Below, in pieces: positions 1-64,000 of a stretch of 64,000 nucleotides of DNA (positions within the stretch are counted from its first letter, which is position 1; every line of letters starts with the position of its first letter). Under the pieces are notes generated by a model, which saw only the letters and a program-made list of their open reading frames with translations, had not been told where the DNA came from and searched no databases. A program made the position numbers and the translations under genes. This DNA comes from Corallococcus sp. EGB (GTDB lineage: Bacteria > Myxococcota > Myxococcia > Myxococcales > Myxococcaceae): contig NZ_CP079946.1 in NCBI RefSeq assembly GCF_019968905.1, forward strand, positions 6,297,356-6,361,355, written 5' to 3'.

Positions 1-263
1 AGCGCGCGCAGGTGCTCCGGGTGACGGAAGAAGTACGTCTCGCCGATGACGGCGTTCTCGATGAACGCCTCCACCGCCGTGGGCTCGCGCATGAGCAGCT
101 GGCGCAGGAAGGCGGACTCGGACATCTGGCGCGACAGCGCCGCGCGCGACACCGCGGGCTCCAGGGAGCGACGCAGGCTGCTCGCGAGCGTCAGGCCGCA
201 GGCGCCCTGGAGCACCTCCTCGACCTTCGCGAGCGTGGCGTCGTCGAGCAGCCCTTCGCTCAC
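1..263 (-). CDS. CheR-family protein methyltransferase, partial (N-terminus only)
   Basis: The first 87 residues of a protein whose C-terminus lies outside the left edge. An all-helical N-terminal segment leads to GETYFFRHPEHL, the signature at the end of the CheR N-terminal domain just before the SAM-binding fold. CheR enzymes methylate glutamates on chemoreceptors using S-adenosylmethionine. The GTG start shares four bases (GTGA) with the stop of the upstream CheW gene, which implies translational coupling and membership of one chemosensory cluster. Family assignment is good; which of the several myxobacterial Che systems this is cannot be told from here. It could be a CheR fused to other domains, since only the beginning is visible. 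Confidence 0.85.
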   Translation of the reverse strand, partial: MSEGLLDDATLAKVEEVLQGACGLTLASSLRRSLEPAVSRAALSRQMSESAFLRQLLMREPTAVEAFIENAVIGETYFFRHPEHLRA

Positions 264-823
264 AGGCCCTCCGTCCCGTTCAGGAGCACGCTCGTGCGCA
301 GGAGCGGGCGCAGCCCCTCCGGCGTGCGGCACAGCCCGGCCATGAGCCCGGTGCCGTCCCAGGGCATCTTCTCCTCGCCGCTCTGCGAGCCGTCCACCAG
401 CGTGGGCGTCTCCACCAGGTCCTTCACCCGGTCCACCAGCAGCGCCACCAGCCGGCCCACGTCCAGGACCACCAGCAGCGAGTCCAGATCCGGCGTCCGC
501 TTCACGCCCATCAGCCGCGCCATGTCCACCACCACCGCCGGCGTGCCGCGGTACACGAACGAGCCGGACACGTGCACCGGCGCGCCCGGCAGCGGCTCCA
601 GCGCCACCAGCCGCACCACCTCCTGCACCTGCTTCGCGGGCACCAGCGCGGTCGTGTTGCCTGCCTCCACGGTCAGGTAGAGACCCGGCAGGCGGATCTC
701 TCCCTGCAGGGAGGCGAGCTCCTGGCGCAGCTGGTTCTGCTCCGCCTCCAGCGCGCTCAATCGCTGTTGTACGGAGGCCCGGCGCGCCTGTGGGGGAACG
801 GGGACTCTGGGGGTTTCAGCCAT
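260..823 (-). CDS. CheW-like chemotaxis coupling protein
   Basis: 187 residues. After a predicted coiled segment rich in Glu/Gln (residues about 15-45, LSALEAEQNQLRQELASLQ) comes a CheW fold: the FVYRGTPAVVVDMARLMG stretch and the LVVLDVGRLVALLVDRVKDLVE stretch are typical CheW strands. CheW bridges chemoreceptors to the CheA kinase in the cytoplasm. The coiled N-terminal extension is not part of a minimal CheW and may add dimerisation. The ATG start at 823 is chosen because the much longer open frame upstream is Arg/His-rich and antisense to the kinase gene. The stop overlaps the GTG of the CheR-type gene by four bases. Divergent from the kinase gene at 1085 across about 260 bases of intergenic DNA in which no convincing sigma-70 promoter is visible. 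Confidence 0.88.
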   Translation of the reverse strand: MAETPRVPVPPQARRASVQQRLSALEAEQNQLRQELASLQGEIRLPGLYLTVEAGNTTALVPAKQVQEVVRLVALEPLPGAPVHVSGSFVYRGTPAVVVDMARLMGVKRTPDLDSLLVVLDVGRLVALLVDRVKDLVETPTLVDGSQSGEEKMPWDGTGLMAGLCRTPEGLRPLLRTSVLLNGTEGL

Positions 824-1084
824 CTGAAGAACTCCGCCCGCCGCATGGCGGGCAGGGAGAAAAACCGTAATCCGGGATCCCCGTCCAAAGCAATGCGGGC
901 TTGCCCGAAGGTCGCGACTCACATCCCCCCCTGCGACCCGGGTCGTGGAGCAGGGTCGCGGATGCCCCGACGTGGTGGATTCCAGACCCCCTTGGGATGC
1001 GCCCCACCGGCGAGTTGTGCTTGGATGCGGATCCGCTGCTTTTGCCGGAGAAACCATGCTGCACGCAGCTTCTAGGGGACACGA

Positions 1085-3151
1085 ATGATCAAGAGCGATT
1101 CCCCGAGCCCTGAGGCCCCGGGAACGGATCCGCTCATCGGCCGGACGTTGAACGGCCGCTTCAGCATTCTGGAGCCCCTGGGCGTGGGTGGAATGGGCAA
1201 GGTGTACCGCGCCCTGCAGGCACCTTTGGAGCGCGTGGTCGCGCTCAAGGTGCTGAACCCCAACTTCCCGAGCAGCCGCGACCCCGGCTTCCAGAAGCGC
1301 TTCCTGCGCGAGGCGTCGCTGACGTCGAAGCTGCGGCACCCGAACACCGTCACCGTCATCGACTACGGGCAGACGGACGACGGCATCTACTACATCGCGA
1401 TGGAGTACCTGGAGGGTCGCACGCTCGCGCAGGTGCTGGGGCAGGCCGGTCCCCTGCCCTGGGCCCGCGCGGTGTCGGTGGCCCAGCAGGTGTGCCGCTC
1501 GCTGCGTGAAGCGCACAGCCTGGGGATCATCCACCGCGACCTGAAGCCCGCGAACATCATGATCCTCAACGAGGCGGATCAGGACCTGGTCAAGGTCCTG
1601 GACTTCGGCCTCGTGAAGTCCGTGGCGCCGCAGCAGGAGGGGCCGGTCAGCCCCGAAATCACCCAGAACGGCACGTTCCTGGGCTCGCCGCAGTACATGG
1701 CGCCGGAGCAGGCGCGCAACGTGGCGGACGCGCGCAGCGACGTGTACTCGCTGGGCATCATGCTGTTCCAGATGCTGATGGGCCGGCCGCCCTTCATCGC
1801 GCGCGACCACATCGAGCTCATCTTCGCCCACTACAAGGAACCGCCCCCCACCTTCCAGGCCGTGCGCCCGGATCTCGCCGTCCCGGCGGAGATTGAAATG
1901 GTGGTGCGCCGCTGCCTGGAGAAGGATCCGGCGAGGCGCTTCCAGACGATGGACGAGTTGCTCGAGGGCCTGCGCGAGGCGCACATGGCCGCGGGCGGCA
2001 ACAGCGGCGTGTTCCGCCGGCTGGGCAGCGCGTCGACGACGGGCCCCTATCCCTCGCCGCCGACGACGGGGCCCTACGCGTCCCCGCTGTTCGCCAACGT
2101 GGGCAACGCGGAGCCGGCGGACGGCGGGCTCGCGGTGGACATCAGCGTGGAGGTGCCGGCGGACGTGCAGCGCGCCCGCCAGCGCACGCTCCTGATGGGC
2201 GCGTTGGGCGGCGTGATGGTCGCGGGCCTGGTGGGCATCACGCTGTTCTTCCTGCGCGGCGGCAGCCCGGAGGAGAAGCCCGCGCAGCCGGTGACCCAGG
2301 CCACGCCCCCCGCGGACAAGGCACCGGCGGTGGCGGAGGTCCCCACGGCGCCGCCCGCGCCGGGCAAGGTGCGCTTCCGGCTGATGAGCCAGCCGTCCGG
2401 CGCGCGCGTCTACTACAAGGGCAAGGAGAAGGGCGTGACGCCCTTCGTGATGGAGCTGCCGCTGGGCAGCGAGGGCAGCATCACCGCGGAGCTGACCTTC
2501 GCGCTGGAGGGCTACCAGACGGAGACCATCATCACCGGCGGCTCCGGCGAGGTGGTGCTGTCCCAGAAGCTGACCAGGCGCCGGGGCGGCGGTGAGCGCC
2601 CGAGCCGCGTGGACCTGGCTACCGCCTCCACCCCCGAGGACTTCGAGAACGTGGCCCCGGCGACGCCGGGTGGAATGGCGGCGCCCGTGATGATGCAGGC
2701 GAGCCCGGCCCCCACCGCGGCGACGGTCCCCGCCACCACGACGGACAAGGCGCCAGGCGCGGTGGGCGCGTCCGTCGCGGCGCCGGTGAGCGCCGCGGGC
2801 AGCCTTGCGGTGCCTTCGCTGACGACCGGCGCGCTCGCGCCCGTCAACCCGAACGCCGTCATCCCCTTCAACGAAGCCATGGAGCGGCCGGTGCTGCTGG
2901 AGGAGGGCCGGGACATCGCCTACACGCGCGAGGCGCTCGCCATCAAGGCGGAGGGGCTCGTGGCGGTGCGCTGCACCATCACCACCAAGGGCCGCGTGGA
3001 GAACTGCCGCGTCCTGAAGATGGTGCAGCACATGGAGAAGGCGGTGCTCGACTCGCTCCAGTCCCGCGTCTACAAACCCATCCAGTACCAGGGCCGCCCG
3101 GTGAACGTGGACTACACCTTCACCATGCGGCTCGTGTCCCCGCGCCGCTGA
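1085..3151 (+). CDS. Membrane Ser/Thr protein kinase with PEGA and TonB-C-like periplasmic domains
   Basis: 688 residues. The cytoplasmic Hanks-type kinase domain (about 20-295) has the Gly loop GVGGMGKV (33-40), ATP-binding K55, HRDLKPAN (150-157, catalytic D152) and DFG (173-175), so it should be active. A Pro/Thr-rich linker is followed by one membrane helix (about 366-390), a Pro/Ala stretch, a PEGA-like domain with the QPSGARVYYKG pattern (about 425-480), another low-complexity stretch and a C-terminal region of about 90 residues resembling the TonB C-terminal domain (GLVAVRCTITTKGRVENCRV). PEGA domains are thought to bind envelope surfaces; the TonB-like end suggests contact with an envelope partner. 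AGGGGA lies six bases before the ATG. Probably an envelope-sensing kinase; substrates are unknown. Confidence 0.93.
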   Translation: MIKSDSPSPEAPGTDPLIGRTLNGRFSILEPLGVGGMGKVYRALQAPLERVVALKVLNPNFPSSRDPGFQKRFLREASLTSKLRHPNTVTVIDYGQTDDGIYYIAMEYLEGRTLAQVLGQAGPLPWARAVSVAQQVCRSLREAHSLGIIHRDLKPANIMILNEADQDLVKVLDFGLVKSVAPQQEGPVSPEITQNGTFLGSPQYMAPEQARNVADARSDVYSLGIMLFQMLMGRPPFIARDHIELIFAHYKEPPPTFQAVRPDLAVPAEIEMVVRRCLEKDPARRFQTMDELLEGLREAHMAAGGNSGVFRRLGSASTTGPYPSPPTTGPYASPLFANVGNAEPADGGLAVDISVEVPADVQRARQRTLLMGALGGVMVAGLVGITLFFLRGGSPEEKPAQPVTQATPPADKAPAVAEVPTAPPAPGKVRFRLMSQPSGARVYYKGKEKGVTPFVMELPLGSEGSITAELTFALEGYQTETIITGGSGEVVLSQKLTRRRGGGERPSRVDLATASTPEDFENVAPATPGGMAAPVMMQASPAPTAATVPATTTDKAPGAVGASVAAPVSAAGSLAVPSLTTGALAPVNPNAVIPFNEAMERPVLLEEGRDIAYTREALAIKAEGLVAVRCTITTKGRVENCRVLKMVQHMEKAVLDSLQSRVYKPIQYQGRPVNVDYTFTMRLVSPRR

Positions 3152-3185
3152 AGACCGCGCGGGAAGGTGCCTCCACCCGGGTCCC

Positions 3186-3905
3186 TCAGGGGCCGGTGGA
3201 GGGCACGAGCGGCGGCGTCGGAGGGACGGACGGGGCGGAGCCTCCCGGAGGCACGCCCCAGTCCACCACCGGCCAGCCCCGCCGCCGGGCCTCGCGGCGC
3301 AAGCGGCGATCCGGGTTCACCACCACGGGGCGCCCCACCCGCTCCAGCACCGGCAGGTCCGCGTAGGAATCCGTGTAGAAGGCGCACGCGGACAGCGGCA
3401 CGCCGGCCTCCTTCGCGGCGGCCTCCGCGTAGAAGCGCTTGCCCTCGCCGAAGCAGACCTCGCCCAGCGGGCGCCCGGTGTGCAGCCCCGCGGCGTCCAC
3501 CTCGAAGCGGTTGCACAGCACGCCATCCAGGCAGAGTTCGCGCGCCACCAGGTCGGACAGGTAGCCCGACGACGACGTCAGCAGCACCAGCCGGTCTCCC
3601 GCCGCGCGGTGGGCCTCCAGCGCGGCCAGGGCCCCGGGGCGGTACTGGCCGCGCACGGCCTCCGCGTAGAAGTCCGCGGAGCGCGCCTCCAGGACCCTGG
3701 CCTCCGAGCCCGTCAGCAGCGCCGTGGCGCGCACCAGCACGTCCCGCATGGCCACGAAGCCCAGGTGATAACGGGCGAGCAGCGCGCTGGCGCGCAGGGC
3801 CTCCCAGCGGGAGATGTGGCCCAGCGCCAGCTCGCGGCGAACCCAGAGCGACGCGGAGTTCGCGGCGAGCAACGTCCGGTCCAGGTCGAAGAATGCGACA
3901 GCCAC
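3186..3905 (-). CDS. HAD-superfamily (SerB-like, IB subfamily) hydrolase
   Basis: 239 residues, cytoplasmic. FFDLDRTLL (residues 5-13) is HAD motif I with nucleophile D7 and acid D9. LLTSSSG gives motif II, and YTDSYADLPVLE gives motif IV with the paired acids. The all-helical cap and GEGKRFYAEA region match the HAD-IB group that includes phosphoserine phosphatase and other phosphomonoesterases. A Pro-rich tail of about 20 residues ends the protein. The start is GTG at 3905; no good ribosome site is visible. It lies nine bases after the upstream protease gene and is probably the last cistron of the run beginning at 6360. The substrate cannot be predicted. Confidence 0.85.
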   Translation of the reverse strand: MAVAFFDLDRTLLAANSASLWVRRELALGHISRWEALRASALLARYHLGFVAMRDVLVRATALLTGSEARVLEARSADFYAEAVRGQYRPGALAALEAHRAAGDRLVLLTSSSGYLSDLVARELCLDGVLCNRFEVDAAGLHTGRPLGEVCFGEGKRFYAEAAAKEAGVPLSACAFYTDSYADLPVLERVGRPVVVNPDRRLRREARRRGWPVVDWGVPPGGSAPSVPPTPPLVPSTGP

Positions 3906-3914
3906 ATCCGGAAT

Positions 3915-4880
3915 CTAACCGCGCATCGCCCCCGGAGCAGTGCGTGGGGGGCCGGACAGCGATGCCTTTGACCGCCTGCCCCCGCGCAGCAGCGCCACGC
4001 CCCACAGCAGCACGGAGGCCAGGGCCGGACCTCCCGCGGACGTGCCACAGCCCGAGCCCCGCCCGTCCGCCACCAGCTTCAGGCCCGGATCCTCCGGGAT
4101 GCGGCACTGCGTGGGCGGCAGGCCGCGCGGATAGGTGGAGCAGAAGCCGGCCGCGGAGCCCGCGTCGATGACCCGCTTGGACGTCTCGCCCTGGGAAGCG
4201 GTGGCCTCCATGGTGGAGCCCGCGGAGAAGACATGGTCCAACCCGATGACGTGGCCAATCTCATGCGTCATCGTGTTCTGCACGTCCGTGGCCACGCAGT
4301 CGGTGGACGGCGTCCCGGTGCACGGCGGGCCATTCACGGTGGTGAAGAGGAAGCTGGGGCCGTAGTCCGTCTCCGCCGCGTTGAGCTCGATGTCCGAGTC
4401 CACCACGGAGCCGTCCTTGAAGCTGAACGAGGACGTGGTGAGCCCGATGGTGGCGCCCCCATGCGCCCAGCACTGGTAGACGTTGCCGCACGTCTCCTCC
4501 GCCCAGCACGCATCCTCCGGAGGGGCGACGTCCTGGCAGTTGCGCTCGCGGAAGGTGACGACGTTGTAGTTGTCGAAGGGGTGTTCCTGGTCGTAGCCGA
4601 CCTCGACGGGGAGCGTCCAATCCACGCCGCGGATGAAGCGGAAGTCGCTGCACGTGCCGGACAGCGCCCGCCAGGAGTCGAAGGCCGCCTCGATGGCGGC
4701 GACCTCCGAGTCCCCGGGCGTGCGCGTGCTGCCGGCCGCGTCCAGGTGGTAGACGTAGTCACGCCCGGGCCACACCAGGCACAGCGGCCGGCCCGGCACG
4801 AGCGTGCGCTTGTAGTCCTGCTGCGCGCCCGCCGCTCCCGCGCACAACAGCATCCCCAGGAGCAGCAGGCGACAGCTCAC
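3915..4880 (-). CDS. Exported zinc metalloprotease with MYXO-CTERM tail (copy 2)
   Basis: 321 residues from the GTG at 4880, which overlaps the preceding stop as GTGA; the longer frame upstream is not coding. A signal peptide ends near AGAAGA. The zinc site is HEIGHVIGLDH (206-216), the HExxHxxGxxH pattern of metzincins, followed by a Met-turn-like GSTMEA. Several Cys pairs suggest disulfides. The C-terminus has GCGTSAGG, a hydrophobic helix and RGGRRS, the MYXO-CTERM arrangement that directs myxobacterial proteins to the cell surface. Clearly paralogous to the next gene upstream (4877-5782), with the same order of motifs and the GETSKR segment after the zinc site. Expected to be a surface or secreted protease; the substrate is unknown. 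Confidence 0.9.
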   Translation of the reverse strand: MSCRLLLLGMLLCAGAAGAQQDYKRTLVPGRPLCLVWPGRDYVYHLDAAGSTRTPGDSEVAAIEAAFDSWRALSGTCSDFRFIRGVDWTLPVEVGYDQEHPFDNYNVVTFRERNCQDVAPPEDACWAEETCGNVYQCWAHGGATIGLTTSSFSFKDGSVVDSDIELNAAETDYGPSFLFTTVNGPPCTGTPSTDCVATDVQNTMTHEIGHVIGLDHVFSAGSTMEATASQGETSKRVIDAGSAAGFCSTYPRGLPPTQCRIPEDPGLKLVADGRGSGCGTSAGGPALASVLLWGVALLRGGRRSKASLSGPPRTAPGAMRG

Positions 4881-5782
4881 ATCACACCCCGCCGGCGGCG
4901 CGCCAGCAGCGCGGCGGCGGCCAGCAGCGGCAGCACCGTCAGGCCTCCTGCCGCGGCGCTGCAGCCACCGCTGCCACTGTCGCTCTTCCCATTGCCATTG
5001 CCGTTCCCGTTGTCCGGCACCGGGAGGCACGGCTGGCTCGCGCCGCCCTTGGGGTACACGGCGCACACGAAGCTGCGCGAGCCCGGGTCGATGGTGCGCT
5101 TGGACGTCTCGCCCGGAGGCGCGCTGGGGTTCATGGTGGAGCCCGTCGCGAGCGTGTGGTCCAGGCCGACGAAGTGGCCCACCTCGTGGGTGGCCGTGTT
5201 CTGCACGTCCGTGTCCACGCAGTCCGGCGTGGACACAATCGAGCACGCGGGGCCATTGCCGGTGGTGAAGTTGAACTGCGCGGCGTTGAAGGAGATGTCC
5301 GAGTCGTAGATGACGCCCGTGCGCTGATCATACGTGGTCAGCGTGATGGCGATGGTGCCGGCGCTGTCATCCCAGCAGTCGTACGTGTTCGCGCACGTGT
5401 CCTGGGTGAAGCAGGCGTCGTTCGCGTCCACGACGTCGCGGCAGGCGCGGCCGCGGAAGAGGATGAGGTTGATGTTGTCGCCGGAGCGGTTGTAGCCCAC
5501 CGTCCGGGAGTTCACGCGCGGGCCCTCCTTCAAGGTCAGGTTGCCGCAGTTGGCGAAGATGTCCTCCCAGCTCTGGAACGAGCGGGAGATGGCGTCGAAC
5601 TCCGTGTGGTTCGTGACCTTCGGGTTGCCCACGGTGCTCTGCTGCCAGGTGATGCTCGTCTGCGTCCAGTACAGGCACTGCGTGGACTCATCCCCCGGGA
5701 CCACGCGGCTGCGCACGTACGGCGCCGAGCTCTGCCCCATCACGGCCGCCAGCACCACCCACGACGCGAGCGCGCCCATCAC
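4877..5782 (-). CDS. Exported zinc metalloprotease with MYXO-CTERM tail (copy 1)
   Basis: 301 residues. A short signal peptide (LASWVVLAAVMG) precedes a metzincin-like catalytic domain with HEVGHFVGLDH (199-209) and the Met-turn GSTMNP. Paired Cys residues (for example CFTQDTCANTYDC) match positions in its neighbour. A spacer of repeated GN units (about 257-266) leads to GGCSAAAGG, a hydrophobic helix and RRRR, a textbook MYXO-CTERM. Start choice is between GTG 5782 (GTGA overlap with the upstream stop) and ATG 5779 (TGATG overlap); both imply coupling to the 193-residue protein. The pair looks like a tandem duplication. M10/M57-like by motif; the exact peptidase family is not certain. Confidence 0.9.
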   Translation of the reverse strand: MMGALASWVVLAAVMGQSSAPYVRSRVVPGDESTQCLYWTQTSITWQQSTVGNPKVTNHTEFDAISRSFQSWEDIFANCGNLTLKEGPRVNSRTVGYNRSGDNINLILFRGRACRDVVDANDACFTQDTCANTYDCWDDSAGTIAITLTTYDQRTGVIYDSDISFNAAQFNFTTGNGPACSIVSTPDCVDTDVQNTATHEVGHFVGLDHTLATGSTMNPSAPPGETSKRTIDPGSRSFVCAVYPKGGASQPCLPVPDNGNGNGNGKSDSGSGGCSAAAGGLTVLPLLAAAALLARRRRGVM

Positions 5783-6360
5783 TTCGCCCCCTTCTTCGCG
5801 GGCGCCGCCTGCTGCGCCTGGACCACCGCGCGCACGGTGGCCTTCAGCTCCGCCAGCGACATCGTCTGCGCGTTGGACACCGTCTCCTGGCGCGTCTTCG
5901 GATCAATCAGCACCGCGTCCCCGGTGGACGACGGCACCGCCATGGCGCTCGGGCCGGTGCGCCGCACCTCGTACTTGCCCTGCGCCATGCCGGACAGCTG
6001 GAACGCGGCCGCGCCGCGCTTCTCCAGGAAGACGACGACCTCCTCGCCCTCGGAGAAGGACGCCAGGCCGCTCACCACCTGCCCGATGTCCCCCATCCGG
6101 CCGCCCGGCTGGGTGACGAGCACCGTGCCGCCAGGCTGCCCCTTGAGGGACTCCGTCACCTGGATCTCCACGTCGGTGATGATGCGGCGCTTGTCCCCGC
6201 TCCAGCGGCTCTGCACGCGCCGGACGACCCCCTGCACCACCGTGTCGGACGTCTGCGCCATCTGCGGCACGTCCGTCCTCAACATCGTGGTGGCCCCCAC
6301 CGGCAGCCCTCCGAGCAGGGTGGCCAGCACCACCATGCGAACCGCGTGTCGAATCGACAT
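5779..6360 (-). CDS. Exported protein of unknown function heading the protease operon
   Basis: 193 residues with a signal peptide (VVLATLLGGLPVGA). The mature part contains a compact beta-rich region with a pattern seen in small envelope proteins of this group: TSDTVVQGVVRRVQSRW, then ESLKGQPGGTVLVTQPGG, then GEEVVVFLEK. It ends in a Gln/Ala/Lys-rich tail. No catalytic motif is visible. It is the first gene of a minus-strand run with overlapping stops and starts into two MYXO-CTERM proteases, so it may be a partner, inhibitor or chaperone for them; that is inference from position only. The ATG at 6360 is divergent from gltX across 88 bases. Confidence 0.75.
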   Translation of the reverse strand: MSIRHAVRMVVLATLLGGLPVGATTMLRTDVPQMAQTSDTVVQGVVRRVQSRWSGDKRRIITDVEIQVTESLKGQPGGTVLVTQPGGRMGDIGQVVSGLASFSEGEEVVVFLEKRGAAAFQLSGMAQGKYEVRRTGPSAMAVPSSTGDAVLIDPKTRQETVSNAQTMSLAELKATVRAVVQAQQAAPAKKGAK

Positions 6361-6408
6361 GGAAAGTCTCCTTGCCCTCGCAGCCTACCCCCAAGAGGGC
6401 GGCTTGCG

Positions 6409-6438
6409 TTGACCCTCGTGCACCCGTCCTGCTATCGC
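6409..6438 (+). promoter_or_regulatory. Candidate sigma-70 promoter for gltX with a very short leader
   Basis: TTGACC (6409-6414) and TATCGC (6433-6438) are separated by 18 bases. Transcription would begin about four bases before the gltX ATG at 6449, and no purine-rich ribosome site lies before that ATG. The match to consensus is good at -35 and moderate at -10. Confidence 0.35.
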
Positions 6439-6448
6439 GCGCCTGCCC

Positions 6449-7900
6449 ATGGCTCCGTCAAAACCCCGCGTCCGCTTCGCTCCGTCACCTACTGGATACC
6501 TCCACATCGGAGGCGCCCGGACGGCGCTCTTCAACTACCTCTACGCGAAGCGCTACGGCGGCACCTTCGTCCTGCGCATGGAAGATACGGACCAGGAGCG
6601 GTCCACGCCGCAGTCCGTCCAGGCCATCATCGACGGGCTGAACTGGCTGGGCCTGGACTGGGACGAGGGCCCCGGCAAGGAGGACCCCAGGTACGGCCCC
6701 TACTTCCAGACCCAGCGCCTGGACACGTACCGCGCGCACGCGGAGCAGCTCATCGCGGCCGGCAAGGCCTTCCGGTGCTACTGCACCCGCGAGGAGATTG
6801 CCCAGCGCCGCGAGGCCGTGGAGAAGGAGAAGGGCCCGGGGTCCTACAAGTACGAGGGCACCTGCCACGACCTGAAGGCCCCGCCGCCCGGCAAGAAGCT
6901 GGAGGACGCCGTCATCCGCTTCCGCATGCCCTCGGGTGAGGGCACCGTGTCCTTCAACGACAAGGTGCTGGGCACCATCACCAAGCCGTACTCGGACCTG
7001 GATGACTGGGTGATGATGCGGGCGGACGGCATCCCGCTCTACAACTATGGCTGCGTCATCGACGACCACCTGATGGACATCACCCTGGTGGCGCGCGGCC
7101 AGGAGCACATCAACTCCACCTTCCCCCAGCTGATGCTCTACCAGGCGCTGGGCTGGACGCCGCCGGAGTTCGCGCACCTGCCGCTCATCCTGGGGCCGGA
7201 CCGCGAGAAGCTCTCCAAGCGCAAGCACCCGGAAGCGGACGTGATGCTGCACAAGCGCACGGGCATCATGCCGGAGGCCCTGCTCAACTTCGTCATCCGC
7301 CTGGGCTGGAGCCACGGCAACGACGAGGTCATCAACCGCGAGCAGATGGTCGAGTGGTTCGACTTCGACGGCGTGGGCAGCACCTCCGGCGTGTGGAACC
7401 CGGAGAAGCTCCAGTGGCTCAACCAGCAGTGGTTCAAGCTCCTGCCCCCGGCCGTGGTCGCGGAGCGGCTCGTCCCGTTCCTGGAGGCCCGCGGCTTCCA
7501 GGCGAAGGGGGATGCGCGCCTGGAGCCGCTGGTGATGGCGCTGCGCGAGCGCTCGCGCACCCTGGAGGAGATGGCGAACACCGCGTCCATCTACTTCAAG
7601 AGCGGCGTCACGCTGGATGAGAAGGCCGCCGCCAAGCACCTGAGCGGGGACTCGCTCAACCTGCTGCGCCAGGCCCGCGAGAAGCTGGCCGCCCTGCCCG
7701 CCTGGACGGTGGAGCCGCTGGACGGCGTGGTGAAGACGGTGAGCGAGGCCGCCCAGGTGGGCATGGGCAAGGTGGCCCAGCCCATCCGCGTGGCCATCAC
7801 CGGCAACACCACCAGCCCCGGCATCGGAGAGACGCTGCTGCTCGTGGGGCGCGACGAGGCCCTGCGGCGCATCGACGCGGCGCTCGCTCGCGGGACGTGA
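6449..7900 (+). CDS. gltX: Glutamyl-tRNA synthetase
   Basis: 483 residues, the usual length of bacterial GluRS. This class I enzyme joins glutamate to tRNA-Glu in the cytoplasm. The HIGH-type motif is PSPTGYLHIGG (12-22) and the KMSKS-type motif is KLSKR (254-258). The C-terminal helical anticodon-binding domain is complete. The ATG has no Shine-Dalgarno sequence. A small exported protein and then tRNA-Gln(CTG) and tRNA-Glu(CTC) follow, so the enzyme is linked to both tRNAs that a non-discriminating GluRS would charge. Whether it discriminates cannot be settled by eye. Confidence 0.98.
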   Translation: MAPSKPRVRFAPSPTGYLHIGGARTALFNYLYAKRYGGTFVLRMEDTDQERSTPQSVQAIIDGLNWLGLDWDEGPGKEDPRYGPYFQTQRLDTYRAHAEQLIAAGKAFRCYCTREEIAQRREAVEKEKGPGSYKYEGTCHDLKAPPPGKKLEDAVIRFRMPSGEGTVSFNDKVLGTITKPYSDLDDWVMMRADGIPLYNYGCVIDDHLMDITLVARGQEHINSTFPQLMLYQALGWTPPEFAHLPLILGPDREKLSKRKHPEADVMLHKRTGIMPEALLNFVIRLGWSHGNDEVINREQMVEWFDFDGVGSTSGVWNPEKLQWLNQQWFKLLPPAVVAERLVPFLEARGFQAKGDARLEPLVMALRERSRTLEEMANTASIYFKSGVTLDEKAAAKHLSGDSLNLLRQAREKLAALPAWTVEPLDGVVKTVSEAAQVGMGKVAQPIRVAITGNTTSPGIGETLLLVGRDEALRRIDAALARGT

Positions 7901-7946
7901 CATTGGCGGTGGACGCGGCCATCGCCGGGCCCTATCTTGGCCGGCG

Positions 7947-8357
7947 ATGACGCGACCGCTTGACAGCCTGCGACCCCATTTCTATAAGGCGCGCCCGCTC
8001 GGGGCGGTGCTGCTGGCCCTCTGGGCAACGGCCTCGGGCGCCGAGCTGGTGAACGGCGCCCAGATTCCGGATGGTGCCCAGAAGGTGGGCGAGAACAGGT
8101 ACCGGGCTTCGCGAGACTTCGACGCGACGCTCGACTACTACAAGAACGTCTACCCGGCCTCGAGCTACCCGAGGCGGTCGATCGTCAACCAGCCGGGCGT
8201 CAAGGCCGTGCACATCTCCAACCCCTCGGGGAAGAACTTCGAGGGGCTGAATATTTACGAAGCGAACGACGAGGTTCGCATCTACGTCGTCCCGCTGCAG
8301 GGGGCGGCGAAGCCGGCGAAGAAGAACGAAGCCAAGCCGGTCAGAAAAACGAAGTAG
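7947..8357 (+). CDS. Small exported protein of unknown function
   Basis: 136 residues. An N-terminal basic stretch and hydrophobic core (AVLLALWATASGA) form a signal peptide. The mature region has a YRASRDFDATLDYYKN segment and IVNQPGVKAVHISNP, and ends in a Lys/Ala tail. I do not recognise a family by motif; a compact alpha/beta periplasmic domain is likely. TATCTT at 7933-7938 lies eight bases before the ATG and no ribosome site is present, consistent with a nearly leaderless message. It sits between gltX and the two tRNAs but nothing in it suggests a translation role. Confidence 0.72.
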   Translation: MTRPLDSLRPHFYKARPLGAVLLALWATASGAELVNGAQIPDGAQKVGENRYRASRDFDATLDYYKNVYPASSYPRRSIVNQPGVKAVHISNPSGKNFEGLNIYEANDEVRIYVVPLQGAAKPAKKNEAKPVRKTK

Positions 8358-8418
8358 TTGAAGTCAGCAGCAGAAGTCGGTAGTAGAAGCGCCCGCAACA
8401 CCGCAGCACGCAGCGCCT

Positions 8419-8489
8419 TGGGGAATCGTCTAACGGCAGGACAGCAGACTCTGACTCTGCTTATCTAGGTTCGAATCCTAGTTCCCCAG
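8419..8489 (+). tRNA. tRNA-Gln (anticodon CTG)
   Basis: Acceptor strands TGGGGAA and TTCCCCA pair fully, with discriminator G at 8489. The anticodon arm GCAGA-CTCTGAC-TCTGC places CTG in the loop, reading CAG. The T arm has GGTTCGAATCC. No CCA is encoded. It lies about 80 bases before tRNA-Glu and is probably co-transcribed with it. Confidence 0.95.
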
Positions 8490-8570
8490 CTGAAAATCTC
8501 CGGTTGACGAAGCGAAACGGAGAATGTAGGAAGCAGCAGCAGAAACGCAGCGGTTGTAGGGAAGCAAGCC

Positions 8571-8642
8571 GGCCCTGTCGTCTAGTGGTTAGGACGGAGC
8601 CCTCTCACGGCTCAAACTCGGGTTCGAATCCCGGCAGGGTCA
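8571..8642 (+). tRNA. tRNA-Glu (anticodon CTC)
   Basis: Acceptor GGCCCTG pairs with CAGGGTC with one G-T wobble, and the discriminator is A at 8642. The anticodon arm GAGCC-CTCTCAC-GGCTC gives CTC, reading GAG. The T arm GGGTTCGAATCCC is canonical. No CCA is encoded. A strong hairpin starts seven bases after the tRNA. Confidence 0.95.
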
Positions 8643-8649
8643 CACTGAG

Positions 8650-8686
8650 ACGCCCACCTTCGAAAACGAAGGTGGGCGTTTCGCTT
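8650..8686 (+). terminator. Rho-independent terminator after the tRNA pair
   Basis: A perfect 13-bp stem (8650-8662 with 8667-8679) closes on the loop AAAA and is followed by TTCGCTTT. It terminates the tRNA transcript and, being palindromic, may also serve the minus-strand REC gene ending at 8760. Confidence 0.85.
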
Positions 8687-8759
8687 TGCGGGCTTGGACG
8701 CCTGTGCCTGGAGACGGATGCGGCCGGGTGGCCGCTCCCCCGCCACGCGCTTTCCTGCC

Positions 8760-9728
8760 TCAGGACACGGCGGGGATGCTCTGGCGGAACGCGTCCAGCG
8801 CCGCGGTGAGCCGCTGCTGGGCGCGCTGGATGCCCCGGCGCATCAGCAGCATGCGCACCTTCTCCGGCAGCACGCGGGCGGCGTTGGATTGCCCGTAGCC
8901 CACCAGGTCCATGCGCAGGGTGATGGCCTCCAAGAGGTCGCTCAGGTCGGCGTCGGCGCCGGCCAGCAGCACCACGTCCGGGGAGCGCCCCTGGAGGCGC
9001 TCCGCCAGCGTGTGCCACTGTGGATCCCCGGTCTCCACCACCACCACGTCCGCGCTCTCCAGTTGGGGCGAGTACGGCGGCAGCTCCACCACTTCGAAGT
9101 CCGCGTCGCGCAGCACCTTCACGGCCTCGGCGCTGCCCACCACCGCGACGCTGCCGCCGTGGCCCATGCGCACCGCCTGCTCATAGTTGCGCAGCTCCAT
9201 CTCCAGCGCTTCGTGCGCGGGCTCCGGAGCGTCCCGGCCCGCGTCCAACAGCGCGGCGGCCTGACGGGCCATCTCCCGGGCGCCGTCTCGCGTGCGCACG
9301 CGCTCCGAGCGGCGCTCCAGCGCGGCGCGCACCTTGGCGCGCAGCACGCGCAGGTCGTCGAAGGGCTTCACGATGTAGTCGCTGGCGCCGGCGGCGAACG
9401 CGGCGATGACGGACTCGGAGCTGGCGTACGCGGTGATCATCACCGCCTCCAGCGCGGGCTGCATCCGCCGCGCCTCCGCGATGAGCTCCACCCCGCCCAT
9501 GCCGGGCAGGTTCTTGTCCGTCACCAGCACGTCGAAGCGCTGGTCCTTCAGGAGGGCGAGCGCCTCCTCCGCGCTGCCCACGGGAGAGATGATGAGGTCC
9601 GCCTCCCGCCCCAGCAGGCGCACGCAGATGTCGAGCACCACCGGCTCGTCATCCACCAGCAGAACCTTCGAGGCGAGCGTCCCCCGCCCTTCCCCTTCAC
9701 CTTCACCGGTCTCAAACGGGAGATCCAT
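8760..9728 (-). CDS. Response-regulator (REC) protein with uncharacterised C-terminal region
   Basis: 322 residues from ATG 9728; an in-frame GTG at 9746 is an alternative, and neither has a clear ribosome site. A Gly/Glu-rich start (about 7-16) precedes a CheY-like receiver at about 20-140: acidic pair in LLVDDEP, phospho-acceptor D71 in VLVTDKNLPG, the conserved Thr in VMITAYA and Lys in YIVKPFDD. The remaining 180 residues contain a helical linker and an alpha/beta part with VAVVGSAEAVKVL, VVVVETGDPQW and VVLLAGADADL, which looks like a second, degenerate receiver-like fold without acceptor Asp. No DNA-binding output is visible. A stand-alone regulator acting by protein contact is likely. 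Confidence 0.85.
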   Translation of the reverse strand: MDLPFETGEGEGEGRGTLASKVLLVDDEPVVLDICVRLLGREADLIISPVGSAEEALALLKDQRFDVLVTDKNLPGMGGVELIAEARRMQPALEAVMITAYASSESVIAAFAAGASDYIVKPFDDLRVLRAKVRAALERRSERVRTRDGAREMARQAAALLDAGRDAPEPAHEALEMELRNYEQAVRMGHGGSVAVVGSAEAVKVLRDADFEVVELPPYSPQLESADVVVVETGDPQWHTLAERLQGRSPDVVLLAGADADLSDLLEAITLRMDLVGYGQSNAARVLPEKVRMLLMRRGIQRAQQRLTAALDAFRQSIPAVS

Positions 9729-9800
9729 GAATTGGGAGGATCGCACAGCTCACGGACAACTTCGAGGGTCGGAAGCAGTCGCTCCCACTATGCTCGGTCC

Positions 9801-10373
9801 GTGAGCTTCGAAGACGCGCTCCGGGAGAACCGGGTGCCGCCGCGGCTGGGTGACGTGCGGCTTTTCTACGACGAGGGCCGGCTGGTGGGGGAATCCCTCC
9901 CCCCTGTCTGGACGCTGCGGCTGCTACCCACGCTCTTCCTGGTCCTGGCCGCCGTGTGCACGGGGGTGGGGCTGCTGCTGCTCGTCCTGGACGCGGCCCG
10001 GACGCCAGGCCCCGCGGCCCTGCTCTTCGTGCTGGCGGGAGGCCTGGTGGGCGGCGCGCTGGTGACGGAGGCCCGGCTGAGGCGGCGCCGCTTCGTGCTG
10101 CACTTCAAGACGGAGTCGCTGCGGCTGGAGACGCTCGCGTGGGCCCCGGGCGCGGCGCGCACGGAGGTCTTCCCCTTCGACGACGTGCGGGCGGTGCACA
10201 TCGTCCAGCCGCCGAAGGGGGGATACGCACTCGTGGTGGAGTACGGCCCGGAAGGCGTGCTCCGGCGCGCACTCCTGGTGCGGGACGTGCGGCCGCAGGA
10301 GAGCGACACCCTCTACCGGGTGTGGCGGCTCCTGCACAACGCGTTCGGGCTCAAGGGAGCGGGGCTCGCTTGA
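9801..10373 (+). CDS. Small membrane protein, PH-like, unknown function
   Basis: 190 residues from a GTG start. Two adjacent membrane helices (about 42-66 and 74-94) are followed by a cytosolic domain of about 95 residues with alternating beta strands (FVLHFKTESLRLETL, FPFDDVRAVHI, YALVVEYGPEG). This order resembles bacterial membrane proteins with a PH-like domain, but the family is not certain. TATGCT at 9789-9794 ends six bases before the GTG, so the mRNA is probably leaderless; the longer open frame upstream is a shadow of the REC gene. Its last 23 bases overlap the 3' end of the convergent kinase gene. Confidence 0.75.
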   Translation: MSFEDALRENRVPPRLGDVRLFYDEGRLVGESLPPVWTLRLLPTLFLVLAAVCTGVGLLLLVLDAARTPGPAALLFVLAGGLVGGALVTEARLRRRRFVLHFKTESLRLETLAWAPGAARTEVFPFDDVRAVHIVQPPKGGYALVVEYGPEGVLRRALLVRDVRPQESDTLYRVWRLLHNAFGLKGAGLA

Positions 10374-11508
10374 AGGTGAGCTCGATTTCGGTGCCCTCGC
10401 CCGGCGTGGACGACAGGCGCAGCTGACCGCCGAACTGGGTCACCAGCTCCCGGCAGATGGAAAGCCCCAGCCCCGTGCCGATGCCCACCGGCTTCGTGGT
10501 GAACAGCGGCTGGAACACGCGCTCCTGGAGCGCCACGGGGATGCCGCACCCGTTGTCCACCACGGACAGCACCACGTCCTCATCGCGCGCCTCCCACCGC
10601 ACGTCGATGCGGCCCGGACGGCCCGTGCCCTCCATGGCCTGCGCCGCGTTGACGATGAGGTTGAGCAGCACCTGGCACAGCTTCACCGGCCCGAAGACGA
10701 TGCGGATGGGCTCGCCGCTGCTGGTGAGCCGCGCCCGGTCACGCACCTCCGCCCGCGCCAGCTTCACCGCGAACGACACGACCTCCGCCACGTCCGCGGT
10801 GGCCTCCATGTCCTCGCCGCGCGCCTGCGCGCGCAGGCCCAGCGCCACTCCGCGCAGATGGCTGGCGCCCTCGGACAGGTCCTTGATGAGCGACGGCAGG
10901 TCCTCGATGGTGGCGGACACCTCCGCGTCTGGATCCGTGGCCAGGTGGCGCGACACGTACTGCACCACCCGCTCCATGTCGCGCTGGAGCGACGACACGT
11001 TCTGCGTGAGGTAGCCCACCGGGCCCATCAGCTCGTGCGCGATGCCCGCCGTCACCTGCCCCAGCGTGGCCAGACGCTCGGACTTCATCATCCGGCCTTC
11101 CACCTCGCGGATGCGCAGCTCCAGCCGGGCAATCTTGAGCGCGTCCTCCAGCGCCGCCAGCAGCTCCGCGCGGTCCCACGGCTTGACGAAGTAGCGCGTC
11201 ACCTGGCCGCGGTTCACCGCGTCGATGACGGCCTGCATGTCCGCGTACGCCGTCACCAGCATGCGCTTGGCGTCCGGCGCGATGGTGCGGGCGCGCTCCA
11301 GCAACTCCACGCCCGTCATCCCCGGCATGCGCTGGTCCGACAGCACCACGCCAATCTCCCCGCGCCGCTGCTCCAGCAGCGCCAGGGCCTCGTTGGGGGA
11401 CGAGCACCGGAAGATGCGAAACCGCTGCCCGAAGTTGGCGTCGAACACCCTCAGGTTGAGGGCGTCGTCGTCCACGTACAGCACGGCGGGCAGGTCCGAG
11501 GCGTTCAT
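10351..11508 (-). CDS. REC-histidine kinase hybrid (soluble)
   Basis: 385 residues from ATG 11508, chosen because AGGAG lies eight bases upstream. An N-terminal receiver (about 8-125) has DDD at 13-15 and acceptor D58 in LSDQRMPG, with Lys in FVKPWD. A helical linker leads to HisKA with H158 in AGIAHELMGP, then HATPase_c with the N box LNLIVNAAQAME, G1 VVDNGCGIP and G2 GTGLGLSI. No membrane segment. Such receiver-first kinases are usually controlled by phosphorylation from another kinase. No partner regulator adjoins it except the REC protein 600 bases away on the same strand. Confidence 0.93.
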   Translation of the reverse strand: MNASDLPAVLYVDDDALNLRVFDANFGQRFRIFRCSSPNEALALLEQRRGEIGVVLSDQRMPGMTGVELLERARTIAPDAKRMLVTAYADMQAVIDAVNRGQVTRYFVKPWDRAELLAALEDALKIARLELRIREVEGRMMKSERLATLGQVTAGIAHELMGPVGYLTQNVSSLQRDMERVVQYVSRHLATDPDAEVSATIEDLPSLIKDLSEGASHLRGVALGLRAQARGEDMEATADVAEVVSFAVKLARAEVRDRARLTSSGEPIRIVFGPVKLCQVLLNLIVNAAQAMEGTGRPGRIDVRWEARDEDVVLSVVDNGCGIPVALQERVFQPLFTTKPVGIGTGLGLSICRELVTQFGGQLRLSSTPGEGTEIELTFKRAPLP

Positions 11509-11643
11509 GGAGCTCCTCCAGACCATGGCTTCCTCATCCGGAAGACAGGCTGGTCGCACCGAACATAACGCGCACGTCGGACCGCGCGCCTGGGGGTACC
11601 TTGTACCCAGGCCGGAACCGAACGTCGCACGGTGGACTTCTCC

Positions 11644-11916
11644 TCAGCGGGAGGCGTTCCCAAGCGTGAGGGCCACCATGTCCGCCGAGGAGAAACGGCC
11701 CCGGGGCAGCGTGCCCAGCAGCGACACCACGTGCGAGGGCGCCTCGTTCTCCCGCGCCACCCAGACCAGCTGCTCCGCGGTGAGCGGATACACGGCGCCG
11801 CGCAGCGCCTGCTGTAGCGAGTGCGCCAGGGACACCGTCGGGGTCGGCGGGACCGGTGAAGGCTCCACCTCCCGCAGTCCAAGTCCCAGGCGCTCGCGAG
11901 TCATGTCGTCGTTCAT
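11644..11916 (-). CDS. DUF2795-like small protein
   Basis: 90 residues from ATG 11916; the open frame continues upstream but that part is Arg/Ser-rich and unconvincing. The centre, LRGAVYPLTAEQLVWVARE followed by LLGTLPRGRFSSADMV, matches the short DUF2795 pattern in which a helix-turn-helix-like unit ends in an LP-x-x-x-F/Y motif. The function of that family is unknown. No signal peptide. It stands alone, divergent from the 68-residue protein at 12099. Confidence 0.65.
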   Translation of the reverse strand: MNDDMTRERLGLGLREVEPSPVPPTPTVSLAHSLQQALRGAVYPLTAEQLVWVARENEAPSHVVSLLGTLPRGRFSSADMVALTLGNASR

Positions 11917-12098
11917 TGGGTGAGAAGTTAAGCAGCGAACCGCTCCGGCTGCCGACCTTTTTCGCCGTCCGGAGGAGTCAGGCAGCCAGGCGCTCTGCCC
12001 CTCCATCCCACCGGGTGGCCCCGCCAGCGTGCGCGTCCCACCGTACCGCCACGGAACGCTCAACCCATGCCCCCCGCACCGGGGAGGAGTGACGCACC

Positions 12099-12305
12099 AT
12101 GGCGAACAAGAAGAACGAAGACGTGAAGCCCGTGAAGCACGTGGAGGCCACGCGCCCGGAGCCGTGGCCCGGCATCAAGGGCCGCAGCCCGGAGCACGAG
12201 GAGGACCTGGAGACGGGCACGCGCCGCGCGGACCAGGCGGAGGTGACGGAGGCCCAGCGCAAGCTGGAGGAGGACGTCGAGTCGGACGAGCCGAAGCGGG
12301 AGTAG
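12099..12305 (+). CDS. Small highly charged protein, unknown function
   Basis: 68 residues, almost entirely Lys, Glu, Asp, Arg and Pro, with no hydrophobic core, so likely disordered. GGGGAGGAG ends nine bases before the ATG, a strong ribosome site that supports it as a real gene despite the size. A GC-rich hairpin follows 14 bases after the stop. No recognisable motif. Confidence 0.7.
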   Translation: MANKKNEDVKPVKHVEATRPEPWPGIKGRSPEHEEDLETGTRRADQAEVTEAQRKLEEDVESDEPKRE

Positions 12306-12318
12306 CCCAAGCCATGCC

Positions 12319-12347
12319 CCGCCCCCGTGCGTGTCACACGGGGGCGG
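12319..12347. terminator. Bidirectional hairpin between convergent genes
   Basis: An 11-bp perfect stem (12319-12329 with 12337-12347) and a 7-base loop separate the convergent 68-residue gene and pdhC. There is no T tract on either side, so it may slow polymerase or protect 3' ends rather than act as a classical terminator. Confidence 0.55.
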
Positions 12348-12368
12348 AGGCGGCGGACCGCTCGACCG

Positions 12369-14009
12369 CTAGAACAACAGCCGCGAGGGGTGCTCCAGGA
12401 GCCCCTTCAGCTCGCGGAGGTACTCCGCGCCGGTGGCCCCGTCGATGACGCGGTGGTCACCCGACAGCGTCACCGTCATCATCTTGCGCACCGCCAGCTG
12501 GCCGTCACGCACCACGGCCTTCTCCGCCACGGCGCCCACCGCGATGATGGCGGACTGGGGCGGGTTGATGACGGCGATGAACTGGTCGATGCCGTACATG
12601 CCCAGGTTGCTCACGGTGAGCGAGCCGCCCGTGTACTCGGCCGGCTTCAGGGCGCGCTTGCGGGCGCGCTCCGCCATGTCGCGGGACTCGGCGGAGATGG
12701 CCTGCAGCCCCTTGAGGTCCGCGTCGCGGATGACGGGGGTGATCAGCCCGTCCTCGATGGCGACGGCGATGCCCACGTCCACGGTGCCGAAGTGCAGCAC
12801 CTGGTCGCCCTGGAGCGACACGTTCATCTTCGGTGAACGCCGCAGCGCGATGGCCGCCGCCTTCACGATGATGTCGTTGACGGACACCTTGAGGTCCAGC
12901 GCCTTGGCCTCCTCGCGGATCTTCACCGCGGCGTCCATCTCCACCTCCACCGTGAGGTAGAAGTGCGGCACGCCGGGCTTCACTTCCGACATGCGCTGGC
13001 CAATGACCTTGCGCATGGAGGACATGGGCACCGCCTGCGGCTCCGGACGCGTGCCGAAGGCGCGAACCTCCGGCTGTGCCGGAGCCTTCTTCGCCGCCGG
13101 CGCCTGCACGGGAGCCTTCGCCAGGCCCTGGCCCAGCGCCTGCTCCACGTCGCGCTTCACCACGCGGCCCAGGGGACCGGTGCCACGCACCTGGTTCAGG
13201 TCCAGCCCGCGCTCCTGGGCCATGCGCTTCGCCAGGGGGCTCGCGCGCAGCCGGCCGCCACCGCCAGAGGCAGGAGCCTCACGGCGCAGCGGAACGACCT
13301 GGCCCCCGGCGGGCGCGGACGGAGCCGCGGCGGGAGCGGGAGCCTTCGGCGCGGCCGGAGCCTGGGGCGCGGCCGCCGGAGCGGAAGTCCCCGCCTTGGC
13401 ACCCTTGGGCGCGAGGAACGCGATGGGCGCGCCGACCTTGGCCATGTCACCCGCCCGCACCGTGATGCGCGCGAGCGTGCCGTCGTCGTACGCCTCCACC
13501 TCGAGGTTGGACTTGTCCGTCTCCACCTCGGCGATGGCGTCCCCGGAGGAGACCTTGTCCCCCTCCTTCTTGAGCCACTTGACGATCTTCCCCTCCGTCA
13601 TCGTCGGGGAGAGCGAAGGCATCAGGATGGCAATCCCTTCGCCCGCGCCGCTGGCGGCGGGGGCCGGGGCCTGCTCGGGAGGCTTCGGCGCGGCGGGGGG
13701 AGCGGCGGCCTTCGGGGCCTCCGTCTTCTGGGGCGCGGGAGCCGAAGGCGCTCCGCCGGTGGCCTTCTCACCCTGCGCGCCGAGGTAGCCGATGGGGGCG
13801 CCAACAGCGGCGACCTCGCCCTCGGGCACGGCGATTTGGATGAGATAGCCGTCGTCGAAGGCTTCCACCTCGAGGTTGGACTTGTCGGTCTCCACCTCGG
13901 CGATGGCGTCTCCGGAGGAGACCTTGTCTCCCACCTTCTTCAGCCACTTGACGATCTTCCCCTCCTTCATCGTCGGGGAAAGGCTGGGCATCTGGATGGG
14001 CGTCGCCAT
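12369..14009 (-). CDS. pdhC: Pyruvate dehydrogenase E2, dihydrolipoamide acetyltransferase
   Basis: 546 residues. Two lipoyl domains (about 1-80 and 124-205) each carry ETDKSNLEVEA with the lipoylated Lys at 43 and 166. Ala/Pro linkers lead to a peripheral-subunit-binding domain with RASPLAKRMAQERGLDL and GTGPLGRVVKRDV. The catalytic domain ends with DHRVIDGATG, in which H519 and D523 form the acetyltransferase motif. The enzyme transfers acetyl groups from lipoamide to CoA and forms the core of the complex. The two lipoyl repeats are about 90 percent identical in DNA. Last gene of pdhA-pdhB-pdhC, six bases after pdhB. Confidence 0.96.
   Translation of the reverse strand: MATPIQMPSLSPTMKEGKIVKWLKKVGDKVSSGDAIAEVETDKSNLEVEAFDDGYLIQIAVPEGEVAAVGAPIGYLGAQGEKATGGAPSAPAPQKTEAPKAAAPPAAPKPPEQAPAPAASGAGEGIAILMPSLSPTMTEGKIVKWLKKEGDKVSSGDAIAEVETDKSNLEVEAYDDGTLARITVRAGDMAKVGAPIAFLAPKGAKAGTSAPAAAPQAPAAPKAPAPAAAPSAPAGGQVVPLRREAPASGGGGRLRASPLAKRMAQERGLDLNQVRGTGPLGRVVKRDVEQALGQGLAKAPVQAPAAKKAPAQPEVRAFGTRPEPQAVPMSSMRKVIGQRMSEVKPGVPHFYLTVEVEMDAAVKIREEAKALDLKVSVNDIIVKAAAIALRRSPKMNVSLQGDQVLHFGTVDVGIAVAIEDGLITPVIRDADLKGLQAISAESRDMAERARKRALKPAEYTGGSLTVSNLGMYGIDQFIAVINPPQSAIIAVGAVAEKAVVRDGQLAVRKMMTVTLSGDHRVIDGATGAEYLRELKGLLEHPSRLLF
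13482..13630 (-). repeat. Lipoyl-domain DNA repeat, copy 2
   Basis: 149 bases encoding most of the second lipoyl domain of pdhC. It differs from 13851-13999 at about 15 positions by hand count, with no gaps. Confidence 0.8.
13851..13999 (-). repeat. Lipoyl-domain DNA repeat, copy 1
   Basis: 149 bases encoding most of the first lipoyl domain of pdhC; partner of 13482-13630, offset 369 bases (123 codons) in the same frame. Confidence 0.8.
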
Positions 14010-14015
14010 ACGCGT

Positions 14016-15002
14016 TCAGGCTCCCTCGCGGTACAGGACCTTCTTGATGGCGGCGATGATCTTGGGCGCGTCCGGCTGGGTCGCGTTCTCCAGGTTCGCC
14101 GCATAGGACATGTTCACATCCAACCCGGTGACGCGCACGATGGGCGCGTCCAGGTCGTCGAACGCCTGGGACTGGATGAGGTCCACCACGGACGCGCCAA
14201 CACCGGCCAGCGCCCAGCCCTCTTCACAGATGACCACGCGGTTCGTCTTGCGCACGCTCGCGAGGATGGCCTCCTCGTCCAGGGGCCGCAGGGTGCGCAG
14301 GTCCAGCACCTCCACGCTGATGCCTTCCTTCGCCAGGGCCTCCGCGGCCTCCATGCAGAAGTAGTACATCCGGCTCCAGGTGATCAGCGTGACGTCCGTG
14401 CCCTCACGCTTCACGTCCGCCTTGCCCAGGGGAACGAGGTGCTCGCCCTCCGGCACCTCTCCCTTGATGGCGTAGAGGCGCTCGCCCTCGAACATGACCA
14501 CCGGGTTCTCGTCCCGGATGGCGCTCTTGAGCATGCCCTTGGCGTCCGCCGGGGTCGCCGGGGCAATCACCTTCAGGCCGGGGAAGTGCGCGTAGTTGGC
14601 CTCCAGCGCCTGGCTGTGCTGGCTGGAGAGCCGGCCGCCCGCGCCACCCGGGCCGCGGAACACGATGGGGCAGCGCAACTGGCCGCCGCTCATGTGCCGC
14701 AGCTTGGCCGCGTTGTTGACGATCTGATCCATCGCCAGGATGGCGAAGTTCCAGGTCATCATCTCCACGACCGGACGCAGGCCCACCGCCGCCGCGCCCA
14801 CGCTGAGGCCGGTGAAGCCCAGCTCGCTGATGGGCGCGTCGATGATGCGCGCGCTGCCAAACCTGTCCAACAGTCCCTGGGACACCTTGAACGCGCCGTT
14901 GTAACGGCCCACTTCCTCGCCAATGAGGAACACATTGGCGTCGCGCTCCATCTCCTCGGCGAGCGCCTGGTTCAACGCTTCGCGATACATCAACTCGGGC
15001 AT
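14016..15002 (-). CDS. pdhB: Pyruvate dehydrogenase E1 beta subunit
   Basis: 328 residues, the usual length. Conserved thiamine-diphosphate-side features include LIGEEVGRYNGAF, the DAPISELGFTG segment with its cofactor-activating Glu, and GGRLSSQHSQ near the active site. The C-terminal transketolase-type domain carries VEVLDLRTLRPLD. With PdhA it decarboxylates pyruvate and acetylates lipoamide on E2. ATG 15002 is chosen because GGAG lies seven bases upstream and a longer frame adds unrelated residues. It follows pdhA by 53 bases. Confidence 0.96.
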   Translation of the reverse strand: MPELMYREALNQALAEEMERDANVFLIGEEVGRYNGAFKVSQGLLDRFGSARIIDAPISELGFTGLSVGAAAVGLRPVVEMMTWNFAILAMDQIVNNAAKLRHMSGGQLRCPIVFRGPGGAGGRLSSQHSQALEANYAHFPGLKVIAPATPADAKGMLKSAIRDENPVVMFEGERLYAIKGEVPEGEHLVPLGKADVKREGTDVTLITWSRMYYFCMEAAEALAKEGISVEVLDLRTLRPLDEEAILASVRKTNRVVICEEGWALAGVGASVVDLIQSQAFDDLDAPIVRVTGLDVNMSYAANLENATQPDAPKIIAAIKKVLYREGA

Positions 15003-15055
15003 CGTCGGCTCCGAACTCGAATCTCGAAAGGGTTGTGGCTGATGGAACGTGAGCG

Positions 15056-16183
15056 CTAGCGGCTCAGGCCCGCCTTCTTGTCCGCCTGCTCTGCCTCGGC
15101 GCGGGGCTCCAGGTCCCACGTCACCTTCAGCTCCTGGCCCGACGGGTACTTCGGCCAGTTGGTGACCTTCACGCCCAGCACGCGCTCACGCGGACGAACG
15201 TCCTCCTCGCCCGGCTCCACGATGGTGTCGCGCCACAGCTCGTCCACGCTGGGCTCGGGCGACTCGTCGGCGAACTTCACCGCCGCGTCCACCGTGCGCT
15301 TCTCCTCTTCTTCAATGGCTTCGAAGTCCGCGTCGGTGAGGCCATAGCCCTGCTTCATGGCGAACTCGCGCAGCTTCGGGATGGGGTCGCCCTTGCGCTC
15401 GTCCTCCACCTCCTGCTTGGTGCGGTAGTTCGCCGGGTCCGCCATCGAGTGGCCGCGGAAGCGGTACGTGTTCGCCTCCAGCAGCACGGGGCCCTTGCCC
15501 GCGCGGCAGTACGCGGCGGCGTCCTTCACCGCCTCGTACATCTTGAGGACGTCCATGCCGTCCACCGCCTCGCCGCGCATGCCGTACGCGGAGGCGCGCT
15601 TGTGGATCTCCGGCACCGCGGACGTGCGCGCGATGGCCGTGCCCATGCCGTAGCGGTTGTTCTCGCAGATGTAGATGACCGGCAGCTTCCACTTCTGCGC
15701 CATGTTGAAGGTCTCGTGGAACGAGCCCTGGTTGGCGGCCGCGTCGCCGAAGTAGCACACCGTGACGCGGTCTTCGTTGCGATAGCGGCTGGCGAAGGCC
15801 ATGCCCGCCGCGAGCGGAATCTGCCCGCCGACGATGCCGTAGCCGCCGTAGAAGTGGTGCTCGATGTCGAAGATGTGCATCGAGCCGCCCTTGCCCTTGC
15901 TGTAGCCGGTGCCCCGGCCGAACAGCTCCGCCATGATCATCCCGGCGTCGCTGCCGCGCGCCAGCGGCTGTCCGTGGTCGCGGTAGGCGGACAGCATGTA
16001 GTCATCCGGGCGGATGGCCTCGTTGCAGCCCACCGCCACGGCCTCCTGGCCGATGTAGAGGTGGCAGAAGCCGGCGATCTTCCCCAGCGTGTACTGCTGG
16101 CCGGCCCGCTCCTCGAAGCGGCGCATGAGGTACATCTTCCGGTACATCGTCAACAACAGGTCCTTCGAGTACGCGCTGGCCAC
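15056..16183 (-). CDS. pdhA: Pyruvate dehydrogenase E1 alpha subunit
   Basis: 375 residues. The ThDP-binding region is YFGDAAANQGSFHETFNMA, with GDx25-30N ending near ICENNRYGMGT; the substrate-side HLYIGQEAVAVG and the RFRGHSMADP loop are present. The GTG at 16183 is preferred because GGAGG sits nine bases before it and the family homology (YSKDLLLTMYRKMYLMRRFEE region) starts there. The extra 41 codons up to 16306 translate to Arg/Pro-rich sequence typical of non-coding DNA. First gene of the pdh operon. A glutamate-rich extension near residues 305-335 and a charged tail are slightly longer than in some homologues. Confidence 0.95.
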   Translation of the reverse strand: MASAYSKDLLLTMYRKMYLMRRFEERAGQQYTLGKIAGFCHLYIGQEAVAVGCNEAIRPDDYMLSAYRDHGQPLARGSDAGMIMAELFGRGTGYSKGKGGSMHIFDIEHHFYGGYGIVGGQIPLAAGMAFASRYRNEDRVTVCYFGDAAANQGSFHETFNMAQKWKLPVIYICENNRYGMGTAIARTSAVPEIHKRASAYGMRGEAVDGMDVLKMYEAVKDAAAYCRAGKGPVLLEANTYRFRGHSMADPANYRTKQEVEDERKGDPIPKLREFAMKQGYGLTDADFEAIEEEEKRTVDAAVKFADESPEPSVDELWRDTIVEPGEEDVRPRERVLGVKVTNWPKYPSGQELKVTWDLEPRAEAEQADKKAGLSR

Positions 16184-16315
16184 CGCGGCATGCCTCCGGT
16201 TGGGCCGCCCCTTGAAGACCCGAGGGGGAAAGGGCGGCGAACGCCGTGCGCCTCTTAGCGCGCGGCCATGGGACTTCCAAAGCCTTTCAGAAACGTCGTC
16301 CATCACGCCTTTCTT

Positions 16316-17101
16316 TCAGGCGCGGTGCGTCACGTCCTCCAGCGAGAAATGGGGCACCGACACGATGCCTTCCATCAGTTCCACGGCACGTCCCGAGTGG
16401 TCCGTGGCCAGGTGGATGACCGTCGCCTCCGGGAAGCGCCGACGGTAGTCATTGGCATGGGTGGGCTCGTTGTCGAACGCCGCCACCACGGTGCCCATGC
16501 GTCCCAGCCGCGCGTGCGCCTCGCGTTTGAACGCATCATCGTTCTCCGCGAGCGTGGGCTTCATGACGAGGTGCACGCGCCCGTCCTCTCCAGGCGGCGT
16601 CACCATCCCGCAGCGGGCCAGGCACGCGACGGTGCCCTCGCGCATCACCTCGTGACGGCCGGTGAGGTAGACGACCTGCGCGCCCGTGACGGCCACCGCC
16701 TGGGTGAACGCCGCCGCGCCTTCGATCGCCTCGTCGGAGACGCAGTAGGCGCTGGTGAAGAAGCGCTCCTGCCAGAAGGCGCGCGCGTCCGCGTAGCGCT
16801 GCTCCACCTCCGCGTCCTGCATGCCGCACGCGCGCATGGCGGCGCGCATGTCCCAGCCGGTGTCCCAGTGGTGCGGCTCGCACGCGGAGAGCAGGCTCAG
16901 TGACCGGGCGTCGCCGTACTCGCGCAGGATGCGGGCCTGGCGGGGCCGGTTGTCGAAGAGGGTGGAGTCCAGGTCGAACGCCAGCACGGCCTGGGGGCCG
17001 AGCGAGCGGGCCTTCTCCAGGATGCCCCGGAGCGTGGCGCGCCAGTCCGGCCGCACGCGTTGCTTGAAGTCTTCAAATGCCATGGACGCCGGAAGATACA
17101 T
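16316..17101 (-). CDS. HAD-superfamily hydrolase
   Basis: 261 residues. LAFDLDSTLFDN (40-51) is HAD motif I with D43 and D45; VVYLTGRHEVMREGT gives motif II; VAAFDNEPTHANDYR gives the acidic motif IV and ends with a segment on shared fate of the Asp pair. The insert after motif I is helical. No signal peptide, so cytoplasmic. The start may be ATG 17101 or ATG 17083 (MAFEDF); neither has a good ribosome site. It follows the membrane protein gene by 27 bases and may be co-transcribed. The substrate is unknown. Confidence 0.82.
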   Translation of the reverse strand: MYLPASMAFEDFKQRVRPDWRATLRGILEKARSLGPQAVLAFDLDSTLFDNRPRQARILREYGDARSLSLLSACEPHHWDTGWDMRAAMRACGMQDAEVEQRYADARAFWQERFFTSAYCVSDEAIEGAAAFTQAVAVTGAQVVYLTGRHEVMREGTVACLARCGMVTPPGEDGRVHLVMKPTLAENDDAFKREAHARLGRMGTVVAAFDNEPTHANDYRRRFPEATVIHLATDHSGRAVELMEGIVSVPHFSLEDVTHRA

Positions 17102-17128
17102 GCCCCCGGCGCGAGGCTGGCCATCAAA

Positions 17129-18700
17129 TCACGCGCCCTGGCGCAACGTGGCCGGCTGGAGGGGCAGCGACCCCACGGCCTCCGCGTCCTCCGGGCCCCG
17201 GGCGGAGTGCTGCATGCGCTGGATGCCGTTGCGATCCAACACCAGGCGCACCAGCTGCGCGGACTCGTGGCGAACACCGTCCTCCATGACGGTGAAGCGG
17301 AACACCAGGTCCACCGGGTAGCGCTTCGCGCCGCGGATGTGGCCCACGGAGAAGTCCCCCAGGTCCACGTACTCCAGCGCGAACTCGGGCTCGTCCATGT
17401 CGCGCAGGAAGCGCCCCACGTTGAGCCGCAGGATGTCCGTCACGCCGGTGAGGCCGCGCTCGGAGCGGGGCAACAGGCGCGCGTCCAGCACGATGCGCTT
17501 CTGGTAGCGGATCACCGCTTCGGACAGCTCGCCCTGGGACACGGTGAGGAAGTCGTCCTGCAGCCGCAAGGACGACACCGCCTTGGGCACCTTCACCGCC
17601 GCGCCGTAGTCCACGCGCTCCTCGCACGTGCCGATGGCGCGCGCCGTGACGGGGTCCACCAGGTCCGTGGTGCGGTCGTACAGGTGCGTGGCGGCCACGC
17701 GGCTGAACATGCGCCGCAGCCCTTCCTTGATGCGGTCCTTCATCATGTAGCCGACCACGGCGATCAGGAAGAAGTTGAGGCTCACCTGCGTGAAGCGGAC
17801 CTGCGCCCAGAGCGCCACCGACGTGGCGAACGCCATGGCCACGCCCGCCGCGATGGCGAACAGCACCTCCTCCCAGCCCTGCCGCCCCGAACGCCGTCGC
17901 GAGGACAGGAAGAGCACGTTCATGCAGAACTTCTTCAGGAAGCCCAGCCGCTGCATGTACTCCTCGTTGTCCCCCGTGGGGCTCAACACGGAGCGCAGCC
18001 GGTGCTCCTTGCGGTAGGACTCCTCGCGCAGCACCGCCTCCATCAGCCCCTTGCGCAGGGCCAGCCACGGCCCCGAGCGCGGCAGCGAGTCCATGTCCGC
18101 CACCGCGCGGCGGAAGAACTGCTCCACCAGCAGGCTCACGTACTCGTCCACCAGCCGCAGCGACGCGCGCGTCTTCTCCTGGAGCTTCGCCTCGCCGGTG
18201 GCGCGCAGCCACGCGCGGAAGCGCTCCAGCACCGCGGGCACGGAGTCCCCCGCCGAGCGCACCACCGACTCCAGATCCGCGCGGCCCGCATCACCCGCCT
18301 TGGCTTCACAGCGCGTCTCCACCGTGGTGGCGAACCGGCGCAGCGCGCCCCGCAGCACGCACGAGAAGAGCTTCGCCTGGTAGACGACGTCCGCCTCCGG
18401 CGCCACGCCCGTGCGCTGCCACGCCTCCAGCTTCACCAGCGGAGACCCCTCCGAGGACAGGAGCTCCCCCAGCCCCATCACCGGCGTCTTGAAGCGCACG
18501 TAGTTGTGGATGTCCGCGTAGAAGTCCGCGCGCGGGTACGTCTCCGCGTCGATGTTCAGGCTCGACGGCAGGAAGAGGTACGCCTCCACCAGGTAGCGCG
18601 TCTCGTCCGCGCCCGTGGGCTGGTACTCGAGCTTGATTTCGAACTGCTTGCGGTCGTGGACGTCAAACCGGCTGTGGAGCGCTTCGGGGGCCTGGGACAC
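17129..18700 (-). CDS. Predicted inner-membrane protein, unknown function
   Basis: 523 residues from GTG 18700. A long soluble N-terminal half has mixed alpha/beta character (FEIKLEYQPTGADETRYLVEAYLF). Two hydrophobic helices lie near residues 280-305 and 310-327. A soluble C-terminal domain is rich in beta strands (VLDARLLPRSERGLTGVTDILRLNV). Neither half carries a catalytic motif I recognise. Homologues with this layout occur widely among myxobacteria as uncharacterised proteins (recollection of type, not a search). It precedes the HAD gene on the same strand. Confidence 0.75.
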   Translation of the reverse strand: MSQAPEALHSRFDVHDRKQFEIKLEYQPTGADETRYLVEAYLFLPSSLNIDAETYPRADFYADIHNYVRFKTPVMGLGELLSSEGSPLVKLEAWQRTGVAPEADVVYQAKLFSCVLRGALRRFATTVETRCEAKAGDAGRADLESVVRSAGDSVPAVLERFRAWLRATGEAKLQEKTRASLRLVDEYVSLLVEQFFRRAVADMDSLPRSGPWLALRKGLMEAVLREESYRKEHRLRSVLSPTGDNEEYMQRLGFLKKFCMNVLFLSSRRRSGRQGWEEVLFAIAAGVAMAFATSVALWAQVRFTQVSLNFFLIAVVGYMMKDRIKEGLRRMFSRVAATHLYDRTTDLVDPVTARAIGTCEERVDYGAAVKVPKAVSSLRLQDDFLTVSQGELSEAVIRYQKRIVLDARLLPRSERGLTGVTDILRLNVGRFLRDMDEPEFALEYVDLGDFSVGHIRGAKRYPVDLVFRFTVMEDGVRHESAQLVRLVLDRNGIQRMQHSARGPEDAEAVGSLPLQPATLRQGA

Positions 18701-18801
18701 GGACAGCAGTCTATGTCACAGGTCTGTCACACGGGAGCGCCCAAGACTCCGGGACGACGGAGCGTCCGGGCCGACACACCCGGACCGCTCCCCTGGGGGC
18801 A

Positions 18802-20274
18802 TCAACCGTTGGTGCCCGTACGAGACGACGCGCCCTGCACGACGCCCGGGACGACGTCGCCCACCGGCAGGGGGGCCGCCGTCTTCGGCTGGGGCTTCGC
18901 GTTCCACACCCGGGACGCCAGCACCAGGCCCATGACGGCCAGGGGCAGCATGGCCAGGGGCCAGGGCTTCCAGTTGGCCGGGTCCTTCATGGCGTCGCCG
19001 GTGGGGAGGATCTTCCCGTAGACGAGCGCGTGGACGGCCGTGCCCGCGTACACCGCGCCGTCGATGATGCCCACCACGATGCCCGCGTTCTTCTTGCCGC
19101 CGAAGTCCATGGTGGCCGTGCCGGACAGCATGCCGTGCACGCCGATGACGCACAGGGACATGAACACCACGGACCAGCCAGCGCCCGCCGTACCCAGCAG
19201 GAACACCGCGCCGACCGCGCCCACCAGCAGGCCCGCGTAGAGGACCGCGGACACGGGGCCGCGGCGCGAGTCGAAGATGCGGTCGCTGATGACGCCCGCG
19301 AACATGCCGCCCAGGATGCCGGCGACGCACGACAGCATGCCCCAGTTGGAGGCCACGAAGCCGCCGCCCTCCCCCACCGCCTTGGCGTACTTGGGGAACC
19401 ACTGCATCACCGCGTTGCGCAGGAAGCCGCTGCAGAACTCCACGCCCAGGATGATGAGGATGACGCGGTTGCTCAGCATCTTGGCGAAGAGCTGCGGCAC
19501 GCCGAGCGCCGGGCCCGTCTCCCCGCTGGACGCGTCCGCCACGTCGAAGTCCGGGTGGCCCGTCTGGGACGGCGTGTCGCGGATGACGAACGCGTCCAGG
19601 ACGAGGAAGCCCACGAGCAGCGCCGCGGGCACGAAGAACACCCACCACACCGGCGCCGCGTCCGCGATGAAGCGGCACCAGTCGAACGCGAAGTACAGGC
19701 CCAGCGAGATGAGGATGCCGAACACGCCGCCCAGCTGGCCGCGCTCGCGCACGTGGAACCACGACGCGTTCACCTTGACGATGGAGACCGCGCCGAAGCT
19801 CTGGAAGTACATGTTCACGCTGTAGAGGACCGACAGCCACACCACCACGCCGCCCGGCGGGTCCCAGCCGTTCTTCAGCACCGCGTACACCAGGCCGCCC
19901 ATGGCGATGTTCGCCGCCGCGCTGCCGCCCGCGGACAAGAGGATGGTGAAGCGGCCGCCCAGCTTGTCCGTCAGCGGGCCATTGAGCAGGAAGGCCACGC
20001 CGTAGGTCAGCGTGCCCCAGAAGAAGATGTTGGCGAAGTCCGCGTTGGACGTCTGGGCCCCCATGGCGCTCGTCGCCACGTTGAGGTTGTAGCGCCCCAT
20101 GTAGAGGAACGCGTACGTGAGGCCCAGCGGGAACCAGTTGAAGAAGCGGCGGCGGAGGAACGCATCGCTGTGCCCCAGCTCCACCTTCGGAAGCCGTGAG
20201 AGCACCAGGCCAATGGCCCCGAGCAGGATGACGATGGGAAGCAGCTGGGCCAGCCACGGGGGCAGGAACGACAT
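18802..20274 (-). CDS. MFS transporter, organophosphate:phosphate antiporter type
   Basis: 490 residues from ATG 20274, with CGAGG about ten bases upstream; the longer frame upstream adds a non-hydrophobic Arg-containing lead. About twelve membrane helices. The first loop pattern YMGRYNLNVA and the loop LNGPLTDKLGGR are characteristic of the GlpT/UhpT/PgtP group, which exchanges glycerol-3-phosphate or hexose phosphate for inorganic phosphate. An extra N-terminal hydrophobic segment (LAQLLPIVILLGAIGLVL) precedes the usual fold. Actual substrate cannot be assigned. No neighbouring phosphate-sensing genes; a Nudix gene lies 87 bases upstream on the same strand. Confidence 0.88.
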   Translation of the reverse strand: MSFLPPWLAQLLPIVILLGAIGLVLSRLPKVELGHSDAFLRRRFFNWFPLGLTYAFLYMGRYNLNVATSAMGAQTSNADFANIFFWGTLTYGVAFLLNGPLTDKLGGRFTILLSAGGSAAANIAMGGLVYAVLKNGWDPPGGVVVWLSVLYSVNMYFQSFGAVSIVKVNASWFHVRERGQLGGVFGILISLGLYFAFDWCRFIADAAPVWWVFFVPAALLVGFLVLDAFVIRDTPSQTGHPDFDVADASSGETGPALGVPQLFAKMLSNRVILIILGVEFCSGFLRNAVMQWFPKYAKAVGEGGGFVASNWGMLSCVAGILGGMFAGVISDRIFDSRRGPVSAVLYAGLLVGAVGAVFLLGTAGAGWSVVFMSLCVIGVHGMLSGTATMDFGGKKNAGIVVGIIDGAVYAGTAVHALVYGKILPTGDAMKDPANWKPWPLAMLPLAVMGLVLASRVWNAKPQPKTAAPLPVGDVVPGVVQGASSRTGTNG

Positions 20275-20361
20275 GCGACGAACCTCGCCTGCGTAAGAAG
20301 GAAGCGGAACGGGGCCGCACCCTACCCCGTCCGTCCTCACCCCGGAAACTCCCAGCGGACT

Positions 20362-21042
20362 TCAGGAGAGCCGGGCGAGCAGCCGCGTGAGGGACACCTC
20401 CGTCTTCGCGTCCGCGATGTCACCCTTCCGGCACGCATCCAACACCGACTGCAGCGGACGCCACTGCAGGTGGGCGCCCTCCTCCAACGGAGAGCCGTCT
20501 CCCTCCACCTCGCCCTGCGCCACGCCGGTGACATCCACCGCGGCCGGGAAGACCTTCTCCGACAGGATGCCCGGCGCGAGGAAGAACGCGCCGCCCAACA
20601 GCTGGATGTCCTCGGGCCGCACCGTGTAGCCCGCCTCCTCCTTCACCTCCTCCGCCGCGCGGCGGCGCAGCCCGTCCTCGCCCTTGTCGGACGGCTCCAG
20701 CAGGCCCGCGACGATCTCCTCCACGCGCAGGTAGCTCACCGTGTCGGGCACGGTCATGGACGCGGTCTGCTCGCGGCGGAAGTACGCCGCGGGGCGCAGG
20801 TTCATGCGAGTCAGGACTTCCAGGTTTCCATCCGACGCGCGGCGATAGATGAGCACCGACACCGCGTCCAACCGGGGACGGTCCACCACATCCACCCGGT
20901 ACACGGGAGAGGAGGAACCATCCGCGCGCCGGTTGCGGCAGCGCAGCCGGCGCACCCGGAGGAAGCCCTCGTCGCAACGCGCCGTGGCGGAGAAATCCTC
21001 GATGATCTCGATGTCAGTCACATTGGAACTGCTGGGACGCAT
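20362..21042 (-). CDS. Nudix hydrolase (ADP-sugar pyrophosphatase-like)
   Basis: 226 residues from ATG 21042, preceded by AGGAGA at about 12 bases. The Nudix box is present with the core EEVKEEAGY after GLRRRAA, and the preceding loop is extended (GLLEPSDKGEDG), as in ADP-ribose/ADP-sugar pyrophosphatases that hold the Gly slightly apart. Nudix enzymes hydrolyse nucleoside diphosphates linked to another group, using Mg. A beta-rich N-terminal domain of about 55 residues (FLRVRRLRCRNRRADG) resembles the dimerisation part of the NudF group. Divergent from the nucleotidase operon. Substrate not certain. Confidence 0.88.
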   Translation of the reverse strand: MRPSSSNVTDIEIIEDFSATARCDEGFLRVRRLRCRNRRADGSSSPVYRVDVVDRPRLDAVSVLIYRRASDGNLEVLTRMNLRPAAYFRREQTASMTVPDTVSYLRVEEIVAGLLEPSDKGEDGLRRRAAEEVKEEAGYTVRPEDIQLLGGAFFLAPGILSEKVFPAAVDVTGVAQGEVEGDGSPLEEGAHLQWRPLQSVLDACRKGDIADAKTEVSLTRLLARLS

Positions 21043-21172
21043 GTCTGCCTGCTCTCCTGATGCCCTGGTAGGTGGAGGTGCCACGGTGGCGTTGCTTGCC
21101 CGTGCACCCTTGATCTCGTAGGTTGCGCCGTCCTCAAGTCGTCACTCCCCACGAATCACGGATCCCCCACGA

Positions 21173-23569
21173 ATGTGTCGCGCACTGCTCGGCCTCTTCT
21201 GCGCCTGCGCCCTGGCCCTCGCCTCGTGCATGCCTGTGCTGGAAGGCCAGGATTACCACCTCGAGGGTCAGGAGGTGCGGCTTACCCTGCTACACACCTC
21301 TGACATCCACTCGCGCCTCATCCCGTACGACTTCACGCCGCTGAAGACGGACCAGGACCTGCAGCTCATCCCGGAAGCCGGCCCCTTCGGTGGCGCCACG
21401 CGCATCGCGTCCATCCTCAAGCGGGAGCGCAAGAAGGGCGACCGCATCCTGCACCTGGACTCGGGTGACTGCTTCCAGGGCGCGCCCATCTTCAACGTGA
21501 ACACGGGCGAGGCGGAGTTCCGCTTCCTCTCCGAGCAGCACCTGGACGCCGCCGTGGTGGGCAACCACGAGTTCGACGCCGGCGCGCTCAACTTCACCCG
21601 GAAGGCGCGCGACTTCGCCAACTTCCCGCTCCTGGCCGCCAACTACTACTGGGACGACCCGAAGACGACGGGCACCAACGGCACCGCCATGGTGACCAAC
21701 CCCTACACCATCAAGACGGTGAAGGGCCTGCGGGTGGGCGTCATCGGCATGGCGAACATCTCGTCGCTCAACTCCATCGTGGAGGGCGGCAACAGCCTGC
21801 AGGTGACGCCGCTGGAGCAGAACGAGGCCGCGCGCGCCTACGTGGAGCTCCTGCGCCCGGTGACGGACCTGATTGTCATCGTCAGCCACCTGGGCCTCAC
21901 CGAGGACCAGGATCTGATCCAGGGCTACGAGGCCTATTATGAGTACGGCCGCGCGAAGCCCTTCATCGAGCGCCAGCACGACGCGTGGAAGGTGCTGGAG
22001 TGGTTTGGTCCCGAAGGCAACGACAAGTCGGTGGTGCGCGTGCACATCGCGGGCGTCCGCGGCATGGACGTGGTGCTGGGCGGCCACCTGCACGTGGTGC
22101 TCAACCCGCCGCAGCTCGTCACGGACCCCAGCGGCCGCAAGGTCGTGCTGTCGCACTCGGGCGCGTTCGCCAAGTACGTGGGCCGCCTGGAGCTGGTCGT
22201 GAAGATGCCGCAGCACCTGGGCGAGGGCGAGGGCGCCGAGGTCATCAGCCAGGACTACCACGCGTTCCCGGTGGACGGCCTCTGGTGCAACGAGGCGATG
22301 CGCACGTTGCGCTTCGGGAACGGCATCTTCTGGGACCCGGGCGCGTTCATCAACGCGCCCGGCGTGCGCGAGGCCATCGCCGAGTGCGGCCGCCAGGAGG
22401 ACGCGCAGACCACGGACCTGCTCATCCCGTACCTGCTGGGCATGGACGTGAAGCTGCAGCTCACGTCCATCTTCTCCTACGCGCCGACGGACGTGCAGCG
22501 CCGCAACAACTCCAACGGCGGTGACTCGCCGCTGGGCAACATCGCCGCGGACTCCATGCGCAAGCGCAACCGCGTGGAGGCGGAGATGGCGCTCACCAAC
22601 AGCCTGGGCATCCGCGACAACCTCTACGCGGGCGTCGTGACGCAGGAGGCGATGTTCAACGTGTTCCCGTTCGAGAACACCATCAACATCATGTACCTGT
22701 CCGGCGTGGAGATGCAGGAGATGTTCGACTTCGTCACCGAGCGCTCCTCGGAGCGCGGGTGCGTGAGCCAGGCTCAGATCTCCGGCGCGCGCTTCACCAT
22801 GGACTGCGCCCAGGTGCAGCTCAACGACCTGCGCATCGCGTGCACCCCGGCCACCGTGCAGAAGGACTGCCCCCAGGAGAACCGCGAGGGCCACGCGCCC
22901 TGGCAGTGCCTGGAGGACACCAGCGGTTCGCGCTGCTGGGCGCACCCGGGCGTCGACATCCAGATCAACGGCAAGCCGCTGGACACCAACGGCACCTACA
23001 AGATCGCGGTGAACGACTACATCGCCAAGGGCGGCTCCGGCTTCACGGTGCTCAAGCGCAACACCACGCGCATCGAGACGGGCATCAGCCTGCGCGACTC
23101 GCTCATCGGCTACATGCAGGGCTTCTGCACCTGCGACGACATGCTCAACGGCCGGGAGACGTCCAGCAACGGCACGCGCTGCGGGTCGCTGGTCAATGGC
23201 AAGTGGACGGTGGATGAGAAGACGCTGAACTCCTGCAAGGTGTCCAAGGCCTTCGAGGACGCGCTCAACAACAAGGTGGGCAGCTGCTCCTGCCTGGAGC
23301 TGCTCAACGTGCCCGCGGACGCCGCGAAGCAGCAGCAGGCCATGGCCCGGTGCGGTCTGCCGGACACGACGAAGGAAGCGGCCCTGGCGCAGTGCGCGCT
23401 GCCGCAGGGTCCCTACACCGGCCGCTGCACATGCCGGGACCTGCTCACGGGGGGCAACCCCACGTGCGGTACGGTGACGAGTCAGCTGCGGACGTTCTGT
23501 GAGAAGCCCACAGCCATGCCCATCGCGAACGCCATCGAGGATGGCCGCATCGGGCGGAGGGTGAAGTGA
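21173..23569 (+). CDS. Lipoprotein metallophosphoesterase / 5'-nucleotidase with Cys-rich C-terminal extension
   Basis: 798 residues. A lipobox ends at Cys19 (ALASC). The metallophosphatase domain has HTSDIH, LDSGDCFQGAP, GNHEFDAG, VSHLG and GGHLH, the di-metal motifs of UshA-type enzymes that release phosphate from nucleotides or related esters outside the cytoplasm. The 5'-nucleotidase C-terminal domain follows (NIAADSMRKRN, FPFENTINIMYLSGVEMQEM). Beyond it, the last 130 residues form a Cys-rich tail with spaced CTCDDML, CSCLELL and CTCRDLL units, not a normal part of the family. The ATG has no clear ribosome site. First gene of an operon with a lipoprotein and an outer-membrane barrel. Confidence 0.9.
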   Translation: MCRALLGLFCACALALASCMPVLEGQDYHLEGQEVRLTLLHTSDIHSRLIPYDFTPLKTDQDLQLIPEAGPFGGATRIASILKRERKKGDRILHLDSGDCFQGAPIFNVNTGEAEFRFLSEQHLDAAVVGNHEFDAGALNFTRKARDFANFPLLAANYYWDDPKTTGTNGTAMVTNPYTIKTVKGLRVGVIGMANISSLNSIVEGGNSLQVTPLEQNEAARAYVELLRPVTDLIVIVSHLGLTEDQDLIQGYEAYYEYGRAKPFIERQHDAWKVLEWFGPEGNDKSVVRVHIAGVRGMDVVLGGHLHVVLNPPQLVTDPSGRKVVLSHSGAFAKYVGRLELVVKMPQHLGEGEGAEVISQDYHAFPVDGLWCNEAMRTLRFGNGIFWDPGAFINAPGVREAIAECGRQEDAQTTDLLIPYLLGMDVKLQLTSIFSYAPTDVQRRNNSNGGDSPLGNIAADSMRKRNRVEAEMALTNSLGIRDNLYAGVVTQEAMFNVFPFENTINIMYLSGVEMQEMFDFVTERSSERGCVSQAQISGARFTMDCAQVQLNDLRIACTPATVQKDCPQENREGHAPWQCLEDTSGSRCWAHPGVDIQINGKPLDTNGTYKIAVNDYIAKGGSGFTVLKRNTTRIETGISLRDSLIGYMQGFCTCDDMLNGRETSSNGTRCGSLVNGKWTVDEKTLNSCKVSKAFEDALNNKVGSCSCLELLNVPADAAKQQQAMARCGLPDTTKEAALAQCALPQGPYTGRCTCRDLLTGGNPTCGTVTSQLRTFCEKPTAMPIANAIEDGRIGRRVK

Positions 23570-25551
23570 TGAAGCGACTCTTCCTGCTGTCCACGCTGGC
23601 CCTGGCGGCCGGCTGTTACACGAAGGAGTCCGAGACCCCCATCGGCGTCACGTCGTTCCGCGTGGAGGTGACCGGTATCACCACCGGCGACTCCAACGCG
23701 GCGTTGCTGCCGGTGGTGAACGCGTGCGCCGCGAAGTACGGCAACAACCAGGACGCGGTGCCGCCCGAGATCCGCGGCACGGCGGAGTGCCTCTACACCC
23801 TGCCCCGCACGAACGTGGACATCAACCTGTCCATCACCGCGATCGACGGCACCGGCGGGGAGATGACCTCCTTCAACGGGCCGGTGTCCTTCCGGGTCAT
23901 CCCGGGAGACCTCACCGGTGACTACAGCAAGCGCTGGACGCAGCTGACCAACGGCAAGGGCACGGGCAGCGTGCGCGTGGCCCACCTGTATGGTGAGACG
24001 CACGTCTGGGTGCAGGACCAGGACCTGAAGCTGGACTACGCGGACGGCGGCGTGGTGGGCGACCTGTCCCAGCTGCCCCAGGAGCCGGCCACGCGCAGCT
24101 ACGCGACGGGCCTGTCCCCGGGCATCCGGTTCGAGGAGCCCACCATCGCGAGCATCAACCTGCCGGAGGGCGGCTCGGAGACGAGCGTCTTCATCAAGCA
24201 GTTCATGCGCGTGGGCCGCAACCCGGAGGCCGGCGAGCCGCTGACGCAGAACTGCGACCCGTCCGACCCCAACAACGGCAAGCAGATGATGCTGCTGGTG
24301 ACGGGCACGGACTCCAGCGGCTTCTACGTCACGGACATGACGGCCTGCCGCGTGCCGGAGCGGAGCGTCGCCGGCGCGAACATCCAGACGCCGGAGCCGG
24401 ACGGCTTCAACCCGGGCCGCTTCAACAGCATCTACATCTATAACTACTCCTTCCCGGAGGGCCTGGACTCCGGCGACCTGCTCTGGACGCTGTCCGGCAC
24501 GGTGGCGGAGTTCACCAACACCACGCAGATGAGCTTCCCCGCATGGACGGTGCGGGAGAACGTGCGCCTGCTGCCGCAGGACCAGTGGAACAAGTACCTG
24601 GACCAGGTGCCGCCCGTGGAGATCAACGGCCGGCTGTGCGGCTTCAGCGCCTCGCCCTACCTGGACGACATCCTGTGCGGCTACAGCTACAAGAACTACA
24701 AGATGGAGAGCCTGGAGTCTTCGCTGGTGAAGCTGCGCCGGGTGAGGTTCCCCAAGGTGTTCCGCAACTGCGACGCCAACGGCAACAACGACATGCCCAT
24801 GTTCTGCCCGGTGGGCAGCGGCGCGTCCCGCAGCTGGCAGAACTGCTTCGAGGAGCCGCCGGATGATCCGGACCTGCCGGAGCGCAAGTGCGTCATCGAC
24901 TGCACGCTGGGCATTGGCGAGTACGCCGGCACCATCTGCGCGGAGAAGACGACGTACACGAACTTCGGTCAGTTCGTCGTGGAGATGAACCCCGTGGGCC
25001 CCGCCTCCCTGGGCATGGACGAGTCCGTCGCGGACCGCATCATGAACGTCAAGGTGGGCACCACCTCCGTGCGTCCCAGCAAGACGCTGCCCCAGGGCTA
25101 CCGGTTGAACGTCATCTGTGATCAGCCGGTGCGCGCTCGCTTCGGCCCGGTCAGCGTGACGGCGGACCAGACGGGCACGCTCATCCCGGCGAACAGCCGC
25201 TACGAGTACACGCTGCAGGGCTCCGAGGTGACGGTCGCGCTGGTGCGCGACGCCGCCGCCACGGCCGACGCCACCTGCAAGGTGGCGCCGGACACGCGCT
25301 CGCGCATCAGCCTGCAGATCAAGGACGCGGTGCCGGACCTCAACCCGGACTGCAAAGAGAACGACACCGACGCGGCGAAGGCGCTCCAGTGCAGGCAGCT
25401 GCGGGCGGCCACCTTCGACGTCGTCGGTCACCTGAAGCACGTGGGTCCGGCGCGTCCGCGCTGGAACGTCCTGCCGCGAGACCAGGACGACCTCTGCTGC
25501 TACCCCGGGCCCGGGATGGAGTGCCCGAAGCCCATCAAGCCGTGCCCGTAG
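23569..25551 (+). CDS. Large lipoprotein of unknown function
   Basis: 660 residues from ATG 23569, which overlaps the previous stop as TGATG and has GGAGG eight bases upstream; GTG 23566 is an alternative. The signal peptide ends in LAAGC, with lipid-bearing Cys16. The mature protein is beta-rich with about 20 Cys residues (for example CDPSDPNNG, CGFSASPYLDDILCGYSYKNY, CVIDCTLGIGEYAGTIC) and no recognised enzyme motif. It ends CCYPGPGMECPKPIKPCP. Tight coupling to the nucleotidase lipoprotein suggests both act together at the outer membrane. Unknown family. Confidence 0.85.
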   Translation: MKRLFLLSTLALAAGCYTKESETPIGVTSFRVEVTGITTGDSNAALLPVVNACAAKYGNNQDAVPPEIRGTAECLYTLPRTNVDINLSITAIDGTGGEMTSFNGPVSFRVIPGDLTGDYSKRWTQLTNGKGTGSVRVAHLYGETHVWVQDQDLKLDYADGGVVGDLSQLPQEPATRSYATGLSPGIRFEEPTIASINLPEGGSETSVFIKQFMRVGRNPEAGEPLTQNCDPSDPNNGKQMMLLVTGTDSSGFYVTDMTACRVPERSVAGANIQTPEPDGFNPGRFNSIYIYNYSFPEGLDSGDLLWTLSGTVAEFTNTTQMSFPAWTVRENVRLLPQDQWNKYLDQVPPVEINGRLCGFSASPYLDDILCGYSYKNYKMESLESSLVKLRRVRFPKVFRNCDANGNNDMPMFCPVGSGASRSWQNCFEEPPDDPDLPERKCVIDCTLGIGEYAGTICAEKTTYTNFGQFVVEMNPVGPASLGMDESVADRIMNVKVGTTSVRPSKTLPQGYRLNVICDQPVRARFGPVSVTADQTGTLIPANSRYEYTLQGSEVTVALVRDAAATADATCKVAPDTRSRISLQIKDAVPDLNPDCKENDTDAAKALQCRQLRAATFDVVGHLKHVGPARPRWNVLPRDQDDLCCYPGPGMECPKPIKPCP

Positions 25552-25578
25552 TCATCCACCTTTGACCAGTCGCATTGC

Positions 25579-25603
25579 GCGCCCCGGCTCACCGCCGGGG
25601 CGC
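25579..25603 (+). other. Intercistronic stem-loop 1
   Basis: A perfect 10-bp GC stem (25579-25588 with 25594-25603) and a 5-base loop lie 28 bases after the lipoprotein stop. There is no T tract, so it is probably not a full terminator; it may reduce read-through or stabilise the upstream mRNA. Confidence 0.6.
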
Positions 25604-25610
25604 AGGGAGG

Positions 25611-25631
25611 AGCGGTCTCCCCCGGACCGCT
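25611..25631 (+). other. Intercistronic stem-loop 2, next to the ribosome site
   Basis: A 7-bp stem (25611-25617 with 25625-25631) and a 7-base loop end four bases before the GGAGGG of the barrel gene, so folding could affect ribosome access. Confidence 0.5.
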
Positions 25632-25644
25632 TCCTGGAGGGACA

Positions 25645-27177
25645 TTGAAAACGTTGCAGACGCTGGCCCTGGCGGGCCTGACAACCCTTTCCGCGCCCGC
25701 TTGGGCCGGGGACTTCGTGGACACCCGTCTGTCGTTCGTCTTCGCGGACGACAACGTGCTGGCGGGCGCGGGAGAGACCACTCCCAACAGCCCCAACGCA
25801 CGCTTTGGCGCGGGCAACCAGAACACGCAGTTCTACGACAACTTCAACACCAAGTTCTCCGGCTTCGAGACGCTGTCGAACGTCGTGCTCTACAAGCGCA
25901 TGCCGGCGTTCTTCGAGGGCCTCACCACGGAGGCGGCCCTCACGCTGCTGGTGCTGGAGCGCCCGTCCGGCGGTGTCGACATCCTCGACAACTCCAGCTA
26001 CGTGCGCCTGAACTACCAGCCGCCAAGCTGGGGAGAGAAGGAAGGCATCTCGCTCACCGGCTTCCCGGTGTCCGCGGACCGCTTCCGTCTGGGCTATGCG
26101 TACCGCATCTCCTGGGGCGGCAGCTCCATCTTCACCAATCGCGCCACCGCGGCGGGTGTGCCGGGCGCCAAGCTGCAGATCACCCGCGACCGCTGGTACG
26201 CGTACGTGGGCGGCAAGACGGCCCTGGTGCTCAACGACCTCATCCTGGAGCAGGAGACGCTCTACGGCGTGATGGCCGGCGCGGGCTGGGACATCCTGGA
26301 CACGCTGCGCGTGGAGGCCGGCGGCGGCTACTTCCAGAAGGGCATCGTCCCGGGCCTGGCGAACCAGTCCATCGAGGCGCCCGTCAACTCCTACGGCGCG
26401 TCCGCCCAGGTCGTCTACCACGTGGGCGTGCCGGTGGGCACGAGCGTGGACTTCCGGCTCTACAAGAACGACCCGGAAATCTACCAGCGCTTCTTCGCGC
26501 CGGAGCAGTACCCGGGCGGCCTGTCGTACTCCGTGTCGCTGGAGGGCAGCTACCTCTCGCAGACGCTGCAGGACCCGGACAAGTTCGGCGCGACCAAGTA
26601 CCAGGGGGCGACGGCGCTCGCCTTCCAGGGCCGCGCGAAGTGGAACCGCTTCCGCTTCAACGCGCTGGCGCTCGTGCGCAGCCTGTCCTTCATCCAGTTC
26701 GACGTGCCGGGCTTCCCGCCGTTCCAGGACTTCCCCACGGGCACCGTGCTGAAGCCCGAGGTCTTCGGCGCGCTGGGTGTGGACTACAACATCGCGGGCC
26801 TGCACCTGACGCCGGGCTTCATCTTCGGCGCGCAGCAGCCGGCGTCCTTCCGCAGCCCGGTGCCGCTCATCGGCGGCAGCAACCCGCCCCCCGCCCTCAC
26901 GGGCACGCGCACGGTGGTGGTGCGTGACGCCAACCAGCTGAGCATCCTGCCCAGCACCTGCGGCGGCTCTGGAGCGTGCGAGGCGCAGCTCATCTGGTCC
27001 GCCAAGGCCACCTTCCGGTGGGACCTGTCGGAGACGGTCGCGGCGGTGGGCGAGGTCTACTACACGTACGACACCAACCGGACCACGTTCGAGGACGACG
27101 TGACGGGCATCGCGCAGCCGAACTTCGAGAAGCCGCACGCGCTGGGCTTCAACACGCTGCTGCAGGCGCGCTTCTAG
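25645..27177 (+). CDS. Outer-membrane beta-barrel protein
   Basis: 510 residues from a TTG start, preceded by GGAGGG at four bases. A signal peptide ends SAPAWAGD. The mature chain alternates amphipathic strands (FRLGYAYRISWGG, WYAYVGGKTALVL, LRVEAGGGYFQKG, ATFRWDLSETVAAVGEVYYTY) and ends LLQARF, with the C-terminal aromatic typical of barrels folded by the Bam machinery. Probably a pore or a partner of the two lipoproteins upstream. Third gene of the operon that starts at 21173; the 93-base gap before it contains two stem-loops. The substrate, if any, is unknown. Confidence 0.85.
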   Translation: MKTLQTLALAGLTTLSAPAWAGDFVDTRLSFVFADDNVLAGAGETTPNSPNARFGAGNQNTQFYDNFNTKFSGFETLSNVVLYKRMPAFFEGLTTEAALTLLVLERPSGGVDILDNSSYVRLNYQPPSWGEKEGISLTGFPVSADRFRLGYAYRISWGGSSIFTNRATAAGVPGAKLQITRDRWYAYVGGKTALVLNDLILEQETLYGVMAGAGWDILDTLRVEAGGGYFQKGIVPGLANQSIEAPVNSYGASAQVVYHVGVPVGTSVDFRLYKNDPEIYQRFFAPEQYPGGLSYSVSLEGSYLSQTLQDPDKFGATKYQGATALAFQGRAKWNRFRFNALALVRSLSFIQFDVPGFPPFQDFPTGTVLKPEVFGALGVDYNIAGLHLTPGFIFGAQQPASFRSPVPLIGGSNPPPALTGTRTVVVRDANQLSILPSTCGGSGACEAQLIWSAKATFRWDLSETVAAVGEVYYTYDTNRTTFEDDVTGIAQPNFEKPHALGFNTLLQARF

Positions 27178-27206
27178 GCCGCCCTGCCCATCCCGGTTCC
27201 ACCGTG

Positions 27207-27239
27207 GGGCCCGCCGTGAAGCACGGCGGGCCCTTCGTG
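27207..27239 (+). terminator. Terminator after the barrel gene
   Basis: A 12-bp perfect stem (27207-27218 with 27222-27233) with a 3-base loop is followed by TTCGTGTTT. It ends the nucleotidase/lipoprotein/barrel operon and could also serve the convergent ATPase gene. Confidence 0.8.
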
Positions 27240-27257
27240 TTTCCGGGACAAGGCCCG

Positions 27258-29096
27258 CTAGAAGGCGGACGTCATCCGCACCACCTCGTCGAAGGCGGTG
27301 AGGCCCTGCGCCAGCTTGCGCACGGCGGCCTCGCGCAGGGTGCGCATGCCGCCGCGGCGGGCGGCCTGCACCAGGTGCTCGTAGGGCGCCTCGCGGGCGA
27401 TGAGCTCACGCACCTCGCGGGAGGTGGAGACGATCTCGAAGACGCCGGTGCGGCCGGAGTAGCCGGTACCCCGGCAGCGCACGCACCCCGCGCCATTGGA
27501 CAGCTTCACACCGCCGGGCAACAGCGGCAGCGGCGCCTCCAGGGCCAGGAGCTCGTCCGGCGTGAGCACCGCCTCCTCCGCGCAGTGCGCGCAGACGCGG
27601 CGCAGGAGGCGCTGGGCCATGACGCCCAGGAGGCTCTGCGCCAGGAGGAAGGCCGGCACGCCCAGGTCCTTCATGCGTGCCACCGCGCCCAGCGCGTCGT
27701 TGGTGTGCAGCGTGGAGAGCACCAGGTGGCCGGTGAGCGCGGCCTGGATGGCGTTCTCCGCCGTCTCCGCGTCGCGGATCTCACCCACCATGATGACGTC
27801 CGGGTCCTGCCGCAGGATGTGGCGCAGCGCCCCCGCGAAATCCAGGCCCACCTTGGGCTGCACCTGGACCTGGTTGAAGGTGTCCCACACCATTTCGATG
27901 GGGTCTTCAATCGTGGTGACGTTGACGTCCGGCCCCGCCACCGCCTTGAGCGCGGAGTAGAGCGTCGTCGTCTTGCCGCTGCCCGTGGGGCCCGTCACCA
28001 GGATGAGTCCGTGGGGTTGGTCAATCCACGACTCGAAGTGGTGCTTCTCGTCCGGCTCGAAGCCCAGCTGGGCGATGTCCTGCACCAGCGTCTCCGGGTC
28101 GAAGATGCGGATGACGACCTTCTCGCCGAAGGCGGTGGGCAGCGTGGAGACGCGGAGCTCCACCTCGCGGCCGTCGCGCTCCGTCTTGATGCGGCCGTCC
28201 TGGGGGCGGCGCTTCTCCGAGATGTCGATGCGCGACAGCATCTTCACGCGCGACACGATGGGCGGGTGCACCTGCGCGGGCAGCGAGTACACCGGGTGCA
28301 GCACGCCGTCGATGCGCAGCCGCACCACGGCGGTGGCCCGCTTGGGTTCGATGTGGATGTCCGACGCGCGGTTGTCGAACGCGTAGCGCAGGAGGTAGTC
28401 CACCGCCTGAACCACCGGCCGGTCCGACGCCTCCAGCTCCTGGGTGCCGCTGAGCGACACCAGCTGTTCGAAGTTGGCGATCTGCCCGTTCGCGTCGCTG
28501 AAGTCGTCCGCGGCCTTGGCCAGCGTCTTCTTGAAGCCGTAGATGTCCGCGATGGAGCGCAGGATGTCCGTCTTCGCGGACAGCACGGGCTCCACCGGCA
28601 CGCCGGTGAGCCGGAAGAAGGACTCGAAGAGCTCGTGGTCGAAGGGGTTGGCCACCGCGACGCGCAGCCGCCCCTGTTCGGTGCGCTCCAGGGGCAGGAG
28701 CACGTGCTTCTGCGCGTAGGGCCGGGACACCGTGCGGGTGGCCAGCGCCATGTCCATCTTCAGCGGGTCCAGCTTCCGGTAGGGCAGCCCCGCGGCGCGC
28801 GCGGCCGCCTCCGTGACGCGGTCCTCGTCCAGCACGCCCCGCCCACCCGGCGCGGGAATCTGGAAGGCCGCCACCAGCTCCACGGGCGACACGTCGTAGC
28901 GGGCCGCGTCCTTGCCCGTGCCGCCCTGCGCCTTGAGGACGCGGGCGCGCGCGGCGGCCTCTCGCGCCAGCACCTCCTGCGCCTGCTGTGGGGTCAGCAG
29001 GCGCTGCGCCACCAGGGCCTCCAGCAGGAAGCCCAGCGTGAAGTCGGTGGCGCTGCGCGAAGGGGCGCCGCTTCCGGGGGGAGCCGCCTGTGTCAA
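27258..29096 (-). CDS. GspE/PilB-family secretion or pilus assembly ATPase
   Basis: 612 residues. The N-terminal region (to about 200) resembles the GspE/PilB N-domain with GLPYRKLDPLKMD and RTVSRPYA. The ATPase domain has Walker A GPTGSGKTT (K375), an Asp box near IEDPIE, Walker B DPDVIMVGEIRD and the His box STLHTNDA. Two CxxC pairs (CAHC and CVRC) form the zinc knob typical of GspE and PilB. Such hexameric ATPases drive type II secretion or type IV pilus assembly. The TTG start is supported by AGGAGG six bases upstream and by its TTGA overlap with the upstream MYXO-CTERM gene. No other gsp or pil gene lies in the window, so this is an orphan copy. Confidence 0.92.
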   Translation of the reverse strand: MTQAAPPGSGAPSRSATDFTLGFLLEALVAQRLLTPQQAQEVLAREAAARARVLKAQGGTGKDAARYDVSPVELVAAFQIPAPGGRGVLDEDRVTEAAARAAGLPYRKLDPLKMDMALATRTVSRPYAQKHVLLPLERTEQGRLRVAVANPFDHELFESFFRLTGVPVEPVLSAKTDILRSIADIYGFKKTLAKAADDFSDANGQIANFEQLVSLSGTQELEASDRPVVQAVDYLLRYAFDNRASDIHIEPKRATAVVRLRIDGVLHPVYSLPAQVHPPIVSRVKMLSRIDISEKRRPQDGRIKTERDGREVELRVSTLPTAFGEKVVIRIFDPETLVQDIAQLGFEPDEKHHFESWIDQPHGLILVTGPTGSGKTTTLYSALKAVAGPDVNVTTIEDPIEMVWDTFNQVQVQPKVGLDFAGALRHILRQDPDVIMVGEIRDAETAENAIQAALTGHLVLSTLHTNDALGAVARMKDLGVPAFLLAQSLLGVMAQRLLRRVCAHCAEEAVLTPDELLALEAPLPLLPGGVKLSNGAGCVRCRGTGYSGRTGVFEIVSTSREVRELIAREAPYEHLVQAARRGGMRTLREAAVRKLAQGLTAFDEVVRMTSAF

Positions 29097-30853
29097 CCGT
29101 TCCTCCTTCTGCGAGTGGCCATGAACAACACCGCGAGCCCCACCAGGAATGCCGCGGAGCTGGGCGCGCTCTGGCAGCCGCAGCCGCCGGGGTCGTTCGT
29201 CGAGTCACCCGTGCCGCCATCCACCGGCGGGGGCGGCGGCGTCCCGCCGTCGCTGCACAGGGTGCAGGTGCCGCCGTCCGTCTGCGTGTAGGGGGAGTAG
29301 CACTGGCCGCCGACGCCGCAGAACAGGCCGTTGGGGCAGTCCTGGTTGGAGCGGCAGGGGGCGATGCAGCTGCTCCCTTCCGAGAACGGCACGCACTGGA
29401 GCGGCGAGGCGCAGGTGTTGGCCGCGCAGTCCTTGAAGCAGAAGCGGTCCTCGCCGGTGCCCGCCGGGCGGCAGGTGCTGCCAGGAGCGCACGTGCAGGT
29501 GGACACCGAGCAGGGCTGCGAGCAGACGCCCTGTGGGTTGCCGTTGAGCTTCAGGCACTGCTGATTGGTGCCGCACTCCGAATCCTGGGAGCACGGGTCG
29601 CCCTCGACACGCGGGCCCGTCTTCTGCTGGACGCAGGTGTGGTCGCACGAGCTGCAGGCGTAGTTGCTGCCGCAGTCGTTGTTGGTGGCGCAGTCCGCGA
29701 CGCACACGGTGGCGCCGGTGCCGGGCAGCGTGTTGCAGGTATAGCCCTCGCGACAGTCGCCCTTGCCCGGGCGGCAGTTCTTCAGACAGCGCTGGCCCAC
29801 GGAGCCCACGGTGGCGCACGTGGAGCCGGTGGGGCAGTCCGCGTTGGAGATGCAGGACTCCGTGCAGTAGCCGCCCTTCCACGCCGGGAAGGCGGGGGTC
29901 TTGTCCGCGTCCGTGAGGCAGCGCGAGTCCGCCGCGCCGCACGTGGAGGCACTGGTGCAGGGGTTGCCCACCTTGGTGCCCGTGCCCACCGCCTCCGGCA
30001 GACAGGCGTACTGGGAGCCGGAGACGAGCGTGGACGCGCGGCACTGGTAGGGGTCCGGGCAGGCCCCGGGGGTCCCGGACGGGCACGCCTTGGAGCAGAG
30101 CTTCAGCGCCTTGCCGCTGGTGGTGGACTGGGTGGTGACACAGGTGAGCCCCGCGCCGCACGCGGTGGTGTCGCACGGCGAGCCCACCGCGCCCGTCTGC
30201 GGGTAGCGCTGGCAGATGGCGCCCCGGTCATAGGACGACAGGGTGCGCCGCGGCACGCCCGGATCCAACGCGAAGTACATCACCGCGTCCGGGAACTCGT
30301 ACGTGCTGCCCAGGCCCAGACAGTGGCCCACCTCGCGCATCACCGCCGTCTGGATGTCCACGAAGCCCGAGGGCGTGGACTCGAGCGTGGTGAACCTGTG
30401 GCTCACGGCGTCCAGGAAGATGTCGCACTGGTAGACGAGGCCGCCGTGGGTCAGCGGCACCGCGGTCGCCACGTTCGCGCCGAAGTTGAGGACGTCCTTG
30501 TATTCGGTGCTGTTCGGGTCGGTGACGAAGATGGCGGCGACGCTGAAGCCGTCCAGCCGGTCGTTCACGTCCGGGATGGGGACGGTGGTGGAGCGGCCCT
30601 TGTACGTGAAGGCGGGCCAGGCGCAGTCCACGTCCTGCCAGGCCTGGAAGGCCTTCTTCACCGCGTCCTCCACCCGCGACAACTCATTGCCCGCGGGCTC
30701 GTTGTTGCGCGCGTCCACGTAGTACGGGAAGGGGTCCTGGCTGTTGTTGAGCACCCAGTGATCCAGGAACTTGTAGCCATCCTGGGCGTGCGCCGTCGCG
30801 GCCAGCGCCAGCAGCCCCAGGAGGAAGACACACCGCTGCGACCCACGAATCAT
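29093..30853 (-). CDS. Cys-rich surface protein with degenerate metalloprotease site and MYXO-CTERM
   Basis: 586 residues from ATG 30853 (GAGG nine bases upstream). A signal peptide ends ATAHAQ. The N-terminal 200 residues look like the metzincin fold of the proteases at 3915-5782, but the zinc helix reads REVGHCLGLGS (173-183): the first His is Arg and the third is Ser, while E174, H177 and a Met-turn (AVMYF) remain. A long region (about 210-540) of repeated 6-Cys units (PCDTTACGAGLTC and similar) follows, then a Pro/Gly spacer, GGCGCQSAPSS, a hydrophobic helix and RRRR, the MYXO-CTERM. Probably a non-catalytic surface binding protein. Its stop overlaps the start of the GspE/PilB-type ATPase. 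Confidence 0.88.
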   Translation of the reverse strand: MIRGSQRCVFLLGLLALAATAHAQDGYKFLDHWVLNNSQDPFPYYVDARNNEPAGNELSRVEDAVKKAFQAWQDVDCAWPAFTYKGRSTTVPIPDVNDRLDGFSVAAIFVTDPNSTEYKDVLNFGANVATAVPLTHGGLVYQCDIFLDAVSHRFTTLESTPSGFVDIQTAVMREVGHCLGLGSTYEFPDAVMYFALDPGVPRRTLSSYDRGAICQRYPQTGAVGSPCDTTACGAGLTCVTTQSTTSGKALKLCSKACPSGTPGACPDPYQCRASTLVSGSQYACLPEAVGTGTKVGNPCTSASTCGAADSRCLTDADKTPAFPAWKGGYCTESCISNADCPTGSTCATVGSVGQRCLKNCRPGKGDCREGYTCNTLPGTGATVCVADCATNNDCGSNYACSSCDHTCVQQKTGPRVEGDPCSQDSECGTNQQCLKLNGNPQGVCSQPCSVSTCTCAPGSTCRPAGTGEDRFCFKDCAANTCASPLQCVPFSEGSSCIAPCRSNQDCPNGLFCGVGGQCYSPYTQTDGGTCTLCSDGGTPPPPPVDGGTGDSTNDPGGCGCQSAPSSAAFLVGLAVLFMATRRRRNG

Positions 30854-30925
30854 CACCCGCACCTCTTCGCGTCACGTCCGCACGGGAGCGCCTGCCTGGC
30901 GCCGGGACGTCACCGGGCGGGCAGT

Positions 30926-31687
30926 CTATCCGTGAATGGCGCGAACGGTGGCCTCCACCAGCGCTTCGGGTGTGGGTCGCTCCGCGACGGAGGCCACGGG
31001 GATGCCCAGCTGCGTCAGCGCCGTCGCCGTGGTGGGGCCAATGGCCACCACCTTCGCGGACGCCAGCGGCTCGCGGCCCACGCCCTCCACGAAGGCCTCC
31101 GCGGTGCGCGGCGAGGCGAAGAGCACCACCTGGGGCGGGGACGCGGCCAGGCCGGCCAGCGCCTCCGGTTCGACGGCGGCCGGAGCGCTGCGGTAGGCCG
31201 TCACGCGCGTGACGCGCACGCCCAGGTCGCGCAGGCCGTCCTCCAGCTCCCGCCGCCCCTCCTCCGCCGCGGGCAGGAGCACGTCGTCGTCCGGGCCCAG
31301 CACGTCCTTCAGCGCGGTGAAGAGCGCGGCGCCGGTGCCCTCGTCGGGCTCGGCCTCCACCTTCAGGCCACAGCCCTCCACCGCCCTCGCGGTGCGCGGC
31401 CCCACGGCGGCCAGCTTCACGCGGGACAGCCGGTCCAACGTGCCCGCGAGCCGCAGCGCCTCCACGAAGGCCTCCACGGCGGAGGGGCTCGCGAACACCA
31501 CCCAGTGGTAGCGCTGCACGTGCTCGGCGGCGGACGCGAGCGGACGCGGATCCTCCGGCGGGAGCAGCTCCAACAGCGGGAGGCTGAGGACATCCGCGCC
31601 CTCGTCCTCCAGGAGGAAGCACAGCTCCTCGGCCCGCTCACGGGGGCGCGTCACCAAGATTCGGATGCCATCCAGTCGCCGGTCCAC
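30926..31687 (-). CDS. hemD: Uroporphyrinogen-III synthase
   Basis: 253 residues from GTG 31687. The enzyme closes hydroxymethylbilane with inversion of ring D to give uroporphyrinogen III. The two-domain pattern of this divergent family is visible: ILVTRPRERAEEL at the start, WVVFASPSAVEAF, VGPRTARAVE, LLPAAEEGRRELEDGL, VVLFASPRTAEAFVEG and AIGPTTATALTQLG. Length is normal. Assignment is strengthened by its place directly after hemC, 11 bases away. The open frame reaches far beyond 31687 but that part is antisense-like Arg/Gly-rich sequence. Confidence 0.9.
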   Translation of the reverse strand: MDRRLDGIRILVTRPRERAEELCFLLEDEGADVLSLPLLELLPPEDPRPLASAAEHVQRYHWVVFASPSAVEAFVEALRLAGTLDRLSRVKLAAVGPRTARAVEGCGLKVEAEPDEGTGAALFTALKDVLGPDDDVLLPAAEEGRRELEDGLRDLGVRVTRVTAYRSAPAAVEPEALAGLAASPPQVVLFASPRTAEAFVEGVGREPLASAKVVAIGPTTATALTQLGIPVASVAERPTPEALVEATVRAIHG

Positions 31688-31698
31688 GGGCCGGCACT

Positions 31699-32640
31699 CT
31701 AGGCGCGGGACGCGCCTTCGCGGCGGCCGAAATCGCGCAGGATGTCCCCTGCCCCGCGCGACAGGAGCTCGTCCGCGAGCGCCTCGCCCAGCCGCTCCGC
31801 CTCCGGTACGGGGCCTCGCACCTCGCCCCGCACCACCCGCGAACCATCCGGCCGGCCCACCAGGCCGCGCAGGTACACCTGGCCGCCCGCCACCGTGGCG
31901 TGGCCGGCGAGCGGCACGGTGCAGCCGCCCTCCAGCTTCGCCAGGAAGGCACGCTCGGCCCGCACCGCGTTGCGCGTGGCGAGGTCCTCCAGCGGGGCGA
32001 GCAGCGCGCGCACGTCCGCGTCCGCCTCGCGGCACTGGATGGCCAGCACGCCCTGCCCCACCGCCGGCAGGCTGTCCTCCACCGGCACCACCTGGGTGAT
32101 GTGGTGGTCCAGGCCCAGGCGCTTGAGCCCCGCCGCCGCGAGCATGGCGCCCGCGAGCTTCAGCTCGCGCGTCCTCTGCAGCCGCGTCTGCACGTTGCCG
32201 CGCACGGAGACGATCTCCAGGTCCGGGCGGCGCGCGCGCAGGATGCAGCTGCGCCGGAGCGAGGACGTGCCCACCTTCGCGCCCGGGGGCAGCATCGCCA
32301 GCGTGTGCCCCTCCGGGCTGCAGAACGCGTCGCGCGGATCCTCGCGCGCGGGCACCGCCGCCAGGATGAGCCCCTCCGGGAACACCGACGTCATGTCCTT
32401 CAGGCTGTGCACCGCCACGTCCGCGCGGCCGTCGAGCAGCGCCTGCTCGATCTCCTTCACGAACAGGCCCTTGCCCCCCACCGCGGACAGCGGCGCGGAG
32501 AGGAAGCGGTCGCCCTCGGTGGTCATCTTCACCAGGGTGACCTCCAGGCCGGGGTTGTGCCGGGTGAGGAGCGAGCCCACGTGATTCGCCTGCCACAGCG
32601 CCAGCGGGCTCTCCCGCGTCGCGATACGCACCGTCTTCAT
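31699..32640 (-). CDS. hemC: Hydroxymethylbilane synthase (porphobilinogen deaminase)
   Basis: 313 residues, normal length. It joins four porphobilinogens on a dipyrromethane cofactor attached to Cys240 in [11 protein letters not shown]. The catalytic Asp region [11 protein letters not shown] and the Arg-rich [15 protein letters not shown] that binds substrate carboxylates are intact. The ATG overlaps the hemA stop by four bases (ATGA), indicating coupled translation. Confidence 0.97.
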
Positions 32641-33977
32641 CGCCGGCTCCCGGTGGCCACCACGGTGTTGCGTCCCTCCGCCGCGGGGGCGGCGGTCTCC
32701 TCCGGCGCGATGGCGGCGGCCTCCGCCTCCGACAGGCCGAACAGCTCCGCGGCGGCGCCCGCCAGCCGGTTGCCTTCACCCTGGGGCCCCACGGCGCGCA
32801 GGCGCGCGGTGGGCTCATGCAGCAGCTTGTTCACGATGGCGCGTCCCATGGCCTCGATGCTCTTCTTCTGCTTGTCGGTGAGCCCGTCGCCCAGGCCCAG
32901 CAGCGTGCGCTCCACCTCCGCGCGGGCGATGGCCTCCGCGCGCTGACGCAGCCGCGCCAGCACCGGCATGCCGTCGCGCAGCGCGCGCTCCCGGGCGAAG
33001 CGCGCCACCTCCTGCGCCACCAGCCCGCCCGCCTTGTGCGCCTCCTCCGCGCGCGCGGCGGCGTTGTCCGCGACGAACTTCTGGATGTCGTCCACGTCGT
33101 ACGCGTGCACCCAGTCCAGCGTGCCCACCGCCGGGTCGATGTCTCGCGGCACCGCCAGGTCCACCATGAACAGCGGCCGCCCCTTGCGGGCCTTGCCCAG
33201 CGCGCCCACGTTGTCGCGCGTGAAGAGCGGGACCGGCGACGCGGTGCTCGTCACCACCACGTCCGCGGCGGCCAGCCACGTGAACAGCTCCTCGAAGGGC
33301 TTCGCGACGCCGCCCACCTCCGCCACCAGCGCCTCCGCGCGCGCGAGCGTGCGGTTGGTGACGAGCAGCTTGCCCGCCCCCGCGTTCTTCAGGTGCCGCG
33401 CCGCCAGCTCGCCCATCTCGCCCGCGCCCACCACCAGCACGGTCTTGTCCTTGAGCCCGTCGAACACCTTGCTGGCCAGTTGCACGGCCGCGGACGCCAT
33501 GGACGTCGCCGCGCGCCCCACCGCCGTCTCCGTGCGCACGCGCTTGGCGCAGCCGAACGCCGCCGCGCACGCGCGCGTCAGCTCCCCGCGCACCGCGCCC
33601 GCGCCCTGGCCCCGCTCGAAGGCGTCCTTCACCTGGCCCAGGATCTGCGCCTCGCCCAGCACCATGGAGTCCAGGCTGGACGCCACGCGGAACAGGTGCA
33701 CGAGCGCCGCCTCGCCCTGGTGCTCATACAGGTGCTCCAGCGCCTCCGCGCCGCCCAGGGAGTGCAGCGTCTCCCGCACGCGCTCGCGCGCCTGCTCCAT
33801 GTTGGGAGCCGCCAGGTACACCTCCACGCGGTTGCACGTGGACACCCAGAGCGCCTCCACGGGCGCCTGCGCCAGCCGCTGCAGCACTTCCGTCTGCCGG
33901 GCTTCGGGCAATGCCAGCCGCTCGCGGACGCCCAGGGGAGCGGTGCGGTGCGACACGCCAATGCAGATGAATTCCAT
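32637..33977 (-). CDS. hemA: Glutamyl-tRNA reductase
   Basis: 446 residues. It reduces glutamyl-tRNA to glutamate-1-semialdehyde with NADPH, the first step of C5 haem synthesis. Active-site Cys48 lies in [23 protein letters not shown] and the Rossmann motif [15 protein letters not shown] are clear. The C-terminal dimerisation helix is complete and ends with an extra acidic/Ala-rich tail of about 40 residues. ATG 33977 begins two bases after the stop of the upstream HemX/CcsA-like gene. Confidence 0.97.
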
Positions 33978-33979
33978 GA

Positions 33980-34792
33980 CTACGGCATCCCCGGGCCAGC
34001 GGCGGAAAGGTCGTAGGACGACAGGAAGGAGACCAGCACCAGGCAGAAGCCGGCCATGGTGAGCAGCGCCACCCGCCGGCCTCTCCAGCCCGCGAAGATG
34101 CGCGCGTTGACGAGCGCGGCGAACATGCCCCACGCGACGAAGGTCGCCACGTGCTTGGCTTCCAGGGCCCAGGAGAGCCCCCGCAGCGTGGTGGTGAAGA
34201 GCGCGCCCGTCGCCAGCGTGAGCGACAGCGCGATGAAGCCCCACAGGACGAGCCGGCGGTTGAGCGTGTCCAGGAACTCCAGCGACGGCAGCCGCGAGAA
34301 GAGCAGCCCGAAGTGCTTGGACTTCACCTCGCGCTCCATCAGCAGGTACATGACGCCCACCCCGGCCGCCACGCCCAAGGCCGTCATCCCCAGGAGCGCG
34401 ATGATGACGTGCACCGGCAACAGCGGCTGGCGGACCGCGTCCGGCAGCGGCGTGGACCCGCCGTGCAACAACATGCCGATGAGCAGCACCGCCACCGCCA
34501 GCGGCGTGAGGAACGCGCCGATGACGGGCTTGCGGTAGCGCACGTCCAGCGCCAGGAACAGCGCCAGCAGCAGGAAGGCGAAGGTGGACATGCCCTGCGC
34601 GGGGCCCACCAGCCGGCCCCCCTGCGCCCCCAGCATCTCGACGAGGGCGACGCAATGCATCAACAGCCCGGTCCCCACCAGCACCCGGCCGACGACGGCG
34701 AGCACCTGGGATTGGCGGACCAGGAAGGCGAGGTAGACGAGCGCGGCCAGGCCGTAGGCGTGGCAGGCGAGCGAGACGAGCGTATGGCTCAT
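33980..34792 (-). CDS. CcsA/HemX-family membrane protein
   Basis: 270 residues with about eight hydrophobic helices. The central LPVHVIIALLGMTALGVAAGVGVMYLLMERE contains the conserved His and helix spacing of the cytochrome c assembly (CcsA/CcmC/HemX) family; a second conserved part is EAKHVATFVAWGMFAAL with WAL before it. Family members handle haem in the membrane; HemX in other bacteria is encoded just before hemA and limits GluTR amount. The position here, immediately before hemA, fits that role, but a cytochrome c maturation role is equally possible. Confidence 0.85.
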   Translation of the reverse strand: MSHTLVSLACHAYGLAALVYLAFLVRQSQVLAVVGRVLVGTGLLMHCVALVEMLGAQGGRLVGPAQGMSTFAFLLLALFLALDVRYRKPVIGAFLTPLAVAVLLIGMLLHGGSTPLPDAVRQPLLPVHVIIALLGMTALGVAAGVGVMYLLMEREVKSKHFGLLFSRLPSLEFLDTLNRRLVLWGFIALSLTLATGALFTTTLRGLSWALEAKHVATFVAWGMFAALVNARIFAGWRGRRVALLTMAGFCLVLVSFLSSYDLSAAGPGMP

Positions 34793-34847
34793 GGCGGCAG
34801 GCTCATAACCCCGGCCGAGGAGGCATTCAGTCCAGCCTCAGCCCGTT

Positions 34848-35210
34848 TTACATTTTATTGAGAATGAAGGCCGCCAGCAGGTCGGTCTCCGAATTGGGCT
34901 TGCGCTCGGGGGTGGGCGCACCCACTTCCGCCACATAACCCGGAACCACTTCATAGGCGGAGTCCCCCACCAGGATGGAATCGGCCATCTGCTCGGCGCC
35001 CAGGCGGCCCAGCTGCTCCTCGGTCTTCACGCGGGACACGAGCCGGTGGGTGTCCTCCCCGGACACCAGCTGCACCACATGGACGGCGGGCGTGAGGGGC
35101 CAGGCGCTCCCTCCCTCGGCGGCGACCACCAGGCGGCCTTCGCGCAGGTCTGCTTTGTCCGCCAGCGCCCACTCCTCGAGTTGGGCCTGGGACAGAAAGA
35201 GCTTCGTCAC
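34848..35210 (-). CDS. Conserved hypothetical protein at the head of the haem operon
   Basis: 120 residues from a GTG start. No signal peptide or membrane segment. The pattern WALADKADLREGRLVV and YEVVPGYVAEVG suggests a small alpha/beta cytosolic domain; no family is recognised with certainty. TATAGG (minus strand, 35219-35224) lies eight bases before the GTG without a ribosome site, so the mRNA may be leaderless. It precedes the CcsA/HemX-like gene by 55 bases and may be the first cistron of the haem operon. Confidence 0.72.
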   Translation of the reverse strand: MTKLFLSQAQLEEWALADKADLREGRLVVAAEGGSAWPLTPAVHVVQLVSGEDTHRLVSRVKTEEQLGRLGAEQMADSILVGDSAYEVVPGYVAEVGAPTPERKPNSETDLLAAFILNKM

Positions 35211-35384
35211 GGCCCCAGCCTATACCACCCTCCTGCCGGGCGGGCCGGAAATGGGGTGCAACCGCCGGCCAGATGCGGCATCCGTTCCACGCAAAAGCGG
35301 CCCGGCATTCCCGCCCTCCAGGGCACCCGCCGGGCCCGGGGTTCAGGTAGCACCCTATCCAAGCCGTAGACACGAGGAGACGAC

Positions 35385-35711
35385 ATGGCTGGCGACGTGA
35401 TCAACATCGGTGATTCGGACTTCCAGAAGCAGGTCCTGGATTCGCAACAACCCGTGCTGGTGGACTTCTGGGCCACCTGGTGCGCGCCCTGCCGCGCCAT
35501 CGCGCCCTCCGTCGAGGCGCTGTCCGGCCAGTACAAGGGCCAGGTGACGTTCGCGAAGATGGACATCGACGCGAACCAGGACACGCCCCAGAAGTATGGC
35601 ATCCGCTCCATCCCCACCCTGCTGCTCTTCAAGGGCGGCAAGGTCGTGGACCAGATCGTCGGCGCGGTGCCCAAGTCGAGGATCGACGAGGTCATCCGGA
35701 AGAATCTCTGA
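35385..35711 (+). CDS. trxA: Thioredoxin
   Basis: 108 residues, a single thioredoxin fold acting as cytoplasmic disulfide reductant. The active site is WCAPC (32-36) rather than the usual WCGPC; the buried Asp in VDFWATW and the cis-Pro in IRSIPTLLLF are present. GAGGAG six bases before the ATG is a strong ribosome site. A GC-rich hairpin follows the stop. The G-to-A change in the motif is known among proteobacterial thioredoxins and should shift redox potential slightly. Confidence 0.95.
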   Translation: MAGDVINIGDSDFQKQVLDSQQPVLVDFWATWCAPCRAIAPSVEALSGQYKGQVTFAKMDIDANQDTPQKYGIRSIPTLLLFKGGKVVDQIVGAVPKSRIDEVIRKNL

Positions 35712-35729
35712 GCCCACGGGTTCCCGGTG

Positions 35730-35755
35730 ACGGGCGCGCCGCACCGCGCGCCCGT
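35730..35755 (+). terminator. Hairpin after trxA
   Basis: A perfect 10-bp GC stem (35730-35739 with 35746-35755) with a 6-base loop lies 18 bases after the stop. There is no T tract, so termination would need Rho or other help. Confidence 0.5.
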
Positions 35756-36156
35756 GCCTCCACGTCCCCTCCCGCCCATGGCGCCCCCTGGCCTCCACCG
35801 CCAGGCTTCCCGCGCCCGGTGAGAGGGGACGTCGCGTCTGGGCTCCCAACCAGACACCCGGGCGTGACACGGGTCCCGGTTCGATATGTCTGTAGAAAGA
35901 CAACTCACCGCGACGGTAAGGGCTTTCACTTACCGGGTATCAGCCGCCCCCTGAGGCAGACGTTTCTCTGCTCTTGAGACAGGCCTCCGCCCGGGCCCGC
36001 TGGACGATCCTCCCGTCTTGTTTTGTTCAACAGACATTGAAATTGCATTACGAGTCAAACACGACCCCAACATGCCTTGTTGACAGAGTTCGCCACACCA
36101 GACACAAGACATGCGTACACGCCTGTCTTGATTGGCGAGTTTCTACAGGAGTTTTC
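35756..36156 (+). other. Long structured, lower-GC leader region before the AT-hook gene
   Basis: About 400 bases without a credible gene. The last 280 are clearly poorer in GC than the surrounding chromosome. They hold several small inverted repeats: CGGTAAG/CTTACCG (35914-35935), GCAGA/TCTGC near 35956-35971, a TGTCT/AGACA pair near 35887-35901 and the large dyad at 36105-36130. A perfect TTGACA at 36080-36085 has no matching -10 at normal spacing. It may be a long 5' leader, a regulatory region with repeated CAAGACA-type half-sites, or contain a small RNA. Confidence 0.55.
36105..36130 (+). promoter_or_regulatory. 26-bp dyad (operator or leader hairpin)
   Basis: CAAGACA (36105-36111) and TGTCTTG (36124-36130) are perfect inverted repeats, and the inside continues with GCGT/ACGC, leaving one mismatch and a 2-base centre. 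It ends 16 bases before the AGGAG of the AT-hook gene. It could bind a dimeric regulator as DNA or fold as an 11-pair hairpin in RNA. Confidence 0.6.
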
Positions 36157-36498
36157 ATGGCACGCCTTCGCAAAGAATTGACCTCGCAAGCACCGCTGAC
36201 CCCTGCCCTGACGTCGTGGGCGGAGGCGCTGGGGGATGCGATCGGCCGCGGCATGCTGCGCGCGCTGAACACGGGAATGCCGGGCATGGGCTCTGTCGCG
36301 GCCTCGCCGGGCAACGGCGCGGTGATGGCGGGTCGCCGCCGCGGCCGTCCCCCGAAGACGGTGGCGGGCGGGCCGGTGCCCATGGACCGCCGCTGCACGG
36401 TCAATGGCTGCACCCGCGAGCAGCGCTCCAAGGGCCTGTGTTCCGCGCACTACCAGGCCGAGCGCCGCAGGCAGATCGCCTCCGGCAAGCCGGCCTGA
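36157..36498 (+). CDS. Small AT-hook protein with C-terminal Cys/His (zinc) motif
   Basis: 113 residues from ATG 36157, with AGGAG six bases upstream; the longer frame upstream runs through the structured leader and is rejected. A helical N-terminus (SWAEALGDAIGRGMLRAL) is followed by a Gly/Pro linker, an AT-hook RRRGRPPK (60-67) and a CysHis cluster C80-x4-C85-x9-C95-x2-H98 in a stretch ending AERRRQ. AT-hooks bind the minor groove of AT-rich DNA; the Cys/His unit should bind zinc. In very GC-rich DNA such a protein would favour rare AT-rich sites such as promoters, perhaps its own. Target genes are unknown. Confidence 0.82.
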   Translation: MARLRKELTSQAPLTPALTSWAEALGDAIGRGMLRALNTGMPGMGSVAASPGNGAVMAGRRRGRPPKTVAGGPVPMDRRCTVNGCTREQRSKGLCSAHYQAERRRQIASGKPA

Positions 36499-36517
36499 AG
36501 GCAGCGCAACCGGGGCC

Positions 36518-37165
36518 CTACTCGCCGCGCCAGGGGTCTCCGGGCGTGGTGGCCTTGAGCAGCTCCCAGGCCGCCATCACGTCGATGACCCGCTCCAGCT
36601 CATTGGGCAGGGAGCGGGCGCGCTGGGACTTGAGGTACTCCTCCGTGAAGGCCCTGAGGCGCATGCCCAGGAAGAGCCTCGCGAGCGCCACCTCCGTCTG
36701 ACCGGAGAACTCCAGGAAGCGCAGGGCGAACCCGCTGCGGCCCTCGTCCTCCGGGCCGCGCTCCTCCCGCACGATCTCCGCGCGGGCCTCCACGGGGGAG
36801 GCGCCCTCCTCCAGCGCGAAGCGCGTGCGCACCACCGTGCCCATGGGCAGGAAGAAGGTGCTCGCGAGGAAGGCGCCGCTGACGCTCACGTTCACGGACG
36901 TGAGCTTCGCGGAGAAGCGCCGGCCGCCCGCGCCGTCCTCCACCCAGAGGTCGAAGTGCGTGGCCAGCTGCGCGCGCGGGAAGTGCCGGTGCTCCGGCTC
37001 CCCCTGGTTCATCTCGATGCGCGGCGCCCCTCCAGGCACGGGCAGGGGCACGCCGCGCGTCGTGCCCACGGGCGGGACGAACGGCCGGGATGTCTGCGCG
37101 CCCTCTGGCCCGCGGACCGCCGCGGCCGCCTTCACCGTCGTCGCACCCTTCCTCTGAACCACCAT
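36518..37165 (-). CDS. PilZ-domain protein
   Basis: 215 residues from ATG 37165, with GGAGG five bases upstream; the longer frame is a shadow of rodA. A Pro/Gly-rich lead of about 55 residues precedes the PilZ domain: RHFPRAQLATHF supplies the basic motif, and NVSVSGAFL is the N-x-S-x-x-G motif that together bind cyclic di-GMP. The basic motif is less regular than the usual RxxxR, so binding should be tested. A helical C-terminal 60 residues follow. The gene starts 17 bases after rodA stops, so it appears to be the last cistron of mreC-mreD-mrdA-rodA. Confidence 0.85.
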   Translation of the reverse strand: MVVQRKGATTVKAAAAVRGPEGAQTSRPFVPPVGTTRGVPLPVPGGAPRIEMNQGEPEHRHFPRAQLATHFDLWVEDGAGGRRFSAKLTSVNVSVSGAFLASTFFLPMGTVVRTRFALEEGASPVEARAEIVREERGPEDEGRSGFALRFLEFSGQTEVALARLFLGMRLRAFTEEYLKSQRARSLPNELERVIDVMAAWELLKATTPGDPWRGE

Positions 37166-37182
37166 CGGAGCCTCCGCGGCCG

Positions 37183-38334
37183 TCAGAACATGTGACGGCG
37201 CATGCTGATGTTCACCAGCAGCCCGATGCACAACATCACCGACAGCATCGAGGAGCCGCCGTAGCTCATGAGGGGCAACGTGATGCCCGTCACCGGCAAC
37301 AGGCCAATGACCATGCCGATGTTTTCGAACACCTGCCAGAAAAGTGTGGCCACCACCCCCACCGCGACGAACGCTCCAAAACGGTCGCGTGCGCTGAATC
37401 CCACGCCCAATCCGAAAATGAAGATGCCGCCGTAGAGCACGAGCAACAGGAGACAGGAGAAGAAGCCGTGCTCCTCTGCCCACACGGAGAAGATGAAATC
37501 CGTGTGCTGTTCCGGCAGGAAGCGCAGGCCTGTCTGGGTTCCCTCACGCCAGCCCTTGCCGGTCAGCCCACCGGAGCCCACGGCAATCTTGGATTGCGCC
37601 GCGTGATAACCGCTGCCGCGCAGGTCCGCCTCCGGGTCCAGCCATCCGGAGATGCGCTGGCTCTGATGTTTCTTGAGGAAGTGGCGCACGATGGTGGTGC
37701 GCGGCTCGGGCATCTCCCGGATGTAGTCATTCCAGATGATGAGGCCGCCCACCAGCGCGCCCGCCACCAGCGTGGCGGCCAGGTACCAGCGCACCTTGCC
37801 GAAGAGGATGACGGTGCCGGAGGCCAGGAAGATCATCAGCGCGGTGCCCAGGTCCGGCTGCACCAGCACCAGCACGAAGGGCACCATCACCACGAGCACC
37901 GGCTTCCACAGACGCACGATGCCGTAGGACGACTGATTGGGCTGGAAGTCGTCGTGGTAGACCTTGGCCAGCATCAGCACGACGCCAATCTTCATGAACT
38001 CCGCGGGCTGCAGGCGGAACGGGCCAATGACGAACCAGCTCTCCGCGCCCTTGGCCGTGTGCCCCACCACGCGCAGCGCCAGCAGCGCCAGGATGTTGAG
38101 CACGTAGATGGGGAAGGCCATCCGTTGGATCCAACGGTAGTCCACCAGGCACACCATCAACACGGCGCCAATGCCCACGGCCAGGTAGAGCGCCTGGCTG
38201 TGCCACACGGGTGCCATGGGGGGCCGGGCGGCGGACGCCAGGTTCCAGATGCCCAGGAAGCACACGCCCAGCACGCACACGACGAGCGCCCACGGCACGT
38301 GGGGCATCATCCGGCGCTCAATCCGCAGTTGCAC
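37183..38334 (-). CDS. rodA: Rod-shape SEDS glycosyltransferase RodA
   Basis: 383 residues, about ten membrane helices. SEDS proteins polymerise lipid II into glycan strands. Signature parts are WFVIGPFRLQPAEFMKIG, LVQPDLGTALM (with the catalytic-region Asp), IAVGSGGLTGKGWREGTQ and TGITLPLMSYGGSSM. Start choice: GTG 38334 overlaps the mrdA stop by 17 bases, while ATG 38310 gives an 8-base gap; neither has a strong ribosome site. Works with the penicillin-binding protein encoded just upstream. Confidence 0.97.
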   Translation of the reverse strand: MQLRIERRMMPHVPWALVVCVLGVCFLGIWNLASAARPPMAPVWHSQALYLAVGIGAVLMVCLVDYRWIQRMAFPIYVLNILALLALRVVGHTAKGAESWFVIGPFRLQPAEFMKIGVVLMLAKVYHDDFQPNQSSYGIVRLWKPVLVVMVPFVLVLVQPDLGTALMIFLASGTVILFGKVRWYLAATLVAGALVGGLIIWNDYIREMPEPRTTIVRHFLKKHQSQRISGWLDPEADLRGSGYHAAQSKIAVGSGGLTGKGWREGTQTGLRFLPEQHTDFIFSVWAEEHGFFSCLLLLVLYGGIFIFGLGVGFSARDRFGAFVAVGVVATLFWQVFENIGMVIGLLPVTGITLPLMSYGGSSMLSVMLCIGLLVNISMRRHMF

Positions 38335-40378
38335 TGTCGTCTCCGGTTTCCGAGGGCGGCTGGATGGGCTCGCCCGGCCGGCTCACCGGCGGGGGCGGCA
38401 CCACGGCGCGGGTGAGCGCCGCTTCATCCAGGCTGGGCGCCGGCGGCAGCGACGGCGTGTAGGGCTGGTTGGCGCGGGGCGGCGGCGACGTGGCGTCCTG
38501 CGCCTTCATTTCGAAGTACTTCTTCATCACGGCCAGCGCCGTGGGCGCCGCGTCCACGCCGCCGTGGCCGCCGTGCTCGTTGAGCACCACCACGGCCAGC
38601 TCCGGCTTGTCCGCGGGCGCGAAGCCGGCGAACCACGCGTGGTCGCGCTCGAAGTAGCTCATCTGGTGCGTCTTCAGGCGCACCGTGCCGATGCGCGCCA
38701 CCTGCGCGGTGCCCGTCTTGGCCGCCACCAGCATGTCCGGGGGCAGGCCCGACTTCTGCCGGGCGCGGTACGCGGTGCCGCCGGGCTCCTGCGCCACCGC
38801 CTCCAGGCCCTCCACGATGGCCTTCAGGTGCGCGGGGTTGATGTCCACCTTGGACACCACCTCCGGCTTGAACTCCTCCGTCACCTGTCCGTCCAGGTTC
38901 TCCAGCCGCTGCACCATCTGCGGCTTGTAGAGCTTCCCGCCGTTGGCCACGGCCGCGTACACCAGCGCCAGCTGCAGGGGCGTGACGTTGTCGTCTCCCT
39001 GCCCGATGGCGCTGTTGAGCGCCATGCCCTTGGTGTAGCCGCCCGGCGAGGCTTTGTCGTGGTACGCGCTGGACGGCATGATGCCCGGCACCTCCGCCAC
39101 CACGCCGATGCCGGTGGGGCGGCCCAGGCCCAGCGACTTGCCCATCTCCGCGATGGGGTCCAGGCCGATGGTGTCCGCCACCTTGTAGAACCACGAGTCG
39201 CACGACGCCTTCATGGCGCCCCGGGCGTCCAGGGGCCCGTGGCCGCTGTCCTTGTGGCAGCGCCACACGCGCGCGCCCAGCCGGTAGCCGCCGGAGCAGT
39301 TCACCACCGTCTCCGGGCGGAACACGCCGGACTTGAAGGCCGCCAGCTGCGTCACGACCTTGAAGGTGGAGCCGGGGCTGTAGTGCTCCGCGGCCACGCG
39401 GTTGATCATCGGGTGGAGCGGATCCCTCGCCAGCGTGGCCATCTGCTGCGGCGTCACGCGGCCGGTGAGCAGGTTGGGGTCGAAGCCGGGGCGGGACACC
39501 AGCGCCTTGATGAAGCCGGTGTTCACGTCGATGGCCACCACCGCGCCCGTCACGCCCGGGAACGCGCGCTCCGCCTCCTCCTGCAGGCGCATGTCGATGG
39601 AGAGCACCACGTTGCTGCCGGCCGTGGGAGGAATGACCGCGTTCTCCCCCAGCATGACGTTGAGCTCTTCAATCGTCTGGCCGCGCGCGTTCACCACCTC
39701 CTTGCGAACGCCGTCCTGCCCGCGCAGCTTGGATTCGAAGTAGCGCTCCAGGCCGCGCCGGCCGATGTAGTCCCCCAGGGCGTACTTGGCGCCGTCCGCG
39801 TTGAGGCGGTCCAGCTCCTCCTGGGTGATTTCGTTCATGTAGCCCAGCACGTGCGACAGCACCGTGTCCGCGCGGTAGTTGCGGTGCGGCACGGGCACCA
39901 CCTCCACGCCGTCCAGGATGTCGCGCCGGGCGTTGAGCCGGTCGTACTCGTCCCGCGTCAGGTCCACGCGCACCGGCACCGGCTGGAAGGGCGCGTTGCG
40001 GCGGCTCGCGCGGATGAGGTCTTCAATCTTCTTGCGCTGATCCCCGTCCCACTGGAGCAGCTCCGCCAGACGCGGAATGACCTGCTCGAAGCAGTCCGTG
40101 CAGAAGGCGGGCGTGACGAAGGCGTCGAAGGAGGGACGGCTGTCCACCAGGATGGTGCCGCGCGCGTCCTTGATGACGCCGCGGTCGGCGCGCAGGCGCA
40201 CCTCCTTCACGAAGTTCGCCACGCTCTTGGCGGCGTACTCCTCATGGCGGATGAGCTGGAGCCGGTACAGCTGGATGGCCAGCGCCACCATGCCCAGCGA
40301 CATGGCCAGGCCCAGCCACAGGAAGCGGCGCTTCAGGTCCCGGCCCGGGGTGGTGTTGCCAATGGTCGGAGGCGTCAA
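38318..40378 (-). CDS. mrdA: Penicillin-binding protein 2 (elongasome transpeptidase)
   Basis: 686 residues from TTG 40378, which overlaps the mreD stop as TTGA; the family N-terminus (KRRFLWLGLAMSLG membrane anchor) needs a start about here. Pedestal domain residues include RADRGVIKDARG and GRRGLERYFESKLRG. The transpeptidase domain has STFK (S337, K340), SCDSWFY as the second motif and KTGTAQV as the third. It crosslinks new glycan strands made by RodA. A Pro-rich C-terminal tail of about 50 residues is extra. Confidence 0.96.
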   Translation of the reverse strand: MTPPTIGNTTPGRDLKRRFLWLGLAMSLGMVALAIQLYRLQLIRHEEYAAKSVANFVKEVRLRADRGVIKDARGTILVDSRPSFDAFVTPAFCTDCFEQVIPRLAELLQWDGDQRKKIEDLIRASRRNAPFQPVPVRVDLTRDEYDRLNARRDILDGVEVVPVPHRNYRADTVLSHVLGYMNEITQEELDRLNADGAKYALGDYIGRRGLERYFESKLRGQDGVRKEVVNARGQTIEELNVMLGENAVIPPTAGSNVVLSIDMRLQEEAERAFPGVTGAVVAIDVNTGFIKALVSRPGFDPNLLTGRVTPQQMATLARDPLHPMINRVAAEHYSPGSTFKVVTQLAAFKSGVFRPETVVNCSGGYRLGARVWRCHKDSGHGPLDARGAMKASCDSWFYKVADTIGLDPIAEMGKSLGLGRPTGIGVVAEVPGIMPSSAYHDKASPGGYTKGMALNSAIGQGDDNVTPLQLALVYAAVANGGKLYKPQMVQRLENLDGQVTEEFKPEVVSKVDINPAHLKAIVEGLEAVAQEPGGTAYRARQKSGLPPDMLVAAKTGTAQVARIGTVRLKTHQMSYFERDHAWFAGFAPADKPELAVVVLNEHGGHGGVDAAPTALAVMKKYFEMKAQDATSPPPRANQPYTPSLPPAPSLDEAALTRAVVPPPPVSRPGEPIQPPSETGDDSATAD

Positions 40379-40875
40379 CGGAGCAACCCCGCCGGGCGCT
40401 CCTGCGCCACTTCGAACCGCTTGAACAGCGGGAAGAGGAGCAGCGCCGCCGCGCCCGTGAGCGCCAGCTGCACCGGCATGCCGGAGAGCAGCGGCGTCGT
40501 GGAGCCGTCCTTCACCGTGAGCCAGGTGAAGAACGTGGACAAGACGCCGTGGCCCAGGTCCGCGCCCATGGCGAACAGCGCGAAGGCCACCGGCCCGCGC
40601 ACGTCCACGAACGACGCCACCAGCCGGCCCACCAGGAAGGTGAACACGGCCAGGAAGGTGAACAGGCCCGTGGGCTGCCCGCTCATCAGGTCCAGGAGGT
40701 AGCCCACCGCGAAGGCGGAGCACGCCCCTTCCGTGAGGCTCGCCCGGAGCGCGAGGAAGGCCACCAGCACCACCGTGACGTCCACGCGGCCCAGCACCAG
40801 CCCCGCCTGCTGGACGAACACGGACTCCAGCGTGAGCAGCACCAGCGCCAGGATGACGGTCACCAGGAACTTCAT
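40375..40875 (-). CDS. mreD: Rod-shape protein MreD
   Basis: 166 residues, five to six membrane helices. The pattern VDVTVVLVAFLALR, GYLLDLMSGQPTGLFTF and LVASFVDVRGP is typical of MreD, a membrane partner of MreC in the elongasome. Its ATG overlaps the mreC stop (ATGA) and its stop overlaps the mrdA TTG. Confidence 0.93.
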   Translation of the reverse strand: MKFLVTVILALVLLTLESVFVQQAGLVLGRVDVTVVLVAFLALRASLTEGACSAFAVGYLLDLMSGQPTGLFTFLAVFTFLVGRLVASFVDVRGPVAFALFAMGADLGHGVLSTFFTWLTVKDGSTTPLLSGMPVQLALTGAAALLLFPLFKRFEVAQERPAGLLR

Positions 40876-41738
40876 TTCTGCGTGCCCTCCGCGGCGGCCC
40901 CGCCGGTGGCGGCCATCTCACTGTACGGACTGCCCACCACCAGGACCTCCTCCAGCCGGCTGGTGTCCACCGCGGGCGTGATGTCCGCGCCCTGGAACAT
41001 GCCGTGCTCCTTCTTCTCCAGCTGCGTCACGCGCCCCACGACCAGCCCCGGCGGATAGATGCCGTCCGTGCCGGAGGTGATGATGAGGTCGCCGTTCTCC
41101 ACGTCCTCCGTGCGCAGCATGTTCTCCAGCGTCAGGGGGCCGTTGCCCGCGCCCGCCGCCGTGCCGCGCGCCCGGGAGCGCTGCACCCGCACCGCCACCC
41201 GGCTCTGCGGATCCGTCACCAGCGCCACGTCCGCGTAGCCGCCCGTGGACCGGATGACCTGCCCGACGATGCCGTCCGGCGTCACCACCGACATGCCCCG
41301 GAACACCCCGTCCTTCTCCCCGCTGCTGATCCGCACCGACAGGAGCTTCGCCACCGGATTGACGCCCACCACCCGCGCCGGAATCTCCGGACCGGGCACG
41401 GCCTCCGCGTACGCCAGGAGCTTGCGCAGCCGCCCGTTCTCCGCGCGCGTCTCGCCCAGCGCCTGCACCGTCGCCCGCAGCTGCATGTTCTCCAGCCGCA
41501 GCGCGTCATTGTCCTGACGCACGCCACGCAGGTCCAGGTAGTTGCGCACCGCGGCCACGGCGCCGTCAATGCCGGCGGTGAGCCCCTGCTGCACGGGGGC
41601 CGTGAGCGCGATGACGCCCCGGTCGACGAAGTTCGGGTCGCGGCCGCGCCGGCCGCCCAGCAGGAAGGCGCCGAGCGGGTACAGCAGGAGGGCGGCCACG
41701 AGGAGGAAGCGGCGGTACCGCTTGAGAAGAGACAGCAC
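40872..41738 (-). CDS. mreC: Rod-shape protein MreC
   Basis: 288 residues from GTG 41738. One membrane helix near the start (FLLVAALLLYPLGAFLLG), then a coiled coil (about 70-110, DNDALRLENMQLRATVQAL) and the beta-barrel MreC domain with ARVVGVNPVAKLLSVRISSG, GIVGQVIRSTGGYADVALVTD and GDLIITSGTDGIYPPGLVVG. It scaffolds the elongasome in the periplasm. First gene of the operon; mreB is not in the window. Confidence 0.96.
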   Translation of the reverse strand: MLSLLKRYRRFLLVAALLLYPLGAFLLGGRRGRDPNFVDRGVIALTAPVQQGLTAGIDGAVAAVRNYLDLRGVRQDNDALRLENMQLRATVQALGETRAENGRLRKLLAYAEAVPGPEIPARVVGVNPVAKLLSVRISSGEKDGVFRGMSVVTPDGIVGQVIRSTGGYADVALVTDPQSRVAVRVQRSRARGTAAGAGNGPLTLENMLRTEDVENGDLIITSGTDGIYPPGLVVGRVTQLEKKEHGMFQGADITPAVDTSRLEEVLVVGSPYSEMAATGGAAAEGTQK

Positions 41739-41819
41739 GGACGGGGGCTTTCCCGGGGTGGGCGGAGGACGGGGGTGAAAGGGGGGCGAGGGGCGGGCTA
41801 AGCTGGCTGAATCGCTTGC

Positions 41820-41849
41820 ATTTTCCGGTCTGTTGTCCTACGCAGTCAA
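41820..41849 (-). promoter_or_regulatory. Candidate promoter for the mreC operon
   Basis: On the minus strand, TTGACT (41849-41844) and GAAAAT (41825-41820) are 18 bases apart, matching consensus at five and four of six positions. The leader to mreC would be about 75 bases. Confidence 0.35.
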
Positions 41850-41969
41850 GGCCCGGATGAGGGGGTGTTGACACTCATGCATCCCCACCGGCCGGGCTAC
41901 CAACAACACGGCGCCGCGAGACCTTCCGCAAGGTGATTCGCGGGCGCTTCCGACCGTGAAGTGACGACA

Positions 41970-43550
41970 ATGGACGGTTTGAATCCCCGGAAGGTCTTCT
42001 CCCTCCTGTTCATCATCGGCATGGCCGTGGTGTTCACGCTCCAGTTCGGCCCCGGCAGCAACGGGTTCGGCTCGAGCGGCGGCGGCCAGGCGCCCGGCGC
42101 CGGCGCGGCCGCGACGGTGAACGGCAAGGAGATCCCCCTGCGCGACTTCAGCATGGCCTGGTCGCGGCAGATGAACTTCCTGCGCTCGCAGGGCAACCCC
42201 ATCCCGGAGTCGGTCGCCCGCCAGTTCGGCCTGGACAAGCAGGTGCTCGACCGGCTGGTGAACGCGGAGCTGCTCGCCCAGTCGGCGGAGCGCCACGGCA
42301 TCACGCCGTCGGATGAGGAGCTGCGGAAGATCATCCACGAGAACACCGACTTCCACTCCAAGGAGGGCGCGTTCGACTTCGCCCGCTACCAGCAGGTGCT
42401 GCGCGACTTCTACCGCCGCACGCCGCAGGAGTACGAGGAGGAGCTGCGCCGCCAGCTGGCCGCCCAGAAGATGCTGGACGTGGTGCGCACGGGCGCCGTG
42501 GTGTCGGACGACGAGGTCCGCGCCCGCTACGAGAAGGAAGGCAACCAGGCGAAGCTGGTGTTCGCCCGCTTCCTGCCCACGATGTACGCGGACAAGGTCC
42601 CCGCCCCCACGCCCGCGAAGCTCGCGGAGTTCCAGAAGGCGCATGAGAAGGAGATCGCCGACTACTACGCGGCGAACAGCTTCGTCTACAACGTGCCGGA
42701 GCGGATCCGCGCCCGGCAGATCCTGGTGAAGGTCGCCCCGGACGCCACGCCCGAGCAGAAGGCCCAGGCGAAGGCGAAGGCGGAGGACCTGCGCAAGCAG
42801 GTTGAAGGCGGCAAGGACTTCGCCACGCTGGCGAAGGAGACCAGCGACGACACCGCCACCAAGGGCAAGGGCGGAGAGCTGGGCTGGGTGGAGCGCACCA
42901 CGTGGGACCCGGCGCTGGCGGACGCGGCGTTCGCGCTGAAGGCCGGGGAAGTGACGCAGCCGGTGGAGTCCGCGCTGGGCGTGCACCTGGTGAAGGTGGA
43001 GGAGAAGAAGGAAGCCCAGGCCAAGAAGCTGGACGACGTGAAGGGAGAAATCGCCACCACGCTCTACAAGCAGGAGCAGGCCAAGGGGCTGGCGAAGGCG
43101 GAGGCGGAGAAGGCCCTGGCGGCGGCGAAGGCCGGCAAGTCCCTGAAGGACCAGTTCCCCGTGCCCGCCGGCCAGCAGCCCGCGCTCTTGCGCTTCGAGG
43201 CGGAGACCAAGCCGGAGGCCGTGGAGACGGACAGCTTCACCGCGCAGGGTGACTCCGTGCCGCACCTGGGCCCGGCGCCGGCCCTGGTGAAGGCCACCTT
43301 CGAGGCCAGCGGCCCGACGGTGCTGGGCGAGGTCTTCACCGTGGGCGACGCGAACATCGTCGCGCAGGTGGTGGAGCGCGAGAAGCCGGACACCGCGGGC
43401 TTCGACAAGCGCAAGGAGGAGCTGCGCACCCAGGCCCGTCAGGCCAAGCAGATCGAGCTGACGGAGTCCTTCCTCAAGTCGCTGAAGAAGAGCGGCAACG
43501 TCGCCATCAACACCGAGGCCATCGACTCGGTGTTGGGCTCCGCGGGGTAG
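41970..43550 (+). CDS. PpiD/SurA-like membrane-anchored peptidyl-prolyl isomerase
   Basis: 526 residues from ATG 41970; GTG 41961 is also possible and neither has a good ribosome site. One N-terminal membrane helix (VFSLLFIIGMAVVFTLQF) anchors a periplasmic chaperone: a SurA/PpiD N-domain (ATVNGKEIPLRDF, LDRLVNAELLAQSAERHGI), a long helical region, then a parvulin rotamase domain (IRARQILVKVA, GGKDFATLAKETSDD, GELGWVERTTWDPALADAAFAL, VESALGVHLVKVEE). It should help fold outer-membrane and periplasmic proteins. Divergent from mreC. Confidence 0.9.
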   Translation: MDGLNPRKVFSLLFIIGMAVVFTLQFGPGSNGFGSSGGGQAPGAGAAATVNGKEIPLRDFSMAWSRQMNFLRSQGNPIPESVARQFGLDKQVLDRLVNAELLAQSAERHGITPSDEELRKIIHENTDFHSKEGAFDFARYQQVLRDFYRRTPQEYEEELRRQLAAQKMLDVVRTGAVVSDDEVRARYEKEGNQAKLVFARFLPTMYADKVPAPTPAKLAEFQKAHEKEIADYYAANSFVYNVPERIRARQILVKVAPDATPEQKAQAKAKAEDLRKQVEGGKDFATLAKETSDDTATKGKGGELGWVERTTWDPALADAAFALKAGEVTQPVESALGVHLVKVEEKKEAQAKKLDDVKGEIATTLYKQEQAKGLAKAEAEKALAAAKAGKSLKDQFPVPAGQQPALLRFEAETKPEAVETDSFTAQGDSVPHLGPAPALVKATFEASGPTVLGEVFTVGDANIVAQVVEREKPDTAGFDKRKEELRTQARQAKQIELTESFLKSLKKSGNVAINTEAIDSVLGSAG

Positions 43551-44651
43551 TCACCCGCCGGAGCGGGCGTAGGGGACCTCGCGAGGGGGCCCCTCCGTTG
43601 AAGGGGCCTCGGAGACCGCGATGCGGTCCCGGCCCCGCCCCTTGGCCGCGTACATGGCGAAGTCCGCCGCGCGGATGAGGTCCGTGGACGTGGTGGCGTG
43701 GTTCGGGAACGAGGCCACCCCCACGCTCGCGGTGAGCGCCACGTCCAGCCCCTGCTCGCGCAGGAAGCGCTGGTTGCGGAACGCCTCGCAGATGCGCTGG
43801 GCAATGACCTTGGCGCCCTCCGTGTCCGTTTCGATCAACATCACCGCGAACTCGTCGCCGCCGTAGCGGAAGACGGCGTCCAGGTTGTGGCGGCCCAGGC
43901 TGATGAGCAGGTCCCCCACCTCCTTGAGCGTGGCGCTGCCCACCAGGTGCCCGTGCCGGTCGTTGATGGACTTGAAGTGGTCCAGGTCCAGGAACACCAG
44001 TGACAACGGGTGGCGGAAGCGCGCCGAGCGCTTCACCTCCTGCTCCAGCTGCGCGCGCAGGTGCCGCGCGTTGAAGCAGCCGGTGTGCTCATCCGTGATG
44101 GTGAGCTCCTGCACGCGGCGGAAGTTTCGCGCGTTCTCGATGGCGATGGCCGCGTAGTCCGCGATGGCGGACAGGGCGGTGAGGTCGTCATGCGTGAAGC
44201 CGGGCTCGGTGGGGCCGTTGACCAGCTCAATCACGCCCAGCACCCGCTCGCGCGCCACCAGCGGCACGGCGAGCAGCGAGCGCGTGTGGAAGGCGGAGGC
44301 CTGGTCGAAGCGGGGGGCGAAGCTGGCGTCGCCGGCCACGTCGTGCACGAGCCGCGCGACGCCGGAGGCGAACACGGCCCCGGCGATGCCCTCCCCCGGG
44401 TTGAGCTGTAGGGCCTTGAGCGCCTCGGCGCCCTCGCCCACGGCGATTTCGAAGTAGAGCTTTCCGCTGCGCTCGTCCTGGAGGATGAGGGACCAGTTGC
44501 GCGGCTTGAGCAGCGCACTGACCTTCTGCATCACCAGCGCCAGCACTTCGCGCAGCTCCAGCGTGGAGGTCAGCGCCTTGGCCATCTCGTTGTAGGCGGC
44601 CAGTTGCTCCACTGTCCGCTTCATGGCCGACAGGAGGTCCGCGGGGTTCAT
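43551..44651 (-). CDS. GAF-GGDEF diguanylate cyclase
   Basis: 366 residues, soluble. A GAF domain (about 25-175) senses a small ligand or partner; a catalytic GGDEF domain (about 185-350) has intact YGGDEF (264-268), LDLDHFKSIND metal/guanine residues and ASVGVAS. It should make cyclic di-GMP. The product-inhibition site, normally RxxD just before, reads HNLD (255-258), so feedback inhibition may be lost. Converges on the PpiD-like gene; the two stops abut at 43550/43551. Confidence 0.93.
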   Translation of the reverse strand: MNPADLLSAMKRTVEQLAAYNEMAKALTSTLELREVLALVMQKVSALLKPRNWSLILQDERSGKLYFEIAVGEGAEALKALQLNPGEGIAGAVFASGVARLVHDVAGDASFAPRFDQASAFHTRSLLAVPLVARERVLGVIELVNGPTEPGFTHDDLTALSAIADYAAIAIENARNFRRVQELTITDEHTGCFNARHLRAQLEQEVKRSARFRHPLSLVFLDLDHFKSINDRHGHLVGSATLKEVGDLLISLGRHNLDAVFRYGGDEFAVMLIETDTEGAKVIAQRICEAFRNQRFLREQGLDVALTASVGVASFPNHATTSTDLIRAADFAMYAAKGRGRDRIAVSEAPSTEGPPREVPYARSGG

Positions 44652-44715
44652 CGAGGTGCCCTCTGGAGCGCAAGTCTGCTAAGGCCCGCGAGCGCGAAAC
44701 ATCCCGCACCCGCCC

Positions 44716-45315
44716 ATGGATCCAACCGCTCGCTTCGTTCTCGCCTCCGCTTCGCCCCGGCGCAAGGATTTATTGGCCCAGCTGGGCCTGCGCTTCACCG
44801 TGGCGGCCGCGGATATCGATGAAACGCCAATGGCCGGAGAAATTGCGCCGAAGTACGTGCTCCGGCTGGCCGAGGAGAAGGCCCGCACGGTCGCCACCCG
44901 ACACCCGGACGCATGGGTGCTGGCCGCGGACACCACCGTGGCCCTGGGGTCGGAGCTTTTGGGCAAGCCCCGGGACGCGGCGGAGGCGCGGGAGATGCTC
45001 GCCCGGCTGTCCGGCCGGGTGCACGAGGTCTTCACCGGCATCGCGGTGGCCGGCCGCGCCGGGGCCTCACAGGTGGTGCGCACGCAGGTGACCTTCCGTG
45101 CGCTCTCCCCGGAGGAGATCGCCTGGTACGCGGGCACCGGCGAGCCGCTGGACAAGGCGGGCGCCTACGCCATCCAGGGCAAGGGCGGCTTCCTGGTGCA
45201 GGGCATCGACGGCAGCCCCTCCAATGTCGTGGGCCTGCCGCTGGCGGAGACGCTGGCGCTGCTTCAGCGCGTGGGCATGCCGCTGCCCTGGTCCGCGGCG
45301 GAGGGCTCGCGATGA
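44716..45315 (+). CDS. maf: Maf/YhdE-family nucleotide pyrophosphatase
   Basis: 199 residues, normal length. [12 protein letters not shown] (9-20), the DETP segment, [17 protein letters not shown] and [30 protein letters not shown] are the family signatures. Maf proteins hydrolyse dTTP, UTP or modified nucleotides and have been linked to septum control. The stop overlaps the YggS-family start by four bases (ATGA). Confidence 0.95.
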
Positions 45316-45980
45316 GCAGCGTGGCGGACAACCTGGCGCGGGTGCGCGAGCGCGTGGCGAAGGCCTGCGCGAGCGCGGGGCGGCCGGAGTCGTCGGTGAC
45401 GCTGGTGGCCGTGTCCAAGCTCAAGCCCGCTGCGCTCATCCGCGAGGCCTACGCCGCGGGGCAGCGCGACTTCGGGGAGAACTACGCCCAGGAGCTGCGC
45501 GACAAGGCCGAGGAGCTCAAGGACCTGGACGGCCTGCGCTGGCACGCCATCGGGTCGCTGCAGACGAACAAGGTGAAGTACGTGGCCCGCGTCGCGCACG
45601 CCTTCCACGCGCTGGACCGGATGGACGTGGCCACGGAGCTGTCCAAGCGCAGGGTGGGGGCGTCTCCCCTGCCCTGCTACGTGGAGCTCAACCTGGGCGG
45701 CGAGGACACCAAGCACGGGCTCGCGCCGGACGCGCTGGGGGACTTCCTGGCGAAGGTGCGTGCATTGCCCGACCTCCAGGTGGTGGGCCTGATGGCGCTG
45801 CCTCCGCCCACGGACGACGTGGCGCGGATGCGCGAGGGCTTCGCCCGCCTGCGCGAGCTGGGCGCGGCGCACGGGCTGACGGCGCTGTCCATGGGCACCA
45901 CGCACGACTTCGAGCAGGCCATCCTCGAAGGCGCCACCGTCGTGCGCGTGGGCACCGCCATCTTCGGCGAGCGCGCCTGA
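45312..45980 (+). CDS. YggS/PLPBP-family pyridoxal-phosphate-binding protein
   Basis: 222 residues. A single TIM barrel holds PLP through the Lys in [30 protein letters not shown] and the phosphate-side [13 protein letters not shown] with [11 protein letters not shown] are typical. The family maintains PLP homeostasis; no catalytic reaction is known. The MGMSxD core is written MGTTHD here, a minor variant. Confidence 0.95.
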
Positions 45981-45987
45981 GGCCGGC

Positions 45988-46209
45988 TCACAGCTCCCGG
46001 AACCGGAGCCGCCCCTCCTGGTTGACGAGCGCCTTGAACTCGCAGCCGCAGTAGTTGCAGCGCACCTCGTCCCCGTCGGTGAACTTCTCATCCACGGGGT
46101 TGTTGGCGTTGCAGCCGGGGCAGTCGAACTCGTCGAACTCGCGGGTGGCGCTGCCCGCGCCGCCTTCCTTGGCGAAGTCATCGTCGTCGAACACGAAGTC
46201 GTTGGACAT
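45988..46209 (-). CDS. Small zinc-ribbon protein
   Basis: 73 residues from ATG 46209; the upstream in-frame part is Pro/Arg-rich and rejected. An acidic N-terminus (FDDDDF) is followed by two knuckles, CPGC and CNYC, spaced as a zinc ribbon, ending GRLRFREL. Function unknown; might contact RNA polymerase or other proteins. Converges on the YggS-family gene with seven bases between stops. Confidence 0.78.
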   Translation of the reverse strand: MSNDFVFDDDDFAKEGGAGSATREFDEFDCPGCNANNPVDEKFTDGDEVRCNYCGCEFKALVNQEGRLRFREL

Positions 46210-46502
46210 GGCGCGGACGCTAGCACCGGGCGGCCGTCCGGGTGCGTGCCTCGCCGGGCATGCAGGCGGGCGCGCGGGACTGTCCGCCATTTGTCAGCGG
46301 CCTGCTCGGACGTGTACCCCTGCGGGCCGCCATTGGCGTCCCTCGCCGGGCGTTCCCTGGCGCGTCCGGGAGGCCGCCGGGCGGCTTTGAATGCCATTCC
46401 ACGGCCGTCCGTCCTGGAAATGTCCGGTGGCGGGGACGGTTGAGCGGCACGGTTGGCTTGGACGGGCCGGCCACCTAACTTGCAAGCAAGGGAGCACACC
46501 CG

Positions 46503-47309
46503 ATGCGCGGTCTGTCCAGGTGGGGGTTCACGGCGGCGGTGGTGGGCCTCTTGGGGGCCACGCTGGCGCATGCCCAGGAGCCCCCCGGCAAGGCGTTCGG
46601 CCCGGGTGAGCAGGCCCAGTACCGGGTGAAGTACCTGGGGCTGACGGCCGGCACGGCGACGGTGACGGTGGGCGCGCCCATGACCCAGTGGGGCCAGAGC
46701 GTGTGGCCCATCGTGTCCACGGCGAAGTCCGACGACCTGGTGGGCATCTATCCCATCAAGAGCCGCTTCGTGACGTACTGGGACGCGGGCGCCCAGCGGG
46801 TGACGGGCAGCGACCTGCACTCGGAGGAGAACCGCAAGCGCCGCCGCCAGCGCATCCAGCTGTCGGCGGATGGCGCCGGCGCGAAGGTCGTCAAGCAGAA
46901 GGAGAGCGACCCGCCGCGCGAGTCGGAGCACACGCTGCCCGAGGGCACCATGGACGTGGCGGGCGCGACGTTCGCGCTGCGCGGCCAGGAGCTGGTGGTG
47001 GGCCGCTCCTATGCGTATCCGGTGTTCACCGGCAGCAAGCAGTTCACCATGCGCGCCACGGTGGAGGGCCGCGAGACGGTGACCACGCCCGCGGGTCCGA
47101 GGGACACCTTCCGCCTGCGCGTGTACACCGACTTCGGCGGCAAGCTGGACGCGCGGCGGGACATGATCGCGTACCTCAGCGCGGACGAGCACCACGTGCC
47201 GGTGCGCATCGAAGCGGACTTCGCGCTGGGCACCGTCGTGGCGGAGCTCACCGACTACAAGCCGGGCCGGGTGGTGACGGTGGCCCGGGCGGACAACTCG
47301 GGCGACTGA
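46503..47309 (+). CDS. DUF3108 exported protein (first copy)
   Basis: 268 residues. A signal peptide ends TLAHAQ. The mature part is beta-rich with the DUF3108 pattern: GEQAQYRVKYLGLTAGTATV, SDDLVGIYPIKSRFVTYWD, RVTGSDLHSEENRKRRR and VRIEADFALGTVVAELTDY. This family is periplasmic and thought to bind hydrophobic or polymer ligands; no reaction is known. GGGAG lies nine bases before the ATG. A weak promoter candidate, TTGGCT-N17-TAACTT, ends at 46481. The 293-base gap upstream holds nothing else that I can name. First gene of a three-gene operon. Confidence 0.82.
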   Translation: MRGLSRWGFTAAVVGLLGATLAHAQEPPGKAFGPGEQAQYRVKYLGLTAGTATVTVGAPMTQWGQSVWPIVSTAKSDDLVGIYPIKSRFVTYWDAGAQRVTGSDLHSEENRKRRRQRIQLSADGAGAKVVKQKESDPPRESEHTLPEGTMDVAGATFALRGQELVVGRSYAYPVFTGSKQFTMRATVEGRETVTTPAGPRDTFRLRVYTDFGGKLDARRDMIAYLSADEHHVPVRIEADFALGTVVAELTDYKPGRVVTVARADNSGD

Positions 47310-47344
47310 AGCGTCGTCCCGCCAACCAGGGGAAGGCAGGGGGC

Positions 47345-49030
47345 ATGGGCGTGGGTTGGGCATGGGCAGTGGCGGCGGCGCTCTCCGCCGCGCCGGGTGG
47401 CGTGCAGGTGGTGTCGCCGCTGGTGAAGGTGCGGCCGGACGCGACGCCCAAGGGCGCGAAGGAGGCCCGCCTCAGCGCGGCCCGCGGCGAGTGCGAGGGC
47501 ACGCAGCTGGTGCTCCCGCAGGGCGTGACGCGCGTGACGATGAAGCCCATGGCCCTCAAGGGGCCGGGCGCGCCGCTCACCGTGGACGCGTGGCGCGAGG
47601 CCTACCTGGACGTGAAGACGCCCTCCAATGGCGAGGGCAGGACGGGCCCGTGGCCCGACGCGCTGGTGCCCCTGTCGGCGCCGGCCAATCCCAGACATCC
47701 CACGGTCGTCTACGTGGAGGTCTGCGTCCCGAGGAAGCAGGCCCCGGGCACGTATACGGGCAGCCTGAGCGCGGCGGTGGACGGGAAGGAACTGCCGGCC
47801 GTTCCGTTCACCGTGCAGGTGCAGCCCTTCGAGATTCCCGCCACGTCGTCCCTGCCGAACAGCTTCGGCATCTCGCTGTACAGCATCGCGAAGGGGCACG
47901 GCATCGCGGCGGACTCGCCGGAGGCGAAGGCGCTCCTGCGCGAGTATGGCAAGGCGCTGCTCGAGCACCGCGTGAGCGCGCACGGCATGGGCATGGATCC
48001 GCCGCCGGTGAAGTTCCAGGACGGCCGCGCGGTGCTGGACTGGACCGCGTACGACGCGGAGATGGGGCCCTTCCTGGAAGGCACCGTGCTGCCCTCCGGC
48101 GCGCGCTTCACGACGGCCGACGTGCGCGACAACCGCAAGGCCTCCACGGACGCGGAGAAGTCGGCGTACTACCGCGCCTTCCAGAAGCACTTCGAGGACA
48201 AGGGCTGGAAGGCCCAGCTCTTCTTCTACGCCAAGGACGAACCCAAGCCCGCGGACTTCCCGCTGGTGAGGGCGCAGGCGAAGCGCGTGCGCGACGCGGG
48301 CGGCGCCATCCCCGTGCTCGTCACCACGCCGTTGGACCCCGCGATCCTGGGCTCGGTGGACATCCTCACCCCCATCATCAACTGCTTCTACCCGCGCGAG
48401 GGCCCGCAGACGTGCCGCTCCGTGGCCGACGTCGCGACCGCTCGCAAGCGGCTGAGCTCGAGCGCGAAGGTGTGGTGGTACCAGAGCTGTATGTCCCACG
48501 GCTGCACGGGCGGGCCGCCCCCGGACAAGGCGCTGGACAAGGCGTTCAGCGACTGGCCCTCGTACATGGTGGACCACCCCGCCCCGCTCAACCGCGCCAT
48601 GGGCGTGCTGGCCTATGAAAGCGGCGTGGACGGCGAGCTCTATTTCGACACCGTCTTCGCCTACAACACGAAGAAGGATGTCTGGGCGGACCTCTTCGAG
48701 TTCGGCGGCAACGGCGACGGCACCCTCTTCTACCCGGGCACCCCCGCGAAGCTGGGCGGAACGGAGCACCAGCCCGTGGTGTCCCTGCGGCTGAAACACA
48801 TCCGTGACGGCCTGGAGGACTACGAATACCTGCGCCTGCTCACCTCGCTGGGTGACGGCGCCTTCGCCCGGACGGCGGCGAAGCGTCTGGCGAGGTCCGG
48901 GTACGAAATCTCCCGGGACCCCTCCGAGTGGGAAGCGGTGCGCAAGGACCTGACCGAGCACATCGTGAAGCGTCAATCGGCTGAACAAGCACAGCGCTCC
49001 GGACGTCGGACTTCCGGGGGAACCCCGTAG
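47345..49030 (+). CDS. DUF4091 glycoside-hydrolase-like exported protein
   Basis: 561 residues from ATG 47345. A short signal peptide (AWAVAAALSAAPGG) precedes an N-terminal beta-sandwich with ARGECEGTQLVL and ends in a (beta/alpha) barrel-like part containing FFYAKDEPKPADFPL, DILTPIINCFYP, KVWWYQSC and SLRLKHIRDGLEDYEYLRLL, the hallmark of DUF4091 proteins. These resemble glycoside hydrolases; the acid pair in KDEP could be catalytic, but substrate is unknown. It lies between two DUF3108 genes with gaps of 35 and 25 bases, so the three are probably made together. Confidence 0.85.
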   Translation: MGVGWAWAVAAALSAAPGGVQVVSPLVKVRPDATPKGAKEARLSAARGECEGTQLVLPQGVTRVTMKPMALKGPGAPLTVDAWREAYLDVKTPSNGEGRTGPWPDALVPLSAPANPRHPTVVYVEVCVPRKQAPGTYTGSLSAAVDGKELPAVPFTVQVQPFEIPATSSLPNSFGISLYSIAKGHGIAADSPEAKALLREYGKALLEHRVSAHGMGMDPPPVKFQDGRAVLDWTAYDAEMGPFLEGTVLPSGARFTTADVRDNRKASTDAEKSAYYRAFQKHFEDKGWKAQLFFYAKDEPKPADFPLVRAQAKRVRDAGGAIPVLVTTPLDPAILGSVDILTPIINCFYPREGPQTCRSVADVATARKRLSSSAKVWWYQSCMSHGCTGGPPPDKALDKAFSDWPSYMVDHPAPLNRAMGVLAYESGVDGELYFDTVFAYNTKKDVWADLFEFGGNGDGTLFYPGTPAKLGGTEHQPVVSLRLKHIRDGLEDYEYLRLLTSLGDGAFARTAAKRLARSGYEISRDPSEWEAVRKDLTEHIVKRQSAEQAQRSGRRTSGGTP

Positions 49031-49055
49031 TCACTCCCCCCTGGGAGGAAGCACA

Positions 49056-50045
49056 ATGAAGCCCATGCGCACCCTCGTCGCGGCCTGCCTCGTCTTCAGC
49101 GCCCTCGGCGCCAACCCGGGTCAGGCCCAGGAGGCTCAGCCCCACCCGCCGAACCTCCTGCGCCCGGTCAAGCTCCCGACCGAGGTGGCCCCCGCGAACG
49201 CCGAGGACGCCGCGAAGCCCGAGACGACCTCCGAGAACACCGGCGACGCGTCCTCCGCGCCCGCCCCCGATGAGCCCGTCGTCTCGGTGAAGCCGTGCGA
49301 ACAAGGGCTGCCCACGCTGCGCACGCCGCTGGCCTTCAAGCCGGGGGAGCTGCTCGAGTTCGACATGGACGCCATGGGCGCCAAGGCGGGCAAGCTCACC
49401 ATGCGCGTGCAGCGCCCCGCCAACGGCGCGCTGCCGGTGGTGGTGGAGGCGCAGACCAACACGCTCTTCTCCAAGGTGCGCCGGGTGCGCGGCAGCGCCA
49501 CCAGCTACCTGCACCCCAAGACGCTGCGCCCCTCGCGCTACACCGAGGAGGCCGTGGAGAACGAGCAGCGCCGCAAGGTGAACGTGGACTTCGGCGCGCA
49601 GGACAAGAGCGTCAAGGTGGACTACCAGATTGGGGACCACTCCAAGGGCCATTACGACTACGCGTTCGACAAGGACGGCCTGGACGTCGCGGGCGCCATC
49701 TACCTCATCCGCCAGCTGCCCATGAAGAAGGACCTGCCGGTCTGCTTCGACGTGTACGGCATCCGCCGCATGTGGCGCATGACGGCCACCGTGGTGGAGC
49801 GCGAGCACGTGTCGCTGCCCCTGGGTGAGTTCGAAGCCTGGCACCTGGCCGGCACCGCCGTGCGCCTGGACCGGCCGTCGCAGACGCGCGACGTGCACGT
49901 GTGGATCACCGACGACGACCGCCGCCTCCCGCTCGCCGCCGTGGGGGCCATCGACCTGGGCGCGGTGCGTCTGACGCTGTCCGGCGTGAAGCGCCCCGGG
50001 GAGAAACCCATGGAGGCGCAGGGCAAGGAAGATCTCAAGTGGTGA
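49056..50045 (+). CDS. DUF3108 exported protein (second copy)
   Basis: 329 residues. A signal peptide (VFSALGANPGQAQ) is followed by a Pro/Ala/Glu-rich linker to about residue 90, then a DUF3108-type beta domain: GELLEFDMDAMGAKAGKLTM, VRGSATSYLHPKTLRPSRYTEE, YDYAFDKDGLDVAGAIYLIRQL and FEAWHLAGTAVRLDRPSQTRDVHVWITDDDRR. GGGAGGA lies nine bases before the ATG. Last gene of the operon, followed by a clear terminator. Only distantly similar to the first copy. Confidence 0.82.
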   Translation: MKPMRTLVAACLVFSALGANPGQAQEAQPHPPNLLRPVKLPTEVAPANAEDAAKPETTSENTGDASSAPAPDEPVVSVKPCEQGLPTLRTPLAFKPGELLEFDMDAMGAKAGKLTMRVQRPANGALPVVVEAQTNTLFSKVRRVRGSATSYLHPKTLRPSRYTEEAVENEQRRKVNVDFGAQDKSVKVDYQIGDHSKGHYDYAFDKDGLDVAGAIYLIRQLPMKKDLPVCFDVYGIRRMWRMTATVVEREHVSLPLGEFEAWHLAGTAVRLDRPSQTRDVHVWITDDDRRLPLAAVGAIDLGAVRLTLSGVKRPGEKPMEAQGKEDLKW

Positions 50046-50067
50046 CGCGGGGTTGAGCCCCGCCCGG

Positions 50068-50102
50068 GCCCGCGCCTCCCCCCGGAGCGCGGGCTTTTCA
50101 TT
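50068..50102 (+). terminator. Terminator after the DUF3108 operon
   Basis: An 8-bp stem (50068-50075 with 50087-50094) and an 11-base loop are followed by TTTTCATT, giving a classical U-run. Confidence 0.8.
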
Positions 50103-50108
50103 GCCCGG

Positions 50109-50137
50109 GTTTTGAGAGTGGTTTGCAAAGTCAAAAC
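50109..50137 (+). promoter_or_regulatory. Dyad operator over the imelysin-operon promoter
   Basis: GTTTTGA (50109-50115) and TCAAAAC (50131-50137) are perfect inverted repeats 15 bases apart. The centre (50123) coincides with the -35 box, the classic layout for a repressor. The AT-rich arms stand out in GC-rich DNA. Given the operon content, a Fur-type metal regulator is the leading guess; the sequence is not a consensus Fur box. Confidence 0.6.
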
Positions 50138-50151
50138 GTGGGGCGTAGGGT
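50123..50151 (+). promoter_or_regulatory. Sigma-70-like promoter of the imelysin operon
   Basis: TTGCAA (50123-50128), 17 bases, TAGGGT (50146-50151). The start would be near 50158, six bases before the ATG of the barrel gene. Confidence 0.5.
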
Positions 50152-50163
50152 GCGCGCCGCCCG

Positions 50164-51576
50164 ATGCGCCCCCACCAACTGAACCCGCTCCTGACGTTGC
50201 TGTGTCTCCCCCTGTTCCTGCTGCCTCTCGCGGCCCGCGCGCAGTCCCAGCGAGGCGCGGAGGAGTTCCGCTTCCGGCGGACGCGCCTGCTGGATGAAGG
50301 CCGCCGCGGGGAGGACGAAAGAGGGGACGAGCAGGGCGACGCCGTCACGGTGGGCAGCAAGCCGAAGCTCGACTTGAACCTGAACGCGTACGCGGACCTC
50401 CAGTTCGCGTACTTCAACTACGGCGAGAACCAGAACCGGGCGAACGGCGCGCAGAAGGACTCGCGGCTCGTGTTCGACACGACGCGCCTGGTGCTGTCGC
50501 TGGAGGCGGGGCTGCCGGAGTACGGCCTTGAAGCCGAGTTCGAGGTGGAGTTCGAGCACGGCGGCGCGGGCTCGGCGATGGAGCTGGAGTACGAGGAGTT
50601 CGGCGAGTTCGACGCCGACGTGGAGAAGGGCGGCGAGGCGCTGGTCGAGGAGCTGTACCTCACCAAGAAGCTGGGCCATCAGCTGGAGCTGTCGGTGGGC
50701 CGCTTCTACGTCGCGATGGGCACGCTCTTCTCGGACTACCGGCCCACGGACTACCTGGGCACCATCCGCTCCGAGGCGGAGACGCGCATCATCCCCAACA
50801 CGTGGAACGACATGGGGATGCAGCTGCGGTGGGACACCCCGTGGGGCGTGCGGCTCACCGGCCAGGTGGTGAACGGGCTGGACTCCACGGGGTTCAGCTC
50901 CCAGACGTGGGTGGCCACGGGCCTGCAGCAGCGCTTCGAGCTGGTGCGCGCGTCGGACCTGGCCGCGGTGTTGCGCGCGGACGTGCGGCGCTTCGAGGGC
51001 TTCAACTTCGGCGTGTCCGCCTACTACGGCGGCACCACGCGCAACCGTCCCAAGCCGGACCTCGTGAAGCAGTGTGACGACGCGAACCCCAACGTGGTGG
51101 CGCCGTGCGGCTACGTGAGCGCGCCGCTGTTCATCGCGGACGCGCACCTGTCGGTGAACCGCGACCGGTGGCGCGCGCACGCGATGGTGATGTTCGGTCA
51201 CCTGGGCAACGCCGCGGCGGTGTCCGCGCGCAACGCGCGGCTGTCCAACCTGCTCAACGTGCTGCGCACGCCGGTGGCCGACAACGCCCTCTCCGCGTGG
51301 GGCGAGCTGGGCTACGACATCGCGCCCGCGCTGGGGCTCAACGGGAACCACCGGCTGGAGCCCTACGTCCGCATCGACTACATGGACTCGCAGTTCAAGC
51401 CCCGCCCGGAGCTGTTCGACAACCCCCGCTTCGAGCGCACGGTCTACACCGTGGGCACCAGCTACACGCTCGCGGGGCTCGCCGTCCTGAAGCTCGACTT
51501 CTCGCACCGGCGCATGGGCAGCGCCGTCTTCCGGCCAGAGAACGCGCTCCGGCTGTCGACGGGCTTCGTCTACTGA
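50164..51576 (+). CDS. Outer-membrane porin-like barrel of the imelysin operon
   Basis: 470 residues. A signal peptide ends LAARAQ; a charged Arg/Glu/Asp region (about 28-65) follows. The barrel has alternating strands such as LDLNLNAYADLQFAYFNY, LELSVGRFYVAMGTLF, GVRLTGQVVNGLDS, FNFGVSAYYGG and ends RLSTGFVY with a terminal aromatic. The porin type with DSRLVFDTTRLVLSLEAGLPEYG resembles phosphate/sugar porins of other bacteria. There is no ribosome site and the leader is only about six bases. It is followed at 51632 by imelysin and di-haem genes, so it may be the outer-membrane gate of a metal uptake system. Confidence 0.82.
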   Translation: MRPHQLNPLLTLLCLPLFLLPLAARAQSQRGAEEFRFRRTRLLDEGRRGEDERGDEQGDAVTVGSKPKLDLNLNAYADLQFAYFNYGENQNRANGAQKDSRLVFDTTRLVLSLEAGLPEYGLEAEFEVEFEHGGAGSAMELEYEEFGEFDADVEKGGEALVEELYLTKKLGHQLELSVGRFYVAMGTLFSDYRPTDYLGTIRSEAETRIIPNTWNDMGMQLRWDTPWGVRLTGQVVNGLDSTGFSSQTWVATGLQQRFELVRASDLAAVLRADVRRFEGFNFGVSAYYGGTTRNRPKPDLVKQCDDANPNVVAPCGYVSAPLFIADAHLSVNRDRWRAHAMVMFGHLGNAAAVSARNARLSNLLNVLRTPVADNALSAWGELGYDIAPALGLNGNHRLEPYVRIDYMDSQFKPRPELFDNPRFERTVYTVGTSYTLAGLAVLKLDFSHRRMGSAVFRPENALRLSTGFVY

Positions 51577-51631
51577 TCCGGCCTCCCCCGACTGTCTCCA
51601 TTGCGGTTGCAAGAAAGGCTCTCCACACCCC

Positions 51632-52711
51632 ATGTCCTCCCGTTCCCTGAAACTGTCCCTGCTGGTTGGCGGCGCGCTCCTGATGGGCGCCTGCGGCGAT
51701 GACGACGGCACCGACCTGGACTCGCTGGATCAGCAGCTCGTCGTGAACTTCGCGGACGCGGTGGTGGTGCCCACCTACAACCTGCTCGCCACGCGCATGG
51801 TTGAACTGGACGCGGCGGCGCAGGCGCTGAGGAACGCCCCGAGCGCGACGACGCTGAAGGCGGCGCAGGACGCGTGGTTCGCCGCGCGCGTGCCGTGGGA
51901 GCAGAGCGAGGCGTTCCTCTTCGGACCGGTGGACAGCTACGGGTGGGACCCCGCGATGGACAGCTGGCCGGTGAACCGCACGGACCTGGACGCGGTGCTC
52001 AACAACAACGACACGCTGTCGCAGCAGTACGTGAGCCAGCTGCAGGAGACGCAGAAGGGCTACCACACGACGGAGTACCTGCTCTTCGGGGAGGGCCAGG
52101 CGAAGAAGCCGCAGGACTTCAACGCGCGCCAGTTCGAGTACCTGCTCGCACTGACGGCGGAGCTGAAGGCGGTGTCCGCCAACCTGGCGTCATCGTGGAC
52201 GACGGGCGTGAACGGTCAGGCGCCGTACCGCGACACGCTGGCGAAGGCGGGCGAGGCCGGCAACAACGTGTACCCCACGGTGGAGGCGGGCGCGCAGGAG
52301 ATGCTGGGCGGCGTCCTGTCCATCCTGGACGAGGTGGCCAACGGGAAGATCGCCGACCCGTACGACGCGAAGGACCCGAACCTGGTGGAGAGCCAGTTCG
52401 CGCTCAACTCGCTGTCGGACTTCACCAACAACATCCGGAGCGTGGAGAACGTCTACCTGGGCCACCGCCCGGAGAGCGCGGCCACGGGGCTGTCCATGTC
52501 GGACGTCATCCAGGAGCGCGACGCGGCGCTGGACACGCGCGTGAAGGCGGAGATCGCGGCGGCCATCGCGGCGCTGGGCAAGGTGCCGGAGCCGTTCCCG
52601 GTGTCCATCAAGGACCCGGCCTCCGCGGATGAAATCGAGGCGGCCCAGGCGGCCATCCGCAAGCTGCACGACACCTTCCAGGTGGACGTGAAGGCTGTCA
52701 TCCTTCCCTGA
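51632..52711 (+). CDS. Imelysin (M75-like) lipoprotein
   Basis: 359 residues. The lipobox ends at Cys21 (LLMGAC), so it is anchored in a membrane. The rest is helical imelysin: GPVDSYGWDPAMDSWPVN, the GxHxxE metal motif GYHTTE (143-148) and LVESQFALNSLSDFTNNIRSVENVYLG. Imelysins were once called peptidases but are better seen as iron-related proteins (IrpA, EfeO relatives). Located between the barrel and the di-haem gene; its stop overlaps the next start (TGATG). Confidence 0.93.
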   Translation: MSSRSLKLSLLVGGALLMGACGDDDGTDLDSLDQQLVVNFADAVVVPTYNLLATRMVELDAAAQALRNAPSATTLKAAQDAWFAARVPWEQSEAFLFGPVDSYGWDPAMDSWPVNRTDLDAVLNNNDTLSQQYVSQLQETQKGYHTTEYLLFGEGQAKKPQDFNARQFEYLLALTAELKAVSANLASSWTTGVNGQAPYRDTLAKAGEAGNNVYPTVEAGAQEMLGGVLSILDEVANGKIADPYDAKDPNLVESQFALNSLSDFTNNIRSVENVYLGHRPESAATGLSMSDVIQERDAALDTRVKAEIAAAIAALGKVPEPFPVSIKDPASADEIEAAQAAIRKLHDTFQVDVKAVILP

Positions 52712-54066
52712 TGGCGAAGCCGGGGTACGCGATGCATCGGGCCATGGGAATGGGAATGCTGCTGTGGCTCGCGGGCTGCGGCGGGACACAGGCCGAGGCT
52801 CCGGCGGACCCGCCGCGCGCGGGGGGCGACACGACCATCGACGACCGCACGTCGCGGGCGTTCGCGCAGGCCGCCCCCAACCTCACCGGGGAGCACGCAG
52901 CGCTGCACCGCGACGGCGATGCCGCCTTCGCGGCCGTCTTCGTGCCCGGCCCCGCTCCGGTGAACCCGGGGCTGGGGCCCGCGTACAACAACACCTCTTG
53001 CAACGGCTGCCACCTGCGCAACGGCCGGGGCATGCCGGTGATGGGCGGCGGACCGACGCGCACGCAGTTGCTGGTGCGCGTGAGCCTTCCGGACGGCACG
53101 CCGGAGCACCCGAACGGCGCGGTGCCGGTGCCCGGGCTGGGGCTCCAGATCCAGGACCAGGCCGTCTACGGCGCGTCGCCGGAGGCCACCGTGACGCTCG
53201 CATGGGAGGAGCGCTCGGGCACGTACGCGGACGGGACGGCGTACGGGCTGCGCTCGCCGCGCATCACCATCGTGATGCCGGACGGGTCGTCTCCGCCCGC
53301 CGGCATGCTCACGTCGCTGCGCCTGCCTCCGCCGGTGGTGGGCCTGGGGCTGCTGGAGGCGGTGGACGTGGCCACGCTGCGGGCGCTGGAGGACCCCACG
53401 GACGCGAACGGCGACGGAATCTCCGGCCGGCTGAACACCGTGTGGGACGTGCAGAAGCGCGCGCTGACGCCGGGGCGCTTCGGGTGGAAGGCGAACAGCC
53501 CGAACCTGCGGCAGCAGTCCGCGGAGGCCTACTTCAACGACATGGGGATTTCGAATCCCCTCTTCCCGGAAGCGGACGGGAGCGCCGAGTTGCCCGAGGC
53601 CACGCTGAACGCGGCGGTGTTCTACGCGCAGTCGCTCGGGGTGCCGGCGCGCACGGCGCTGACGGACGCCGCGGTGAAGCGCGGCGAGACGAAGTTCAAG
53701 GACCTGGGCTGCGTGGCGTGCCACCGCGACACGCTGGAGACCGGGGAACATCCGGTGGCGGAGCTGTCACGCCAGCGCATCCACCCGTACACGGACCTGC
53801 TGCTGCACGACATGGGCGCGGGCCTGGCGGACGGGCGGCCGGATGGGGATGCCACCGGCTCCGAGTGGCGCACGGCGCCCCTGTGGGGCCTGGGGCTGAC
53901 GCAGACGGTCCTTCCGTACTCGGGCTACCTGCACGACGGGCGGGCCCGGACGCTGGAGGAGGCCGTGCTGTGGCACGGCGGGGAGGCGGAGAGGGCGCGG
54001 GACGGGTTCCGCAAGCTGTCCTCCAGTGACAGGGACGCGCTGGTGCGCTTCCTCCAGTCGCTGTAG
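52711..54066 (+). CDS. Di-haem oxidoreductase lipoprotein (DHOR family)
   Basis: 451 residues. A lipobox ends at Cys23 (WLAGC). Two c-type haem sites: CNGCH (97-101) and CVACH (334-338). Flanking patterns NPGLGPAYNNTSCNGCH, GRFGWKANSPNLRQQSAEAYFNDMGI and HDMGAGLADG are typical of the so-called thiol oxidoreductase/di-haem family that is regularly found next to imelysins. It probably moves electrons to or from metal at the cell surface; the exact reaction is not established. The ATG overlaps the imelysin stop. The next gene converges. Confidence 0.93.
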   Translation: MAKPGYAMHRAMGMGMLLWLAGCGGTQAEAPADPPRAGGDTTIDDRTSRAFAQAAPNLTGEHAALHRDGDAAFAAVFVPGPAPVNPGLGPAYNNTSCNGCHLRNGRGMPVMGGGPTRTQLLVRVSLPDGTPEHPNGAVPVPGLGLQIQDQAVYGASPEATVTLAWEERSGTYADGTAYGLRSPRITIVMPDGSSPPAGMLTSLRLPPPVVGLGLLEAVDVATLRALEDPTDANGDGISGRLNTVWDVQKRALTPGRFGWKANSPNLRQQSAEAYFNDMGISNPLFPEADGSAELPEATLNAAVFYAQSLGVPARTALTDAAVKRGETKFKDLGCVACHRDTLETGEHPVAELSRQRIHPYTDLLLHDMGAGLADGRPDGDATGSEWRTAPLWGLGLTQTVLPYSGYLHDGRARTLEEAVLWHGGEAERARDGFRKLSSSDRDALVRFLQSL

Positions 54067-54078
54067 CGCCCACGGGCC

Positions 54079-54429
54079 TCAGCCGTGGCGGATCATCCCG
54101 GCGGCCTGCGACAGGCGGCGGCGCAGGTGCGTCACCACCTCGTGCAGGTCCTCCAGCCGCTGGAGCACGTGCAGGTCATCGCCCGCGTTCATCACCGCCA
54201 CGGGAGTCAGCGTCTCGCGGTGGAGGGCCAGGAGCAGGTCGTGGAAGTGGGCCTGCACGTCGCCCAGGGCATCCAGGCCCTCGCGGAGGTCGTCCTCCAC
54301 GAAGTCCAGGAGGACGCTGGCGTCCGCGCGCGCGGGCAGCGCGCGCGCCAGGCGCTCCACCGCCCCGCGAACGGGGTCGGTACGGCGCAACATCGCGGGG
54401 GTGGCGAGGGCTGCGACGGGAGGGGACAT
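54079..54429 (-). CDS. Small helical protein, unknown function
   Basis: 116 residues, predicted almost wholly helical (VERLARALPARADASVLLDFVEDDLREGLDALGDVQAHFHDLLLALHRE). No signal peptide or known motif. The ATG has no ribosome site, and an internal ATG (MLRRTDP, residue 14) is possible. Codon use fits this strand better than the opposite frame. It lies alone between the convergent di-haem gene and the low-complexity protein gene. Confidence 0.62.
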   Translation of the reverse strand: MSPPVAALATPAMLRRTDPVRGAVERLARALPARADASVLLDFVEDDLREGLDALGDVQAHFHDLLLALHRETLTPVAVMNAGDDLHVLQRLEDLHEVVTHLRRRLSQAAGMIRHG

Positions 54430-54507
54430 GCCCAGGACGCTACAGGCCCGTAGCGTCCGGTCAATTTTCCCGCCCCGCCCTGCGCCACCGCGACGCGCCC
54501 TCCCCCT

Positions 54508-56091
54508 TCAGCGCGCGGGCCCGGCCGGGGCGCCCGTGCCGGCCGGAGCCGCGGGAGCCCCCGTGGCGGGCGCGGCGTTGGCCGGCGCCGGGGTGGCCGG
54601 CAGCGCGGTGCTCGGCGAGGCGTTGAGCGGCGCGGGCGTGCCCAGGAGCGGTGGAGGCGTGCCCGTGTTGAGCGGCGCGGGCGTCCCCAGGATGGGCGGC
54701 ACCGGCGTGCTCGCGGACTGCGACAGCGGCGGCACCGTGGCGATGATGCCCGGGCTCACCTGGCTGGTGCCGACGAAGGTGTTGAAGTCCGGAGGGGACA
54801 CCTGCGGCGCGGTGAAGCCCCCCACGGACACGCCCGTGACTGTCGGCGGCGTGGCGAAGGTCCCCGTCCCCACCGTGGCGGAGGAGCCCGCCAGCACGCC
54901 CGACACCGCCGCGGGCGGATTGGACGGCAACGACGGTGAGAACGAACCGCTGAACGTCGAGGGCGCCGCCGTGGGCAGCGTGGGCCCCGTGACCGGAGCC
55001 ACCGCCGCCGTCCCCAGCGCCACCCCGCCCGTGGTCGCGGCGGTCGTCGAGCCACTCGTGGCCGCCGGCCCCGAGGGGCCGAGCGTCGTCGCCAGCTCCG
55101 TCCCGTCCCCCACGGTGGTTGCCTCCCCCGGGTCCCCCACGGTCGTGGCCACGCTCGTCGAACCCGCCGTCCCCGCCCCCAGCGTCACGCCCGGCGTCAC
55201 CGTCCCCGGCGTCGTGCCCGTCATGCCCGTCGTGCCTGTCGTGCCCGCCGTGCCGCTGCCTCCGGTGCCCTGCTCGAAGCGCGGCGGAGACATGGGAGGC
55301 ACCGCCGCCGGGAAGGCCGTGGGCGACACCGGCGTCAGCGACGCGAGCGACACGGGCAGCTCCCCCGTCGTGGGCACCACCGCCAGCGACGGCACCCGCG
55401 TTCCCTCCACGTCGATGGCGACGTTGTCGAAGAGGAACTGGATGAACCCGCGCGGCTCCGCCTGGAGCGGCAGGTTCCACACCACCACCACCAGCTCCGT
55501 GTCCCCCAGGCGCGCCTCGCGCATCAGCCGCTTCGTGTCGTCATCCGAGTACGTGCCCGCGTCCAACGCCGCCGCGTGAATCAGCGCTGAATCCGTCAGC
55601 AGCGTCCCGTTGCGCCACACGCTGCCAATGCCCCAGACGGCCATCGCCGCGTGCGCGCGCGTCGTCGCACGCCAGCCAATGCCTGTTTCACCGTAGATGG
55701 GCGTGCCCATCAGCACCCCGCCCTCGATGAGGTGCGGCGGAGGAGGAGGGAGCGGCCCGGCGGGCACCCGCGGCATCGCCTGGACGGGAGGGAAGCCCGC
55801 CTGCGTGAGCTCCACGCGGTACTCCGTGCCGCCGATGCGCAGGCTCGCGGAGAGCTGGGCCTTGTCACCGAAGGTCGCATTCGGGATGCCGACCCGGTCC
55901 TCCACGGAGAACGTCGCCTGTCCCGTGCCGCGCTCGGTCAGGTCACCGAATGGAAGCGTACCCTGGAAGAAGTAACCGTCCGGCTGCTCGGTCCTCGCGC
56001 TGGCCTCCCGGCCCTCGAACGTGAACCCGTTGCCCCCTGGCGCCGCCGCCAGGACACCGGACAGCAAGATGCTCGTGATTGGACCCGCCAT
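54508..56091 (-). CDS. Exported protein with long Gly/Thr/Pro/Ala-rich low-complexity tail
   Basis: 527 residues. GGGAGG lies eight bases before the ATG. A weak signal peptide (ITSILLSGVLAAAPGG) precedes an ordered N-terminal domain (about 20-240) with GYFFQGTLPFGDLTERGTGQ, ELVVVVWNLPLQAEPRGFIQFLFDNVAIDVEG. The last 290 residues are Gly/Thr/Ser/Pro/Ala-rich with short repeats: TGTTGMTGTT units near 270 and a doubled LGTPAPLN near 480-500. It is probably a surface or periplasmic protein with a flexible stalk. No family recognised. Confidence 0.8.
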   Translation of the reverse strand: MAGPITSILLSGVLAAAPGGNGFTFEGREASARTEQPDGYFFQGTLPFGDLTERGTGQATFSVEDRVGIPNATFGDKAQLSASLRIGGTEYRVELTQAGFPPVQAMPRVPAGPLPPPPPHLIEGGVLMGTPIYGETGIGWRATTRAHAAMAVWGIGSVWRNGTLLTDSALIHAAALDAGTYSDDDTKRLMREARLGDTELVVVVWNLPLQAEPRGFIQFLFDNVAIDVEGTRVPSLAVVPTTGELPVSLASLTPVSPTAFPAAVPPMSPPRFEQGTGGSGTAGTTGTTGMTGTTPGTVTPGVTLGAGTAGSTSVATTVGDPGEATTVGDGTELATTLGPSGPAATSGSTTAATTGGVALGTAAVAPVTGPTLPTAAPSTFSGSFSPSLPSNPPAAVSGVLAGSSATVGTGTFATPPTVTGVSVGGFTAPQVSPPDFNTFVGTSQVSPGIIATVPPLSQSASTPVPPILGTPAPLNTGTPPPLLGTPAPLNASPSTALPATPAPANAAPATGAPAAPAGTGAPAGPAR

Positions 56092-56152
56092 CGACGCTGC
56101 CTCCCTTGAAGTTGAAGGTAGGCAGCGGAGCGGGCCGTGGCACGCCCCGGGA

Positions 56153-56671
56153 CTAAATCAGACCGCGCGCGCGGCGGATCTGCTCGACCGTCTTGTTGTA
56201 CTCGATGTCGAAGGCGCTCGTGCCTTCCTGCAGGTGCTTCAGCCGCGAGCGGGCCTCCTTGTCGATCTCGTCGTCGACGTCCAGGTGCTTCTTCATGACC
56301 TGGTTGATCTTCTGACGCAGCCCGTTATCGGCGGAGTAGACCTCCTCGACGTTCCGGCTGATGAGGAGGAACTCAATCATCTGGTTGATGACGTACTCGA
56401 TGCCCTCGTCCCCCATCTTGAAGCCGCGCACGTCCGCCATCTCGCGCTTCACCTGGTTGAACTTGGAGTAGTCATATCCCCGACGCTCCAGGGCCTCGCG
56501 CGTCGCCTGGTTCACACGCTCTTCGTTGGCGAGGTACTCACGCATGATGGCGGAGAGATCCATCTCGGCGTCGGCCACGCGCATCGGCTCCACCTCGATG
56601 TCCCCGTCCTGCATGAGCTGCTGAATGGCCTCGCGCGAGATGATCGGGATCACCTTCGGATACAGCCTCAT
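56153..56671 (-). CDS. DUF507 family protein
   Basis: 172 residues, wholly helical and charged, no signal peptide. KVIPIISREAIQQLMQDGDIEV, EERVNQATREALERRGYDYSKFNQVKREMAD and DDEIDKEARSRLKHLQEG match DUF507, a cytosolic family of unknown role found in deltaproteobacteria and Aquificae. GAGGGA lies seven bases before the ATG. It has its own promoter candidate at 56714-56743. Confidence 0.9.
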   Translation of the reverse strand: MRLYPKVIPIISREAIQQLMQDGDIEVEPMRVADAEMDLSAIMREYLANEERVNQATREALERRGYDYSKFNQVKREMADVRGFKMGDEGIEYVINQMIEFLLISRNVEEVYSADNGLRQKINQVMKKHLDVDDEIDKEARSRLKHLQEGTSAFDIEYNKTVEQIRRARGLI

Positions 56672-56713
56672 GTCGGTCCCTCGTCCTCTTCAAACGTGCT
56701 CGGATCTTCAACC

Positions 56714-56743
56714 GCTATAAATCAGCGCCGAGCATGGTCGCAA
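56714..56743 (-). promoter_or_regulatory. Candidate promoter of the DUF507 gene
   Basis: On the minus strand, TTGCGA (56743-56738) and TATAGC (56719-56714) are 18 bases apart within a short AT-rich patch. The leader to the ATG would be about 36 bases. Confidence 0.5.
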
Positions 56744-56745
56744 TG

Positions 56746-56772
56746 AAAAACCCTAGGAACGTCGCGGGTTCC
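56746..56772 (-). terminator. Weak terminator candidate after uvrC
   Basis: On the minus strand, GGAAC/GTTCC (56772-56768 with 56760-56756) forms a 5-bp stem, and TTTTT follows five bases later. The stem is short for this GC content. Confidence 0.35.
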
Positions 56773-56809
56773 AGCGGCCAGCCCCCCCGGCGTCCGAAGC
56801 GGAACTTAA

Positions 56810-58750
56810 TCATGCCGCACCGGGTGGCGACCCTCCATCCGCTTTTTCGTGCGCGGGTTCGGAAGCGTCATCCAGCGACGCCTCGCGCACGGGGTCCTCG
56901 GTGTCGTCCTCGGGGTCTCCATGCAGGCCCGCGTGGACGCGCTCGGCCATCGCCGGGCCCACGACCTCGGTCAGCTCCTCGATGCTGGCCTCGCCCACCC
57001 GCTTGAGAGAACCGAAGTGGCGCAGCAACATCTTCCGCCGCCCTTCGCCCACGCCCGGGATGTCCTCCAGCGCGGAGCGCAGCGAGCTCTTGCGCATGGA
57101 TTTGCCCTGGAAGGTGATGGCGAAGCGGTGGGCTTCATCCCGCATCCGCGTGAGCATGAACATCTCCGCCGAGTTCTGGGGCAGGACGATGGGGTCTTTT
57201 CGTCCCAGGACGAAGACGCGCTCGGGGCTCTTCGCGCTCTCCGCGTCGCGGTCGAACACCTCCTGATCGCGGCTCTTGGCCAGGCCCACCACGTCCACGC
57301 CCTCCACGCCCAGGTCCTTCATGGCCGCGTGCGCGCTGGCGAGCTGCCCCTTGCCACCGTCGATGACGAGCAGATCCGGCAGGTCCCCCTCCTCCAGCCC
57401 GCGCTTGAGCCGCCGGGTGATGACCTCGTACATGCTGGCGAAGTCGTCCTGCTTCTCCACGGATTTGATCTTGTATTTGCGGTAGCGCGACTTGTCCGTC
57501 TCCCCGTCCGTCACGGCCACCTGCGACGCCACGATGGAGGAGCTCTGGAAGTGGGAGATGTCGTAGCACTCCATGCGGCGCGGGAAGTTGCGCAGGCCCA
57601 GCTTGGACTGGAGCCGTGACAGGACCGTGTCGGTTTCGTCCTTGGTGCGCTTGCGCTCCACGAACGCCTGCTCCGCGTTCTTCACCGCCATGTTCACCAG
57701 CTCATGCTTCTCCCCGCGCTTGGGGACGAAGACGCGCACGCGGTCGCCCTTGCGCTCCGAGAGCAGGGCCTCCAGGCCGTCCGTGCCGTCGCCGGGCTCC
57801 AGGGGCAGCAGCACCTCCTCCGGCACGAAGCCGCCCTGGTCGTAGTAGAGGTTCACGAACGAGGCGAGCAGCTCGTCGTCCGGGAACTCCTGGCTGCCGA
57901 AGGGGAAGGCCTGGCCGCCGTTGAGCCGGCCCTGCCGCACGTGCAGGACGTAGAACAGGATGCGGTCGCCCTCGCGATACAGGGCGAACACGTCCTGATC
58001 CTTGAAGTCGGTGGTGGCCACCTTCTGGCGCTCCAGGCTGCGCTCGATGGCGAGCAGCTGGTCGCGCACCCGCGCGGCCTCCTCGAACTTCAGCTCCATG
58101 GACGCGCGCTTCATCCGCGCGCGCAGCCCTTCGATGAGCTGCCCCGCCTTGCCCTCCAGGAACATGGCCACTTCGTCCACGCTCTTGCGGTAGTCCTCCG
58201 GAGACACCGGGTAGACGCACGGGGCCGGACACCGTCCGATTTGGTACAGCAGGCACGGCCGCTTGCGGTTGGCCAGCACGTGGTCCGTGCAGGTGCGCAG
58301 GCGGAAGTAGCGGTTGATGAGGCGCAGCGTCTCACGGATGGCGCCCGCGCTGGAGTACGGGCCGAAGTAGCGCGCGCCGTCCTTCTCGTACTTGCGCACC
58401 ACCTCCAGCCGGGGGAACGGCTGGGTGCGGTCCAGGCGCAGGGAGATGAACTGCTTGTCGTCCTTGAGCAGGACGTTGAAGCGGGGCTTGTGCTTCTTGA
58501 TCAGCTCGTTTTCAAGAAGGAGGGCCTCCTTCTCGTTGTGGACGAGCACCGTCTCCAGGTCCCCCAGCATCGTGTCCAACAAGGACACGAAGACGCGGGT
58601 GTCGCCGGAGCGGTTGAAGTAGCTGCGCACGCGGCTGCGCAGGTTGATGGCCTTGCCCACGTAGATGATGGTCCCGCGCTTGTCCTTCATCAGGTACACG
58701 CCGGGCTCGGTGGGCAGCGCGTCCAGCTTCTCCTGCAGCCGGATGTCCAT
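56810..58750 (-). CDS. uvrC: Excinuclease ABC subunit C
   Basis: 646 residues. UvrC makes both incisions around DNA lesions. The N-terminal GIY-YIG nuclease domain begins with [19 protein letters not shown] Cys cluster ([19 protein letters not shown]) follows, then the UVR domain ([13 protein letters not shown]), the RNase-H-like nuclease part ([27 protein letters not shown]) and C-terminal helix-hairpin-helix ([22 protein letters not shown]). A short acidic tail is extra. Eleven bases after uvrB. Confidence 0.97.
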
Positions 58751-58761
58751 GGCGGGCCTCG

Positions 58762-60930
58762 CTAGTTCTTGCGTGAGCGCGAACGGGCCGCGGGCTTCGC
58801 CGCCCCAGAGGAGCCGCCAGACGCACCGCCACCCGACGAGGACGGACGGCCGCGCCCCCTTCCCTTCCTGGGCGTGGTGCCGGGCTGATCCGCCGCCTTC
58901 GCCGGCGCGCGCAGGAGCGAGCGCGAGGCGGGCTTGAGCCCCAGGTCCATGTCCTTGAGCAGCTGGACGCGGTCGCGGTACTCGGCGGCCTTCTCGAACT
59001 GCATCTCGTCCGCGGCCTTGAGCATGTCGGCGGTGAACTCCTCGATGAGGCGCTTGATCTCCTTGGGCTCCAGGAGGTCGTTCTCGCCCTCCGCCGCCAT
59101 GGGCAGCGCGCTCGCGCCCGCGTCGTAGTCCGGGATGTTCTCCGTGAAGTCGGAGATGTTGCTCTTCACCGTGCGCGGCGTGATGCCGTGCTCCAGGTTG
59201 TACGCGCGCTGGATGTCGCGGCGGCGCGCCGTCTCATCCATGGCGCGCTTCATGGAGTCGGTCACCTGATCCGAATACATGATGACGCGCCCGTTCACGT
59301 TGCGCGCCGCGCGGCCAATGGTCTGGATGAGCGACACGTGGCTGCGCAGGAAGCCTTCCTTGTCCGCGTCCAGGATGGCCACGAGCGACACCTCGGGGAT
59401 GTCCAGGCCCTCGCGCAAGAGGTTGATGCCCACGAGCACGTCGAACTCGCCCCGGCGCAGGTCGCGGATGATGGCCATGCGCTGGATGGCGTCGATGTCC
59501 GAGTGCAGGTAGCGCACCTTCACGCCCACGTCGCTGTAGTACTCGGTGAGGTCCTCCGCCATGCGCTTGGTGAGCGTCGTCACCAGGACGCGCTCGTTGC
59601 GCGACACGCGCACGCGGACCTCCTCCAGCAGGTCATCCACCTGGTTGCCGGCGGGGCGCGTCTCCACCTCGGGGTCGGTGAGGCCGGTGGGGCGGATGAT
59701 CTGCTCCACCACCACGCCCTTGGACTTCTGCAGCTCGTACTCGGCGGGGGTGGCGGAGACGAAGACGACCTGGGGGACCATCTCCTCGAACTCAACGAAC
59801 TTCAGCGGCCGGTTGTCCAGCGCGCTGGGCATACGGAAGCCGAAGTTGACCAGCGTCTCCTTGCGCGCGCGGTCGCCGCGGTACATGGCGCCAATCTGGG
59901 ACACCGTCTGGTGGCTCTCATCGATGAGGACCAGCAGGTCGCGCGGGAAGTAGTCGATGAGGCACGGGGCGGGCTCCCCCGGCCTGCGCCCGGTGAAGTG
60001 GCGCGAGTAGTTCTCGATGCCATTGCAGTAGCCGACCTGTTCAATCATCTCCAGGTCGAACATGGTGCGCTGCTCCAGCCGCTGCGCCTCCAACAGCTTG
60101 CCCTCCGCCTTGAACTTCTGGAGCTGCTCGGCCAGCTCCTCGCGGATGGTGCGCATGGCGTTCTGGCGCGCGTCCGCGCCGGCGACGTAGTGGCTGGCGG
60201 GGAAGATGACGATCTTCTCCAACTGGCCCAGGGTCTGGCCGCGCAGCGGGTCGAACTCGGTGATGCGCTCCACCTCGTCGCCGAAGAAGCTGACGCGCAC
60301 GGCGCGCTCCTCCTCGTACGCGGGGAACACCTCCACGGTGTCGCCGCGGGCGCGGAAGGTGCCGCGGTGGAAGTCCAGGTCGTTGCGCTCGTACTGGGCC
60401 TCCACCAGCTTGCGCATGAAGCCGTCGCGGCCCATGTCCTCGCCCACGGTGGCGCGGATGGCCAGGTCCACGTAGCTGCGCGCGGCGCCCAGGCCGTAGA
60501 TGCAGGACACGCTGGCCACGATGATGACGTCGTTGCGGGTGCGCAGGCTGTGCGTCGCCGAGTGGCGCATCCGTTCGATGTTGTCGTTGATGGACGAGTC
60601 CTTCTCGATGAAGGTGTCCGTCGACGGGACGTAGGCCTCGGGCTGGTAGTAGTCGTAGTACGAGACGAAGTACTCGACGGCGTTGTTCGGGAAGAGCGCC
60701 TTGAACTCGCCGTACAGCTGCGCCGCCAGCGTCTTGTTGTGCGCGATGACCAGCGCGGGGCGTTTCACGTTGGCGATGAGGTTCGCCATGGTGAACGTCT
60801 TCCCGGAACCGGTGACGCCCAGGAGGGTCTGATAGCGGTCGCCGCGAAGCAGGCCCTCGGTCAACTCCCCGATGGCCCTGGGTTGATCGCCCTGCGGCTT
60901 GTGCTCACTGACGATTTCGAACTCCGGCAT
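58762..60930 (-). CDS. uvrB: Excinuclease ABC subunit B with basic AT-hook-like tail
   Basis: 722 residues from ATG 60930; ATG 60948 (MLDLSP) is also possible. Helicase motifs are intact: [12 protein letters not shown] (Walker A), the beta-hairpin [12 protein letters not shown] that inserts between strands, IDESH (motif II) and QTIGRAARN (motif VI). A UVR domain ([17 protein letters not shown]) contacts UvrC. The protein is about 50 residues longer than most UvrB: the tail has RKGRGRGRP, then Gly/Ser-rich sequence and SRSRKN, containing an AT-hook-like GRGRP. It damages-verifies DNA in nucleotide excision repair. First of the uvrB-uvrC pair. Confidence 0.97.
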
Positions 60931-60982
60931 AGGGGACAGATCTAACATCCCCGCTGCCTGTGTACTGAACCTTCGTGCATGT

Positions 60983-61000
60983 CCGTCCAACAAAGGACGG
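60983..61000. terminator. Short hairpin between the M28 gene and uvrB
   Basis: A 6-bp stem (60983-60988 with 60995-61000) and 6-base loop lie ten bases beyond the M28 stop on the minus strand. There is no T tract; a weak terminator at best. Confidence 0.3.
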
Positions 61001-61009
61001 GAGGCCCAC

Positions 61010-62686
61010 CTACTTCGCGGCCGGGGCCTTCAGCGCCTCCAGGGACTTCAGCCGAGCGGCCTCGAACTCGTCCCCCTTGTTCCACACGGGCATCTCCTGG
61101 GCCTTCGCCACCTGGGCCCCCACCAGGAAGAACAGCTGCGTGTCCTCCACGGCGCCGGACAGATCCCAGTCCGGGCGGATCTCGTCGGAGGGCTGGTGGT
61201 AGTGCTTCGCCTCCCACTGGCCGCGCTGCTGCTTGCCCCAGCCCTCGGGCCGGCCGATGAAGTCCATGCCGCTGCCGAAGTAGGCGGACGGGATGCCCTG
61301 CCGCGCGAAGTTGAATTGATCCGAGCGGTAGAAGAACCCGCGGTCGGAGAGCTGATCCGCCTTCACCGTGCGCCCTTGCGTCTTCGCCATGGCGGTGACG
61401 AAGGTGTCCAGGGAGGACTTGCCCAGCCCGATGACGGTGATGTCGCGGGTGCGGCCCAGCACGTTGCCGCCGTCCACGTTGATGTCCGCGGCGATGCGGC
61501 CCGGCGGCACCGGCGGATGCGCCGCCAGGTACGCGGAGCCCAGCAGGCCGTACTCCTCCGCGGCCACCGCGGCGAAGAGGATGGAGCGGCGCGGCGGCGT
61601 GGGCAGCGAGGTGAAGGCGCGGGCCACGGACAGCATCGCGGCCACGCCCGCCGCGTTGTCCAGCGCGCCGTTGTAGATGACGTCCTCTCCGGGCTTGCCG
61701 TCGTCCTTCTTGCCCAGGTGATCATGGTGCGCGCTGTAGAGCACCACCTCCTTCGCCAGCAGGGGGTCGCTGCCGGGCAGCAGCCCCAGCACGTTCGCCG
61801 TGGGCCGGCGGCGCACCTCGTTGGTGAGGTTCAGGGACACCGTCACGCCCAGCGGCACCGGACGGAAGTCCCGCTTCTGGGCGGCGGCGCGCAGCGCGTC
61901 CAGGTCCTGCCCCGCGAGCTTCAGCACCTGCTTCGTGGCGTCCTCGGTGGTCCAGGCCTTCACCTGGAGGCGGGGCGCGTCACTGGCGGGCAGTTCGAAC
62001 TGCTCGCCGGTCCACGACGTGCGCACCACCTGCCACGGGTAGCCCGCGCTGGGCGTGGTGTGGATGATGATGGCGCCCGCCGCGCCCGTCTTCGCCGCCT
62101 GCTCGTACTTGTAATCCCAGCGGCCGTACCAGAGGCGCGTCTTGCCCGCGAAGAGGCGCGGATCATCCTCCGGATCATTGTTGAGGATGATCAGCGTCTT
62201 GCCCTTCAGGTCCGCGCCCTTGAAGTCGTCCCACTGGTACTCCGGCGCGACGATGCCGTAGCCCACGAACACCAGCTCGGACGCGTCCAGCTTCGCCTCC
62301 GGCGCCTGCACCCCGGACACGGCGATGAAGTCCTCGCGCGGCTGGAGCTCCACGCGGCCGGCCTTTGACTGGAAGGTCATGGTGCCGGGGCGGCTGTGGA
62401 TGCCCATCAGGTCGAAGCGCTGGAGGTAGCTGCCATCCTCCGCCCCCGGCTTGAGGCCCAGACCCTCGAACTGCGTGGCGATGTACTCCTGCGCCAGCGC
62501 GTCGCCGCGCGTGCCGGGGCCGCGGCCCTCCAGCAGGTCGCTCGCGAGGAAGCGCACGTGCGCGCGCAGGAGGTCCGCGGTGATGGCCTGTTCGGCCGTC
62601 TTCTCCTGCGGCGTGACGGTGAAGGCGCCCGCGGCGAGCGCGGACACCGAGCACAGCGAAACGAACAACGCGGGGAGGAGCCTCAT
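61010..62686 (-). CDS. Exported M28-family zinc aminopeptidase-like protein
   Basis: 558 residues from ATG 62686 (signal peptide [18 protein letters not shown]); ATG 62704 is an alternative. A PA-type insert (about 110-260, [18 protein letters not shown]) is followed by the M28 metal sites: [19 protein letters not shown] (bridging Asp), [10 protein letters not shown] (catalytic and metal Glu), ADINVDGGN, and the final His in HQPSDEI. Two zinc ions should bind. It probably trims peptides in the periplasm or outside the cell. Its gene follows cysS on the same strand with a 46-base gap. Confidence 0.92.
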
Positions 62687-62732
62687 GGGCCTGGTGCGTA
62701 GCATGGCCGCACGGGCGCCCCCCAGCGGGTTT

Positions 62733-64000
62733 TCAGGGTGCTGTCGCCGCCACCTTCCAGGAGGTGCCAGCAGGCGTGTCCATGATGTCCACGCCCAGGG
62801 CCTTGAGGGCCCCGCGCACCTGGTCCGCCTTGGCGAAGTCCTTCGCGGCGCGCGCGGCGGTCCGCTCGGCGAGCAGCCGCTCCACCTCCGCCACGTCGAT
62901 GCCGCGCTCGCGCACCGCCCGGTCCCGGCGGCGCAGCAGCCACTCGCCCGGGGCGTCCTCGAAGAGGCCGAGGACGCGGGAGGCCTCACGCACCTGTTCA
63001 CGCAGCGCCTGGAGCGTGCGGCCCACCAGCGGCTTGTCCTTCACGGGCGGCTTGTCGGTGAGCTCGTTCATCAAGCCGAAGAGCCCCGACAGCGCGCCCA
63101 GCGCGTCCGCGGTGTTGAAGTCGTCGTCCATGGCGGACTCGAACTCCGCGAGGAAGCGCGCGGGGTCGCCGTGCAGCGGGCCCTTGCCGAAGTCCTTCCC
63201 CGCCACGCGCTCGTCCACCTTGCGCAGTGTTTCGTAGAAGTACTCCATGCGCCCTTCCGCGTCCTGGAGCGCCTTGTCCGTGAAGTTGATGGGGTGGCGG
63301 TAGTGCGTGGAGAGGAAGAAGAAGCGCAGGGCCTCCGGGTCCACCTTGGCGAGCGCGTCGCGCAGGCGCACCACGTTGCCCAGCGACTTGGACATCTTCG
63401 CGCCTTCCAGGTCCAGGAAGCCGCAGTGCATCCAGTACTTCGCCATCGTCTGGCCGGTGGCGGACTCGCTCTGGGCGATCTCGTTCTCGTGGTGGGGGAA
63501 GATGAGGTCCAGCGCCCCGCCGTGGATGTCGAAGGTGCGGCCCAGGAACTTCTCGCTCATCGCGGAGCACTCGATGTGCCAGCCCGGACGGCCCTTTCCC
63601 CACGGGCTGTCCCACGAGGGCTCTCCCGGCTTCGCCGCCTTCCACAGCGCGAAGTCCAGCGGCTGGCGCTTGAGGTCGCCGGGCTGCACGCGCTCGCCCT
63701 GGCACAGGTCCTCCAGGTTGCGCTTGGACAGCTTCGCGTAGTCGTCGTCCTTGTCGACGGCGAAGTACACGTCGCCCTTCGCTTCGTACGCATAGCCCTT
63801 GTCCACGAGCGTCTGGATGAGGGCGACGATCTCCGGAATCGTCTCGCTCACGCGCGGGGACACGTCCGGTTCGCGCAGGTGCAGCGCGCGCACGTCCTCC
63901 CGGAAGATCTCCACGAAGCGCGAGGCGAGCGCCACGGGCTCCTCGCCCGTCTCGTGCGCGGCCTTGATGATCTTGTCGTCGACGTCCGTGTAGTTGCGCA
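62733..64000 (-). CDS. cysS: Cysteinyl-tRNA synthetase, partial (N-terminus outside window)
   Basis: The C-terminal 422 residues of CysRS; the HIGH motif lies beyond the right edge. The visible part begins RNYTDVDDKIIKAAHE and has the zinc-site GWHIECSAM, IHGGALDLIFPHHENEIAQSE, and KMSKSLGN. The helical DALR-like domain and the C-terminal anticodon domain are complete. Class I synthetase that charges tRNA-Cys in the cytoplasm. The ATG-led frame at 63935 is internal, not the start. Confidence 0.96.
   Translation of the reverse strand, partial: RNYTDVDDKIIKAAHETGEEPVALASRFVEIFREDVRALHLREPDVSPRVSETIPEIVALIQTLVDKGYAYEAKGDVYFAVDKDDDYAKLSKRNLEDLCQGERVQPGDLKRQPLDFALWKAAKPGEPSWDSPWGKGRPGWHIECSAMSEKFLGRTFDIHGGALDLIFPHHENEIAQSESATGQTMAKYWMHCGFLDLEGAKMSKSLGNVVRLRDALAKVDPEALRFFFLSTHYRHPINFTDKALQDAEGRMEYFYETLRKVDERVAGKDFGKGPLHGDPARFLAEFESAMDDDFNTADALGALSGLFGLMNELTDKPPVKDKPLVGRTLQALREQVREASRVLGLFEDAPGEWLLRRRDRAVRERGIDVAEVERLLAERTAARAAKDFAKADQVRGALKALGVDIMDTPAGTSWKVAATAP

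Follow-up and report, generated by a model that had tools for sequence, protein, structure and literature searches.

A TfpB-clade ATPase gene takes its Shine-Dalgarno site from the sorting-tag codons of an overlapping MYXO-CTERM gene and encodes a probable accessory pilus motor

In Corallococcus sp. EGB, a gene for a GspE/PilB-family ATPase begins inside the stop codon of a gene for a MYXO-CTERM surface protein, which raises the question of whether the ATPase serves the protein encoded before it or a machine encoded elsewhere. The window analysed is a stretch of 64,000 nucleotides of contig NZ_CP079946.1 (positions 6,297,356 to 6,361,355), and all coordinates below refer to it unless stated otherwise. 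Both genes lie on the minus strand, the surface gene at 29093..30862 (589 aa) and the ATPase gene at 27258..29096 (612 aa, TTG start). A preliminary description of this DNA had reported a TTG start of the ATPase within the stop of the MYXO-CTERM gene, preceded by AGGAGG, as well as the family of each product, and these statements hold. Both open reading frames and the motifs are present, the ATPase matches the Pfam family T2SSE with 433 bits and additionally MshEN (residues 103-190, 28527..28790, minus strand), and the upstream protein reaches 27 bits against a MYXO-CTERM cut-off of 20.

At the junction, the two genes share the letters TTGA (29093..29096, minus strand), as read directly from the sequence. 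The MYXO-CTERM gene ends in CGC AGA AGG AGG AAC GGT TGA, the TTG start of the ATPase lies within GGTTGA, and AGGAGG, at 29107-29102, is located 5 nt upstream of that start. Rare Arg codons of the sorting tag make up the Shine-Dalgarno site: the stretch AGAAGGAGG (29102..29110, minus strand) is both the ribosome-binding site of the ATPase gene and the MYXO-CTERM tail codons AGA AGG AGG (Arg-Arg-Arg). In the MYXO-CTERM tails of 26 homologues, AGA and AGG account for 34 of 112 Arg codons (about 30%), a tally whose rows are related by descent and whose P values serve as a rough guide; the figures are 31 of 563 in the non-tail remainder of the same surface genes and 47 of 1448 (about 3%) across the genes of the window. 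One other MYXO-CTERM tail in the window (n=1) uses CGC CGC CGG CGG. An overlapping TTG or GTG start, with an overlap of TTGA or GTGA, is kept together with an AGGAGG-type site in all 14 genus relatives compared (L014-L027); the junction is therefore beyond chance, and the translational coupling proposed earlier is real in its architecture. Since the Shine-Dalgarno site lies in the tag codons, ribosomes that have completed the surface protein are able to begin the motor, and the overlap would be expected to influence the expression of the ATPase.

With regard to the identity of the ATPase, the best-scoring NCBIfam profile is that of TfpB (NF053534, 639.4 bits), followed by PilB (TIGR02538, 542 bits) and GspE (TIGR02533, 524 bits), and all three scores are under the curated cut-offs of 850, 675.65, and 630.25 bits, respectively. 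Acinetobacter TfpB and a homologue from Mitsuaria obtain 1065 and 855 bits with NF053534; at 639 bits against a cut-off of 850, the present protein is therefore not a TfpB equivalog. In a tree of 54 sequences built with IQ-TREE, 23 Myxococcota orphans grouped with Acinetobacter TfpB and the Mitsuaria homologue (support 100/99), and the same clade was recovered in a wider tree with Thermodesulfobacteriota, Nitrospirota, and Pseudomonadota (SH-aLRT 99). The ATPase thus falls in a TfpB-type clade, apart from PilB and GspE, and is part of a separate Myxococcota branch of that clade. The preliminary description had considered that it might group with the housekeeping PilB; identity with either PilB or GspE is ruled out by the profile scores and the tree. 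Eight positions (D110, L112, F240, H267, E313, M402, L478, and R542) are shared with TfpB, differ in PilB and GspE, and are invariant or almost so among the orphans. The resemblance to Acinetobacter TfpB (41%) covers residues 50-608, almost the whole length, and both genes are orphans situated away from pilC, although their neighbours are different.

The catalytic motifs of the ATPase are intact, namely Walker A (GPTGSGKT, residues 369-376, 27969..27992, minus strand; conserved throughout the aligned subfamily), the Asp box, Walker B, the His box, and the Cys4 zinc motif. PilB has the same Walker, Asp, His, and Cys4 motifs, core fold, and MshEN-type N-terminus, and an AlphaFold model of the ATPase (pTM 0.52) has PilB structures as its best match. 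However, the RLG/RIG starts of two c-di-GMP motifs, which are present in the genome's own PilB, were not seen in the compared subfamily members, and neither pilT nor pilC adjoins the ATPase gene. The likeness to GspE concerns the core ATPase.

The genome encodes 12 T2SSE-family ATPases, as well as a separate type II secretion system (T2SS) and a type IVa pilus (T4aP), both elsewhere. Its own GspE (TIGR02533, 771 bits) belongs to the T2SS operon, where the gene adjoins gspF downstream of the secretin. Its own PilB (TIGR02538, 798 bits) is encoded beside pilT and pilC, whereas the ATPase gene studied here is unlinked to pilC. No platform, pilin, or secretin genes were seen near the ATPase gene, and the only T2SSF platform genes in the genome, besides a pair of single-domain matches at about 5763 kb, are those of GspF in the T2SS locus and PilC in the T4aP locus. 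The ATPase is accordingly without a platform protein of its own, and the earlier designation of the gene as an orphan is apt.

The distribution of the subfamily across Myxococcota bears on which machine it drives. At a presence threshold of E <= 1e-150, it was detected in 147 of 195 genomes and in 59 of 90 genera, with one copy each. Among genomes that are at least 90% complete, 117 of the 137 with PilB possess the ATPase versus 3 of the 12 without PilB (Fisher P 2e-5, with genomes treated as independent of ancestry). Of these three PilB-less genomes, one carries pilB next to pilT and pilC but with a frameshift, and in another the ATPase match is partial and lies at the edge of a contig; in families f6 and f7, PilB is present and the ATPase absent. 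GspD-type secretins are almost universal in the phylum, and T2SS-bearing genomes without PilB mostly lack the ATPase too. The co-occurrence with PilB, together with the absence from most PilB-less genomes with a T2SS, therefore favours the pilus rather than the T2SS as the machine of this ATPase. The best explanation of the locus is that the ATPase is probably an accessory pilus-extension motor of the TfpB type, translationally coupled to the surface gene.

Myxobacteria are a model for type IVa pili, and PilB is the extension ATPase named in work on the Myxococcus pilus. Since M. xanthus pili require PilB (reviewed in PMC11656802), the ATPase cannot replace it. In Acinetobacter baylyi, TfpB is the product of an orphan gene and was reported to be needed for efficient pilus extension, with a proposed role in initiation (PMC8213720). 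The most likely role of the Myxococcota ATPase is to dock on PilC, the platform protein of the type IVa pilus encoded elsewhere, and to assist or prime extension alongside PilB. To our knowledge, A. baylyi TfpB is the sole member of the clade that has been tested, and no experimental work on the present ATPase gene was found in the literature. A TfpB-type ATPase conserved in most Myxococcota is a candidate second extension ATPase, and this in an organism whose pili are among the most intensively studied.

In the window, the pair closes, at the 3′ side, a series of genes on one strand. Directly upstream are genes which we take, from sequence recognition, to be hemD, hemC, and hemA, followed by a ccsA-like gene assigned by Pfam (30926..34792, minus strand, from gene calls). 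The ccsA-hemA-hemC-hemD run is conserved across Myxococcaceae. This run was absent from the preliminary description, as were the degenerate matrixin domain of the surface protein and the tag-codon identity of the Shine-Dalgarno site.

In Myxococcaceae, the ATPase gene probably came to follow hemD and the gene of a surface metalloprotease, and its Shine-Dalgarno site became embedded in the codons of the Arg-rich sorting tag. The surface gene was found in 67 of 96 Myxococcaceae genomes and lies directly upstream of the ATPase gene in 63 of these 67. The reported adjacency is therefore a family-wide trait and no peculiarity of one strain, but it is one-sided, given that 26 of the 89 Myxococcaceae genomes with the ATPase do not have the surface gene. 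Some genomes that have lost the surface gene retain only its last 15-30 codons, with the ribosome-binding site. Among related genera, the remnant in g26 comprises about 30 codons with a complete tag (GPGCGCLGAAVNAPGLPGSLAVLLVAARRCFCPRP, then the stop), that in g8 comprises about 15 codons, and AAGGAG stands just before the ATPase in both. These fossil tags have outlasted the lost gene. Another genome (G105) has lost the matrixin domain, but its reading frame is still open and encodes the signal peptide, the Cys-rich part, and the tag. Constraint acts on the ATPase, with a dN/dS of 0.14-0.26, whereas the surface protein, at about 0.5-0.67, changes rapidly; such NG86 values are inflated by high-GC codon bias, and only the contrast between the genes is used.

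The link between the two genes may be judged separately from the nature of the motor. The chances are about even that the operon arose by chance, the products being unrelated and the junction selected only for translation of the ATPase, a view that concerns the gene link alone and is compatible with a TfpB-type motor. The fossil tags, in which nothing but the Shine-Dalgarno end of the lost gene survives, and the unequal constraint speak for it; however, a surface gene without an adjoining ATPase occurs in just 4 of the 67 Myxococcaceae genomes, which is unexpected of a free gene. At this junction the Arg codons of a sorting tag double as the ribosome-binding site of the next gene and outlast the protein, and caution is needed before a functional partnership is inferred from gene overlap. 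A bolder and more tentative extension of the pilus-motor reading is that a second extension motor of the TfpB type, without the c-di-GMP motifs of PilB, might permit pili at low c-di-GMP, with its synthesis set by ribosomes finishing the surface protein and its ribosome-binding site tied to tag codons, the last of which were fossilised after gene loss.

Outside Myxococcaceae, the genes around the ATPase are different, and the most frequent of them is a downstream gene for a CDC48-like AAA+ protein. This gene is directly 3′ of the ATPase in families f5, f9, f10, f11, f14, f18, and f19, and a PilZ-Hsp70 gene adjoins the ATPase in f9 and is nearby in f10. At four loci of non-Myxococcota homologues, the neighbours were housekeeping genes or had no Pfam match, and no pilus genes were among them. 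The AAA+ and PilZ-Hsp70 genes would suit an ATPase that acts as a regulator instead of a pilus motor, perhaps with the proteins encoded beside it in these other families. This is rather unlikely, in view of the preservation of all ATPase motifs and of the AAA+ family being undetected in the genus Myxococcus. It is also quite improbable that the protein is an alternative T2SS motor which docks on GspF and alters the general secretion of many substrates, including MYXO-CTERM proteins. GspE and PilB ATPases have their fold and platform family in common, and the T2SS is almost universal in the phylum, but the ATPase groups with TfpB, not GspE, and is missing from most T2SS genomes without PilB.

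The dedicated export or display unit of the preliminary description, in which the ATPase would power delivery of the co-encoded MYXO-CTERM protein through a T2SS or T2SS-like machine, has in its favour the overlap, the strong Shine-Dalgarno site, and the frequent adjacency in Myxococcaceae, but it is very improbable and is rejected on the one-sided linkage (ATPase and cargo are not kept together both ways, 26 of 89 genomes being cargo-less), the TfpB clade, and the lack of an own platform, with further objections from the phylum-wide occurrence beside other neighbours, the GspE that the T2SS already has, the rarity of the ATPase in PilB-less T2SS genomes, the homologous MYXO-CTERM matrixins in the window that have no adjoining ATPase, and the apparently older partner c11 described below. 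It was reported that MYXO-CTERM proteins reach the surface through myxosortase and the general T2SS (PMC11980579), so that no additional ATPase is required. The surface protein would accordingly be exported by means of its signal peptide, myxosortase, and the general T2SS, and not by the ATPase.

This surface protein consists of a signal peptide, a degenerate matrixin domain, Cys-rich repeats, and the tag, with 51 Cys in all. Its MYXO-CTERM sorting domain (TIGR03901.2, residues 558-587, 29102..29191, minus strand), of the form GCGC...RRRRNG, has the signature Cys, a transmembrane helix, and an Arg-rich tail in addition to a score above 20 bits. The matrixin match in Pfam and NCBIfam is weak. 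The fold is nevertheless predicted to be kept, as an AF2 model (mean pLDDT 77) retrieved matrix metalloproteinase catalytic domains with Foldseek (E ~2e-5, target-normalised TM ~0.7). The combination of a matrixin-type domain and MYXO-CTERM is shared with the myxosortase-dependent metalloprotease family NF041905 (MXAN_2677/2678), but the protein scores 39.5 versus 250 bits, carries an added long Cys-rich region, and has lost zinc ligands in Myxococcus.

The zinc site of the window copy, aligned with the ancestral HExGHCxGxxH, reads REVGHCLGLGS (30305..30337, minus strand) and does not contain the active-matrixin (M10) motif HExxHxxGxxH. Its loss was stepwise. The motif is complete in outgroup members (e.g., HEVGHCLGLNH); HExxHxxGxxD or N occurs in those of g27 and g28 and in most of g37, RExGHCLG in some of g37 and g25, and REVGHCLGLGS or close variants in Myxococcus, one member of which has RGVGQCLGLGS; g8 has QAVGFCQG. 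The lost ligands rule out an active surface protease in Myxococcus, where the protein is a dead protease retained as a Cys-rich surface protein. Asp-zincins (HExxHxxGxxD; PMC3890501) have the same motif as some of the relatives (g27, g28, and g37); in the latter, however, it looks like a step of decay, and the window copy has also lost the first ligand.

Just upstream of the matrixin, most lineages other than Myxococcus encode a small secreted protein of about 165 aa, designated c11. HExxH is kept in 22 of 22 rows with c11 and all three histidines in 16 of 22, as against 12 of 22 and 0 of 22 in rows without c11, a count that excludes L156 (whose row begins at a contig end), G105, and G151. The window itself contains a c11 homologue at 5779-6360 (37% over 125 aa), which directly precedes two MYXO-CTERM-type matrixins at 3915-5782 with no ATPase adjoining. 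From the pairing of c11 and matrixin in the outgroups and this homologous set free of ATPase, it appears that the older unit was c11 with the matrixin, rather than the matrixin with the ATPase.

Between hemD and the TfpB-type ATPase gene, fossil 3′ ends of a lost MYXO-CTERM gene, 15-30 codons in length, occur at four of the compared loci (L113, positions 6072-6161; L114, 5785-5874; L109; and L110), together with a retained Shine-Dalgarno site immediately 5′ of the ATPase start. In genome G105, the surface gene (L305, 2929-3921) lacks the entire matrixin domain; its frame is still open, and the signal peptide, Cys-rich part, and MYXO-CTERM are retained. In the window, a homologue of the small secreted protein c11 is followed by two mutually overlapping MYXO-CTERM-type matrixin genes (3915-6360, minus strand), with intact HExxH motifs.

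Convergent with the ATPase gene lies a gene (window 25645-27177, plus strand) for a 510-aa protein, which is conserved across Myxococcaceae, gave no Pfam match, and looks like an outer-membrane barrel.

In many Myxococcota, the TfpB-type ATPase gene is adjoined by a gene for a CDC48-like AAA+ protein (L084, 11100-12584; L082, 7825-9297; and further loci), whose N-terminal ~240 aa had no Pfam match and which was not detected in the genus Myxococcus. In family f9, an Hsp70 gene encoding a PilZ-like (TIGR02266) N-terminus is located directly upstream of the ATPase gene (L082, 11199-13076; L083, 8820-10307).

The Corallococcus sp. EGB genome also encodes a second orphan PilB/GspE-like ATPase near 7618 kb (L090, 9472-11052), which is flanked on either side by two-component signalling genes and forms a long branch in the tree.
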